DNA of 40,591 nt, taken from IMG/VR virus record IMGVR_UViG_3300033145_000251, positions 1 through 40,591 of that record; one strand, given 5' to 3'. The DNA comes from a virus. This document shows positions 1 to 40,591 of this stretch, piece by piece. A model generated the notes under the pieces. The model did not search any database. It saw only the letters and a list, made by a program, of their open reading frames with translations, and was not told the origin of the DNA. Numbering within the stretch: position 1 is the stretch's first letter; every line of letters begins with the position of its first letter. A program made the position numbers and the translations under genes.

Positions 1-114
1 ATTCCTTTCTATTATTTAATTAACCTATTACTTCTAATGATTTAAACCCATTGCTTATCCCTGATAGCGTTTTCTTTAGTTTAATATTCTCCAGGATAAG
101 TTCATCTATGGCTT
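1..114. repeat. Terminal direct repeat, left copy
   Basis: The first 114 bases are identical to the last 114 bases of the window. This shows that the sequence is a circular or circularly permuted map with a unit length of 40,477 bp. The repeat covers the 3' end of the coiled-coil gene and the gap before the next gene, so no gene is cut by the join. An assembler overlap on a circular map explains it most simply; a true short terminal repeat is less likely, because the repeat starts and ends in ordinary coding sequence. Confidence 0.95.
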
Positions 115-817
115 CTTTGCTGTATTTTTCCAATTCCTTAATCTTTATGTTCTTGCCCCTCAATACTACTGATAAATGATTAGCATATATTCTTCTTTTT
201 TTTGCCATTCTCTTAAATGCTTTCTTGTCAGCCATTACATTACCCTTTGCGATATCACCTTTGAGTTCAGTATTCTTATTATGGCAATCTATTAATTTAG
301 CTTTAAGTTTATCTATCTCCCCTAACCACTCCTGCTGCTGTTTTGTTAATATCTCTAACCTATCTAATTCAGCTTTAAGTTTATGTACTTCTTCTATCAT
401 TAATTTCTTATCAAGTTTTACCCTATCAAGAGTTTTCTCCAATTCCTTATATTTAGTTTTAAGTTTAGATATTTCTTCTTGTTTACCCCAATTATCATGC
501 ACTAATTCCTTACACTTCTTACATTCTGGTATAGCAAGTTTGAGGATTGCGTCTACTGCTCTCTGAATACCAAAAACCCCCACATGCCACTGGTCTTGAC
601 CAGCACTAAGATTAGCTCTTAATTTCTTTTCTACTTCATCCCTATCCAAATACTTAATATCATATATTTTCTCTATAGCTGTGGCAATGTTCTTGTGATA
701 TTCTTCTAAGGAATACCAATAGTCATTTTTTTCATTAGTATTTTTTTCCTCAAATTCCTTTGTACTGACAACTTTAAATTCTTCCAATATTTTTTCAATC
801 TCTTTATGCTTATCCAT
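20..817 (-). CDS. Coiled-coil protein of unknown function (265 aa)
   Basis: I do not recognise a family. From about residue 100 to 190 the protein is a long run of charged heptads rich in Leu, Lys and Glu, typical of a coiled coil, with a second helical stretch at about 205-250. There is no signal peptide or membrane segment. Two Met codons begin the frame; the second is preferred because it lies four bases after GGAGG and overlaps the upstream stop as TGATG. On the circular map this gene is followed 20 bases later by the HNH gene at the right end of the window, so it sits in the middle of the early operon. Confidence 0.75.
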   Translation of the reverse strand: MDKHKEIEKILEEFKVVSTKEFEEKNTNEKNDYWYSLEEYHKNIATAIEKIYDIKYLDRDEVEKKLRANLSAGQDQWHVGVFGIQRAVDAILKLAIPECKKCKELVHDNWGKQEEISKLKTKYKELEKTLDRVKLDKKLMIEEVHKLKAELDRLEILTKQQQEWLGEIDKLKAKLIDCHNKNTELKGDIAKGNVMADKKAFKRMAKKRRIYANHLSVVLRGKNIKIKELEKYSKEAIDELILENIKLKKTLSGISNGFKSLEVIG

Positions 818-960
818 CATTCCTCCTTTCTATCATCTGTAATATCTATCCACTGATTACCGCAATCTTTGCACTCGTAAAATATTTCAAGGTAATCTTT
901 TCCATCACCATCATAAGATGTGGCAATTGTATTTTTACTTTTACATTTGGGGCATATCAT
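817..960 (-). CDS. Small zinc-ribbon protein (47 aa)
   Basis: This short frame has an ATG preceded by AGGAG and ends in a TGATG overlap with the next gene, a sign of translational coupling. It carries two CxxC knuckles, CPKC near residues 3-6 and CKDC near 30-33, separated by about 24 residues. That is the classic zinc-ribbon layout. Such mini ribbons often bind nucleic acid or RNA polymerase, but nothing here shows the target. Its location among small early genes suggests an accessory or host-takeover role, which is inference. Confidence 0.75.
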   Translation of the reverse strand: MICPKCKSKNTIATSYDGDGKDYLEIFYECKDCGNQWIDITDDRKEE

Positions 961-986
961 TATTGCTCCTATCTATTGGTTGATAT

Positions 987-1265
987 CTAATCATCTTCAT
1001 CGTGCCCTTCTAAAAAATCTGTTGTATTTTCAAATACTTTTCTGTTCTTACATGCTTTCTCAAACGCAATACCAATTAGGTGCAATACGCAAGATTTACA
1101 AATCTCTTGTTCGTGTCCTATAACAGAATGGTAGTTAAAAGTAATACAATCATGTATCTTGGAAGATACTTCCATTTCTACATAAAACCTATTGCCCACC
1201 ATTTCTCTTTCCCTATATTCTTTTTTACATTTATCACATACATATAACTTTTTTAAACTCATCAT
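987..1265 (-). CDS. Small Cys-containing early protein (92 aa)
   Basis: No family is recognised. The N-terminus has a CDKC knuckle (residues 9-12) and a CKSC motif follows near residue 57, consistent with one zinc site. The C-terminus is acidic (GHDEDD). The start is the first ATG, five bases after GGAG; that ribosome site lies inside the last codons of the upstream gene, and the two genes overlap by four bases. It belongs to a run of small genes transcribed together. Function unknown. Confidence 0.7.
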   Translation of the reverse strand: MMSLKKLYVCDKCKKEYREREMVGNRFYVEMEVSSKIHDCITFNYHSVIGHEQEICKSCVLHLIGIAFEKACKNRKVFENTTDFLEGHDEDD

Positions 1266-1447
1266 TTACTCTCCTTACATAATCTGATTTTTACACTTGC
1301 TTCTTGCCCTACTTCCATGCCATCCCATAAGCCTTCAAGTATTTCCTGAGCATATTTTAATGCTCTATGATGGTCGTCATCGGTTTTGGCTGGCAGTATG
1401 CAAATATCAGCTTCGTTATTATGATATGGTTCAATTTCCCAATGCAT
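1262..1447 (-). CDS. Small hypothetical protein (61 aa)
   Basis: The protein is acidic and His-rich in its first half, with a conserved-looking helix near residues 27-40. I recognise no domain. The ATG overlaps the upstream stop and a strong AAGGAGA site lies just before it inside the upstream gene. Its own last residues, CKESK, are also the last residues of the upstream protein. In both cases these codons carry the ribosome site of the following gene, so the match reflects coupling as much as homology. Confidence 0.65.
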   Translation of the reverse strand: MHWEIEPYHNNEADICILPAKTDDDHHRALKYAQEILEGLWDGMEVGQEASVKIRLCKESK

Positions 1448-2223
1448 TATTTGCTCTCCTTACATTTATGGATTCTGACTTCTACTTTAGTGCCTATATA
1501 TTCATCAAATTCTGTATTAAATATTTTATATCTATTTGTAAAACCTAAACATAAAATAGTGTACCCTTTATTCACATAGTTTAGCTCACCTTCTGCTATC
1601 ACTTCACCTTCTGGCTCACTTATTATCTCACCGGTTTTGGAATAACAATTTATCTCTGGCTTTGATAATTGTGATAGTTCGTCTACTACATCAGAATAAG
1701 AACGATAATTAATATCAGCCATAAATTTATCAATCAATTCCCTTATCTTTTCAGGTGTAGCAAATTTCTCTACTGAACTTATTTCAACTGGAATATCAGA
1801 TAATTTAACATTAGGTAATCGTCCACCGATAAACGGAATTGGCTTTTCCAATGTAGCATATTCTATGTTTAGTTTGGATAGGAGAGGGTATGCAATTAAA
1901 ATCTCAATGTCTTTGTCGGTTAATTCAACACTAACACCGTCTTCACGTATTGATATTTCATACTCCTTCAATTCCCCTACAATTATATCTATATTATCTT
2001 TACTTGGTTCTGGTTGTGGAGATAGCTTACAGATTTTGTCTATTGTTGTATCCCAGTCGAATTTCCCTAATTGATTTTCATTTATTATATTATATACATT
2101 ATCCCTATTAAGTGGTTCTATAGGTGTTTTGGATTTGATTAATGCTTCAATTTTCTCATCGGGTACAGTTGTATCTTTTATCAAATCAAACAATTCTTCC
2201 TCACTTATTCTATAATCAGTCAT
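1447..2223 (-). CDS. Hypothetical acidic protein (258 aa)
   Basis: This is one of the larger unrecognised early proteins. It is acidic and soluble, with no signal peptide or membrane segment. The start is placed at the Met of MTDYR because AGGAGAGG lies just upstream; a further in-frame upstream Met would encode a hydrophobic stretch without a ribosome site. The start overlaps the end of the small Cys protein upstream by eight bases. The C-terminus ends in CKESK, which contains the ribosome site of the next gene. Confidence 0.7.
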   Translation of the reverse strand: MTDYRISEEELFDLIKDTTVPDEKIEALIKSKTPIEPLNRDNVYNIINENQLGKFDWDTTIDKICKLSPQPEPSKDNIDIIVGELKEYEISIREDGVSVELTDKDIEILIAYPLLSKLNIEYATLEKPIPFIGGRLPNVKLSDIPVEISSVEKFATPEKIRELIDKFMADINYRSYSDVVDELSQLSKPEINCYSKTGEIISEPEGEVIAEGELNYVNKGYTILCLGFTNRYKIFNTEFDEYIGTKVEVRIHKCKESK

Positions 2224-2359
2224 TTTTCCTCTCCTTAAAATCATTACAATTATCACAATCAGCATCTATCCCGTGGATATCACAGGACTCTATGAGAGCA
2301 GTATACCCCTGCTCATTATGGTATCCTTCTTCCTCAAAATGGTTACACTTCCTATTCAT
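2216..2359 (-). CDS. Cys/His-rich small protein (47 aa)
   Basis: The ATG is preceded by AAGGAG. The protein has C5, H7, C27, H29, C35 and C38, enough to suggest a bound metal, but the spacing matches no finger that I know. The last codons (KERK) overlap the start of the following gene and carry its ribosome site. It is short but is framed by good translation signals at both ends. Function unknown. Confidence 0.65.
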   Translation of the reverse strand: MNRKCNHFEEEGYHNEQGYTALIESCDIHGIDADCDNCNDFKERKND

Positions 2360-2361
2360 CT

Positions 2362-2520
2362 TCACTCCTTAAATCTTATTTCTATTTCCAATTCTTTTAA
2401 TATTTCATCAGCTACTTGCTCAACCCGATCTTCTCGGAAGCTTAATATAGGTACTCCTGCTAAGACTGTATATTCTAATTCACCATTTAGGTAGTTCATA
2501 AGTTTTTGTTTACGTGTCAT
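2362..2520 (-). CDS. Small hypothetical protein (52 aa)
   Basis: The ATG is preceded by AAGGAGGATAT, a strong ribosome site. The protein has a basic N-terminus, a short hydrophobic middle (VLAGVPIL) and a charged amphipathic C-terminal helix. It ends two bases before the start of the next gene, and its last codons (AAG GAG) supply that gene's ribosome site. No family is recognised. Confidence 0.65.
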   Translation of the reverse strand: MTRKQKLMNYLNGELEYTVLAGVPILSFREDRVEQVADEILKELEIEIRFKE

Positions 2521-2529
2521 ATATCCTCC

Positions 2530-2667
2530 TTAAATCTCATTAAAATAATCACCTAATTCTGATTTGAAATATTGAAACTCTTTATCAGATAATTCCTTTT
2601 CTACCTCACTTATTATGTCTGATATAAATTCAACATTTTCTTCTACATATTTTTGTAGGTCTTTCAT
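2530..2667 (-). CDS. Small acidic helical protein (45 aa)
   Basis: The ATG follows a strong AAGGAGGATAT site that is identical in form to the site of the next gene. The protein is almost entirely predicted helix and is acidic. No motif is visible. Such small acidic early proteins are common in phages and sometimes inhibit host enzymes, but nothing here shows that. Confidence 0.65.
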   Translation of the reverse strand: MKDLQKYVEENVEFISDIISEVEKELSDKEFQYFKSELGDYFNEI

Positions 2668-2710
2668 ATATCCTCCTTAATATTATGCTTAATCCACTAA
2701 TGGTTTTTTG

Positions 2711-2992
2711 TTATTTCTTTATTACTTTTTCTAATCCTTTACGCAACTTAGATTTTTCACACCCACTTATCAAGTCTTTATAATCTATCCATTTGTCATC
2801 AAGCCATCTGGAACATAGAATATGAATTTTATCCCCAAAAATACCTTCATCGGGTGTTCTCTCGTGTGAAGTAATAATATGATGTTCGGTTACTTTTAAT
2901 ATTTTTAGTGGGCTGTCAACATAGCTATGATCGCCTGATTCCGTTTCACCCGTCCTAATCGCTAATTTACCTATCAATTCTTTTGCTTTCAT
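2711..2992 (-). CDS. Hypothetical protein (93 aa)
   Basis: The protein looks like a small beta-rich domain (residues 1-70) followed by a basic helical tail ending in VIKK. I do not recognise its family. Its ATG overlaps the TGA of the tiny membrane protein upstream as ATGA, and GAGAGGAAG lies just before it. About 40 bases without a gene separate it from the next frame. Confidence 0.7.
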   Translation of the reverse strand: MKAKELIGKLAIRTGETESGDHSYVDSPLKILKVTEHHIITSHERTPDEGIFGDKIHILCSRWLDDKWIDYKDLISGCEKSKLRKGLEKVIKK

Positions 2993-3093
2993 TTCTTCCT
3001 CTCTTTCTTATTAATAATTACCATTAGTGGATATGTTAATAAAGCCAGTAGGTATAAAAATACTATGAAGATTATTTTAGTTATTATTCCCAT
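2989..3093 (-). CDS. Single-span membrane microprotein (34 aa)
   Basis: The frame encodes a hydrophobic segment of about 20 residues (5-26) followed by a basic tail ending in KKERKK, the pattern of a small inner-membrane protein with an inside-positive C-terminus. The ATG overlaps the end of the upstream gene out of frame, and the TGA overlaps the next ATG, so it fills the gap exactly. The ribosome site is weak, so it would depend on coupling. Function unknown. Confidence 0.5.
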   Translation of the reverse strand: MGIITKIIFIVFLYLLALLTYPLMVIINKKERKK

Positions 3094-3326
3094 AATTTAT
3101 TGTATATTTTTTCCCTTTGTTTAACCGATAGACTCAATAGTAGTTTCCCTAAGGCAACCCCAAATATATCTTTTCCATCTTTAGCATATTCGATACAAAA
3201 CTCTATGCTGTCATCTTCACAATTCCCATCATCGGTATAAATATGGAGAGAACCACCAGTAGAGTTATCCTCCATATCCTTATACTCTTCAATAAAATTT
3301 ATTACTTCTTCATCAGACCATTTCAT
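3084..3326 (-). CDS. Hypothetical acidic phage protein (80 aa)
   Basis: The protein starts with a helix (WSDEEVINFIEEY), has an acidic middle, and ends with a helical segment. It is a compact soluble protein of unknown function. An upstream in-frame GTG lies within the ribosome site, so the ATG six bases further on, with AAGGAG at a spacing of five, is the likely start. It is the first gene after a 138-base intergenic region with hairpins. Confidence 0.65.
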   Translation of the reverse strand: MKWSDEEVINFIEEYKDMEDNSTGGSLHIYTDDGNCEDDSIEFCIEYAKDGKDIFGVALGKLLLSLSVKQREKIYNKLWE

Positions 3327-3332
3327 AATCAC

Positions 3333-3464
3333 TCCTTATCCTTTAATAATTGAGCAGGAAACCAGCGACCCTGCTCTGATGTTAAGTTGAAAAATCACAC
3401 TTCCAATCAATAGTTAAGTTTTTAAACAATCATAATCATTGTTAATAAATGTGCTGGTTATTTT
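3333..3464 (-). promoter_or_regulatory. Intergenic region with hairpins
   Basis: This gap has no gene. It holds a 7-bp inverted repeat (GAGCAGG at 3352-3358, CCTGCTC at 3370-3376, loop 11) that has no U-run after it, and a weaker 6-bp repeat (AACAAT at 3425-3430, ATTGTT at 3438-3443). The word GTTAAGTT occurs twice between them. I see no convincing promoter. The strong hairpin lies just before the ribosome site of the next gene and may affect mRNA stability or translation. Confidence 0.4.
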
Positions 3465-3785
3465 TTAATTAACTTTTTTAATTATACTATCTATTTTCTT
3501 CCTAACACTTTCCGGGATCGGCTTATATTCTATTTCATCTACGGGTTCAAAACTTTCATACTCTTTGGTGTTGTCTGCATAGTAGCCTTTAATATCCAAT
3601 ATGTCAGCCAGTGCAGGTATCTTCCGACAGCCTTTAATACAGGCAGCAATCTTCTTCTTCCATAAACTATCTTCTATGTGTTTAGAATATTTATACCAGA
3701 CTTCAGCTCTTGTTTTTGTCATGCTAAAATTAAAAACTACTTCTAATTCAGCAAGGCCATCTTCAAATATTTTCTTATTAAGCAT
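3465..3785 (-). CDS. Helicase loader/inhibitor-like protein (G39P type)
   Basis: The protein is 106 aa, the usual length of the phage SPP1 G39P family, which loads the replicative helicase onto the origin-bound initiator. The region around residues 24-66 (W-x-K-Y, I-x-D-x-L, a CIKGCRK helix, then PALADILD) resembles that family's N-terminal helical domain. The C-terminal third is polar and may be flexible, as in G39P. It overlaps the end of the replisome organiser gene by eight bases, with GGAG before its start. The assignment rests on pattern and context, not on an alignment. Confidence 0.55.
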   Translation of the reverse strand: MLNKKIFEDGLAELEVVFNFSMTKTRAEVWYKYSKHIEDSLWKKKIAACIKGCRKIPALADILDIKGYYADNTKEYESFEPVDEIEYKPIPESVRKKIDSIIKKVN

Positions 3786-4443
3786 TAGTGGTTCTCCAGT
3801 TTTCTTTCTTACTAATATCTTTTTTACTCCAATTAAGGATAGTGAAATAGTGAGACTTATATTTTTTGCCCTTTGATCCTATATAGTTATTAAGATTTTC
3901 TATATAGCTATTGGTTTTAGTTTCACCGAACTTATCTATAAGTTTTTGATGTTCTTCTTTGGTTAGTAATACACTATCCATATATTTATATTTCTTCTCT
4001 TTCTTTTTCTTATCTCTTTCTATATCTATATCTATATCTATATCTACGCCGCACTCCACGTTATCACCCTTGGCTGTAACTTTAAAATCTTTTTTACGTT
4101 GTAACCATTCCTCACGGTATTTACGCTGTCTTTGATATTCAGATTGATATTTCTCCCATTTAATAATCTTGATAACATTCTTTTTATCTACCTGGATTTT
4201 TTCATATTTAACCATTTTTTTTATACTGCGATTTATTAATTCTGGTTCACACTTCAAGAGGTCTGATAATTGCTCAATAGAATATCCCGTATTTTCTGTT
4301 ACCGATATTTTACCCTCGCTTGCATTATCCCCGGCCAGAAGTAAAAACCCAAACCATATAAATCTTTCTTCTGGTAACATCTCACTAAAACATGAACCCC
4401 GCAAAGTCTGATCTATATACAATTTAATCCAACTCCTTCTCAT
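3778..4443 (-). CDS. Phage replisome organiser (221 aa)
   Basis: The N-terminal 100 residues (SWIKLYID...LPEERFIWFGFLLLAG...) match the winged-helix start of phage replisome organisers, which bind the phage origin and recruit host helicase. A charged linker at about 100-150 contains DIDIDIDI (about residues 134-141), encoded by a perfect hexamer repeat, followed by a Lys-rich stretch. The C-terminal segment (LTKEEHQKLIDKFG...YIENLNNYIGSKGKKYKSHYFTILNW, split here for brevity) is typical of DnaD-like replication proteins. The start is the ATG overlapping the upstream TGA (TGATG), with GAGGAG before it. Confidence 0.85.
   Translation of the reverse strand: MRRSWIKLYIDQTLRGSCFSEMLPEERFIWFGFLLLAGDNASEGKISVTENTGYSIEQLSDLLKCEPELINRSIKKMVKYEKIQVDKKNVIKIIKWEKYQSEYQRQRKYREEWLQRKKDFKVTAKGDNVECGVDIDIDIDIERDKKKKEKKYKYMDSVLLTKEEHQKLIDKFGETKTNSYIENLNNYIGSKGKKYKSHYFTILNWSKKDISKKENWRTTNA
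4021..4044. repeat. Perfect hexamer repeat in replisome organiser gene
   Basis: Four exact copies of TATATC stand in tandem, with partial matches on either side. They lie in the linker of the replisome organiser and encode alternating Asp-Ile. In several phages the replication origin sits inside the organiser gene as iterons next to AT-rich DNA, so this could be part of an origin. It could also be a simple slippage-prone repeat in an unstructured linker. Confidence 0.8.
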
Positions 4444-4766
4444 CAATGCTCCTCAAAATAAAATTTAATAGATTTTCTTTTCATGGAATGAAATTTAAAA
4501 AATAATTTAGTAAGTCTATTTTTGTCTGGAATATCATAAATTTTATTTCTAAATTCTTCTACATTTAAACAACCCTTATAGGTATTGCAATCTTGACAAG
4601 CTGGTGCCAGGTTTTCTAATTTATTACTACCACCACGAATCACTGATTTGATATGTTCCACTATAAAATATTTACGTTTTAATTTTTTGCCACAATAATA
4701 ACAATGCCCATCAAGTTTATTGAAAACAATTTCTCTTTTCTTTTTAGATATAAGCACTCTATTCAT
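4443..4766 (-). CDS. HNH endonuclease (107 aa)
   Basis: A compact HNH nuclease: zinc knuckles C22-xx-C25 and C57-xx-C60 flank the ββα-metal core EHIKSVIRGGSNKLENL with H38 as the likely catalytic residue and N52/N61 as support. The length suits a free-standing HNH protein. It sits between the XRE regulator and the replisome organiser with four- and one-base overlaps, so it is cotranscribed with the replication genes. It may be a homing-type nuclease or have a role in DNA processing; the sequence does not decide. Confidence 0.9.
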   Translation of the reverse strand: MNRVLISKKKREIVFNKLDGHCYYCGKKLKRKYFIVEHIKSVIRGGSNKLENLAPACQDCNTYKGCLNVEEFRNKIYDIPDKNRLTKLFFKFHSMKRKSIKFYFEEH

Positions 4767-4978
4767 TTCTTTATTTTTTTGGATGGTTCTATTATAATGT
4801 CATTGATTAAAACCCCTAAATAGCGGCTGATCTTTAAAGCTAACTCATGGTCCGGGTCAATAGGTATATTTTTATTTTCAATTTTTGAGAGTGTCGGCCT
4901 ATCAATACCCATTTCATCTGCTAATTTCTGTTGAGTAATATCTTGTTCTTTTCGCCAGTGCTTGATTGCGTTTGCCAT
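4763..4978 (-). CDS. XRE-family HTH regulator (71 aa)
   Basis: This is a Cro/CI-type helix-turn-helix protein: QQKLADEMGIDRPTLSKIE at about residues 16-34 gives the two DNA-binding helices, followed by helices that form a dimer. It is as short as Cro-like proteins and has no cleavage or ligand domain. The start has GGATAGGG nearby. Upstream lie a good promoter and two palindromes, so it probably controls its own expression and that of the replication genes. No opposing repressor gene is visible. Confidence 0.9.
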   Translation of the reverse strand: MANAIKHWRKEQDITQQKLADEMGIDRPTLSKIENKNIPIDPDHELALKISRYLGVLINDIIIEPSKKIKK

Positions 4979-4992
4979 ACCCTATCCATTCT

Positions 4993-5009
4993 ATTAAATA
5001 TTATTTAAT
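4993..5009. promoter_or_regulatory. 17-bp perfect AT-rich palindrome, operator candidate
   Basis: ATTAAATA and TATTTAAT flank a single central base, giving a perfect palindrome. It lies between the promoter and the start of the XRE gene, where a repressor could block transcription or early elongation. AT-richness makes chance symmetry easier, so this is a candidate only. Confidence 0.45.
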
Positions 5010-5014
5010 CTATC

Positions 5015-5032
5015 GGTATACGTCTGTGTACC
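5015..5032. promoter_or_regulatory. 18-bp imperfect palindrome, operator candidate
   Basis: GGTATAC and GTGTACC are inverted with one mismatch around a four-base centre. The site begins six bases downstream of the −10 element on the minus strand and so covers the expected transcription start. This size and place fit the operator of a Cro-like dimer such as the product of the gene it precedes. Confidence 0.5.
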
Positions 5033-5037
5033 TATTG

Positions 5038-5066
5038 ATTATCGCACATTAGTATATTAATTGCAA
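5038..5066 (-). promoter_or_regulatory. Sigma-70-type promoter for the XRE/replication genes
   Basis: Reading the minus strand, TTGCAA (5061-5066) and GATAAT (5038-5043) are separated by exactly 17 bases. The −10 matches consensus at five of six positions and the −35 at four of six. It drives the XRE gene and, through overlapping frames, the HNH nuclease and replication proteins. Confidence 0.65.
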
Positions 5067-5069
5067 CTG

Positions 5070-5465
5070 CTATTCCCCATAATCATCTTTCAAAAGACTA
5101 TCCACTATATACTCCGGGTAAGCCACCCCTGCCTTATCCATAAGCGCCTGTACCCACCTGATATAATATATGCTATCGAGGTATAAGTCTTTAGTCAGCA
5201 GGTACATTTCCTCCTTGACTTTCAGCTCCAATATCAAGCCGTCCTTGCCCTCAATCACCTGCTCTAAATTAACTACCCTTTTATCGCAAGCGGTATAGGC
5301 AAAATCTTTATCCTCTATAATCTGCTGCAGGTCATCTATCATCTTCAGGTTATGCTCCCTTTCGTGCCGGAGTGTCATTGTATCATTAGCAGATATAAAC
5401 ACTGCCAGATATACTACAATTAAAGTCAGTATCATTATTACTATCCATAATCTATATTTATACAT
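5070..5465 (-). CDS. Membrane-anchored coiled-coil protein (131 aa)
   Basis: A basic start (MYKYR) leads into one hydrophobic segment at about residues 6-27, followed by a long charged helical region. This is the form of a type II anchored protein with a periplasmic or extracytoplasmic coiled coil. The start is the ATG overlapping the upstream stop as TAATG, with AGAGGG before it. The layout resembles small spanins of the Rz type, but it is far from the lysis genes and lacks other support, so I leave it unnamed. Confidence 0.7.
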   Translation of the reverse strand: MYKYRLWIVIMILTLIVVYLAVFISANDTMTLRHEREHNLKMIDDLQQIIEDKDFAYTACDKRVVNLEQVIEGKDGLILELKVKEEMYLLTKDLYLDSIYYIRWVQALMDKAGVAYPEYIVDSLLKDDYGE

Positions 5466-5920
5466 TATCTTTCCCTCTTGATTATTATTTTCAATAGTTG
5501 AATTCTTGCCAGGAAAGGACTGTAACCACCACCAGAACAAATATGCATATCATGGCTATCTTTAAAAACAGCAACATAATAAAGTTGTCCCTCCATATCC
5601 ATTTTTGTAATATTTTCATAATAACTAACCCTCGCATCTCCAAAACTATAACCTACGGATTCCCCTAATTCCCTATCCAGCTCCCATAACGAGGGCATCC
5701 AAACAACTCTATTTCTTGGATAAATCATAGCAGTGTTATCCCAACCATGACTAAATAGATATTTATTGTTTATAGCTTTAGAAAAAGCAAAATAGGTCAG
5801 ATCTTTATATTCACTATCATTTTCTTTTACTGCCACTTCATCACAATATTCAAGTTGTTTTTTAAGGTCTTGGATTTCAAGACAATCACATTCTCTAATA
5901 TATTTTTCTACTAAATTCAT
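5465..5920 (-). CDS. Hypothetical protein, possible ABA-sandwich type (151 aa)
   Basis: The C-terminal half (VWMPSLWELDRELG...YYVAVFKD...YSPFLARIQLLKIII) looks like a small alpha-beta domain with a final helix rich in aliphatic residues. It faintly resembles the phage ABA-sandwich proteins that are found in early regions, whose function is unknown. The N-terminal 40 residues are helical and charged. AAGGAGG lies just before the ATG. The start overlaps the upstream Cys-rich gene by 26 bases. Confidence 0.6.
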   Translation of the reverse strand: MNLVEKYIRECDCLEIQDLKKQLEYCDEVAVKENDSEYKDLTYFAFSKAINNKYLFSHGWDNTAMIYPRNRVVWMPSLWELDRELGESVGYSFGDARVSYYENITKMDMEGQLYYVAVFKDSHDMHICSGGGYSPFLARIQLLKIIIKRER

Positions 5921-6083
5921 TATCTTCCTCCTTAAATAAGGTTAGCACATCTTCCTTTGGGTTCTTATACCAGCTACAGCCCATCCATTTAGGCTTGTCA
6001 TAGTTTTTAGGTTTATCTCCCATGTGTCCATTGATACAGACACCTTTTGCTTTGCTGAATGTAGCGCAATCATAACAGCTCAT
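5895..6083 (-). CDS. Cys-rich small protein (62 aa)
   Basis: The protein has C3-xx-C6, C15, H19 and C35, a likely single metal site. The start is placed at the ATG that overlaps the TGA of the membrane microprotein (ATGA), with GGTGGTG before it. A longer frame with an upstream start has no ribosome site and would run over the two preceding small genes. No family is recognised. Confidence 0.6.
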   Translation of the reverse strand: MSCYDCATFSKAKGVCINGHMGDKPKNYDKPKWMGCSWYKNPKEDVLTLFKEEDNEFSRKIY

Positions 6084-6157
6084 TGGCACACCACCAGGAT
6101 AACTACCGGGATAAGCCACACCCCAAAACATATAGCTGATAAGATATACTCTTTCAT
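6080..6157 (-). CDS. Single-span membrane microprotein (25 aa)
   Basis: This tiny frame encodes MKEYILSAICFG followed by a hydrophobic run to near the C-terminus, enough for one membrane span. Its ATG overlaps the preceding stop (ATGA) and its TGA overlaps the next ATG (ATGA). Two precise couplings in a row argue that it is translated, though it is too short to prove. Function unknown. Confidence 0.45.
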   Translation of the reverse strand: MKEYILSAICFGVWLIPVVILVVCQ

Positions 6158-6309
6158 TTAGCACCCCCATAGTTAAAATTGGTATATATCTTCTTGCGTA
6201 TAGGTTTCATTGTTTTCTTCTTCTTGATCTTACGCTTCAGTTCTTCCTCATAATACTTGTCTATCATAGCCTGAGTCTCGCAAGCTATTTCAAATTCTTC
6301 ACTATACAT
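6154..6309 (-). CDS. Small basic protein (51 aa)
   Basis: A strong AAAGGAGGAAAAATG start opens this frame. The first 22 residues are acidic and helical; residues 23-40 are very basic (KRKIKKKKTMKPIRKK), which suggests contact with nucleic acid or membrane. It ends in an ATGA overlap with the membrane microprotein. No family is recognised. Confidence 0.65.
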   Translation of the reverse strand: MYSEEFEIACETQAMIDKYYEEELKRKIKKKKTMKPIRKKIYTNFNYGGAK

Positions 6310-6329
6310 TTTTCCTCCTTTATTGTTTT

Positions 6330-6512
6330 TTATTTATCTATATCACACTTATAAATACCATTATTACATTCTAAATTATCTGCTACCATATCTTCTTTAT
6401 TATCAAATATATATGGACTACCACAACATCCACAACCCCCTATTTCAAATCCATGTTTTTTAGTCAAAAGGCTTAACTCTGCCAAAAATCTATCCAATTC
6501 TTTATTACTCAT
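6330..6512 (-). CDS. Small Cys-cluster protein (60 aa)
   Basis: A helix (residues 1-20) precedes GGCGCCGSPY, a tight cluster of Cys at about 27-30, with further Cys at about 49 and 56. This points to one bound metal. AGGAGGAATT lies just before the ATG. The start overlaps the upstream gene by four bases. Similar short proteins are seen in other phages, but I cannot name a function. Confidence 0.65.
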   Translation of the reverse strand: MSNKELDRFLAELSLLTKKHGFEIGGCGCCGSPYIFDNKEDMVADNLECNNGIYKCDIDK

Positions 6513-6835
6513 AATTCCTCCTCTGGTAATTGCATTTGTCCTTTAATCTCAAGCTCCCCATCATACCTATCTACCATAGCCCTGGATTTCACAATCCGCT
6601 TAACATACTCTGAGCGTGCTATCTTTAACTCCGTGTCATTGCTGCAGTAAAAATATCCCCTTGTAGAACATGAGCCTACCCTTGCGTCCATAGTCAGCAC
6701 GATATTGCGCTTGACCTGACGGAGTTCACGGCTGGATAAATCAAATATACTGCATAGCTCATCTGCTGTGATAGCACGCTCTACCCCGGAGCAGTGAGTT
6801 TTCAGGTAGTATAAGATTTTGTGTTCTATTTGCAT
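6509..6835 (-). CDS. Winged-helix-like protein (108 aa)
   Basis: Residues 1-75 follow the pattern of a winged helix: a first helix (HKILYYLKTH), an ITADELCSIFDLSSRELRQV helix-turn-helix and a GYFYCSN beta wing. Such small proteins occur near phage replication and recombination genes and often bind DNA. The start is the ATG that overlaps the preceding stop (TAATG), with GGAG seven bases away. A longer frame starting four codons earlier lacks a ribosome site. Confidence 0.65.
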   Translation of the reverse strand: MQIEHKILYYLKTHCSGVERAITADELCSIFDLSSRELRQVKRNIVLTMDARVGSCSTRGYFYCSNDTELKIARSEYVKRIVKSRAMVDRYDGELEIKGQMQLPEEEL

Positions 6836-7071
6836 TATCTTCTCCATGTCATAAAACTATGTTTGGGGTGCTTAATTCTATAAATTACGTATCTTACATA
6901 GTTAGGTAAATCTCTTTTAAAAAAGAAAATAAAATTATCCCACCTAACCCAACATCTAAACCAGAATGATTTTTGATACCATTCTTTTTGAAGTTTAGTA
7001 AATTGGCTCATAGCTTCTCCGGTTTCTTCTATAGCCTTACAAAGATTTTTACTTGTTTTTTCAATATCCAT
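6835..7071 (-). CDS. Small protein with hydrophobic aromatic segment (78 aa)
   Basis: The N-terminus is helical (residues 1-30). Residues 34-52 are aromatic and basic (FWFRCWVRWDNFIFFFK), which may lie on a membrane surface, and the C-terminus is basic. No family is recognised. It lies between the ERF gene and the winged-helix gene, overlapping the latter by one base. Confidence 0.65.
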   Translation of the reverse strand: MDIEKTSKNLCKAIEETGEAMSQFTKLQKEWYQKSFWFRCWVRWDNFIFFFKRDLPNYVRYVIYRIKHPKHSFMTWRR

Positions 7072-7079
7072 AATTCCCC

Positions 7080-7775
7080 CTAAGAACTCTGTTGTTTTAT
7101 AATTTTATCCAATCGGTCAAACACTTTATCTATTTGTGTCATAGTCAATTCCTTTTTATGCTCTACCTCGAATTCCTTTTTAATCTTCTTGTCCCATTCA
7201 TCAACTTCAATCCCGGCTTCTCTCATCATAGCGTATAATCGTTTGAGTTGTTTATCGGTTACCAGTTTTTCACTCTTACCGATATCATCCGTAAAGTCAT
7301 CAGTTGGTTCATCCCGGAATGGGTCTTTCATATCGTCCGCCTTGACTGCGGATTTGCTTTTGGACGATTTACCGGACGGTGTCCTATCAGGATCATCTTT
7401 GCCTGTCTCAATCATAAACGTCTGGCGCAGTGCATACTTATAAGCACCCGTCATGGCCTTGTATGATTTCTTATCAGTGCTGTCATGCCCGCCCCCCGTA
7501 ACCTGTACGTCAATAAATGAGCCGTCCTCAATAGCCAGTATGCGGTAAGTTACTGTGATGTCTTTACCGTTTCCATCTGTATTGTCAGTCAGGCATAGGC
7601 AGGGATATATAATAAGCTTCTGCTTTATCATTTCCTTGCGGATATTCTTGACTATCTGCTCGGCTGATAAATAGCCATACTTTGTCTTGCCAAATTCTAC
7701 CTTGCCGTCCTTTGGCATATACTCGACATCTGACATAACATTAAATATTTTTTGGTATATTTTTTTGTCTACCAT
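7080..7775 (-). CDS. erf: ERF-family single-strand annealing protein (231 aa)
   Basis: The protein has the ERF domain over about residues 1-145, with the marked segment DSTDKKSYKAMTGAYKYALR followed by QTFMIETGKDDPD. ERF proteins anneal complementary single strands in phage recombination and genome circularisation, like lambda Beta or P22 Erf. A polar linker (about 145-180) and a helical C-terminus follow. It lies directly after the RecB-type exonuclease gene and overlaps it by seven bases, the usual exonuclease-annealase pair. AAGGAG inside the upstream gene serves as its ribosome site. Confidence 0.9.
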   Translation of the reverse strand: MVDKKIYQKIFNVMSDVEYMPKDGKVEFGKTKYGYLSAEQIVKNIRKEMIKQKLIIYPCLCLTDNTDGNGKDITVTYRILAIEDGSFIDVQVTGGGHDSTDKKSYKAMTGAYKYALRQTFMIETGKDDPDRTPSGKSSKSKSAVKADDMKDPFRDEPTDDFTDDIGKSEKLVTDKQLKRLYAMMREAGIEVDEWDKKIKKEFEVEHKKELTMTQIDKVFDRLDKIIKQQSS

Positions 7776-8431
7776 TTCAGCTCCTTTTTAAGTTCTTTAT
7801 GCAATTGATAATTATCTAAGCAGTTCAGGAATATCTGCATACATACACCTGTATTAATAATTACGTGTTCAGCAAATCGCTCACTGTCGGCTCTGGGGAT
7901 ATTGAGTATTCTAATTCTATTAGTAGGTAAATCGTTTTCGATAAGGATTATATTGTATCCACCGCCTACTTGGATCAGCATTTCATCATATATGCCTTTG
8001 CCAGTCTTTAAGTCAATCAGTTCAAGCGAGCCGTCGACCTTTGCATAGATATCCATAGTGCCACCGAAATTATTAATATCTGATACCATTGGTTTTTCTA
8101 TCAGGACAGGCTCGATCTTCTTATCGCTTGCCCATGCGTCAAAACTCTTGACTGAGTTAAGTGCAGCCTTGATTTGATTCTTACTGTAGTCATCGGTACT
8201 GGTCTTAATCCCTTGCAGTTGGTTAGTAACCATAAGATGTGCAAGCGTTCCGATGTCAGCTTTATCATCTACAAATTTTCCAGTCTCAATCCCCTCAAGC
8301 CCCATTCTGTTATTCCAATTGCAAAGTACTCTCGTATTCCAGCCCAGCTCTGATGTGATAGTCGTAACTCCTGGCACTCGCTTGCCCTCGGAGTTCTTAT
8401 AAATAACGTGTGCTTTAAATTTATCGTTCAT
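7769..8431 (-). CDS. PD-(D/E)XK exonuclease, RecB/lambda-type (220 aa)
   Basis: The motifs of a PD-(D/E)XK nuclease can be read in order: GTLAH (H65), GGTMD (D127), ELIDLKTGK (D140, K142) and Q154 in the final helix. This is the arrangement of RecB-like phage exonucleases, which resect double-strand ends to give single strands for the annealase encoded next. The start is placed at MNDKF, with AAAGG before it; an upstream in-frame Met lies within the preceding gene and lacks a site. Confidence 0.88.
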   Translation of the reverse strand: MNDKFKAHVIYKNSEGKRVPGVTTITSELGWNTRVLCNWNNRMGLEGIETGKFVDDKADIGTLAHLMVTNQLQGIKTSTDDYSKNQIKAALNSVKSFDAWASDKKIEPVLIEKPMVSDINNFGGTMDIYAKVDGSLELIDLKTGKGIYDEMLIQVGGGYNIILIENDLPTNRIRILNIPRADSERFAEHVIINTGVCMQIFLNCLDNYQLHKELKKELKW

Positions 8432-8657
8432 TTTTTTCCTTTCGTAGCAGTTTATCCATGTCAACATTTTCTTGTTCTTTTAGCTCGATGTGATCTTTGA
8501 TATAAGTATTGACCGCAAACAGCAAGGATGATGCCTCTATCATATCCAATACGGTTTTGTGCTTTAGCCCTGTAGTGTTGTTAATCTGATTATCGATAGC
8601 TTTCTTTGCTTTTTCCAACCTCGGCAATATCAGATTAGTTTGTATTTCTACTTGCAT
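8421..8657 (-). CDS. Small helical protein (78 aa)
   Basis: The protein is almost all predicted helix and ends in a basic tail (RKEKNER). It sits directly before the exonuclease and overlaps it by 11 bases, so it may assist recombination, but no domain is recognised. AAAGGAG precedes the ATG and lies inside the upstream HNH gene. Confidence 0.65.
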   Translation of the reverse strand: MQVEIQTNLILPRLEKAKKAIDNQINNTTGLKHKTVLDMIEASSLLFAVNTYIKDHIELKEQENVDMDKLLRKEKNER

Positions 8658-9135
8658 ATTTCTCCTTTCTTAACTTCCAATGAAGTTTTACATGACAACT
8701 ATTGCATAAGGTAATTAAATTGTTTAAGTTATTGTTGTTTATTATTTTCCCTCTACCATTACCATCTATATGATGAACAATTAGGTTTAGATATGTGCCA
8801 CATTCCTGACATTTATATTTATCTCTATCTAATACCTTATACTTATTTCCACCAAAATATTTTTTGTTGTTTTTGGCTTTACGTTTTTCTATATATATGC
8901 CTGGGTTTTTTTCGTAATGTTTCCTTTTATATTCTAAGTACCTTATGTTATTTTCTCTATAATGTGCTTTTTGATATTCCCTTAATTCTTTTATGTTATT
9001 ATAATATCGTTGTTTCTGATATTCTATTAAACACTTCTTGCATTTGCTTGCACCTCTATAGAAACTTTCTAAGGATTTCTTGATACCGCACCCACTACAT
9101 TCTTTCTTAATTTTTATTAGTTTATCTATTGCCAT
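8635..9135 (-). CDS. HNH endonuclease with N-terminal zinc finger (166 aa)
   Basis: The N-terminus has C13-xx-C16 and C32-xx-C35, followed by a helical repeat region with Y-rich KxHYRENN-type units. The C-terminal HNH core is C109-xx-C112, HHIDGNGRG (H121, H122), NNLNNL and C144-xx-C147-H148. This domain order is common in phage free-standing HNH nucleases and resembles the nuclease at the end of the early unit. It overlaps genes on both sides by more than ten bases, which suggests that it inserted between them. Confidence 0.9.
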   Translation of the reverse strand: MAIDKLIKIKKECSGCGIKKSLESFYRGASKCKKCLIEYQKQRYYNNIKELREYQKAHYRENNIRYLEYKRKHYEKNPGIYIEKRKAKNNKKYFGGNKYKVLDRDKYKCQECGTYLNLIVHHIDGNGRGKIINNNNLNNLITLCNSCHVKLHWKLRKEKYASRNTN

Positions 9136-9268
9136 CTTCTTCTTTCAATAAGATTGAAATTACATACTGGCTATAGGTAGCATTATCCTCAACTGCTCTA
9201 TGCTTGAGCTTCATTAATAATTCGATTTCTTTTTCTGTATTAAAATAAAGCATTAATTTTCCTATCAT
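9122..9268 (-). CDS. Ribbon-helix-helix-like small protein (48 aa)
   Basis: This short frame reads as a strand (KLMLYFN), a helix (EKEIELLMKLKHRAV) and a second helix after NATYSQYVI, the arrangement of Arc/CopG-type regulators. AAAGGG lies five bases before the ATG. It is the first gene after the strong early promoter, and a perfect 13-bp palindrome lies just past that promoter's −10, so autoregulation is plausible. The fold assignment is by pattern only. Confidence 0.6.
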   Translation of the reverse strand: MIGKLMLYFNTEKEIELLMKLKHRAVEDNATYSQYVISILLKEEDGNR

Positions 9269-9287
9269 ATTTCCCTTTCATAATATA

Positions 9288-9300
9288 ATGTTACTAACAT
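9288..9300. promoter_or_regulatory. 13-bp palindrome at early promoter start site
   Basis: ATGTTA and TAACAT flank one central base. The site abuts the −10 element and would cover the transcription start on the minus strand, where an operator would sit. The neighbouring RHH-like protein or the XRE protein could bind it; neither is shown. Confidence 0.5.
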
Positions 9301-9327
9301 AATAACAAATATATTTATATATGTCAA
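9299..9327 (-). promoter_or_regulatory. Consensus early promoter
   Basis: On the minus strand a perfect TTGACA (9322-9327) is followed after exactly 17 bases by TATTAT (9299-9304). This is the best sigma-70-type promoter in the window. It lies directly after a factor-independent terminator, so it starts a new unit: the recombination genes and the small early genes. Confidence 0.85.
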
Positions 9328-9339
9328 CTTAATTTTTCC

Positions 9340-9375
9340 CAAAAAAAATAAGAGGCCACCTTTTAAGATGACCCC
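9340..9375 (-). terminator. Factor-independent terminator ending the late unit
   Basis: On the minus strand a nine-base stem (arms 9367-9375 and 9352-9360, with G-U pairs) closes a six-base loop and is followed by a run of eight U with one A. It lies after the small two-span membrane gene and just before the early promoter. It therefore separates the end of the late genes from the start of the early genes. Confidence 0.85.
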
Positions 9376-9381
9376 TAATCA

Positions 9382-9400
9382 GGAATAGTCTTGCTATTCC
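9382..9400 (-). terminator. Additional hairpin before the terminator
   Basis: A perfect 7-bp stem (GGAATAG with CTATTCC, loop of five) lies between the last gene and the terminator. It has no U-run of its own. It may protect the 3' end of the transcript or help termination. Confidence 0.5.
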
Positions 9401-9431
9401 GAGTTCCTTTTCTACTCATGGTAGATAGGAA

Positions 9432-9608
9432 TTAGTTTTCTCTTATGCCAAAATAGTAACCCACTACAAGTCCTGCTAATGCCAGTAGTTCAGCAGGGTA
9501 ACTAAATCCTGTAAATATAGAAGCTATATAAGAGCCTATGATTGCCACTACTATAAATATTGCAAGCATTGCCCTAACGCTTCCTTCTGGAAGTCCTAAC
9601 GGTTTCAT
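9432..9608 (-). CDS. Small two-span membrane protein (58 aa)
   Basis: After LPEGSVRAM the protein has two hydrophobic segments (about residues 12-33 and 37-52) and a short polar tail (GIREN). Small phage membrane proteins that begin with a LPEGSVRA-like motif are common, often near lysis or structural genes. It could be a second holin or an antiholin, but it lies 3 kb past the lysins. GGGGGTGG gives a strong ribosome site. Confidence 0.7.
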   Translation of the reverse strand: MKPLGLPEGSVRAMLAIFIVVAIIGSYIASIFTGFSYPAELLALAGLVVGYYFGIREN

Positions 9609-9690
9609 TTTCCACCCCCTATTCTACTTATTTCATTTATAATATATAATATGTATTAATAACGATTTACTAATATAATTTATGGTAAAC

Positions 9691-9722
9691 TTCATACACA
9701 CTTATTATAATATGTGTATGAA
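9691..9722. promoter_or_regulatory. Perfect 10-bp inverted repeat, operator or hairpin
   Basis: TTCATACACA (9691-9700) and TGTGTATGAA (9713-9722) are exact inverted copies with 12 bases between. The centre contains TATAAT on both strands. There is no U-run, so it is not a terminator. It lies between the 79-aa gene and the membrane protein gene, in a 120-base AT-rich gap that has no other gene. A regulator site or RNA-processing hairpin are both possible. Confidence 0.6.
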
Positions 9723-9730
9723 ATCAACCA

Positions 9731-9970
9731 CTATATCTCTATGTATTCTTCACCGGCTAAATCTATTAGCTCGTCCCTGATTAGCTGTACTAATTCCTGC
9801 TCTGACTCGCTGTATTCCCTGCCATTAACGGAACCATGTTTTGTTATTTCTCTAAGGTGCTGGTCTAAATCCCATAGCACTCTTCTATATTTATAACCAT
9901 TGATAGCGTTTTCATATTCTTCCCGTTCTTCAGGATCAAGAGTGTTAAATTTTAATATCAATTCAGCCAT
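9731..9970 (-). CDS. Hypothetical helical protein (79 aa)
   Basis: The protein is acidic and helical. The stretch LDPEEREEYENAING followed by a segment ending in VLWDLDQHLR looks like one seen in other phage small proteins, whose function is not known to me. AAAGGA is well placed before the ATG, inside the overlapping leader frame. No membrane segment or metal site is visible. Confidence 0.65.
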   Translation of the reverse strand: MAELILKFNTLDPEEREEYENAINGYKYRRVLWDLDQHLREITKHGSVNGREYSESEQELVQLIRDELIDLAGEEYIEI

Positions 9971-10011
9971 TGTTGTATCCTTTCACTACAGTTGTTGTAT
10001 TGTTTCAACAT
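9958..10011 (-). CDS. Possible leader peptide (17 aa)
   Basis: A very strong ribosome site, AGGAGGT, lies nine bases before an ATG that opens a 17-codon frame (MLKQYNNCSERIQQWLN). The frame ends inside the start of the next gene, overlapping it by 13 bases. The peptide has no recognised motif. Its purpose could be to bring ribosomes to the next gene, whose own site is ordinary. It may also be a chance frame. Confidence 0.35.
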   Translation of the reverse strand: MLKQYNNCSERIQQWLN

Positions 10012-10112
10012 TCGTTAAATACCTCCTGTGGGGTGAAACAGTAAACCATAAATATCATAATCGTTAATTCACTGTTATAACCATACATATATGTACCTTA
10101 AATGATATAAGA
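10012..10112 (-). promoter_or_regulatory. AT-rich intergenic leader region
   Basis: This 100-base gap has no further gene. It contains a perfect 12-bp palindrome, TACATATATGTA (10084-10095), and ends with the strong AGGAGG of the leader frame. I see no promoter with both elements near consensus, although several TATAAT-like words are present. It separates the phosphoesterase from the last small late genes. Confidence 0.35.
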
Positions 10113-10862
10113 TTATATAACATAGTAGTACTTGCCATAAATTATAAATGGGTTCTTACGGGGTATGTTTATTTGATGCACATTCCATTTATCATCTACA
10201 AACTTAACTATTGATATACAGTATTGCCAGTTCGGCCAGGGTTTCTTAAACCATTCCCAGGCCAGTTGAAAATCACATAGGCAACCGTTCTCAAAGAATG
10301 CAAAGTCCCCTGCCTTATTACTGCAACAGCACTTTCCACTTCTGTGGGTATGACCCATCATCCCACTTACCCATTCATCATACAGTTCACCTTTGGCTGT
10401 ATAGCCTGCAAACTTTCTGGCTTTCGTACCGTGCTGATAGTGGAATCCTTTATGTTCATATTCATCACCATAAGCTATTGACCTGTACCCATAATCTTTG
10501 AGTCCTATCATATCATCCATATCTACAAGGTCTTCTAAGGCGTGATGTGCTGATAAGTAAGTATTAAATCTATCCTCGTGATTGCCATATAGGAATATAT
10601 GTTCAGCTTTTTTTGTAGCTTCTGCCACTCTTGCATTGGCTATATACCCTGATTTAAAATCTTGTGCGATAGTGGTAACCCTGCTGAGTCGTTTATCAAA
10701 TTTAGATATTGAGGGGCAATCAACCTGATCTCCGAGATTAATAAGTTTATCTGGCTGTAGGTTTTTAGCGAACTTTAAAACTAAATTAAATATTTCTTCC
10801 GGGTAATAGGGTGCGTGTAAATCGTTTATTACAAGATGAGTTTCTATGGAATTTTTATCCAT
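10113..10862 (-). CDS. Calcineurin-like metallophosphoesterase (249 aa)
   Basis: The five signature motifs of the family are present in order: NDLHAPY (D14, H16), GDQVD (44-48), GNHED (93-97), an HG motif near residue 144 and GHTHR (170-174). These residues bind two metals and hydrolyse phosphoesters. Phage members may act on DNA ends, nucleotides or RNA caps; the substrate cannot be told from sequence. AAGGAGG precedes the ATG. It sits in the nucleotide and DNA modification group. Confidence 0.88.
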   Translation of the reverse strand: MDKNSIETHLVINDLHAPYYPEEIFNLVLKFAKNLQPDKLINLGDQVDCPSISKFDKRLSRVTTIAQDFKSGYIANARVAEATKKAEHIFLYGNHEDRFNTYLSAHHALEDLVDMDDMIGLKDYGYRSIAYGDEYEHKGFHYQHGTKARKFAGYTAKGELYDEWVSGMMGHTHRSGKCCCSNKAGDFAFFENGCLCDFQLAWEWFKKPWPNWQYCISIVKFVDDKWNVHQINIPRKNPFIIYGKYYYVI

Positions 10863-10872
10863 AATACCTCCT

Positions 10873-10891
10873 TGTTACAAATTATGTAACA
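10873..10891. promoter_or_regulatory. 7-bp inverted repeat before the phosphoesterase gene
   Basis: TGTTACA and TGTAACA are inverted around five bases, immediately before the AAGGAGG of the phosphoesterase gene. It could be a small operator or a hairpin affecting translation. The half-site resembles the TGTTA of the palindrome at the early promoter, but the spacing differs. Confidence 0.4.
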
Positions 10892-10918
10892 GTTGTGCTA
10901 TAAATTATTCTACAAATC

Positions 10919-11581
10919 TTAAAACAATACCTCTTGCCCTAGTCTCTTAACTGCTATGTCGCAATACTCTTTTGATATTTCTATGCCTATACATTTTCTG
11001 CCTAAGTCTTTGCAAGCTCTTGCTGTTGTGCCAGAGCCGAGGAAGGGGTCGAGGATTATGTCGGTATCCTTAGAGTATTTATTTAATATCCAGTTAATCA
11101 CTGGTAGTGGCTTCTGTGTTGGGTGTACTCTTTTTTCTTTACACTTTGTATTACCCTGTAACATACCTTGCCACTTATATTTATAAATTCTTACTGCAGA
11201 CTTAAAAGATGTCCACGCTAATTCACAATCAGCAAAATCACTTTTCCCATTATCTTTATCCCAAACAATATAACAACTTGTATCCCCCAAAATAGAACCG
11301 TAGTAGTTACCACCAAAGATAATCTGATTTTTGGATACTCGTTTTATCTCTAAAAAATATTCATCACCTATTCTTTTTTTATCCCATTTGTAATTACCAT
11401 AATCTCGACAAGCTGTAATGTTTGACCTACTAAGATTTTGTTTGTTATTTTCATTAATACCATATGGTGGGTCGGTTAAACATAAATCAAATTGGTTATC
11501 TTTAAACTCTTTCATAACCTCTAAACAATCACCATTATAAATCGTACAGCTATCGTCTTGGTAATATGGTTTCATAATCAT
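10919..11581 (-). CDS. DNA N-methyltransferase, copy 1 (220 aa)
   Basis: The catalytic motif TDPPY (36-40) comes before HPTQKP (153-158) and the SAM-binding DPFLGSGTTA (178-187). This order is that of beta-class amino-methyltransferases, which methylate adenine N6 or cytosine N4. The first 45 residues and the last 43 are nearly identical to the second methyltransferase at 38.8-39.5 kb, while the centre, which reads the target, differs. No restriction partner is near. It probably protects phage DNA or alters a regulatory site. Confidence 0.92.
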   Translation of the reverse strand: MIMKPYYQDDSCTIYNGDCLEVMKEFKDNQFDLCLTDPPYGINENNKQNLSRSNITACRDYGNYKWDKKRIGDEYFLEIKRVSKNQIIFGGNYYGSILGDTSCYIVWDKDNGKSDFADCELAWTSFKSAVRIYKYKWQGMLQGNTKCKEKRVHPTQKPLPVINWILNKYSKDTDIILDPFLGSGTTARACKDLGRKCIGIEISKEYCDIAVKRLGQEVLF

Positions 11582-11931
11582 TCTACAAATCTTTTACAAT
11601 TCAGTTCTTCAAAATTATAATATACTGGTATGCCTAACTGTTCAGCTCTTGCAATTTCTGCAATAGTTCCTTTTGATTTTCCGTAATTTGATAGCACCAA
11701 CACTGCATCTGATACCTCCATCCAAGCTACCGAATATTCTTTTATCATTTCAATAGTGAGTTCTTCATCTTCCCGTAGTTGCAAAAATAACTGTCCGTCA
11801 ATGAATGGTGAGAACACTGCATAACCTGCTAACATTAATTCCAGTGATGCCCTTTGCCCTTTGCGGATATTAGCCAGATATTCTACTTCAGTACCAGCTT
11901 GTATTGGCCCCGCTACATATATTCTTTTCAT
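11578..11931 (-). CDS. DUF4406-like nucleoside deoxyribosyltransferase fold (117 aa)
   Basis: The protein starts with IYVAGPI and has an ANIRKGQRASLELMLAGYAVFSPF segment (given in part) and a late SKGTIAEIARAEQLGIPVYY helix, the pattern of DUF4406 and nucleoside 2-deoxyribosyltransferase-like proteins. Such proteins bind or process nucleotides or nucleosides. In phages they often stand beside nucleotide-modification genes, as here. The start is directly after the upstream stop. The exact substrate is unknown. Confidence 0.8.
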   Translation of the reverse strand: MKRIYVAGPIQAGTEVEYLANIRKGQRASLELMLAGYAVFSPFIDGQLFLQLREDEELTIEMIKEYSVAWMEVSDAVLVLSNYGKSKGTIAEIARAEQLGIPVYYNFEELNCKRFVE

Positions 11932-12183
11932 TTAATCATCTACTTCCTTTAATATCCATCCCATCTTGTTAGCTTCTTTTTCAGATATATATTTGATTTT
12001 TGGTTCTTCGTCAAAATTTAATACAGTATCGCAAAAACCACAGGCACAAATAGTAAGTTCTATTTTTTTTCCTCCAGCAACTACTTTATACATATCAGTC
12101 ATATCTAAAATGACATCTTTTTTACAATCAGGGCAGTATGCTATTGGTATAAATTTTTTATCCTTATCTACCATTCTTTTCAT
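11932..12183 (-). CDS. Zinc-ribbon protein with a structured 5' leader (83 aa)
   Basis: The protein has CPDC (17-20) and a CACGFC cluster near 46-51, giving one zinc ribbon, followed by an acidic stretch and a helix (SEKEANKMGW). No enzyme motif is visible. It is preceded by AAGGAG and by a 130-base leader that folds as a three-way junction RNA, so its expression may be controlled in cis. Its neighbours act on nucleotides. Confidence 0.7.
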   Translation of the reverse strand: MKRMVDKDKKFIPIAYCPDCKKDVILDMTDMYKVVAGGKKIELTICACGFCDTVLNFDEEPKIKYISEKEANKMGWILKEVDD

Positions 12184-12203
12184 TTAATCTCCTTAATTTT
12201 ATT

Positions 12204-12290
12204 ACGGTTTTAAACTGACTATCTGCTAAAGCTCCCGTTGCCAGTCAGGATATTAAGGGGAGGTAGCCTTAGTCCTTCCTCCCCAACCGT
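12204..12290 (-). ncRNA. Candidate structured leader RNA: three-way junction with kissing loops
   Basis: On the minus strand P1 pairs ACGGTT (12285-12290) with AACCGT (12204-12209). Inside it, P3 pairs GGGGAGG (12278-12284) with CCTCCCC (12257-12263), directly abutting P1, and P2 pairs CTGACT (12243-12248) with AGTCAG (12215-12220). The loops of P2 and P3 carry AGCTTTAG and CTAAGGCT, complementary over eight bases with one G-U pair. Compact junctions with joined loops are typical of ligand-sensing RNAs. I do not match it to a known class. It ends 21 bases before the zinc-ribbon start codon. Confidence 0.6.
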
Positions 12291-12317
12291 CAACCCATAC
12301 CAACTTGAGCAGTTGAC
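12289..12317 (-). promoter_or_regulatory. Hairpin just upstream of the junction RNA
   Basis: GTTGAC and GTCAAC (12312-12317 and 12289-12294) pair perfectly. The 3' arm shares two bases with the P1 stem of the three-way junction, so the two helices compete at the edge or stack. It has no U-run, so it is not a terminator. It may be part of the same RNA element. Confidence 0.5.
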
Positions 12318-12318
12318 T

Positions 12319-12576
12319 TTATAATCTCCTTAATATTTCACAGCAATAGCATATTGTATCTATGCAACTATCTTTTATAACTTTATTATTGTTAGGTGAG
12401 TTTTTACATCGTATTGCTTTAACTTTGATTATTGAACAAATATCATCTATACCATACTCTGAATAACTGCCTACCATATTGCCATCAGAGTTATATTCAT
12501 ATCCACGCTTTACGGCTATTTCTAAACAATCTTTCACTATTCTTTCATATAGCTTTCGGAGTTCTTGTTCATTCAT
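12319..12576 (-). CDS. Nmad1/DUF1599-like protein (85 aa)
   Basis: The N-terminal helix (LYERIVKDCLEIAVKRGYEY) and the motif DDICSIIKVKAIRCKNS, with a final DSCIDTICYCCEILRR helix, resemble the short all-helical DUF1599 (nucleotide-modification-associated domain 1) proteins. These occur in phages with modified bases and are thought to act on nucleotides. It is close to DUF4406-like and DNA methyltransferase genes, which fits. The start follows the peptidase stop without a clear ribosome site, so it is likely coupled. Confidence 0.55.
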   Translation of the reverse strand: MNEQELRKLYERIVKDCLEIAVKRGYEYNSDGNMVGSYSEYGIDDICSIIKVKAIRCKNSPNNNKVIKDSCIDTICYCCEILRRL

Positions 12577-12577
12577 A

Positions 12578-12967
12578 TTAGTAATACCAAAATGTATTGT
12601 TGACTCTATAATCTAAATGTAGAAATTTCTGTCTGTAAGATATCCCTATACCACAGAAGTCTGTAAGTCTTCCTGCATAGAATATCAACTGGTCAAGTGG
12701 TATAGCACATTGAATATCGCTTGCGAGCCCGTACAGGTGTTTAGATTTACTTGCTCCGCCTATTACCCTATTCCATTCAGGAGTCCGCCAGCCTGATGAT
12801 ATACGTATAGGTCTATCAATCTTGACTCTTATCTTTTCAAGGTCATTAGCCATTATTAAAATACTCTCAAAGTATTTTTCAGGTGGTTCAATCCTTTCTC
12901 CGTTTAGAGAATTACTCCAGAACTCACTGTACTCAAAATGTTCTGTAAGATTATCTGTTTTATACAT
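12578..12967 (-). CDS. M15-type peptidoglycan peptidase, endolysin (129 aa)
   Basis: The protein has the zinc-binding motifs of the M15 family: SKHLYGLASD (H77, D84) and FLHLD (H117, D119), with the preceding SGWRTPEWN. These are metallopeptidases that cut peptide bonds in peptidoglycan. The length is that of a stand-alone catalytic domain without a cell-wall-binding part. It follows directly on the glycosidase-type lysin (TAATG overlap), so the two probably act together on sugar chains and peptide bridges. Confidence 0.88.
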   Translation of the reverse strand: MYKTDNLTEHFEYSEFWSNSLNGERIEPPEKYFESILIMANDLEKIRVKIDRPIRISSGWRTPEWNRVIGGASKSKHLYGLASDIQCAIPLDQLIFYAGRLTDFCGIGISYRQKFLHLDYRVNNTFWYY

Positions 12968-14115
12968 TATTTATAATTCCCTGTTCTTGCTATCATCTGT
13001 ATAAATCTTACCACACTTGTATTGATATTGTCAAACATCCACTGCCACGTTTCTTTTCCCACTATGCCATCCACAGTTAAATCATTATCTTCCTGCCACG
13101 ATCTTACGGCTTCTTCTGTTACCTCGCCATACCAACTGTCAGCTCCAAATGGTTCAAGGTCATAGCCCTCATCTAACATAATCTGCTGTACTGCCCGACA
13201 CTCCTCATTATGGCATCCGGGTTTAACATAATTAATTTCAATTCCATACATATCAAATACCTCCTGATATTTCTGCCCCTGTGTATTTACTAAACTTATA
13301 AAATCATCCCAATAATCGCTTGTCTTTTTTATCATGCTAAAGGGTTTATCAAACCACCTGAAGCCAAGTTTTGGGTTATAATGCCCCCCATTCATATCCA
13401 GTAGCACAATCAAGGTAGCCAGATAGCCCAGTCCTTTAGCCTTTACAATCATATCCTTAATTACTTTCCAGCCTTCAGATGTCATATAATTTTCAAACCA
13501 ACTACCACCCTCGGTTATCATATACTGCTTACCCCTTGCCGTTGCCATAGTTGCCCAATTATTTAACATCTGCCAGTTAGGAGGATAACCTAAACTTGAT
13601 AGCGGATGTACGCCGAGTATTTGTGAAGTGCAGTTATCTAATAGATAATTCCAGTCAAGCATATTGTATTCATCGTTACCTGACACAGTCTCATAATGTT
13701 TGATTTGTCTGTTAGCTGTATTACAGTACTGCACATACTCTGCTGTATTATGCCTCTTTCCAGGCTCATTCATATGTGCTGTATAAGCCAACTGAAAGCC
13801 TGCGTCATATATCAACTGGTCTATAATCCTGCCACGCCTTGCGTATTCTGCTATAGGAATATCAGGGTCTAAGAATGTAGGATTATTATTCACTATCGGC
13901 ACTACATTATATTTCTTGCATTCTTCCAAAAATGTCTTTAAGCACAAATCATTTCTTGTGTAGTAAGCCCACTTAAACACGTCTGTATATAACCTATGCC
14001 TTAGTTCATCATCAGATAGATTATAAGGCAGTTTAGCATATACCCTATGGCAATATATCTGTAGGGCAGGATGATTTATTCCATTATTGTAATGATCGCC
14101 ACCTATAAAATACAT
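12967..14115 (-). CDS. Clan GH-A-like glycosidase with PG-binding domain, lysin (382 aa)
   Basis: Residues 1-270 look like a TIM-barrel glycosidase of clan GH-A: HMNEPG (E117) fits the acid/base Asn-Glu-Pro and MITEGGSW (E202) the nucleophile, 85 residues apart. Residues about 300-360 (ECRAVQQIMLDEGY through VDGIVGKETW) form a peptidoglycan-binding domain of the PG_binding_1 type. Together they suggest a wall-degrading enzyme. GH-A barrels are unusual as phage lysins. There is no signal peptide, so it would need a holin; the membrane protein encoded just upstream is a candidate. Confidence 0.75.
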   Translation of the reverse strand: MYFIGGDHYNNGINHPALQIYCHRVYAKLPYNLSDDELRHRLYTDVFKWAYYTRNDLCLKTFLEECKKYNVVPIVNNNPTFLDPDIPIAEYARRGRIIDQLIYDAGFQLAYTAHMNEPGKRHNTAEYVQYCNTANRQIKHYETVSGNDEYNMLDWNYLLDNCTSQILGVHPLSSLGYPPNWQMLNNWATMATARGKQYMITEGGSWFENYMTSEGWKVIKDMIVKAKGLGYLATLIVLLDMNGGHYNPKLGFRWFDKPFSMIKKTSDYWDDFISLVNTQGQKYQEVFDMYGIEINYVKPGCHNEECRAVQQIMLDEGYDLEPFGADSWYGEVTEEAVRSWQEDNDLTVDGIVGKETWQWMFDNINTSVVRFIQMIARTGNYK

Positions 14116-14418
14116 TTAACCTCCACCCAAGCTATTTATTACAGCAATATATGTCAGTATTATTCCTAATATAGTACCCACAATATAAAATCCTTTAGTT
14201 CCTATTTTACCTTCGCCCTTTTTTTCCACCTTATCAACATCTGTTTTATCTGCCTTATCCTTCATATCTTCTTCTAATGCATTAATACATTTATCGTGCC
14301 TTGTTACTGTACCGTTAGTTTTAACTGCCTGCAGGTACGTCATTATTTGGATTTCTTTAGCAGGCTTCTTTAATAAATCCTCTACGCTTAACGTATCTTC
14401 AAATCTTCTGTCTGGCAT
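14116..14418 (-). CDS. Holin candidate with C-terminal membrane span (100 aa)
   Basis: The first 70 residues are charged and partly coiled (LEEDMKDKADKTDVDKVEKK), and residues 76-96 form one hydrophobic span ending in NSLGGG. A soluble coil followed by one span resembles the XhlA type of phage lysis protein. It lies directly before the two lysin genes. AAAGGAT precedes the ATG. Evidence is positional and topological. Confidence 0.6.
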   Translation of the reverse strand: MPDRRFEDTLSVEDLLKKPAKEIQIMTYLQAVKTNGTVTRHDKCINALEEDMKDKADKTDVDKVEKKGEGKIGTKGFYIVGTILGIILTYIAVINSLGGG

Positions 14419-14432
14419 AGTTATCCTTTCTA

Positions 14433-15161
14433 TTATATCAATCCTAACCTCGGTACTAATATTCCCTTAGGTTCCCAAATTTTATCATGTTTTCCCCATA
14501 TATCTTCCATAAATATCCAGGGAGAAAATCCTGAAAAGCCACCTGCTACTATAGGATAATAATATGCTTTTTGTTCTGCTATACTCCAAGCAGTATCAGC
14601 AATAACGATTTCATCTATCAAGCATTGTCCTATATGATCATAAGTAGCATTGGTTCCCCAACCAATTCTTATATTGTCAAAACTCATATCCTTATTTGCA
14701 TTGCCCCCACTACCTACTTCCACTAAATCTACATAAGCCTTAATTGTTGAGCCTTCTCTTGTTATTACCCCTAGATGCCAAGTGCCATCACAAACATCAG
14801 TAGACCCCCAAGCTTCTCCTGTTGCACCTCCGATATTTATCACACCGCCGAAATATCCAGTAGTTTTTGCTAGGCAAGGTCTGAGCATATTTGCACCTGC
14901 GATGACACCCATAATTGTTGGTGTATAATCATTTGCTGGATTGCTTGTTTTATTAAACCATAACCCTACAGTAATATCTCCTAATCCTACATTCCAAGCA
15001 AAGGCAGCTCTATCAAGATAATTGACATTACTCCAAGTTGCTGATGCACAATCTCCATCATGTCCTGCAACAAAATTTACCGTTCCGTGGCTTGCTAAAG
15101 TCTCATTATTTCCACTACTATCATTAAGGTCATCTAGATGCCATTCTGCTTTTAATGCCAT
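14433..15161 (-). CDS. LamG-like (concanavalin fold) virion protein (242 aa)
   Basis: The protein reads as a single LamG/jelly-roll domain: HLDDLNDSSGN at the start, WSNVNYLDR, ITVGLWFNKT, DGTWHLGVITREG and IDEIVIADTAWS near residue 190 are typical landmarks. Such domains bind sugars and are common on tail tips. It follows the baseplate/fibre gene and precedes lysis, so a receptor-binding or wall-binding role is likely. A short tail of about 35 residues follows the domain. Confidence 0.8.
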   Translation of the reverse strand: MALKAEWHLDDLNDSSGNNETLASHGTVNFVAGHDGDCASATWSNVNYLDRAAFAWNVGLGDITVGLWFNKTSNPANDYTPTIMGVIAGANMLRPCLAKTTGYFGGVINIGGATGEAWGSTDVCDGTWHLGVITREGSTIKAYVDLVEVGSGGNANKDMSFDNIRIGWGTNATYDHIGQCLIDEIVIADTAWSIAEQKAYYYPIVAGGFSGFSPWIFMEDIWGKHDKIWEPKGILVPRLGLI

Positions 15162-15170
15162 TTATATCAC

Positions 15171-16181
15171 CTATCCCTTATTCCATTCAAATGCTATCCA
15201 ATCAATAAATACATCATCTGCATCTGCACCAGCATCATCTTCCATTACACATTTACAGTGCCAGATTTCCCCTGCTGCCATAAGATGGTTTGCTTGAGTA
15301 ACGGTTACGGTTTTTATTTTAGTTTTTCCGGGAACAGCATCAGAAGCTTCTTCATCGTATAATTGATAAGCTCCTGCTGTATCTGGATTATGGACTTCTC
15401 CTGTAGCAACTGAAGCAACTCTTATCCCAAGTGAATGTGTCTTTGCTGCACCTGCACTTCTAAAGCAAACATTTATTACCAGACTTCCACCATCATATTC
15501 ATCAGGTACTCTAAATTTTGGTACATCAAAAAATTCTGTCTTTGCTACTGCCAGATGCTTACAATATACTTTTGCTGCTGTGCCATCAGCTTCTACTAGT
15601 TCACAAGCCGAACCATCAATCTTGAAACCATCAGCCATTACGATTATATTATTGGCTATAATTTTTGCTCCGGTAACATTAGTTAATAGGGAAACATTTC
15701 CACCCTCACAATAATCTCTTTCATCGGTAATTTCTGTATCACTGACTGAGGTTTCTAAAGCAGCTACTAAAACTTGAGCCAATGATATTTCATACGTAGC
15801 ATCAGTTTGTGTTAAAGTTGGAGCTGCAGGCACTGCTCCGGGTGTCCCCTCTAATACTTCAATAGTGATTTCAAAGTCTACAGTTGTATCTAATCTAAGT
15901 ATAATCCTATCAATTCTAGGATCATCAGGGTCAGCAGCAGCAAGTGATTTTGTTACAAATGCAGTATTCTGATACCAGAATCCGTGAACAAATGCCCAGC
16001 CAGTATTTACTTTTACAGCTAAAGCAATGGGGTCAGTTTCTACTACTTCAAGTGTATTATCTTCACCTGTAATTACACCATAAGTGGGAAACATCAATCT
16101 ATATACTTCTGAATCATGCACCTGTGTATATTCAGGTATATCACCCTCTGGCCCACCAAAAAATCTTGAATATTCAGTCAT
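15171..16181 (-). CDS. Baseplate/tail fibre protein (336 aa)
   Basis: The first 150 residues (MTEYSRFFG..., WAFVHGFWYQN, DPRIDRIILRLD, PTLTQTDATYEISLAQV, ITDERDYCEGG) match the N-terminal part of many Gram-positive siphovirus baseplate or receptor-binding proteins, which dock on the tail tip. The second half is beta-rich and probably the distal domain. GAGAGGTGG precedes the ATG. It lies between the Gp37-like tail protein and the LamG protein. Confidence 0.8.
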   Translation of the reverse strand: MTEYSRFFGGPEGDIPEYTQVHDSEVYRLMFPTYGVITGEDNTLEVVETDPIALAVKVNTGWAFVHGFWYQNTAFVTKSLAAADPDDPRIDRIILRLDTTVDFEITIEVLEGTPGAVPAAPTLTQTDATYEISLAQVLVAALETSVSDTEITDERDYCEGGNVSLLTNVTGAKIIANNIIVMADGFKIDGSACELVEADGTAAKVYCKHLAVAKTEFFDVPKFRVPDEYDGGSLVINVCFRSAGAAKTHSLGIRVASVATGEVHNPDTAGAYQLYDEEASDAVPGKTKIKTVTVTQANHLMAAGEIWHCKCVMEDDAGADADDVFIDWIAFEWNKG

Positions 16182-16201
16182 TATTCCACCTCTCTTTTAT
16201 T

Positions 16202-18190
16202 TTATCTTCTTGTCTCTGGATTAGTATTTTGATTTTCATATTTTGTCATAGCAATAATATCAGGAAATTCCCTGCCTAAAATTAGTTTATTTTGTATCAG
16301 TTCTTCAGGAGTAATTACAATTATCGATTCAACTACCCGCAGATCACCCGATATGATATCCGGGTAATCTATTGTTACAATATCACCGAGATAAAAATCC
16401 TCGCCATAACTGAACGGGCCAGTGTTTAGATTCTCCATTTGAACCATGATTTCCTCGCCTCTATCAGCAAGCCTTTCATTTCCTCTTTGTAGCATTTTAT
16501 CAGTAGCATCTAAATCTCTTGCATCTATTAGAAATTCTCGCCTATCTTGATCTGTAAAAGTATCTCCATCTTTTTCAACTTCATCCACATCTCTTGCATT
16601 TGCTTCCCCCTGCCCTGCTACATAGGCAACATTTTTAGAATTTATATTAGAATCAATATAAGACAGGAGTTTTACATTTCCAAACTTCGGGGAAAAGCTA
16701 ACAACATCATTTTCGCCATTATCCCAACTTCTGTCTACCCCTTCTATAATTTTAAATATGAATTTCTTATTTGTAGGGTCTAAAATTATTTCCCAGCCAA
16801 GCCCTGAAGCCAGGCCTATTTCCTCTAAAAGTTCAGAAATATATTGAAACCGTGCATCATATTTTATATTGCCTCCACGTTCCTCATTATCTGTTAGATA
16901 TAAAAGCGCATAATTTCTATCAGCATCGGCGGCATCTATACAATTTATATTTACATAATGCCTCATTGCGGTTTCTGCAAAAGTATTCTGGCTATCATAT
17001 CCCGTACCTGCGGCAGTACCACTTAAAGCAATTCTTTCCGCAAGCAAGCCCTCAAGCGCCCTGCCTCTGATAATATAATTTTCAGATATCTTGCCCTCGC
17101 TGGTAAGTGTCAGCTCCACAGATTCTATTATCCCTGCCCTATAATATCCGGCTACATATAATGCCAGCACATTGCCTTTAACAAGATAATTGGTATTGGA
17201 CTTATACCGATTAATAATCAGTGTAAAGTTACCTACTTTCCGAAACTTAAATGTCCAGCTTAAATACTCATAATCTTCCAATATCCCTTGCTTCGTAAGA
17301 GAACTGTTAAATATTGAAATTTCACTTGTCAGAGGGAGAATTTTACCTTGTGCTATAATAGCTTCTCTAGCTGTTTTTAGGGTTGTAGCGTCATCTGAAT
17401 CCAGCAATACATCTTCGGAATCAGTACCATTTCTTAAATAATAATCATATTCTGTTTCAGCAGATAAACCCGTATCTCTATAAGTTCCTCCACCTGCTCC
17501 AGTACCAAGAACAGCAATTCTTGTATCTCCTCTAAATAACGAGACATCTGTACCATCTTTATAGGTGTATGTTAAATCAATGGTGGCAGAGTCAACCACA
17601 GCAGCAGATAAGGTTCCTATAGTAGGCAATTCAGGTGTACCGACAATTACTTTTGCCAGTTCTGCATCTCCAACTTCATCGCCATTTCTAAGATAATAAG
17701 TATGGATTGTATCGGGTGCCAGTCCATCACTTCTATAAACTCCAAAACCATCACCCGAACCAAAAGTATCAAGTAAGTCGCCTTCTTTAAATAGTGATAC
17801 ATCAGTTCCGTTTTTATAGGAATAAGTTAAATCTATTGTAGTAGCATTAATAACTACACCAGCTAATTCTCCTGAAGTAGTTGGCGGAGGTGGAGGAGGC
17901 GGAGGAGGCGGAGGAGGAGCTTCTGATAATGTTGAATAAGTTTTTGAGACTATAGTTTCATAAATTGGTCCAGTAGGCCCCTGTCTATTATAACCCCGCA
18001 AAGAAAAACCATAACTTGTACCAGGGCTTAGTCCTGTCTTAGTATAAGAGCCAGAACCACTACCATCACCACAACTTTTAAGAGTTGAGCTACCCATTTT
18101 AAGAGTTACACTATACCAACCACTAAAAGAATAATTCACATTTATTGAGGTTGTAGTAACTGCACCTTTACTTAATGCTCCTGAAGCCAT
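16202..18190 (-). CDS. Tail protein: FN3-like repeats plus Gp37-like domain (662 aa)
   Basis: The last 370 residues (from about ILPLTSEISIFN) resemble the Siphovirus ReqiPepy6 Gp37-like tail proteins. Before this stand three FN3-like units: one at about 1-85, then a stretch of 12 prolines (about 94-105), then two close copies (TTIDLTYSYKNGTDVSLF / ATIDLTYTYKDGTDVSLF). The start chosen here has GGAGGG seven bases before ATG. The frame stays open for 30 codons further up and reads as a signal peptide (see next entry). It follows Dit, as tail-associated proteins do. Confidence 0.8.
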   Translation of the reverse strand: MASGALSKGAVTTTSINVNYSFSGWYSVTLKMGSSTLKSCGDGSGSGSYTKTGLSPGTSYGFSLRGYNRQGPTGPIYETIVSKTYSTLSEAPPPPPPPPPPPPTTSGELAGVVINATTIDLTYSYKNGTDVSLFKEGDLLDTFGSGDGFGVYRSDGLAPDTIHTYYLRNGDEVGDAELAKVIVGTPELPTIGTLSAAVVDSATIDLTYTYKDGTDVSLFRGDTRIAVLGTGAGGGTYRDTGLSAETEYDYYLRNGTDSEDVLLDSDDATTLKTAREAIIAQGKILPLTSEISIFNSSLTKQGILEDYEYLSWTFKFRKVGNFTLIINRYKSNTNYLVKGNVLALYVAGYYRAGIIESVELTLTSEGKISENYIIRGRALEGLLAERIALSGTAAGTGYDSQNTFAETAMRHYVNINCIDAADADRNYALLYLTDNEERGGNIKYDARFQYISELLEEIGLASGLGWEIILDPTNKKFIFKIIEGVDRSWDNGENDVVSFSPKFGNVKLLSYIDSNINSKNVAYVAGQGEANARDVDEVEKDGDTFTDQDRREFLIDARDLDATDKMLQRGNERLADRGEEIMVQMENLNTGPFSYGEDFYLGDIVTIDYPDIISGDLRVVESIIVITPEELIQNKLILGREFPDIIAMTKYENQNTNPETRR

Positions 18191-18280
18191 ATTAATACCC
18201 TCCGTTTCTTCTGCCAAACACGAAATGGAGAATATTAATAATATTACAATTAGAATTGAACATAATTTATATTTCCTCAC
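18191..18280 (-). other. Signal-peptide-like in-frame 5' extension of the tail gene
   Basis: These 30 codons lie in frame before the likely ATG and begin with GTG right after the stop of the Dit gene. They read as a basic start (MRKYK), a hydrophobic core of about 16 residues ending in LLIFSISC, then LAEETEG. This is a textbook secretion signal. The ribosome site for GTG is weak and the one for the inner ATG is strong, so two products may be made. In a tightly packed genome the region is otherwise unexplained. Confidence 0.55.
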
Positions 18281-19171
18281 TTATATACCACTAAATCTAT
18301 TATAATAATGAACTAAACATTGCGCATTTTCGCCCTCGCTAGATACAGTATAATTTATGGGATTACTACCGGGTTGAAGTTTCCAAAATATAGAATCAGG
18401 GTCTACATACTCGAAAGCGTTGCTATATTCTCCTCCCGAAAGAATCCTGACAGCCGTTTCTCCAAAAGCAGTATTAATAATTAATATATCTCCATCAGGT
18501 ATGGTATGCACAATAGATATTTCTTCATCAGTTCTAGCATTGGTAATTACCGGGTCTACCAGTTCACCGTAGAAATATATCATAACCGGAGTTTCAACAT
18601 TCCCTGTATTTGCTATTTCTATTGTAGTTCCAACCTGTCCATAACTCATAGGAAAACTCCAGGGATAAGTCCAGCCACCGCTAAAACCTACAAGCGTTCT
18701 TTCAATCTGCCCTGGATCATACCAGAATGGATTAGGTGCTACCATATGCATCAGGACTTTCTGGTGTTTTGTCCCCTGCGCACTACCCTGTGGAAATTCT
18801 ATTTTACTGACCAGACAATCAAGGTAATATTCACCGCCATCTGCTTGGCTCCATTTTAATTGCCCTAATCCTAAATCTGGTGAAAAATGATTTATTACAT
18901 TCAATCTTCTGTCAAATAAAGCTTGCTTATCACTTGCAAAAATTGTAAATTCAATATTAAATTCCCGTTCTTCATAGATTTTATCAATTAATGTCCTGCC
19001 GTCCTGATATGGTGCTTTCGATAAATGTACGACAAGGTCTGCAAGCCCAAAACAACCGGCACCCGTAAGCAAGTAATTAGGAGGTGTTATATTAAATTCA
19101 ATATCTTCCGAATTAATAAATGATAAATATTCGGTTCTGGTCGTATTATCTAAAATTGTAATGGTACTCAT
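18281..19171 (-). CDS. Distal tail protein (Dit-like, 296 aa)
   Basis: The position after the tape measure and the N-terminal pattern (a beta-rich domain with GLADLVVHLSKAPYQDGRTLIDKIYEEREFNI, given in part, then a hinge with HQKVLMHMVAPNPFWYDP) fit the siphovirus tail component family of Dit proteins. Dit forms the hexameric hub at the tail tip. The C-terminal half is a beta sandwich of galectin-like type by analogy. Its ATG overlaps the tape measure stop. Confidence 0.85.
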   Translation of the reverse strand: MSTITILDNTTRTEYLSFINSEDIEFNITPPNYLLTGAGCFGLADLVVHLSKAPYQDGRTLIDKIYEEREFNIEFTIFASDKQALFDRRLNVINHFSPDLGLGQLKWSQADGGEYYLDCLVSKIEFPQGSAQGTKHQKVLMHMVAPNPFWYDPGQIERTLVGFSGGWTYPWSFPMSYGQVGTTIEIANTGNVETPVMIYFYGELVDPVITNARTDEEISIVHTIPDGDILIINTAFGETAVRILSGGEYSNAFEYVDPDSIFWKLQPGSNPINYTVSSEGENAQCLVHYYNRFSGI

Positions 19172-22100
19172 CTTAGGCCATACTCCATTCCTATTGTTCG
19201 CATCATAAATTCAGTTTCATTAGCAATATCTGCCGGAGTTCCTTTAGGGGTTATTACATTAAGATTTTCTATAATCATTCCGCTACCTGAACCATCCGGT
19301 CTGGTATTGGCTTTATTCATTATCCATTTAGCTAAATTTTTCTGCTGTCCTGTGTTTGCAATAACTTCATTTTCATGTGCCATTATAGGGATTGCCCTAC
19401 CTCTCTGCGGGGTAACCATTCCATAAGCGGCTGAAAGCATTGGTTGTCTTGCACTATCTCCGCCGATTACTCCACCACCGGCATAACCTACTATACCACC
19501 CATTGCACCACCAGCCGGAGCTATTGATTTAGCAGTTCCCAGAGTTCGGTATTCGGTTGTTACAACAGTCCTTACCTCTTTTGGTATTTTACTCATAAAC
19601 CTTACATACGCATCTATGTCCTTTTCAGCTTGTTCCGTTTCTATTCCTAAAATTCTTGTTTCAGCAGCCCTGTCAAGTTCTATCCCCACCTCTACTGCCA
19701 TATCAATTATCTCTTGCCCGGATAATCCAAATTGTGCAGACATTTCTATAAATGCTTCCTGTGAGAGTCCAGTAGTTTCCTGTGTTTGAGTAAGCAGATC
19801 AATAAGTTTCTGTCGGAGTTCTTCTTTACGTTCAATCGATATACCCTCTTCAGTATAAAGTTCTCCGAGAGTTGTAAGATTCTTCTGCAAATCATCATCA
19901 TACTTATTTATTTCTTCTTCTAATTCCCTTGTTAATTCAGCTATACGTTCTTTTTGTCCTGCACTTTGTTCATCGGTTTTAATAGATTCGCCAGTTAATC
20001 CTGTTCCCTCTTTTATTATTTCATTTGTTCTTGCTTGGACATTATTCAAATCCCCTTGCACGGAATAATATTCTGTTGTATTCCCTTTTCCTTCTTCAAG
20101 TAATTTATTTAATTGACCTTGCAATTCATTTGCTCTGGCATTTAACTTAACATATTCTTCATTTGTAGATAAATATACATGTAGGGCTTCATCATTTTTT
20201 ATAAATGTTGAACCTGTGGCTGACATTGCTTTTTCAAGTTCTTTTTCGATTCTTGCTATTTCTTTTGTAGAATCTATCAAATCCCATTCAGCTTCTTGCA
20301 AGTCATTTTCTGCATTAGTTATGCCAAATATCTCATCGATTAATTCATTATATGCCTGTCGGAGATCATCAACTGTTTCTTCCTGATCCTCCAATGCTTC
20401 GGTAGTATCTTCAGTTGCTCCTTCAAATTCCTTAGAAGCATCTGTTGTATCTTTTACAGCAGTATAAAATTCTTTAGTTTTTATAAATGCAGGACCTATC
20501 CCCCGCTCATGTAATTCAATAAATCCTAATCTTAAATTATTAAGTCTCTCATTGAGTTCCTCTGCTGTTATATCCCCTCGTACATAAGCTTCTGCGAGTT
20601 GATTCATTTGTTTTTCCGCAAAAGGAAATTCATCACTGAAGTTTTTTAGAGCATGGATATTAGATTCTATTAACCTGATATGCTCATAGCCTTCAGCAAT
20701 TAAGCTTGCTTGTGCTCCCTCAAGCCCTTCAAAATGTTTTTGGGTAAAGTAAGCATCCATTGCCAATGCTCCCAGAGGCTGTGCTATTATACCAGCTGTC
20801 GCACCAAGAGTCAGTAATGTACCTGTAAGGCCTGCTCCGCCCGCAGCTATATTTAATGCTACTACAGCAGTTCGGAGTGCTACAACTGTCCGAACCATAA
20901 AGCCAAGTCCTACAAGAACTGGCCCGACGACAGCAGCAAACGTACCCAGACTTACAACCAATTCTTTCTGGCTATCGGTAAGATTATCCCACCATTTTAT
21001 ACCCTCTTTGATATCTCCTATAAGCCCCTCAAGGTGTGGCTTTAAGACATCGAATATCTCTATCCCTACAAGAACAAGTTCATTTTTAAGTTGCTTGACC
21101 GAGGCAGCGAAAGACTCCATCTGCTTATTTGCCACATCTTCGGTAAATCCAGTTGCACTTCGCAGATCACTTTCATATCCCCTTATTGCGTCAGAGGTTC
21201 CAAGCAGTGCCATCATTGCGGATATTGACCTATCCTGGAAGCCCATCATCATCAGTGCAGCTCTCTTTTCCTTGTCGCTCAAGTCATCAAGCGCACCCTC
21301 CAGGTCTGTAATAACATCTGCAATATTTCGGACTTTCCCGGTAGCGTCAAATACATTTACCCCAAAATGTTCAAAAGCTTCAGCATTATTAATCGATGAA
21401 CGCTGTAGATCCCGGAGGATTATATTAAGATAGTTTCCGGCTTCAGCACCTTTAATGCCCTGGTCTGCATAAACCGCCAGCACAGCAACGCCTTCTTCAA
21501 GGTCTTTATTCAACAATCTAAGTGCTGGGCCTGCCTTATTGGTCAAAGACTCCGAGAACTGCCGTACAGTTGCATTTGACAGGGTATTAGCTTTTACAAG
21601 TACATCAGATACCCGGGTCATATTTTCCATATTCTTAACAACATCATCCCTGATAGTTAAACCAAGTGCAGATTGTGCATCTGTGAGTAAGTCAGTAGCA
21701 AGCGCAAGGTCAAAATTACCTGCCTGTGCAAATCGTGCTACCCGGGGGAGTGCCTCTATAGATTGCGCTGCGTCCAGTCCTGCAGAAGCCAGATAGAAAT
21801 AAGCGTCTGCTGCTTCTTTGGCAGAAAAGGTCGTATATTTTACAACATCTTTGGCGGTAAGCTCCATTTCAGCACGTATCTGCGGAGAGATATCTTTCAT
21901 TATGGCAAGTGATTTTGTCATGCCATCTTCAAAGTCCATGCCTGCCTTAGTTGCCGCCGCCCCCATTGCCAATAAAGGTATGGTTACATACATCGACATA
22001 TTCCTACCTACAGATGTAAGCCCTTTGCCAATACTGGCTAGTTTAGCATTAATCGAGGCGGTTTTAGTCATAGCCGTACGGTCAAGCTCGCTTAATTTAA

Positions 22101-22185
22101 GCTTTGCAACCGTAACCCCGGTTTGAAGTTTTTTAGTGTCCAGCCCAATTTCTGCCCAAATTGTACCGATATTTCCAAATGCCAT
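19168..22185 (-). CDS. Tape measure protein (1005 aa)
   Basis: It is the longest gene in the window. Residues 40-400 resemble the TP901 core of tape measure proteins (GAAATKAGMDFEDGMTKSLA, YFYLASAGLDAAQSIEALPR and similar). Hydrophobic segments lie at about 415-480, with a long coiled coil at about 600-800. The C-terminus has a Gly-rich part (GGAMGGIVGYAGGGVIGG). At about 1.5 angstrom per residue the tail would be near 150 nm, by the usual rule. AGGAATTAGTA precedes the ATG. Confidence 0.95.
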   Translation of the reverse strand: MAFGNIGTIWAEIGLDTKKLQTGVTVAKLKLSELDRTAMTKTASINAKLASIGKGLTSVGRNMSMYVTIPLLAMGAAATKAGMDFEDGMTKSLAIMKDISPQIRAEMELTAKDVVKYTTFSAKEAADAYFYLASAGLDAAQSIEALPRVARFAQAGNFDLALATDLLTDAQSALGLTIRDDVVKNMENMTRVSDVLVKANTLSNATVRQFSESLTNKAGPALRLLNKDLEEGVAVLAVYADQGIKGAEAGNYLNIILRDLQRSSINNAEAFEHFGVNVFDATGKVRNIADVITDLEGALDDLSDKEKRAALMMMGFQDRSISAMMALLGTSDAIRGYESDLRSATGFTEDVANKQMESFAASVKQLKNELVLVGIEIFDVLKPHLEGLIGDIKEGIKWWDNLTDSQKELVVSLGTFAAVVGPVLVGLGFMVRTVVALRTAVVALNIAAGGAGLTGTLLTLGATAGIIAQPLGALAMDAYFTQKHFEGLEGAQASLIAEGYEHIRLIESNIHALKNFSDEFPFAEKQMNQLAEAYVRGDITAEELNERLNNLRLGFIELHERGIGPAFIKTKEFYTAVKDTTDASKEFEGATEDTTEALEDQEETVDDLRQAYNELIDEIFGITNAENDLQEAEWDLIDSTKEIARIEKELEKAMSATGSTFIKNDEALHVYLSTNEEYVKLNARANELQGQLNKLLEEGKGNTTEYYSVQGDLNNVQARTNEIIKEGTGLTGESIKTDEQSAGQKERIAELTRELEEEINKYDDDLQKNLTTLGELYTEEGISIERKEELRQKLIDLLTQTQETTGLSQEAFIEMSAQFGLSGQEIIDMAVEVGIELDRAAETRILGIETEQAEKDIDAYVRFMSKIPKEVRTVVTTEYRTLGTAKSIAPAGGAMGGIVGYAGGGVIGGDSARQPMLSAAYGMVTPQRGRAIPIMAHENEVIANTGQQKNLAKWIMNKANTRPDGSGSGMIIENLNVITPKGTPADIANETEFMMRTIGMEYGLR

Positions 22186-22187
22186 TA

Positions 22188-22391
22188 CTAATTCCTATCT
22201 AACAGTTTCATAAATCCCTTGTTCTGTTCTATAATCTTTTCAATATAGGTTTTTTCTCCTCGCATATTGTATAAATATAAGCAAACTTCATCTAAACAAA
22301 ATGCAGTATACCCATCATCGATTTCAAACAGATCAGATACTTTTTGATTATTTTCTTTTGCTACTATTACGATTCTTCTTAAACTCTTCAA
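22188..22391 (-). CDS. Tail assembly chaperone, second frame (67 aa)
   Basis: This frame lies between the first chaperone and the tape measure and overlaps the former by 44 bases in another frame. Its only early start is TTG without a good ribosome site. An A6 tract (22392-22397) stands exactly at the beginning of the overlap, and slippage of +1 or −2 there would fuse the two frames. This copies the gpG/gpGT arrangement of lambda and many siphoviruses. The fusion protein would carry these residues as the tape-measure-binding part. Confidence 0.75.
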   Translation of the reverse strand: MKSLRRIVIVAKENNQKVSDLFEIDDGYTAFCLDEVCLYLYNMRGEKTYIEKIIEQNKGFMKLLDRN

Positions 22392-22764
22392 TTTTTTCTC
22401 TGAGTTTAGAAAAGGGTAATAATGCCAGAACCCCCGTCTGGGTATAATTAAATATCAGAGTTAGCTGGTCATCAGTTAAATGGTCTTTTACCTGTTCATA
22501 ACTAGGATCGACCAGCGCACTCTCTGCCACAATATGCAGGATATCCCCATATTGCAGGATATCCCCGGTCTTTTCACCCTCAAATATTTTCTGCGCAGTC
22601 GCAAGCAGGGTATTCGGTATCGTGCCATTCTTGCACAATGTCAATAGCGATGGTCTCCTTAACCTTGCTGTAAACGGATGCTTCTCATCAAATGGGGGAA
22701 GTTCTATAACCTCACCTTTCTTGAGATTCTCTAAATCTCCGATAGAAGTTATTTTCTCTTTCAC
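22348..22764 (-). CDS. Tail assembly chaperone, first frame (138 aa)
   Basis: A small protein between major tail protein and tape measure, helical in its second half, with the segment RLRRPSLLTLCKNGTIPN typical of such chaperones in Gram-positive siphoviruses. It would coat the tape measure before tail tube assembly. It starts with GTG, preceded by AAGGAG. Its end is basic (KKNRNSSKRK) and lies in the overlap with the second frame. Confidence 0.8.
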   Translation of the reverse strand: MKEKITSIGDLENLKKGEVIELPPFDEKHPFTARLRRPSLLTLCKNGTIPNTLLATAQKIFEGEKTGDILQYGDILHIVAESALVDPSYEQVKDHLTDDQLTLIFNYTQTGVLALLPFSKLREKIEEFKKNRNSSKRK

Positions 22765-22785
22765 TTTTTACTCCTTATATATTTT

Positions 22786-23355
22786 TTATACTATTGATTC
22801 TACTTCTTCATAGCCGATTGCAGGTAGTATTGGACTGTCAGATTCATTGTTTCTTGCCTCGATAGAATATGCAGGTTTCCCAAATACCTTATCAGCATTA
22901 GTATCAGTTGACCTTTTACCCTTACAGAATGGCATTGTAAACAGGATGAAACCGTCCTGTATGCTTCCCCTGTCGCTCTCGACATAATTTGCTACCCATA
23001 TAAGCATACTAAATGGATATGCTTCTTCAGCATCAGATATTGGGGATGACCATTGACCATCTGCATCTGAACTACCGCCACAGATAGTGCCATCTACTTC
23101 GTTCATTAGTGCTGCAAATACGACATCAAAATCTACTCCGATAAACTTATCATCCTCGTTTATCAGAGCTTTGATATCATCTCCGCCCCTCTGAACCTGT
23201 TCCTCGCCATCTATATAGATAAAACTATATCCCACACTTTGCGGATTAGTAATATCATAAGTAGTTGCCGATGGGTCTTCTGCTCCTGAGGCAAGCAGAT
23301 TTACAAGTCTTATCTGCCTTACTCCGTATAAATAATTTCTGGTTGCTGTAGCCAT
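22786..23355 (-). CDS. Major tail protein (189 aa)
   Basis: The length, the position before the tail chaperones and the beta-rich sequence fit a siphovirus tail tube protein. AAGGAG precedes the ATG. It is preceded by a terminator-like hairpin that may tune its level. No Ig-like extra domain is present. The role is to form the stacked hexameric rings of the tail tube. Confidence 0.85.
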   Translation of the reverse strand: MATATRNYLYGVRQIRLVNLLASGAEDPSATTYDITNPQSVGYSFIYIDGEEQVQRGGDDIKALINEDDKFIGVDFDVVFAALMNEVDGTICGGSSDADGQWSSPISDAEEAYPFSMLIWVANYVESDRGSIQDGFILFTMPFCKGKRSTDTNADKVFGKPAYSIEARNNESDSPILPAIGYEEVESIV

Positions 23356-23387
23356 TTTATTACTCCTTTTCTTGTTTGCGTTTGATA

Positions 23388-23416
23388 TATAAAAAAAGAC
23401 ACCTGAAAAGATATCT
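23388..23416 (-). terminator. Terminator-like hairpin before the major tail gene
   Basis: On the minus strand a 7-bp stem (23410-23416 with 23397-23403, two G-U pairs) closes a loop of six and is followed by seven U. It lies inside the late operon, between the tail terminator gene and the major tail gene. It may cause partial termination or serve as the 5' hairpin of a processed transcript. Confidence 0.6.
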
Positions 23417-23442
23417 TTAATCCTTGAAATATTTAATTTATC

Positions 23443-23820
23443 TTATTTCCTTGCGCCTCCTATGTCGAAATCCATTCTTTTTGAAAATAGATTCCTCACA
23501 TCATCGTGAAAATCTTCCAGGACTTTTATAAACTCCGGGGTAAACTGGTCTCCCCCGCTTGTAGTAAGTGTTACATTGTGCAACTTCTCCTTGACTGATA
23601 TAACCAGGGTGTCCAGTGATATAAAACTTGATGGACTGGCATATATAAATATTGAGAACGGCCAGATAGACGCTTGCCTGTTATCAAGTGCCGGATCCTC
23701 CCCCATCATTTTTATAACCGCATAAGGGGTATCTGAATTTTCCGGGGCAGTGAATGGTTGATATACCCGGTTCTCAAAACTTGCTATTGTTATAAGTTGT
23801 GTATAAATTGCTTTCCTCAA
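23443..23820 (-). CDS. Tail terminator-like protein (125 aa)
   Basis: The position before the major tail protein, the size and the pattern (RVYQPFTAPENSDTPYAVIK, then a beta-alpha core) fit the DUF3168/gp17-type tail completion proteins that cap the tube. The start is a TTG overlapping the upstream TGA (TTGA), a weak start that suggests coupled translation. Confidence 0.7.
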   Translation of the reverse strand: MRKAIYTQLITIASFENRVYQPFTAPENSDTPYAVIKMMGEDPALDNRQASIWPFSIFIYASPSSFISLDTLVISVKEKLHNVTLTTSGGDQFTPEFIKVLEDFHDDVRNLFSKRMDFDIGGARK

Positions 23821-24158
23821 AACTTAGCCCCCATTATTTGCTTTACTCTATTAAGAAATTCACCCCTAAGTGAGTTAAGGGTTGGCTCAAGTACGGCATA
23901 TTTTCCATCTCTGGCAAGCTCTAATGCCGGCCCGTACAAAACCCTATGGCCATGCTCGATAATCCCCTGCGTACCTTTCCATTGAAATTTACCATATAAT
24001 CCTTGTTCGGCATGGTGTGTATGATTCTTCCACGGGTGATTAGCTTTAGACTTTCTGGCTGCATCTGCTGCAGTTATCATTCCAACACCCTGAACCCCGG
24101 CCATTTTTTTATCACGCCACCTGTCAAGATTGCCTAATACTTTCCCTAATCCTGCCAT
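23817..24158 (-). CDS. HK97 gp10-like head-tail joining protein (113 aa)
   Basis: The pattern of an N-terminal helix, a central segment with NHPWKNHTHHAEQGLYGK, then GIIEHGHRVLYGPALELARDGKY (in part) is that of HK97 gp10-like proteins, which sit at the head-tail joint. It overlaps genes on both sides by a few bases. GGAGC precedes the ATG. Confidence 0.75.
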   Translation of the reverse strand: MAGLGKVLGNLDRWRDKKMAGVQGVGMITAADAARKSKANHPWKNHTHHAEQGLYGKFQWKGTQGIIEHGHRVLYGPALELARDGKYAVLEPTLNSLRGEFLNRVKQIMGAKF

Positions 24159-24532
24159 TAGAGTTGCTCCAATTCTAATTCCTTAAATACAATTTCATCT
24201 TTTGTTTTCATGTTTATTACGTCAAATACCCGCCAGTTTTTGCTATCATGTGTAAATTTATCCTCATTGGTTGCGCTCTTTTTTAGAATATCTGCATCAT
24301 ATTTTGCCACTGCTTTTGTAATTCTAATAGAATGATATCCACCATCATCTATAACCAGTAGCCGGGTACGTTTAGAATAAATCCTTATATCCTGGCTGTC
24401 TAGATCTTCTGTAGAATCAGTCCAGCCACCGCCACCATCACTAACTTTGGAAGTCCGGGTAATAACAATAGAAGCTGGGTTTTGTGCTATTATGTTAGAT
24501 TGCTGGTTACGAATACTTGTTACCAGACTCAT
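24158..24532 (-). CDS. Head closure protein (124 aa)
   Basis: A small beta-rich protein located between the connector and the gp10-like gene, where head closure (stopper) proteins lie. Residues 20-45 include ASIVITRTSKVSDGGGGW, typical of these beta-barrel proteins. It starts in a TAATG overlap with the previous stop, with GGAG eight bases away. Confidence 0.7.
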   Translation of the reverse strand: MSLVTSIRNQQSNIIAQNPASIVITRTSKVSDGGGGWTDSTEDLDSQDIRIYSKRTRLLVIDDGGYHSIRITKAVAKYDADILKKSATNEDKFTHDSKNWRVFDVINMKTKDEIVFKELELEQL

Positions 24533-25017
24533 TATTCACGCTCCATCTCGTTGGAATCTGACGGTCTTAAATCCCAGTATTTGCCAATGCAATATTCTTT
24601 GTTTTCTTTATCCTGTGGAATTGTCTCATCACCAAGTCCTACCGCACCGCTAAATGTAGCCTTTGCCGATCTTATAAGCCAGATATCGGAGGCTGTCTTA
24701 TATAGATTATAATAATTAGCTTTGATATAAACCGCTAAAGGGTCTGGTTCTTCATCAAAAGTATATATCCCATTTATATCATCAGACTCATAATCTCCCT
24801 CATCTATCGGAGTATCTGTCGCACTATCAAGAACCACATTATCAAGATACCTGTAGGGGCATAACCATACCAAATAATCATCGGTTTCAGCAGTCAGGGA
24901 ATAATCATCAAGGGTTCCCCTGTATTTATTTAAATAGCGATTTAACTCTGTATCGGTAAAATCTGTACTGCCGGAATCTTCTATTAACATTCTAAGTTCA
25001 TCGAGTAGCTGGGACAT
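24532..25017 (-). CDS. Head-tail connector/adaptor protein (161 aa)
   Basis: The N-terminal helices (LLDELRMLIEDSGSTDFTD, ELNRYLNKYR) and a middle tryptophan-rich segment fit connector proteins that bind the portal ring. It is the first morphogenesis gene after the glycosyltransferase block, although such genes normally follow the capsid directly. GGGAGG lies ten bases from the ATG. Confidence 0.75.
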   Translation of the reverse strand: MSQLLDELRMLIEDSGSTDFTDTELNRYLNKYRGTLDDYSLTAETDDYLVWLCPYRYLDNVVLDSATDTPIDEGDYESDDINGIYTFDEEPDPLAVYIKANYYNLYKTASDIWLIRSAKATFSGAVGLGDETIPQDKENKEYCIGKYWDLRPSDSNEMERE

Positions 25018-25627
25018 TTATCTTTGCCTCCCTTGCCTTTAAAGTTTTATAATATATTTTTTTATCAATCTTTCGTTTATCATTGCGCAGATCATTCCTA
25101 TGTAGGAGTTCAAATTCAGTAATTTTCTGGCTTGTATAATCCCCTACACGGTCAAGATTTGCAAACACTTTGCCGTCTGCGTCCAGTATCAGGCTATGTT
25201 TACCCCAGTAATGCAGTCCGTCCCTGTAGCGGAAAAATCTATTAGTGCGCCTGTGTCGTTTCCTATCTCCATATTCCCCTATCTGTATTATGCCAATATC
25301 TGCCTCCAGTTTAGGAATATTCCCGGTAAGCATTTCATCTGCGTCAAGGTTCAAACAGATGTCCCCATTCTTTAGATATGCCAGATAAACATTTCTCTTA
25401 GCAACCTCATCGAGCCTCTCTACAGAACGGAAGGTTATCTCGTAATCTCCCGCAATGTTACCAATATACTCGACAGTTCCATCTGCTGATATTTCATACT
25501 TACCGGGAAAGTCTCTGTATTTGCCATCAATAATCACTATCCTATCCACTTTGTCCTTTACAGAGTCTATGCAATTTTCAATAGTCTCAATATCGTTATA
25601 TGTTATTATTGTCGCTACGAGTGCCAA
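24998..25627 (-). CDS. Family 2-like glycosyltransferase (209 aa)
   Basis: ATIITYNDIETIENCIDSV at the start is the nucleotide-sugar-binding strand and helix of a GT-A fold, and LNLDADEML (about residues 92-100) carries the DxD-type metal site. At 209 aa it is a minimal catalytic domain without membrane spans. The start is TTG, eight bases after GGAGGG, inside the end of the upstream gene. It closes the glycosyltransferase block and overlaps the connector gene by 20 bases. Confidence 0.8.
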   Translation of the reverse strand: MALVATIITYNDIETIENCIDSVKDKVDRIVIIDGKYRDFPGKYEISADGTVEYIGNIAGDYEITFRSVERLDEVAKRNVYLAYLKNGDICLNLDADEMLTGNIPKLEADIGIIQIGEYGDRKRHRRTNRFFRYRDGLHYWGKHSLILDADGKVFANLDRVGDYTSQKITEFELLHRNDLRNDKRKIDKKIYYKTLKAREAKINVPATR

Positions 25628-26145
25628 TATGCCATCCCTCCGATTCGTTCAGCTCCAATTTCTTCTATGAGCTGGCTAACCTTTGGAAAATCAACAGGAT
25701 CAGCGTCATGGAAAAATACCCTACCGCAACTTTTTACCAGTTCAAAATCAGACTTTACTTCTATATAATCGTGATGTGTCGAATCAATAAAAGCAAAATC
25801 AAAATCAATATCTTTAAGCACTTTTTTTATATCTTTTGCATCAGGGTTATTTGGCATTCTGTCCTCAAAATTCCTTGAGCCTACTCGTGGCTTTATAAGA
25901 TGAAAATAAACATTGTTAAGGTTTAAATCTTTCCAAACTTTATTTCTACCGGGATAATCTATAATATCAAATGTATGCACTTCTTCTGCAAACTTTGCCA
26001 TATAAGCAGCAGATATGCCGAGATATGTTCCTATCTCTACAATACATTTTATATCCCTATTCTTAAAAAACTCCCTAAATTCCTTATCAATTATTGCTGA
26101 ATGCCCTGACATATTATTGCTTCTGGCATATTTTAATGCACCCAT
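25615..26145 (-). CDS. SAM-dependent methyltransferase, likely sugar or small-molecule (176 aa)
   Basis: IVEIGTYLGISAAYMAKFA (about 35-53) is the SAM-binding motif I of a Rossmann methyltransferase, and FDFAFIDSTHHDYIEVKSDF followed by FFHDAD fits the Methyltransf_24 type. Members act on sugars and other small substrates. The start is the Met six bases after AAAGG. It lies within the glycosyltransferase block, so O-methylation of a glycan is the likely task. Confidence 0.8.
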   Translation of the reverse strand: MGALKYARSNNMSGHSAIIDKEFREFFKNRDIKCIVEIGTYLGISAAYMAKFAEEVHTFDIIDYPGRNKVWKDLNLNNVYFHLIKPRVGSRNFEDRMPNNPDAKDIKKVLKDIDFDFAFIDSTHHDYIEVKSDFELVKSCGRVFFHDADPVDFPKVSQLIEEIGAERIGGMAYWHS

Positions 26146-26157
26146 AATCATCCTTTA

Positions 26158-27054
26158 CTAACCGATATTATTGATTAAATTCTCTAATTGCTTTGCTATT
26201 ATCCTACTATCATAATATTGTTCTGCTATATCCAAACCATTCTCTGCTGTTTTCTGTCTGTACCTGGTATCTGATAGTAATTCCTTGCTTTTAGTATAGA
26301 AATTACCCTCAACACACGGGATTCCCAGCGCCCAGCTTTTGACAGTTTTATTATTAGATTTATAACTATTTTCAGGATGTGGGTTTATAGTTATATCTGC
26401 TTTCAATATTTCATCATTTATTGTAGTAATGTCCCATATTTTATATTCTGTCTTAAAACTAAATGGCTCTATTTCTTTACCGCCATGTTCATGCACTATT
26501 ACAAAATCAAAATCTATTTTCTTGTAAAGCTTTTCCAGATCATCTCTCGCTATATTTATTAGTGGAATATTAAATTTAGATCCATGCCATAGAATAATAT
26601 ATTTGTCTTTGACAGTATGTCTTTTTATCCTATCGTGCAACTCTAAGTCTATGCTGTCTGCAATAACTCTTGTATTGCTGAATCCAGGATACGTCTCTAA
26701 AAACATTTCACAGAGCCTGTCGGTACAGAATATTAAAAGGTCAGCTAATCCTATTATGGCCTCAAAATCTTCCTTGCTGTCATTTGTTACAGGAAAGTAA
26801 ACTCCTGGATAATCCTTATGCCATACAGGGTCCGTCAAATCAAATATTACAATCTTCCCAGCCTTTTTTAATTCCCTGGCAAATTCAACATCACCAGTCT
26901 TGTATCTTTTCTGAAATATTACCGCATCGCAATCTTTTAAATCATCTGTATTATTTGATGCTATGGCATTTTCAATGTACTTTGCGATAAAATCTACCCT
27001 GATTCTTGTACTTGGTGATACTATACTTCCATGTTTTAAAAACCCTGTTTTCAT
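26158..27054 (-). CDS. Glycosyltransferase, GT4-like (298 aa)
   Basis: The protein has a two-domain GT-B look: an N-terminal part with TRIRVDFIAKYIE and LKDCDAVIFQKRY, and a C-terminal part with IILWHGSKFN and KTVKSWALGIPCVEGNFY, the donor-binding site region. The start is the ATG overlapping the upstream TGA. It probably transfers a sugar in the same pathway as its neighbours. Substrate unknown. Confidence 0.75.
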   Translation of the reverse strand: MKTGFLKHGSIVSPSTRIRVDFIAKYIENAIASNNTDDLKDCDAVIFQKRYKTGDVEFARELKKAGKIVIFDLTDPVWHKDYPGVYFPVTNDSKEDFEAIIGLADLLIFCTDRLCEMFLETYPGFSNTRVIADSIDLELHDRIKRHTVKDKYIILWHGSKFNIPLINIARDDLEKLYKKIDFDFVIVHEHGGKEIEPFSFKTEYKIWDITTINDEILKADITINPHPENSYKSNNKTVKSWALGIPCVEGNFYTKSKELLSDTRYRQKTAENGLDIAEQYYDSRIIAKQLENLINNIG

Positions 27055-27902
27055 ATTATTTCTTCCACTAATTTCCAAAATTTATTCTCCGAGTGAGCCA
27101 TTCTCTTTATCTCCTCATAATCATTAAAATCAATATCCTCATGTAATATACCGATATTATTATTTACAATCAGATCACAACCGCACAAAAGCCCTTCAAA
27201 TACACTCCGCCCAGATGGCTCTATCCAGTTAGGTACTGCCATCAAATATTCTGCTTTTCGTAAATACTCAGCAAATATTTCTTGTTTTACTTCACCTATT
27301 ATTTCCATATTATCAGGTGTATTGGTATTATCATGTTCTTTAAAAATACCAAACATTTTAAAATCCAGCTGTGGATTATCTTTAACATACGGCAATACAT
27401 TTTTAGTAAAACCTTTATTGACTGGAGTATCATGTCCTGTCCAGACAACCATATTAGCAATCTTGTTCTTGCCTATATAAAATAGATCTGTATCAATAGG
27501 ACTTATTACATAATTGCTTTTTGGTATTGTATGTCCTATTTTATTGGTACATACCTGCAAATGTTTTTTCGACATAAATAGATTAAGCAAACTCTTATCA
27601 AATATATCGGGGAACCTCTTATTATTTAGGAATGCTCCTGTTACCCAATAATCATGCTCCATTCTCATATATCTTTTGTTATCTATAATGTTTCTTAAAA
27701 ACTCTGTCTTAAAATTCCTTATATTATGTAGTGAATATAAATCATATTCTCCATTGTCTTTTATGCCCGGTGTCAGCATATCGATATTATACCCTCTTTT
27801 TATACCCTCTTTTATAAGGGTATCATTAGTATATTGCGCCCCACCTGCCTTATAGGTTTTTACGGTATAATCAGCTACCCATGCTATTTTTTTTCTTTTC
27901 AA
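27051..27902 (-). CDS. Glycosyltransferase, GT4-like (283 aa)
   Basis: VADYTVKTYKAGGAQYTNDTL at the start is the acceptor-side Gly-rich loop of GT4 enzymes, and EPSGRSVFEGLLCGCDLIVN near residue 230 is the E-x7-E donor motif. The start codon is TTG with AGGA upstream; it overlaps the preceding gene by 32 bases. Part of the virion or cell-surface sugar block. Confidence 0.8.
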   Translation of the reverse strand: MKRKKIAWVADYTVKTYKAGGAQYTNDTLIKEGIKRGYNIDMLTPGIKDNGEYDLYSLHNIRNFKTEFLRNIIDNKRYMRMEHDYWVTGAFLNNKRFPDIFDKSLLNLFMSKKHLQVCTNKIGHTIPKSNYVISPIDTDLFYIGKNKIANMVVWTGHDTPVNKGFTKNVLPYVKDNPQLDFKMFGIFKEHDNTNTPDNMEIIGEVKQEIFAEYLRKAEYLMAVPNWIEPSGRSVFEGLLCGCDLIVNNNIGILHEDIDFNDYEEIKRMAHSENKFWKLVEEII

Positions 27903-28509
27903 TTAGTTTCCTATTCTTTGTTAATAAACTATTTATATCTTTTAGTGTCTGGTGTCCAAAGTGATGAACATAAGAATTAGTTACCCAATATGGCATATAT
28001 TTATTAATTTTCATTCTATAGATAAGTTCATCTTCTTCATAGTTTCCAAGTCCAAAATCTTCATCAAATATCCCGACCTCATCCAGTATAGACTTTTTAG
28101 TCAGCATACAAAATCCATATATATCAGTCTGTATTATCCTCTGTCTAAGTGTGGAAGCATAATCATCTATCTCTTTCTGGCCCCACTTAAAGCGTTTATT
28201 CATTATTTTAGTATTACACTGCATACCTTTACTGTAGCAAGTCGAGGGTCCAACTATTCCGCAATCTTTTATATCGAATGCACCTATTAAATTATCAAGC
28301 CAACACTGCGACACTAAAGTATCATCATTTAAAAAACAGATATACTCGCCTTTTGCCTGTTCTATCCCTCTATTGCAAGCCCACGAAAAACCCTTATAGT
28401 CATTAGTTATTACTATAATCTCAAAATCATCAGTATATTTATTTACACTGTCTATGCAACCCCTTAAATACTTACTTTTAACTGTAGGTATAATTATGCT
28501 GGTTTTCAT
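27871..28509 (-). CDS. Family 2 glycosyltransferase (212 aa)
   Basis: SIIIPTVKSKYLRGCIDSV opens the GT-A fold; CFLNDDT (about 58-64) is the metal site and NYEEDELIYRM (about 160-170) the ED motif with the catalytic base. There are no membrane spans, so it is a soluble enzyme. The sequence is close in layout to the next gene upstream, and the two probably arose by duplication. Confidence 0.85.
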   Translation of the reverse strand: MKTSIIIPTVKSKYLRGCIDSVNKYTDDFEIIVITNDYKGFSWACNRGIEQAKGEYICFLNDDTLVSQCWLDNLIGAFDIKDCGIVGPSTCYSKGMQCNTKIMNKRFKWGQKEIDDYASTLRQRIIQTDIYGFCMLTKKSILDEVGIFDEDFGLGNYEEDELIYRMKINKYMPYWVTNSYVHHFGHQTLKDINSLLTKNRKLIEKKKNSMGS

Positions 28510-29306
28510 GTTTTTATTACTTCATCTACAACTACATCATTATCTATAAATTTATATTCGTAATCTGTATCCTGCCGTTTCCTGAAGTCAAGCCTTGCCT
28601 TAATATTGTATCCCGGTTGGGACATACACATTTCCTGCCATGATATATTTCCAAAGTGATGTACATAACAACCTGTGCTTAAATAGCTTTCATACCCGGC
28701 AAGTTTCTTAGCTCTCCATAAAAATTCAACTTCCTCTTCATTACCAAGTTTCCATTTATGCCAGTCAAAAACTCCAATCTTGTCTATAACTTCACTTTTA
28801 ACTAAAAAGCAAAATCCTATAATCGAACAAATATTATAATCTTCTTTTATGCTGACGATTTTTGAAAAGATATCAATTTGTTCATCAGATACCATAAAAC
28901 GTCTTTGGAACATCACTCTTACTTGCTGACCATTCGAACCTGCAAAAGATGTAAAAGGACCTGTTATGCCAGCATCTTTTTTATAATCAAAACATCGTTT
29001 TAATAATTTAAGCCAATTTGGGGTTACAACTGCATCTGAATTTAAAAACATTAGTAAATCACATTTTGCTATCTTAATGCCCTGGTCTATTCCGTAAGGA
29101 TAACCCATATTTTCCTTATTATAAATTATGGTAATACCCTTCAAACCCTTAACATATTTTACTACCTTATTGTTCGATCCATTCAGTACAATTATCAGCT
29201 CATAATTATCTGTATTCCTGAATATACTATCGACACATCTTTTCAAATAATCACATTCATCTATCACCAGGACTATTATGCTTACTTTTTTATCTTCCCA
29301 CTTCAT
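28506..29306 (-). CDS. Family 2 glycosyltransferase (266 aa)
   Basis: VSIIVLVIDECDYLKRCVDSI gives the GT-A start, MFLNSDAV (about 86-93) the metal site and GNEEEVEFLWRA (about 188-199) the catalytic acid motif. TGCYVHHFG is shared with the NSYVHHFG of the next enzyme. The ATG overlaps the upstream TGA. A relative of rhamnosyl or similar transferases by pattern, but the sugar cannot be named. Confidence 0.85.
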   Translation of the reverse strand: MKWEDKKVSIIVLVIDECDYLKRCVDSIFRNTDNYELIIVLNGSNNKVVKYVKGLKGITIIYNKENMGYPYGIDQGIKIAKCDLLMFLNSDAVVTPNWLKLLKRCFDYKKDAGITGPFTSFAGSNGQQVRVMFQRRFMVSDEQIDIFSKIVSIKEDYNICSIIGFCFLVKSEVIDKIGVFDWHKWKLGNEEEVEFLWRAKKLAGYESYLSTGCYVHHFGNISWQEMCMSQPGYNIKARLDFRKRQDTDYEYKFIDNDVVVDEVIKT

Positions 29307-30352
29307 ATACCCAAAACCTTTTTAAAGTATCTAATATGCCATTTCCTATAATTATCCCAATTATAGGGTGCTATAATTTTCATCTTTTGTTTTCTTGTAT
29401 TCTGTTTTTTCATAAAGAAGCTAAGAAGATCATCATAGTCTTTAAAGCAATAATCATCTTTAGTCTTTATGGTATGAAAAAATCCTATATCCATTGACAC
29501 TATAGGAATACCCGCATAATAAGCATTAAGCATATCCATCGGGCCACCCTCTATTGTTGACGGTGAAAGGTAATAATCTATTGTATTTAAAAAATAATTA
29601 TAATCATTGATAATTTCAACATCAGCACCGCCATCAATAAATTGCTTCCCTAAACTATGGATATACGAGCTATCCCCATAAAGAATAAATTTAAAGATAT
29701 CACTATCTAATTCTCTTGTTAGTTGCTTAAATTCTCCGTTGCCCTTTCGGCCAGTTTGGAAGTTTGGTTTTCCTGCCCATCCTATTTTAATCTTTTTCCT
29801 ATAATCAATAGAAACCCCGATTCCTTCCGATACATCAATCTTAGTTTTAGGGATTCCCCTTTTTAAAAGTTCAGTCTTTCCATGTTTTGACATACAAGTA
29901 AATTTATCAGCCCACTTTAGGACTTTACTTTCTTTTCCATAGTTGAGTTTCCTCTGTTCAAAGTGCGTAAATAAAATAATATCCAATTTTGTCTTAGGTA
30001 AATCAAATAGACTGGGTTTTTCATTTGTCCAATTTACATAATAATTTATATCTGCCTTACTATCTGGTTTTATACCTGTTGTAAATAAAATATCCTTATC
30101 AGTAAGTCTGGCAAGTTCATCGCCAAATCTTTGCATTATCCAATTATCCCGGACGTCTCTTATATGGACGTGTTTTTTCTTATTTCTGACAAACCTAATT
30201 ATTTTAATTTCAGATTTATTACTACCTAGATAATGTGCAATACCATTATTTATCCATCTCTGTGCAATCTTATCCGGAATGTCTATTTTATCACCAGGAC
30301 ATAAAGCTTTCGTTTCCCAGCTTGTTACTGTGTTCAATATTACATCAGTCAT
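29303..30352 (-). CDS. Glycosyltransferase fused to a phage capsid-neighbour module (349 aa)
   Basis: Residues 1-45 (SWETKALCPGDKIDIPDK then IAQRWINNGIAHYLG) repeat the module of the small protein encoded just upstream. Residues 50-349 form a GT-B-like transferase, with IKIGWAGKPNFQTGRKGNGE and a C-terminal PSTIEGGPMDMLNAYYAGIP donor motif. Such a fusion ties an enzyme to a virion-associated module. The start is the ATG seven bases after GGGAG, overlapping the upstream stop by eight bases. Confidence 0.75.
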   Translation of the reverse strand: MTDVILNTVTSWETKALCPGDKIDIPDKIAQRWINNGIAHYLGSNKSEIKIIRFVRNKKKHVHIRDVRDNWIMQRFGDELARLTDKDILFTTGIKPDSKADINYYVNWTNEKPSLFDLPKTKLDIILFTHFEQRKLNYGKESKVLKWADKFTCMSKHGKTELLKRGIPKTKIDVSEGIGVSIDYRKKIKIGWAGKPNFQTGRKGNGEFKQLTRELDSDIFKFILYGDSSYIHSLGKQFIDGGADVEIINDYNYFLNTIDYYLSPSTIEGGPMDMLNAYYAGIPIVSMDIGFFHTIKTKDDYCFKDYDDLLSFFMKKQNTRKQKMKIIAPYNWDNYRKWHIRYFKKVLGI

Positions 30353-30569
30353 TCCAACTCCCAAACTTGCTTTTTTTCTTTCTTGGTTTGCGCTTCTTAA
30401 CAACTTTTACTTTAGGTTTTATTTCTATGCCATCAAATAATAGTTCAGCTTCAATCACTCCTTTTTTCTCTACCGGAGCATAATGTGCTTTCCCTTTATT
30501 AATCAACCTGCTCGCCACCTTTTCAGATACTTCCTGGACTTCATCGGTTTCATTTATAACTATTTTCAT
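30345..30569 (-). CDS. Small capsid-neighbour protein with basic tail (74 aa)
   Basis: The first 40 residues (VINETDEVQEVSEKVASRLI, then KGKAHYAP) form a small domain often found in short phage proteins beside the capsid gene. The last third is very basic (KVKVVKKRKPRKKKSK) and could bind DNA. The start is the Met after AGGAAGGAG; an upstream frame would run through the hairpin that follows the capsid gene. Confidence 0.7.
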   Translation of the reverse strand: MKIVINETDEVQEVSEKVASRLINKGKAHYAPVEKKGVIEAELLFDGIEIKPKVKVVKKRKPRKKKSKFGSWND

Positions 30570-30593
30570 AAATACTCCTTCCTGCAAATCATT

Positions 30594-30614
30594 GAGCGGG
30601 ACTTTCACCCGCTC
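30594..30614 (-). promoter_or_regulatory. Strong hairpin after the major capsid gene
   Basis: GAGCGGG and CCCGCTC pair perfectly over seven GC-rich bases with a 7-base loop. No U-run follows on the minus strand, so it is probably not a terminator. In this place it may stabilise the 3' end of the abundant capsid message or mark a processing site. Confidence 0.6.
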
Positions 30615-30637
30615 GTTTCGGGAGGGAAAACTATATT

Positions 30638-31534
30638 CTAAAGTCCCGTTATTTTTGCTATTGCGTTTACGTCTCTAATCGCAAATCCACGTCTTATTTT
30701 AGCCCTAATTGCGATCTTATCTTCAGTAATCAGGTTATCATCTCCAACTACTCCACTATCAAACTTCTTTAGATTCATCGAAGTCCTGGTTCCTTCAAAC
30801 AGATAGCTCCAATCTGCTACGATTAATTCATAAGCAGCGGGTGAACCTGTGGTCTGGAAGTTTCTGGAAAACCTTATCGGATAGTTAAAGAGAGTATCTG
30901 GTTCTCCTGCTACTCTATCGCCTGGCTGGAATATCGGGAGTCCGGTAGTGGTTCTTAAATCCCTAAATATAGCTTTTACGGATGGATGAGTTGCAAATCC
31001 AATCTTATCCTGGAATCCGTTTACTTCTAATCTGTTCAATGCCTGTGAACAGTCAACTATGAAGTCTGCTCCGGTTCCATAAGCTATAGTATTTCCAACA
31101 GGACAGCTTCCTGAAATTGTCTGTGCAAATGGAGTGCCTGTAAAGTAACCAAGATAAGACTGTTCTAATGCTGCCAACAGCTGAGTCTCAATCTCTTTCC
31201 TTATCAGGGCATCGTATGCGATATTAGCATCTTCGAGTAATATTTCGGTTATCTTTACGAGGATAGCGATTTCGTAAGCGGTAAGTGTGATCTGCCTGTG
31301 CGATTCATTACTCACAGTCTTTGATCCACCTTCACCGTCTACCCATGTCCACACTACATCATCATCTAGTGCGTTCATTCTTAACGTTGCGCTTGACATT
31401 GGTATCTGTGTAAGATACGGGATTATAGCCGAAGCGTGGGCTATATTTTCAAACATACTGTCTGCCAATGGAGTTGGGACTGTATACCCACCTGCTGCAT
31501 CGGTCAAACTACTTTTTATATCTGGTCTACTCAT
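30638..31534 (-). CDS. Major capsid protein, HK97 fold (298 aa)
   Basis: The order after the scaffold gene and the sequence pattern (GGYTVPTPLADSMFENI; TAYEIAILVKITEILLEDAN; FQPGDRVAGEPDTLFNYPI; a C-terminal AIRAKIRRGFAIRD) are those of HK97-type capsid proteins. There is no long N-terminal delta domain, in agreement with a separate scaffold protein. AAGGAG precedes the ATG. Expected as the most abundant head protein. Confidence 0.92.
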   Translation of the reverse strand: MSRPDIKSSLTDAAGGYTVPTPLADSMFENIAHASAIIPYLTQIPMSSATLRMNALDDDVVWTWVDGEGGSKTVSNESHRQITLTAYEIAILVKITEILLEDANIAYDALIRKEIETQLLAALEQSYLGYFTGTPFAQTISGSCPVGNTIAYGTGADFIVDCSQALNRLEVNGFQDKIGFATHPSVKAIFRDLRTTTGLPIFQPGDRVAGEPDTLFNYPIRFSRNFQTTGSPAAYELIVADWSYLFEGTRTSMNLKKFDSGVVGDDNLITEDKIAIRAKIRRGFAIRDVNAIAKITGL

Positions 31535-31546
31535 TCTATTTTCTCC

Positions 31547-32158
31547 TTATTCTCCATGCAAAAAATCACTCATCATCTCATCGGGAGTTGCCCCGCCTTT
31601 TAAATCCTTCTTTGGAAAGTTCCCGCCACCGGGTATCTTGGGGTCTCCTTCGTTAATAAGATATGGTTTATCTTTTGCAATTTTTTCTATTATCTTCTCT
31701 ACAGCCTTTTGGTCTGCGTCCTCCTCATCTTCCAGTTCTTTCTTAGCCAGAAGCTTTACGACCTCCATGTCGGTAAAATTCTTGCCAGACGCTACAGTCA
31801 GGATAAGATTGTCTACTTCCTTTTCCTTGATATCGGTCTGGATATCTACCAGATTTTTTTCAAGTTCAGTAATCTTCTTTTCCTTCTTCTCACCATCCGA
31901 CAGCTTCTCATCCTCAATCTTTTTCAGTGCAGCCTGGACTTTTGCAAATTCAGTCTTTAGCTTTGCCTTATCGCCTCTATACTTCTTAGCTTCTTCCCGG
32001 AGTTCCTTGACATAGCTGTAATCAAACTTTTTATCCTTTTCCTCAAACTGGTCAATACTTGTCTGTATTGCCTTTGCCTCATCAGAGTCATCTCCATGCT
32101 CTGTTATAACACTTTCCAAGTCCGTGTTTAGTTCTTCTAAACTTTTATCGTCTGCCAT
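31547..32158 (-). CDS. Scaffold protein (203 aa)
   Basis: An acidic, mostly coiled protein just before the capsid gene, with helical repeats at about 45-115 and a C-terminal PDEMMSDFLHGE that would bind the capsid. These traits fit phage scaffold proteins, which shape the procapsid and then leave. AAGGAAGTG precedes the ATG. A terminator-like hairpin lies upstream. Confidence 0.85.
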   Translation of the reverse strand: MADDKSLEELNTDLESVITEHGDDSDEAKAIQTSIDQFEEKDKKFDYSYVKELREEAKKYRGDKAKLKTEFAKVQAALKKIEDEKLSDGEKKEKKITELEKNLVDIQTDIKEKEVDNLILTVASGKNFTDMEVVKLLAKKELEDEEDADQKAVEKIIEKIAKDKPYLINEGDPKIPGGGNFPKKDLKGGATPDEMMSDFLHGE

Positions 32159-32185
32159 CTTGGCACTTCCTTTCGTTTCTTTGCA

Positions 32186-32211
32186 TAAAAAAACACCTCG
32201 CCTGAGATGTT
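32186..32211 (-). terminator. Terminator-like hairpin before the scaffold gene
   Basis: An 8-bp stem (AACATCTC with GAGGTGTT, one G-U pair) closes a loop of four and is followed by seven U. It lies between the Gly-rich gene and the scaffold-capsid pair. It may cut the level of portal-region RNA, with an upstream TATAAT-like word possibly starting a new transcript. Confidence 0.65.
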
Positions 32212-32238
32212 AAATATGCCTTATTATATAAACTTAAA

Positions 32239-32367
32239 TTATCTATTCGTACCTTTCTCTGCTCCTCCTCCACCCTTACCGCATGGATTAGGATTCTGGT
32301 TTCTTCTACCTCCGCCGGGTCTGCCTACACCCTTACCGCTTCCGTCTCTTGCTCCATAATTAACCAT
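32239..32367 (-). CDS. Gly-rich small protein (42 aa)
   Basis: A short frame rich in Gly, Arg and Asn (DGSGKGVGRPGGGRRNQNP then CGKGGGG). Its ATG overlaps the upstream stop (TAATG). Short proteins of this type, with a GxGxGRPGG stretch, occur in other phages between the portal and capsid genes, with no known role. Low complexity limits what can be said. Confidence 0.6.
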   Translation of the reverse strand: MVNYGARDGSGKGVGRPGGGRRNQNPNPCGKGGGGAEKGTNR

Positions 32368-33317
32368 TATGCTGCCTTTCTATAAACTTGTTTATACCAC
32401 TGCCCTATCGCCGGTTGACTTGCAGGGTCTTTCATATATCCGAGCCAATTATTCACAAACGCTTGTGAGCTTATCGCCTTATCAGCAGTGTAACATTCAC
32501 ATTGCGGGTGCGGTGTCCCCGGTAAATCCTCTGGCCTATAAACACCCGGGCCAAGCCCGCTATCATTGCTTGCAAGGTCAGAACATACCTGACATTCTTC
32601 CCCGGAGGGTATCCATTCAATCCCGATAATCCCCGGATTCTTCATACTTGCCATTCTATCGGCTTCCCGAAAAGCTGTCGTTCTTTCAGTCCTCATTAGC
32701 CTTGCTGCATCAAAACTCACATTCCTACCATGCAGTGTCGTCCTGATTCCACGCCTGTCAGGATTTAAAAGTTTGTTAAGCCTTGCGTCAAGCACCCTAT
32801 CGGAAGCAGGTCGCCCGCTCGCTATCTCCTCCAATATTATGCGTTCAATTTCACCTTTAGTGCGCTTGTCAAGTATCCAGATTCTATCGGAGAGTTTCAA
32901 CCCATCTTCCCAGATACGGTTATAAAGCAATTTTACGGTATCTTCAGGGACTTTATATAATACCCTTTTCAAGTCTACATTTATTCCTGCGCCTGAAAGT
33001 CTCTCGCTATATTTCTTCAGCATTATCCGGTTGACGTCCTGGCCTAACTCCGCAGATTCAATTAGTGCCTTATCAAGCATATGTTTAAAATCATCTGTAA
33101 GCTTTGAGGCTTCCCTGAGAAGTTCCCGCACTGCTGTCCTTTGCTGTGAATAAGCCCATGTCTTTTTATTGAGTATTGCATTAGCTTCTATCTTAGCCCT
33201 ACCTGCAAAATCAATATAAAGACGTCCAAGTTCCCTGTCCTGTATTCTGGTAAGCTCGACAAATTCCCTGCGGTTGGCTAATAGATATCGTTCAAATTCT
33301 TTAGCTCCGGTTGTCAT
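32367..33317 (-). CDS. Minor head protein, Mu F / SPP1 gp7-like (316 aa)
   Basis: The C-terminal domain shows RTERTTAFREADRMA, EWIPSGEECQVCSDL with a CxxC, then DLPGTPHPQCECY, the signature of Mu F-like head morphogenesis proteins. In SPP1 the homologue gp7 binds the portal and affects DNA release. The N-terminal half is helical. GAGGG precedes the ATG, which overlaps the previous stop. Confidence 0.88.
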   Translation of the reverse strand: MTTGAKEFERYLLANRREFVELTRIQDRELGRLYIDFAGRAKIEANAILNKKTWAYSQQRTAVRELLREASKLTDDFKHMLDKALIESAELGQDVNRIMLKKYSERLSGAGINVDLKRVLYKVPEDTVKLLYNRIWEDGLKLSDRIWILDKRTKGEIERIILEEIASGRPASDRVLDARLNKLLNPDRRGIRTTLHGRNVSFDAARLMRTERTTAFREADRMASMKNPGIIGIEWIPSGEECQVCSDLASNDSGLGPGVYRPEDLPGTPHPQCECYTADKAISSQAFVNNWLGYMKDPASQPAIGQWYKQVYRKAA

Positions 33318-33562
33318 AAATAATATCCCTCAAATGTTGCCTGTACCTTACCGCTGCCACCCTCCGAATAAGCCCTTATTTCTATATCTGTTTTTTCTGC
33401 AAATACTAAAGGCATAGCGAATAAAGCACTTCTGCACCATATAGTTTCATAAGTAGCACCTACATCTAGATTATGCCCCATTTTTCTAAACGGGGTAACA
33501 CCCTCAACATTCCCTTCTGCAACCATACAATTATACGGTCTTGCTCTGTTTACTTTTGCCAT
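33314..33562 (-). CDS. Hypothetical structural-region protein (82 aa)
   Basis: A small beta-rich protein between portal and Mu F-like genes. HNLDVGATYETIW is like a motif seen in longer phage proteins of the head region (N-x-DVG-x-x-ETIW), so this may be a shortened member of such a family. AAGGAG precedes the ATG. No function can be assigned. Confidence 0.65.
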   Translation of the reverse strand: MAKVNRARPYNCMVAEGNVEGVTPFRKMGHNLDVGATYETIWCRSALFAMPLVFAEKTDIEIRAYSEGGSGKVQATFEGYYL

Positions 33563-33571
33563 AATATCTCC

Positions 33572-35029
33572 TTATTTATTTTCATTATATACATCAGGCA
33601 AATTCTTATCTGCCTCTTTTTGTTCTTTTAGTATTTCAGCCATCAAGAGTTCAGGATTCTCTACTCCCATTAAATCCATTTCCCTTTTTATTGATGTAAG
33701 TCCTACAATTAATTTCTGTACCGCTATCTGTATTTGCTCTAATTCATTCTGCGGTATAGGAATATGCTGTATGATTTCAATATTGATATCTTCAGGATAG
33801 GAATACGTCTCATATACCGCCCTCATCTTCAGGCTATCGGAATACATCTGCACAAGCTTTGGATTCCAGATAGTATTTTTAACGCTGGTCTTAGAGATTA
33901 TAGAGGCAAACATCAGCTTTAGTGCTACCCCTGACAGATTGCCCAGCTTGTTAATCGTGTCCAGGTTTATCTGGCATACGCTTGAAAACTGGAATATGAG
34001 TCCGGTAAGCTTTTCCATGTGAGTTTTAAGGGCATCAGTATAAGAGAATTTTGATTCAAGCTTAAATATATCCGGTTTAATCTCGCCTGTACCTGCACTT
34101 ATTAAATCCCAAACTGCCCCTGCCTTTGTTATTGGCCTGCTCTTTTTCCCCTGCGCATCGGTGAACTGTTTTATATTTAGCATGATTGTAATTGCAAACA
34201 TCTCAAATCGCAGTGCATCAGAGGAGTCCGAATACTTTTTATTAAGCTCATCGATCATCGGTATCAGGTCCACGAGATCACTATAACCAAACACCATGCC
34301 AAGTGCCGGATTGTTCGGGATTATATAGACAGGCATAAAATCAAGATACTTTTTGCCACTGCCTAAGAAGATCGGAGCCTGAATAACTTCCTCTACTTTT
34401 AGATTTTGCATTACATTATAAGTAGCTTCTTCAAATAAACACTTGCCGTTTATCATTTCAAAAGTCTGCTTCCAGATAATGTCATCGCTTTTAAAAGCTA
34501 TAAAATGGACTTTAATCAGTTTCTCATAGTCATCAAATTCAGTGACCGGGAAACACTCTATCCGGGGCCGGGGAAGAAATCTTATTCCCAGCTTGTCATC
34601 ATATATCATCTTAAAGACTACACCGCCAGAGATATTGCACTCTTTGGCTGCCTGCTGAAGCTTTAAGTTCATGCCATTGACTTTATGGATATTGTATAAA
34701 TCCTGCTCAACTACTTCAGCTTTCTTCTCATTAGCTTTCTTATCGGTACTCACGGTAATATCAATAGGCTTCTCAAACTGCCAGTCTGCCAGCTTATCCA
34801 CAATATAGCGTGAATAGTTTACTGGTATCTGTGCTGGCTTCCTTTCAGTGGTTTGCTTAAATTCAGGATATTTTTCTATGATGTGCTTGAATACATCGTT
34901 CTCATAGTAGTCATAATATTTTATAAGTTTCCTCAACTGCGCCAACTGTTTTTCGGTAAACACGGAATATGCCGTATCGCCAGCTTCTTCAGGGTAAGCC
35001 AGTTCAATCAATTTTCTTAAATCTGCCAT
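33572..35029 (-). CDS. Portal protein, SPP1 gp6-like (485 aa)
   Basis: Size, position after the terminase and pattern (RYIVDKLADWQFEKPI; ECNISGGVVFKMIYD; FRFLPRP-like segment; SDLVDLIPMIDELNKKYSDS) match the SPP1-type portal family. It forms the dodecameric ring at one vertex through which DNA enters. The C-terminal part is helical (QIAVQKLIVGLTSIKREMD). AAAGGAAT precedes the ATG. Confidence 0.93.
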   Translation of the reverse strand: MADLRKLIELAYPEEAGDTAYSVFTEKQLAQLRKLIKYYDYYENDVFKHIIEKYPEFKQTTERKPAQIPVNYSRYIVDKLADWQFEKPIDITVSTDKKANEKKAEVVEQDLYNIHKVNGMNLKLQQAAKECNISGGVVFKMIYDDKLGIRFLPRPRIECFPVTEFDDYEKLIKVHFIAFKSDDIIWKQTFEMINGKCLFEEATYNVMQNLKVEEVIQAPIFLGSGKKYLDFMPVYIIPNNPALGMVFGYSDLVDLIPMIDELNKKYSDSSDALRFEMFAITIMLNIKQFTDAQGKKSRPITKAGAVWDLISAGTGEIKPDIFKLESKFSYTDALKTHMEKLTGLIFQFSSVCQINLDTINKLGNLSGVALKLMFASIISKTSVKNTIWNPKLVQMYSDSLKMRAVYETYSYPEDINIEIIQHIPIPQNELEQIQIAVQKLIVGLTSIKREMDLMGVENPELLMAEILKEQKEADKNLPDVYNENK

Positions 35030-35039
35030 AAATATTCCT

Positions 35040-35204
35040 TTATTTCTTATTGAAGTAACTGTCTATTCTTTTTAGAACAGTTATTAATACATCATTGGTT
35101 TTATTTCTTGTATTCATGTCTACAAATTTACCATTGGTTACAATTGATAATCCAACCGCAACATCTTTTAACTGAACTAACATATCTATTTTATCTTTTA
35201 ACAT
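35040..35204 (-). CDS. Small hypothetical protein (54 aa)
   Basis: The Met after AGGAGGTGG is taken as the start; a longer frame would run back through the terminator hairpins. The protein is helical with VAVGLSIVTNG near the middle and a basic end. It sits directly before the portal gene. No family is recognised. Confidence 0.65.
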   Translation of the reverse strand: MLKDKIDMLVQLKDVAVGLSIVTNGKFVDMNTRNKTNDVLITVLKRIDSYFNKK

Positions 35205-35218
35205 TCTTTCCACCTCCT

Positions 35219-35265
35219 TAAAAAAAAATAAGGTGCAATTAAAAAGCACCCTGTTGGGAGTGCTT
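35219..35265 (-). terminator. Overlapping alternative terminators
   Basis: Reading the minus strand, three segments follow each other: 1 (35258-35265), 2 (35244-35252) and 3 (35230-35236). Segments 1 and 2 pair over eight bases and are followed by five U; segments 2 and 3 pair over seven bases and are followed by at least eight U. The two hairpins share segment 2 and cannot both form. They lie between the HNH gene and the 54-aa gene before the portal. Confidence 0.7.
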
Positions 35266-35292
35266 AATTTAATATTTAGTTTTGGTTTATGT

Positions 35293-35847
35293 TTAACTAA
35301 CTAATTGTAATTTTAATTCTTCTAACTCTTTTTTAAGCTCTATATTCTCTTGATATACTTTCTGGACTTTGGTATTGTGCTCGTTCCCGGGTAATAATTT
35401 TAAGTTCTCTATTCTATTATCATCTTTAATACCATTTATGTGATGAACAACTTCATAAGAATTTAAATATCTTCCTATGCGTTTTTCCATTATCAAACGA
35501 TGTTCTAAAACATAACCTGACGCATTTGCGTTAGGATGTTCATAAGCGCGGACTTGAATATAACCACTATGTTTGTATCTTCCACCTTTCCAATTCCAAT
35601 GTTTATTACCCTTGTGTGATTCACTCATTTTTAATCTAGTTTCTTCTGATAAATTTTCTCTTTTACGCGCTTTACTCATCTTTAATCTAGTTTCTTCTGA
35701 AGCTTTAGTTCCTTTATGCGCTTTACCCAAGTTTCTTCTATGTTCTTCAGAAAAATGTTTTCCAAACCAATGACTCTTTTTACCTTTTCGCGCCAGACTC
35801 ATTTTTAATCTAGTTTCTTCGCTATGTTTTTTACCAAGCTGTGGCAT
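35293..35847 (-). CDS. NUMOD3-HNH homing endonuclease (184 aa)
   Basis: Four NUMOD3-type repeats (SEETRLKMS and variants, about residues 9-75) lead into an HNH_3 domain with [15 protein letters not shown] (H116) and [17 protein letters not shown] (H125, H126, N128). A C-terminal coiled coil ends the protein. NUMOD3 repeats guide DNA binding in homing nucleases. It lies between terminase and portal genes, a favoured site for such invaders. AGGAGG precedes the ATG chosen; a start 13 codons earlier has no site. Confidence 0.9.
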
Positions 35848-35938
35848 TTGTTCCTCCTCGTACAAGGTGGGGATTGGTACGAGCAACCCCCATGATATTA
35901 ACTATGTTTAGTATAACATATTTACTAATTAAATTCTA

Positions 35939-37192
35939 TTAACGAAAAGAGAAGTCCGCTACCTTAGAATCACCCGTAATGCTTATCTTTGAATAAGCCC
36001 CATATCTCATGCTATCGCAAAAGTGGTCCTGGAATTTAACGGGTTCCTCCATCACATTACCATCCTTATCTTCACGTCTTTTATAAGATTGCAGTTCCTT
36101 GATCCCGTTTGTACTGCCCGATGTAATCCCCAACATCCGGGTTTTGCAATAATCTATCCCGGCGGTTACATCTTTGCGGGCCTTATGGATATTAAAATCT
36201 GCCTGATAAAATTCATTTATCCTGTCCGGTTCCGAGTGGTCTGCGTATATTTCCCGGTACCGGTGTTCTACTGGTATTAGCTTTTTAGTACGCTCGATAA
36301 GTTCGGTATTGGTAAGTCCGGCCTGATACAGGAGTTCATGTACTATAAAGTCATTTTCAATCCAGTTAATCTCTGTAAGACAGGATTGATTACTGAACCC
36401 AAAATCCAATCCATAAGTTATATCATCTACTTTCTTACCATCTATAAACTTGACCTTATCTTTAAACTCAACCTTATTAAATAATTTCCACTTGCCGTAT
36501 ATGATATTTTCAAGTACGCCCCATTCGCCGAGGGCATAGATCTTAAACAGATTAAAGTCTATCTTCTCAAGTGCCTCAATCTCTCGTATCTGCCTTGTAG
36601 GAATAAACTTTAGATTGTCCTTATAGGTTGATACATTCTCGCCTACATTATAATTACCGCTATCAACCAGTAGCCTCTTGATCCAATGAAGCGCAGATAT
36701 AGGATTAAACGACATATAAATCTGCCCAGCACATCTCAAGTTAAATTGTGTAAAGTCATCGAAAGTAAATTCGTTTGCTTCCTCAAGCCAGACATCATCG
36801 GTGTTGAGTGATTTAATCTTCTCCGGGTCATCCACCGATAGAAAATACAGGGTATTGCTACCCCAGGTTAGTTCCATATCGGATTTATTCAGCTTGTAAT
36901 CTATCGGACTCAAATAGCCATATTCTTTTATCAAATCCATTACCAGCTTATATGCTGTTTTCTTTAGTGCCGGTAATGTTTTACGTGCTATTACAAATGT
37001 TTTGTTATTGCTGTTCTGTAGCTTTTCAAGTATAAAGAACTGTGCCAGTGAATGGCTCTTTGAACTTCCACGCCCACCCCGGAGGATATTGATTTCAGCT
37101 TTGGACTGTTCAAGCCAGTTATAAACATTAGTTACCTTTACTTTCACGTCCAATATGTTCGATTGTAATTTTTCTTCCTTCTGGTATGTCAT
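35939..37192 (-). CDS. terL: Terminase large subunit, PBSX type (417 aa)
   Basis: Walker A is GGRGSSKS (39-46) and Walker B VWLEEAN (134-140). The nuclease domain has GLDFGFS (D263), IYADHSEPDR (D318) and DHFCDSMRYG (D393). This is the motor and headful or cos nuclease for DNA packaging, of the Terminase_3/PBSX kind. The ATG given overlaps the small subunit by 65 bases and lacks a good ribosome site; an inner GTG near residue 16 is an alternative. No intein is present. Confidence 0.95.
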   Translation of the reverse strand: MTYQKEEKLQSNILDVKVKVTNVYNWLEQSKAEINILRGGRGSSKSHSLAQFFILEKLQNSNNKTFVIARKTLPALKKTAYKLVMDLIKEYGYLSPIDYKLNKSDMELTWGSNTLYFLSVDDPEKIKSLNTDDVWLEEANEFTFDDFTQFNLRCAGQIYMSFNPISALHWIKRLLVDSGNYNVGENVSTYKDNLKFIPTRQIREIEALEKIDFNLFKIYALGEWGVLENIIYGKWKLFNKVEFKDKVKFIDGKKVDDITYGLDFGFSNQSCLTEINWIENDFIVHELLYQAGLTNTELIERTKKLIPVEHRYREIYADHSEPDRINEFYQADFNIHKARKDVTAGIDYCKTRMLGITSGSTNGIKELQSYKRREDKDGNVMEEPVKFQDHFCDSMRYGAYSKISITGDSKVADFSFR

Positions 37193-37454
37193 GTTCTATT
37201 TTTTCTTTATCAGGTACAAATTTTTTCATTAAGGCTATCATTAACCCGGGATTATACCATGCCATCTCTACAAACCTTTTAAATATATCCCCGTTTAGAT
37301 CATCTTCAACAGCCTCCATAGCTTTTTCTAATTTTGCCATGCTGTATTTATTCTTAGCACCCTTTGGTTTGCCGGGATTGCCTTCCTTAAATTGCCCCCC
37401 AGGCTTATCTTGATATTCCCGTATTTGTCCCGTACTTTTCGGGTTTTCATCCAC
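37128..37454 (-). CDS. Terminase small subunit-like protein (108 aa)
   Basis: The N-terminus has the GGQFKEGNPGKPKGAKNKYS segment typical of short packaging-region proteins (DUF5681-like), followed by helices. Its place directly before terL suggests that it is the small subunit that marks the phage DNA. It begins in an ATGA overlap with the upstream gene. No clear helix-turn-helix can be named. Confidence 0.7.
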   Translation of the reverse strand: MDENPKSTGQIREYQDKPGGQFKEGNPGKPKGAKNKYSMAKLEKAMEAVEDDLNGDIFKRFVEMAWYNPGLMIALMKKFVPDKEKIEHDIPEGRKITIEHIGRESKGN

Positions 37455-37680
37455 TGCCGATCACTGCCTTAATTGCCCTGTTTGTTTCAATAATAGCACT
37501 CTTGTAAGATTTTAGCTGTTCTACTTTTATCCTTGCCTCGCCTAATTGCCTACTTGCATTAAATAATTCACCCTCTAAGTCTATCAGCATATTAGTATTT
37601 TCCAGCATTAACCTTTGCGCTGCATGAACATTAAGCTCCTGTATTTCTTCACTCGTTAATTTTTTAATGTTTATATTCAT
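37447..37680 (-). CDS. Small coiled-coil protein after the tRNA (77 aa)
   Basis: The protein is helical with a coiled coil at about 25-65. The ATG stands five bases after the CCA end of the tRNA gene, and no ribosome site is visible. A frame starting 11 codons earlier would lie inside the tRNA, so the later start is chosen. It ends in overlap with the terminase small subunit gene. It may belong to packaging; no family is recognised. Confidence 0.65.
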   Translation of the reverse strand: MNINIKKLTSEEIQELNVHAAQRLMLENTNMLIDLEGELFNASRQLGEARIKVEQLKSYKSAIIETNRAIKAVIGSG

Positions 37681-37685
37681 AATTT

Positions 37686-37759
37686 TGGTAGCGGTAGTGA
37701 GAATCGAACCCACCTGTTAGGCTTATGAAACCTACTAACTCACCAGAGTTTTTACCGCA
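37686..37759 (-). tRNA. tRNA(CAU), initiator-like
   Basis: A 74-base cloverleaf with encoded CCA: acceptor TGCGGTA/TACCGCT, D arm AACT/AGTT with GG in the loop, anticodon stem TAGGT/GCCTA with loop TTCATAA (anticodon CAU), and T arm GTGGG/CTCAC with TTCGATT. Base 1 and 72 (U-U) do not pair, the D stem has A11-U24, and the anticodon stem has G29-C41 and G30-C40; these recall initiator tRNA, though the third G-C pair is replaced by U-G. Position 8 is A rather than U. Elongator Met or Ile2 remain possible. Confidence 0.88.
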
Positions 37760-37763
37760 TTGA

Positions 37764-37833
37764 TGGAGATGCCGGCATTGAAGCCGGGTTAAGTCGTACC
37801 CGTTATGGGTAAGACTTCTTCCCTGTCATCCCC
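37764..37833 (-). ncRNA. tRNA-like element lacking a D arm
   Basis: A 7-bp acceptor (GGGGATG with CATCTCC, one G-U) encloses a T arm (CCGGC/GCCGG, loop TTCAAT) and a long hairpin (AAGTC-TACCC paired with GGGTA-GACTT around one mismatch, loop of five). A normal D arm is missing, no U33 stands before a possible anticodon, and the 3' end reads ATCA rather than CCA. It stands four bases before the tRNA(CAU) and begins at the stop codon of the upstream gene. Decayed tRNA or a tRNA mimic are both possible. Confidence 0.55.
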
Positions 37834-38030
37834 TAATATGTATTCTTATCATAATGTACTTCTTGATTGCTCTCTATGAACTTCTTCATCCTATTAAATT
37901 CTACATCTTTATGATTTGAGAGTTCGGTTATTGTCTTTAGTGGTATTGATTTACGATAGTTTTTATTAAAGCGTGCGTTAAGTGCCTTTATGGTTGCTGT
38001 GTCTAATGTGTTGAGTATGGTAAATCCCAT
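37833..38030 (-). CDS. Small hypothetical protein, first of the late unit (65 aa)
   Basis: A short helical, basic protein (LNARFNKNYRKSIPLKTI). The only ribosome-site-like sequence, AAGGGG, lies inside the 3' arm of the terminator hairpin just upstream, so translation may depend on that hairpin being open. The frame ends at the first base of the tRNA-like element. No family is recognised. Confidence 0.6.
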   Translation of the reverse strand: MGFTILNTLDTATIKALNARFNKNYRKSIPLKTITELSNHKDVEFNRMKKFIESNQEVHYDKNTY

Positions 38031-38031
38031 G

Positions 38032-38108
38032 AAAAAACCGCCCCTTTCAAGACGGTAATCTGCTAGACTGTCAATCTGGTTATTGGTTTTAAAGACTTCT
38101 GTGACCGC
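38032..38108 (-). promoter_or_regulatory. Attenuator-like leader with terminator
   Basis: On the minus strand ACCGTC (38051-38056) can pair with GGGCGGT (38037-38043) to give a hairpin followed by six U, a factor-independent terminator. The same ACCGT can instead pair with GCGGT (38104-38108) at the very start of the transcript, which would undo the terminator. The two states exclude each other. This lies between the late promoter and the first late gene. Confidence 0.6.
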
Positions 38109-38118
38109 TATGTATTAG

Positions 38119-38148
38119 ATAATATCATAAAAGGTGCCTATAAGTCAA
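38119..38148 (-). promoter_or_regulatory. Late-region promoter
   Basis: On the minus strand TTGACT (38143-38148) is followed after 18 bases by TATTAT (38119-38124), with TG one base before it (extended −10). The −35 lies at the end of the HNH gene. It would drive the tRNA elements, terminase, head, tail and lysis genes. Confidence 0.75.
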
Positions 38149-38795
38149 ATGCATTTATTATATTTTTTCTTATTATCAATTACCCATAATGGCTGTAGGT
38201 TGCATAAAGCCCAGCATTGCCTAAATTCTCTGTCTTCATATGACTTAAATTCCCAAAGGCTTTTAGGGATAATATGATCTATTTCCCAACCATCCTTACC
38301 ATGATTATCCCAAGACATACCAATTTTAAATAACGTTTCTAAATGATTAACTAAATCTTCTAACTTATAACCGACATATTCCTGCCACTTTATAACATTT
38401 TTCTTGCCATTAAAACCAATGTTTATTTGACTAGATATATTTTCATTGAGCCTTATAGCGGGTATCAATCTTTTTCTAGAATAATATTTCTTATTATACA
38501 CTAAGCACTTATTTCTATTCTTAATCTTCCATTTTGTATTCCTATTATTAATTTTATCTCTATTTCTATCAGCATATTCTTTAGCTTTAGCTTTTAGATG
38601 TTCCTTGTTCTTTGCGTAATATTTTTTAGTTTTTTCTTTTCCCTCTGGGGTATCTCTATAGTTTTTATATACAATATGATCTAACTTTTTCCTACACTCC
38701 TTGCAACGACTTTCACGTCCGTCCTTGCGCCATCTATGTATATGAAAATTATCAATCGTTTTGCTCTTTTTACATATCTTACATATTTTTTTCAT
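38145..38795 (-). CDS. HNH endonuclease with N-terminal zinc finger (216 aa)
   Basis: Two CxxC pairs near the N-terminus form a zinc finger, followed by a long basic helical region with YYAKNKEHLKAKAKEYADRN-like repeats. The HNH core is WEIDHIIPKS (about 170-179) with CWALCNLQPLW further on, where the usual second H/N triad is read as N-x-Q-P. It lies between the second methyltransferase and the late promoter. There is no ribosome site; its own promoter places the message start at or near the ATG. Confidence 0.88.
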   Translation of the reverse strand: MKKICKICKKSKTIDNFHIHRWRKDGRESRCKECRKKLDHIVYKNYRDTPEGKEKTKKYYAKNKEHLKAKAKEYADRNRDKINNRNTKWKIKNRNKCLVYNKKYYSRKRLIPAIRLNENISSQINIGFNGKKNVIKWQEYVGYKLEDLVNHLETLFKIGMSWDNHGKDGWEIDHIIPKSLWEFKSYEDREFRQCWALCNLQPLWVIDNKKKYNKCI

Positions 38796-38801
38796 AGTTC
38801 T

Positions 38802-38810
38802 ATTATAACA
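38802..38810 (-). promoter_or_regulatory. Extended −10 promoter for the HNH gene
   Basis: TGTTATAAT on the minus strand is a perfect extended −10. The −35 region is weak (TTTATT). Transcription would start about seven bases downstream, right at the ATG of the HNH gene, making a leaderless message. This fits the lack of a ribosome site. Confidence 0.55.
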
Positions 38811-38841
38811 TAATGTAGCGGAAAAATAAACGATATATCAA

Positions 38842-39495
38842 CTAAAATAATACTTCCTGCCCTAATCTCTTTACTGCTATATCACAATACTCTTTTGATA
38901 TTTCTATGCCGATACATTTACGTCCTAAGTCTTTGCAGGCTCTTGCTGTTGTGCCGGAGCCTAAGAATGGGTCGAGGATTGTATCACCTTTATTAGTGTA
39001 ATCTTCTAAAATCATTCTTATTAATTCAGATGGTTTCTGAGTAGGATGATATCTTTTATCCTTGCTTTCACCGATAAAACCTTGTTGGATAAATTTATAT
39101 TTTCTCACCACTCTATTAAAAGAAGTCCATATTAATTCACAGTCTGCAAAAACATTTTTAAAACTATTATCTTTTTTATCCCAAACAATCCAACAATTAG
39201 AGGGGTACAAAAAATCAGTGAAATAATTTCCACCGAATATAATTTGATTTTTACTTATTCTTATTAATTCTGTAAAATATTCTCCTGCAGGTATTTTTTT
39301 ATCCCATTGTAAATTTTTAGGTTTTTCATTCTTCTGTATTAATGTTCCTATCCCATTAACACCTCTTGCCCATTGCTTCCCATAAGGTGGGTCGGTTAAA
39401 CATAAATCAAATTGGTTATCTTCAAATTCTTTCATAATCTCCAAACAATCAACATTATAGATTGTAATATTCGGTTCTTCGTAATATGGTTTCAT
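38842..39495 (-). CDS. DNA N-methyltransferase, copy 2 (217 aa)
   Basis: TDPPYG (about 36-41) stands before HPTQKP (about 150) and DPFLGSGTTARA (about 175), the order of beta-class amino-methyltransferases. The ends are nearly identical to copy 1 at 10.9-11.6 kb; the middle, which holds the target recognition part, is different. The two enzymes probably methylate different sites. It lies in the early unit, copy 1 late. AAGGGTG precedes the ATG. Confidence 0.92.
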   Translation of the reverse strand: MKPYYEEPNITIYNVDCLEIMKEFEDNQFDLCLTDPPYGKQWARGVNGIGTLIQKNEKPKNLQWDKKIPAGEYFTELIRISKNQIIFGGNYFTDFLYPSNCWIVWDKKDNSFKNVFADCELIWTSFNRVVRKYKFIQQGFIGESKDKRYHPTQKPSELIRMILEDYTNKGDTILDPFLGSGTTARACKDLGRKCIGIEISKEYCDIAVKRLGQEVLF

Positions 39496-39496
39496 C

Positions 39497-39736
39497 TCAC
39501 ACCCTTATAATTTTATATATCAATACAGCATACTCCTGATATTTCTGGTGTAGTATGCCCCTGCGCCTGTCAGCCTTGATATCAGCTTTGACCTCGATTA
39601 GTTTAAGCTGTAGATCAGGGTCTTTATCCATCGTACCTATTTCATCAGAGTATGAATATCCCTTGACTGTGTATAGCATGTCAAGTAGCATACCGTATGC
39701 GTTGCAGAATTCGGCTTCCCAGTATTGGTTATTCAT
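39497..39736 (-). CDS. Small hypothetical protein (79 aa)
   Basis: The protein is helical and has YWEAEFCNAYGMLLDMLYTV at the start and a basic middle (KADIKADRRRGILHQKY). No family is recognised. It overlaps the preceding gene by eight bases and ends two bases before the methyltransferase gene, so all are cotranscribed. Confidence 0.65.
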   Translation of the reverse strand: MNNQYWEAEFCNAYGMLLDMLYTVKGYSYSDEIGTMDKDPDLQLKLIEVKADIKADRRRGILHQKYQEYAVLIYKIIRV

Positions 39737-40094
39737 AACAATATAATCTTTCCTCTAAGCAATACTTGTACCCCATAAACAAATCCCTGATAGTAACATT
39801 CCCGGTAGCCAGTGCCTTGTATTTGCATATCGGACTATTACATTTTACCAGTAAATAGTTATATATGTCTACTGTGTCAGCAGATACCATGCAATTTTCT
39901 ATTTTCAGGTGTATGCAGTTTACACAGCATTCGGTATCATCGTCTATAAGCTTAAACACTTTTTGGTAATAATTGGACTTCTCTGCTGGTCTTGGCACTG
40001 GCATATATTTTGACTGACGTACCCACTTGCCCTCACTATCAATCAAGCTTGTAGTGAGGCGGGCTGATGTAGTGTGATATGTTTTAGCTTGCAT
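39729..40094 (-). CDS. Cys-rich hypothetical protein (121 aa)
   Basis: ECCVNCIHLKIENC (about 55-68) with later Cys (about 85, 90 and near the end) suggests a zinc-binding core. The first 40 residues are polar and may be flexible. AAAGGAG precedes the ATG, which overlaps the HNH gene by 11 bases. Function unknown. Confidence 0.65.
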   Translation of the reverse strand: MQAKTYHTTSARLTTSLIDSEGKWVRQSKYMPVPRPAEKSNYYQKVFKLIDDDTECCVNCIHLKIENCMVSADTVDIYNYLLVKCNSPICKYKALATGNVTIRDLFMGYKYCLEERLYCYE

Positions 40095-40476
40095 TATGCT
40101 CCTTTAAATATTTTAGCACTTTATCATAATCCCGGTCCCATAGCTCATTCTTAACCCTGCATACGTATTCATAATCATCGTATCTTGTTTCCTTAAACCA
40201 TAATAGGAATGCTATCGGGTCATCGTGGGCGTTTCCTGCGTTCATCTTATGGCAGCCCGCACAGAGACATACTCCATTACGCATATCCCAACGGAGACGC
40301 TTATTCGTACGACCGATCACGTGATGGCAGTGGAGCTGTCCTGTAGACTTACCGCACCATTCACAGACACCATCGGCTTTTACTAATATACGGAATAGAT
40401 CATCGGCTTTATTACAGAATGTTTTCCACTTCATTTTCTTTGGAGGCTTTATTATTTTGGTTATTGCTATTGTCAT
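40084..40476 (-). CDS. HNH endonuclease (130 aa)
   Basis: C38-xx-C41, LHCHHVIGR (H51, H52), N67 and CLCAGCHKM (C72, C75, H76) form a complete HNH zinc-type nuclease with a helical C-terminus of 50 residues. It resembles the HNH and NinG-like proteins that phages use in recombination or packaging rather than homing types. AAAGGAAT precedes the ATG. On the circular map it directly follows the coiled-coil gene at the left end. Confidence 0.88.
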   Translation of the reverse strand: MTIAITKIIKPPKKMKWKTFCNKADDLFRILVKADGVCEWCGKSTGQLHCHHVIGRTNKRLRWDMRNGVCLCAGCHKMNAGNAHDDPIAFLLWFKETRYDDYEYVCRVKNELWDRDYDKVLKYLKEHNAS

Positions 40477-40477
40477 T

Positions 40478-40591
40478 ATTCCTTTCTATTATTTAATTAA
40501 CCTATTACTTCTAATGATTTAAACCCATTGCTTATCCCTGATAGCGTTTTCTTTAGTTTAATATTCTCCAGGATAAGTTCATCTATGGCTT
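40478..40591. repeat. Terminal direct repeat, right copy
   Basis: This is the exact second copy of bases 1-114. It contains the ribosome site of the last HNH gene upstream of its start and the 3' end of the coiled-coil gene of the left end, which shows the continuity of the early operon across the join. Confidence 0.95.

Follow-up and report, generated by a model that had tools for sequence, protein, structure and literature searches.

A candidate three-way-junction RNA in the late genes of a siphophage-like virus, with counterparts in two related phages

The stretch of DNA analysed here (the window) was one entire IMG/VR record of 40,591 bases; genes for the portal, major head, head morphogenesis, terminase, and tail mark the virus as siphophage-like. 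The genes lie on the minus strand nearly throughout, and HNH endonuclease genes were noted at 35293-35886 (minus strand), between the portal and terminase genes, and at 8635-9135 (minus strand). Downstream of the peptidase/endolysin genes lies an 85-aa ORF, and the non-coding gap studied here separates this ORF from an 83-aa ORF and the genes that follow it:

12184-12318, minus strand: GC-rich, non-coding gap of 135 nt holding the RNA element (ORF list, GC content)
11932-12183, minus strand: 83-aa putative zinc-ribbon ORF, CxxC...CxCxxC (ORF list; weak match to phrog_2834)
11578-11931, minus strand: DUF4406/nucleoside 2-deoxyribosyltransferase-like gene
10919-11581, minus strand: DNA N4/N6 methylase gene
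10113-10862, minus strand: metallophosphatase gene, the marker that ties the window to two related contigs (L008 and L009)

The 83-aa ORF gave no Pfam match, and the zinc-ribbon label comes from its cysteines alone. A preliminary description of this locus had spoken of a nucleotide-modification neighbourhood, a fair term in view of the deoxyribosyltransferase-like and methylase genes downstream, and of a block more GC-rich than the phage, which agrees with the 43.7% measured for the gap against 36.2% for the phage; the value is also high among the spacers of this phage. A strong operon terminator was located by a terminator scan at 9376-9351, beyond the metallophosphatase gene and a small holin-like ORF. 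The scan found no intrinsic terminator (a GC-rich hairpin followed by a U run) within the gap, nor did the gap contain a promoter match on the minus strand. Given the missing promoter match, the element probably lies inside one long late transcript, and we therefore treat it as intercistronic and not as the true 5′ leader it had first been taken for.

All the structural components initially proposed were found in this gap, on the minus strand:

12204-12290, minus strand: three-way junction of P1, P3, and P2 (stem search, shuffles, minimum-energy fold of a 98-nt stretch)
12290-12285, minus strand: P1 5′ strand, ACGGUU, 6 bp (stem search; paired changes relative to L008 and L009)
12209-12204, minus strand: P1 3′ strand, AACCGU
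12284-12278/12263-12257, minus strand: P3 hairpin, GGGGAGG/CCUCCCC, 7 bp, 14-nt loop
12248-12243/12220-12215, minus strand: P2 hairpin, CUGACU/AGUCAG, 6 bp, 22-nt loop
12272-12265, minus strand: CUAAGGCU, P3-loop strand of the loop-loop pairing (absent from L008 in the alignment)
12233-12226, minus strand: AGCUUUAG, P2-loop strand of the loop-loop pairing
12317-12312/12294-12289, minus strand: upstream hairpin, GUCAAC/GUUGAC (sequence; centroid fold)
12238-12254, minus strand: motif shared with the relatives, AAUAUCCU-GACU-GGCAA, running from the linker through the P2 5′ strand into the P2 loop

P3 directly abuts P1, the upstream hairpin overlaps P1 by two bases (12290-12289), and CUAAGGCU and AGCUUUAG are complementary over eight pairs, one of them G-U.

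We evaluated how unusual this arrangement is with a shuffle test for junctions having three stems of at least 6 pairs, in which the longest match between hairpin loops was recorded with one G-U allowed. When the leader was dinucleotide-shuffled, about 6% of the shuffles contained a 6/6/6 three-way junction, loop pairing aside. Together with a loop pairing of at least 8, it was seen in 7 of 25,000 shuffled leaders, a figure that serves as a guide only, since the pattern was picked after the sequence had been seen. When both strands of the window were searched, this was the only junction with a loop pairing of at least 7. The folding energy was ordinary, with z-scores of -0.68 for the 135-nt gap and -1.00 for a 98-nt stretch, and the minimum-energy fold of the latter was the junction itself. 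For the leader plus 9 nt (including the start codon), the nested junction reached -34.1 kcal/mol and was 1.5 kcal/mol less stable than another fold at -35.6 kcal/mol; the energy model behind these values omits the loop-loop pairing, and the isolated loop duplex amounts to about -8 kcal/mol.

Comparison with known RNA classes gave no assignment. Rfam 15 yielded no match in the window at the curated score, the best sub-threshold matches being eukaryotic or weak, and no match in L008 or the other related contigs scanned. Literature searches found no description of such an element. The earlier statement that it belongs to no known class is supported by this Rfam search and by the counterparts in two related phages described below. 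Purine-type riboswitches are built on a three-way junction with docked L2 and L3 loops, and the window element resembles them in its junction, its complementary hairpin loops, and its place before nucleotide-themed genes. It differs from them in that P1 abuts the first hairpin without a linker and in having eight contiguous loop pairs; Rfam reported no match, and the loop complementarity is absent from L008, with no match of at least 6 pairs in the L009 leader. The element is not an established riboswitch. The packaging RNA of the phi29 family likewise has a three-way junction and complementary loops, and its sequence is poorly kept among phages. Here too Rfam gave no match, and the present phage encodes a portal and a large terminase subunit of the kind common among tailed phages. 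We also rejected by eye, on either strand, a tRNA-like interpretation of the element, given its arm order and the lack of a T loop. GOLLD and ROOL are orphan structured phage RNAs of unassigned role that form kissing loops in complexes and often lie near tRNA genes (PMC12286853). They share with the window element, whose kissing loops are predicted, the status of orphan phage RNAs with such loops, although they are several times longer than its ~90 to 135 nt; their covariance models gave no match in the window, L008, or the other related contigs.

The preliminary description had suggested a search of related phage contigs for the leader, and counterparts were found at the equivalent position in two phages. 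L008 and L009 are IMG/VR contigs with a metallophosphatase 77% identical to that of the window, and they were reached solely via this protein. In both, a non-coding leader of ~300 nt fills the segment from the lysis genes to the metallophosphatase gene. Searches by blastn (phages, plasmids), by exact loop and stem patterns (viral contigs), and with the zinc-ribbon or 85-aa protein revealed no relatives, and metallophosphatase and terminase profiles run against genome contigs gave two distant terminases and no more. The gene after the RNA is the metallophosphatase gene in L008 and L009 and the zinc-ribbon ORF in the window, and no zinc-ribbon homolog was found in either relative. That the element is the leader of a zinc-ribbon gene is doubtful as a reading, because the RNA of both relatives precedes a metallophosphatase gene. 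The relatives' leaders comprise several domains. Compared to shuffles, the L009 leader was strongly structured (z -3.05), whereas folding was weaker for that of L008 (z -1.31). The first 129 nt of the L009 leader (L009:5684-5812, plus strand) gave z -4.33, with the shared motif sitting in a hairpin.

A covariance model was built from the window element alone, and L008 and L009 were searched with filters off. The top match, L008:5782-5842 (17.4 bits, E 0.013), fell within the equivalent leader, and nothing in another 170 kb from related contigs scored above 14.2 bits. With default filters, no match was obtained in the whole related records; the L008 leader surfaces once the filters are off. In the alignment, AUGGGUUGACGGUUGGGG...UACCUCCCCUUAAUAUCCUG of the window is set against AUAGGUUGGCGGUGGGG...UAGCUCCUCUUAAAUAUCCUG of L008. 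This alignment was equalled by 5 of 2000 shuffles and by none of 880 genomic stretches under one scoring scheme, while three other schemes were weaker and most reached only ~3 to 5%. All three leaders contain the 8-mer AATATCCT followed 3 to 4 nt on by GGYAA, and the pattern AAUAUCCU-N3-4-GGYAA occurs in each of them and at no other place in 578 kb. Chance alone produced a comparable shared pattern in 8 of 4000 shuffled triples (0.2%) and 24 of 3000 genomic triples (0.8%), rates to be read with the fact that the shared motifs were picked by eye before testing. The three leaders also have in common AAAACCG at the boundary of the P1 3′ strand.

MAFFT alignments of the elements left P1 unpaired and were excluded from the counting of pairs; P1 was compared by hand. 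A scan for a P1 pattern (GGUU, a GC-rich 6-bp stem, and AA ahead of the 3′ strand of the stem) found three places in the relatives' leaders (~0.65 kb) against three chance matches in the rest of the 558 kb scanned; the P1 of the window itself, in which three of six are G/C, narrowly misses the cut-off. Across four elements (one in the window, two in L008, and one in L009), three P1 positions change as pairs (C-G/U-A, A-U/G-C/C-G, and U-A/G-C). These changes are supportive but not independent, because P1 pairing was a condition for finding the elements. Of the compensatory changes that had been named as possible support, those in P1 were present; the loop-loop pairing was not kept. In this comparison set of three leaders, one of them barely alignable, comparative support is modest for P1 and the junction and less for the predicted P2 and P3.

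The loop-loop contact was absent in both relatives. L008 has UAGCU (5 nt) in place of the window's 14-nt P3 loop, so one kissing strand is missing, and no junction with a loop-loop match of at least 6 was present in the leader of L008 or L009. We therefore rejected kissing loops as a conserved feature and regard the docked loops as limited to this phage, where the 8-bp contact would be a stabiliser specific to it. What stands of the original interpretation is a structured RNA of no known class; the docked loops as a family feature and the zinc-ribbon-leader reading do not share that standing. We are fairly confident that a real RNA element lies here, and it is probably a member of a small, unclassified family of structured RNAs in one phage group.

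In the window, base pairing is possible between the linker UUAAUAUCCU and AGGAGAUUAA at the Shine-Dalgarno sequence; that site was predicted to be unpaired at 0.76 to 0.98 in the junction fold compared to 0.23 to 0.77 in the alternative. Shuffles matched the pairing energy between leader and Shine-Dalgarno region in 15% of cases for the window, 14% for L008, and 98% for L009, and neither Shine-Dalgarno accessibility nor pairing strength differed from shuffles in any of the three leaders. Sequestration of the Shine-Dalgarno sequence was hence rejected as a proven mechanism, and in view of these matched energies we give cis control as the likeliest reading with modest confidence only. The intercistronic place before differing genes suggests that the element either affects the whole downstream cassette or is an RNA with a role of its own.

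The reading we lean toward, tentatively as a whole, is a cis-acting intercistronic RNA from a small new family in the late operon. In this reading, the gap would encode a structured element within a late polycistronic mRNA. Its core would consist of P1, a hairpin adjoining P1, an AAUAUCC linker, a second hairpin with GGYAA, and an A-rich strand returning to P1. The family would be small and fast-evolving, its members in this siphophage group lying after the lysis genes and before the metallophosphatase cassette, with a single junction in the window and an additional domain in the relatives. Its likeliest action would be in cis on downstream gene expression, possibly as a switch in which the junction fold, if adopted in the cell, leaves the Shine-Dalgarno sequence free and the nearly isoenergetic alternative pairs the linker with it. 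If true, an unclassified structured RNA would join the few known from phages, at a locus after the lysis genes in a late operon, where control of late expression is poorly understood, and the three leaders with their shared motif would provide a seed for covariance searches in metagenomes.

A bolder version, possible but doubtful, is a modular class of phage RNAs with tandem three-way-junction domains and the AAUAUCCU-N3-4-GGYAA signature, located between lysis and metallophosphatase genes, to which the window member adds an 8-bp kissing contact that would dock the arms or join two RNA copies. At present, the sample of three leaders is too small to name a class. It is also rather unlikely that the element is a small RNA, structural or acting in trans, that is cut out of the late transcript and plays no direct part in translating the following gene. 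The constant position of the RNA before a gene that differs between phages would suit such an RNA, as would the relatives' ~300-nt, multi-domain leaders, long for a simple leader, and anti-Shine-Dalgarno pairing no better than chance. Against it, neither a promoter nor a terminator match was found at the gap.

Equally, we think it unlikely that the fold arose by chance, in an ordinary spacer whose likeness to the relatives is residual or accidental. Energy z-scores near zero, the ~3 to 5% given by most alignment schemes, the frequency of junctions without loop pairing, and the recurrence of a comparable, eye-picked motif in shuffled and genomic triples count in favour of this reading. Yet the shuffle test, the covariance match, the P1 pattern, and the shared motif converge on the same place, and the gap is GC-rich for a spacer in this phage.

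Direct repeats were found at both ends of the gap:

12185-12197, minus strand: 13-nt direct repeat ATTAAGGAGATTA, downstream copy, with the Shine-Dalgarno sequence of the zinc-ribbon ORF
12322-12334, minus strand: upstream copy of the 13-nt direct repeat ATTAAGGAGATTA, where the 85-aa ORF ends

TTAAGGAGATTA has exactly two copies in the window, one per gap end, with 13 identical bases when the neighbouring A is counted, and the zinc-ribbon ORF is bracketed at 11921 and 12173 by GATTAAATGAAAAGAAT, an exact 17-bp repeat. This suggests that both the gap and the zinc-ribbon ORF were acquired through exchange at the starts of genes. Exact repeats of 13 to 17 bp in ribosome-binding/start regions were seen at neighbouring genes at 2517/2664 (17 bp), 11921/12173, and 12185/12322, a layout that would fit gene exchange at these boundaries. 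Because start-region repeats turn up more than once in this phage, we did not accept the 13-bp flanking repeat as proving a mobile element. A DNA-level element, i.e., a recombination boundary or small insertion whose stems, if they act, do so as inverted DNA repeats, is improbable: the exact repeats at the ends of the gap and of the zinc-ribbon ORF look as they would after insertion or exchange, but they are not special here because both hold translation-start sequence and a similar one lies at 2517/2664, the relatives' counterparts at the same place speak against a recent insertion, and searches found no further copy of the element, although diverged copies could escape them.

Separate tRNA-like folds were observed elsewhere. 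In the window, positions 37761-37833 (minus strand), directly upstream of tRNA-Met (37686-37759), gave a tRNA-like fold with z -4.63 that was not reported by ARAGORN; it combines a 7-bp acceptor-like stem with one long arm and a 5-bp T-like arm (loop UUCAAU), lacks a D stem, and has the 3′ end AUCA. Stretches ending in CACGUCCACCA were present in the two related contigs (L008:7405-7500 and L009:7840-7937, both plus strand), between a holin-like ORF and a terminator, and neither was reported by ARAGORN or Rfam. The fold of the tested L009 piece was not significant. The fold of the L008 stretch (z -5.35) combines an acceptor-like stem with a long arm and a T-like arm, and recalls the tRNA-like domain of tmRNA without the tag.
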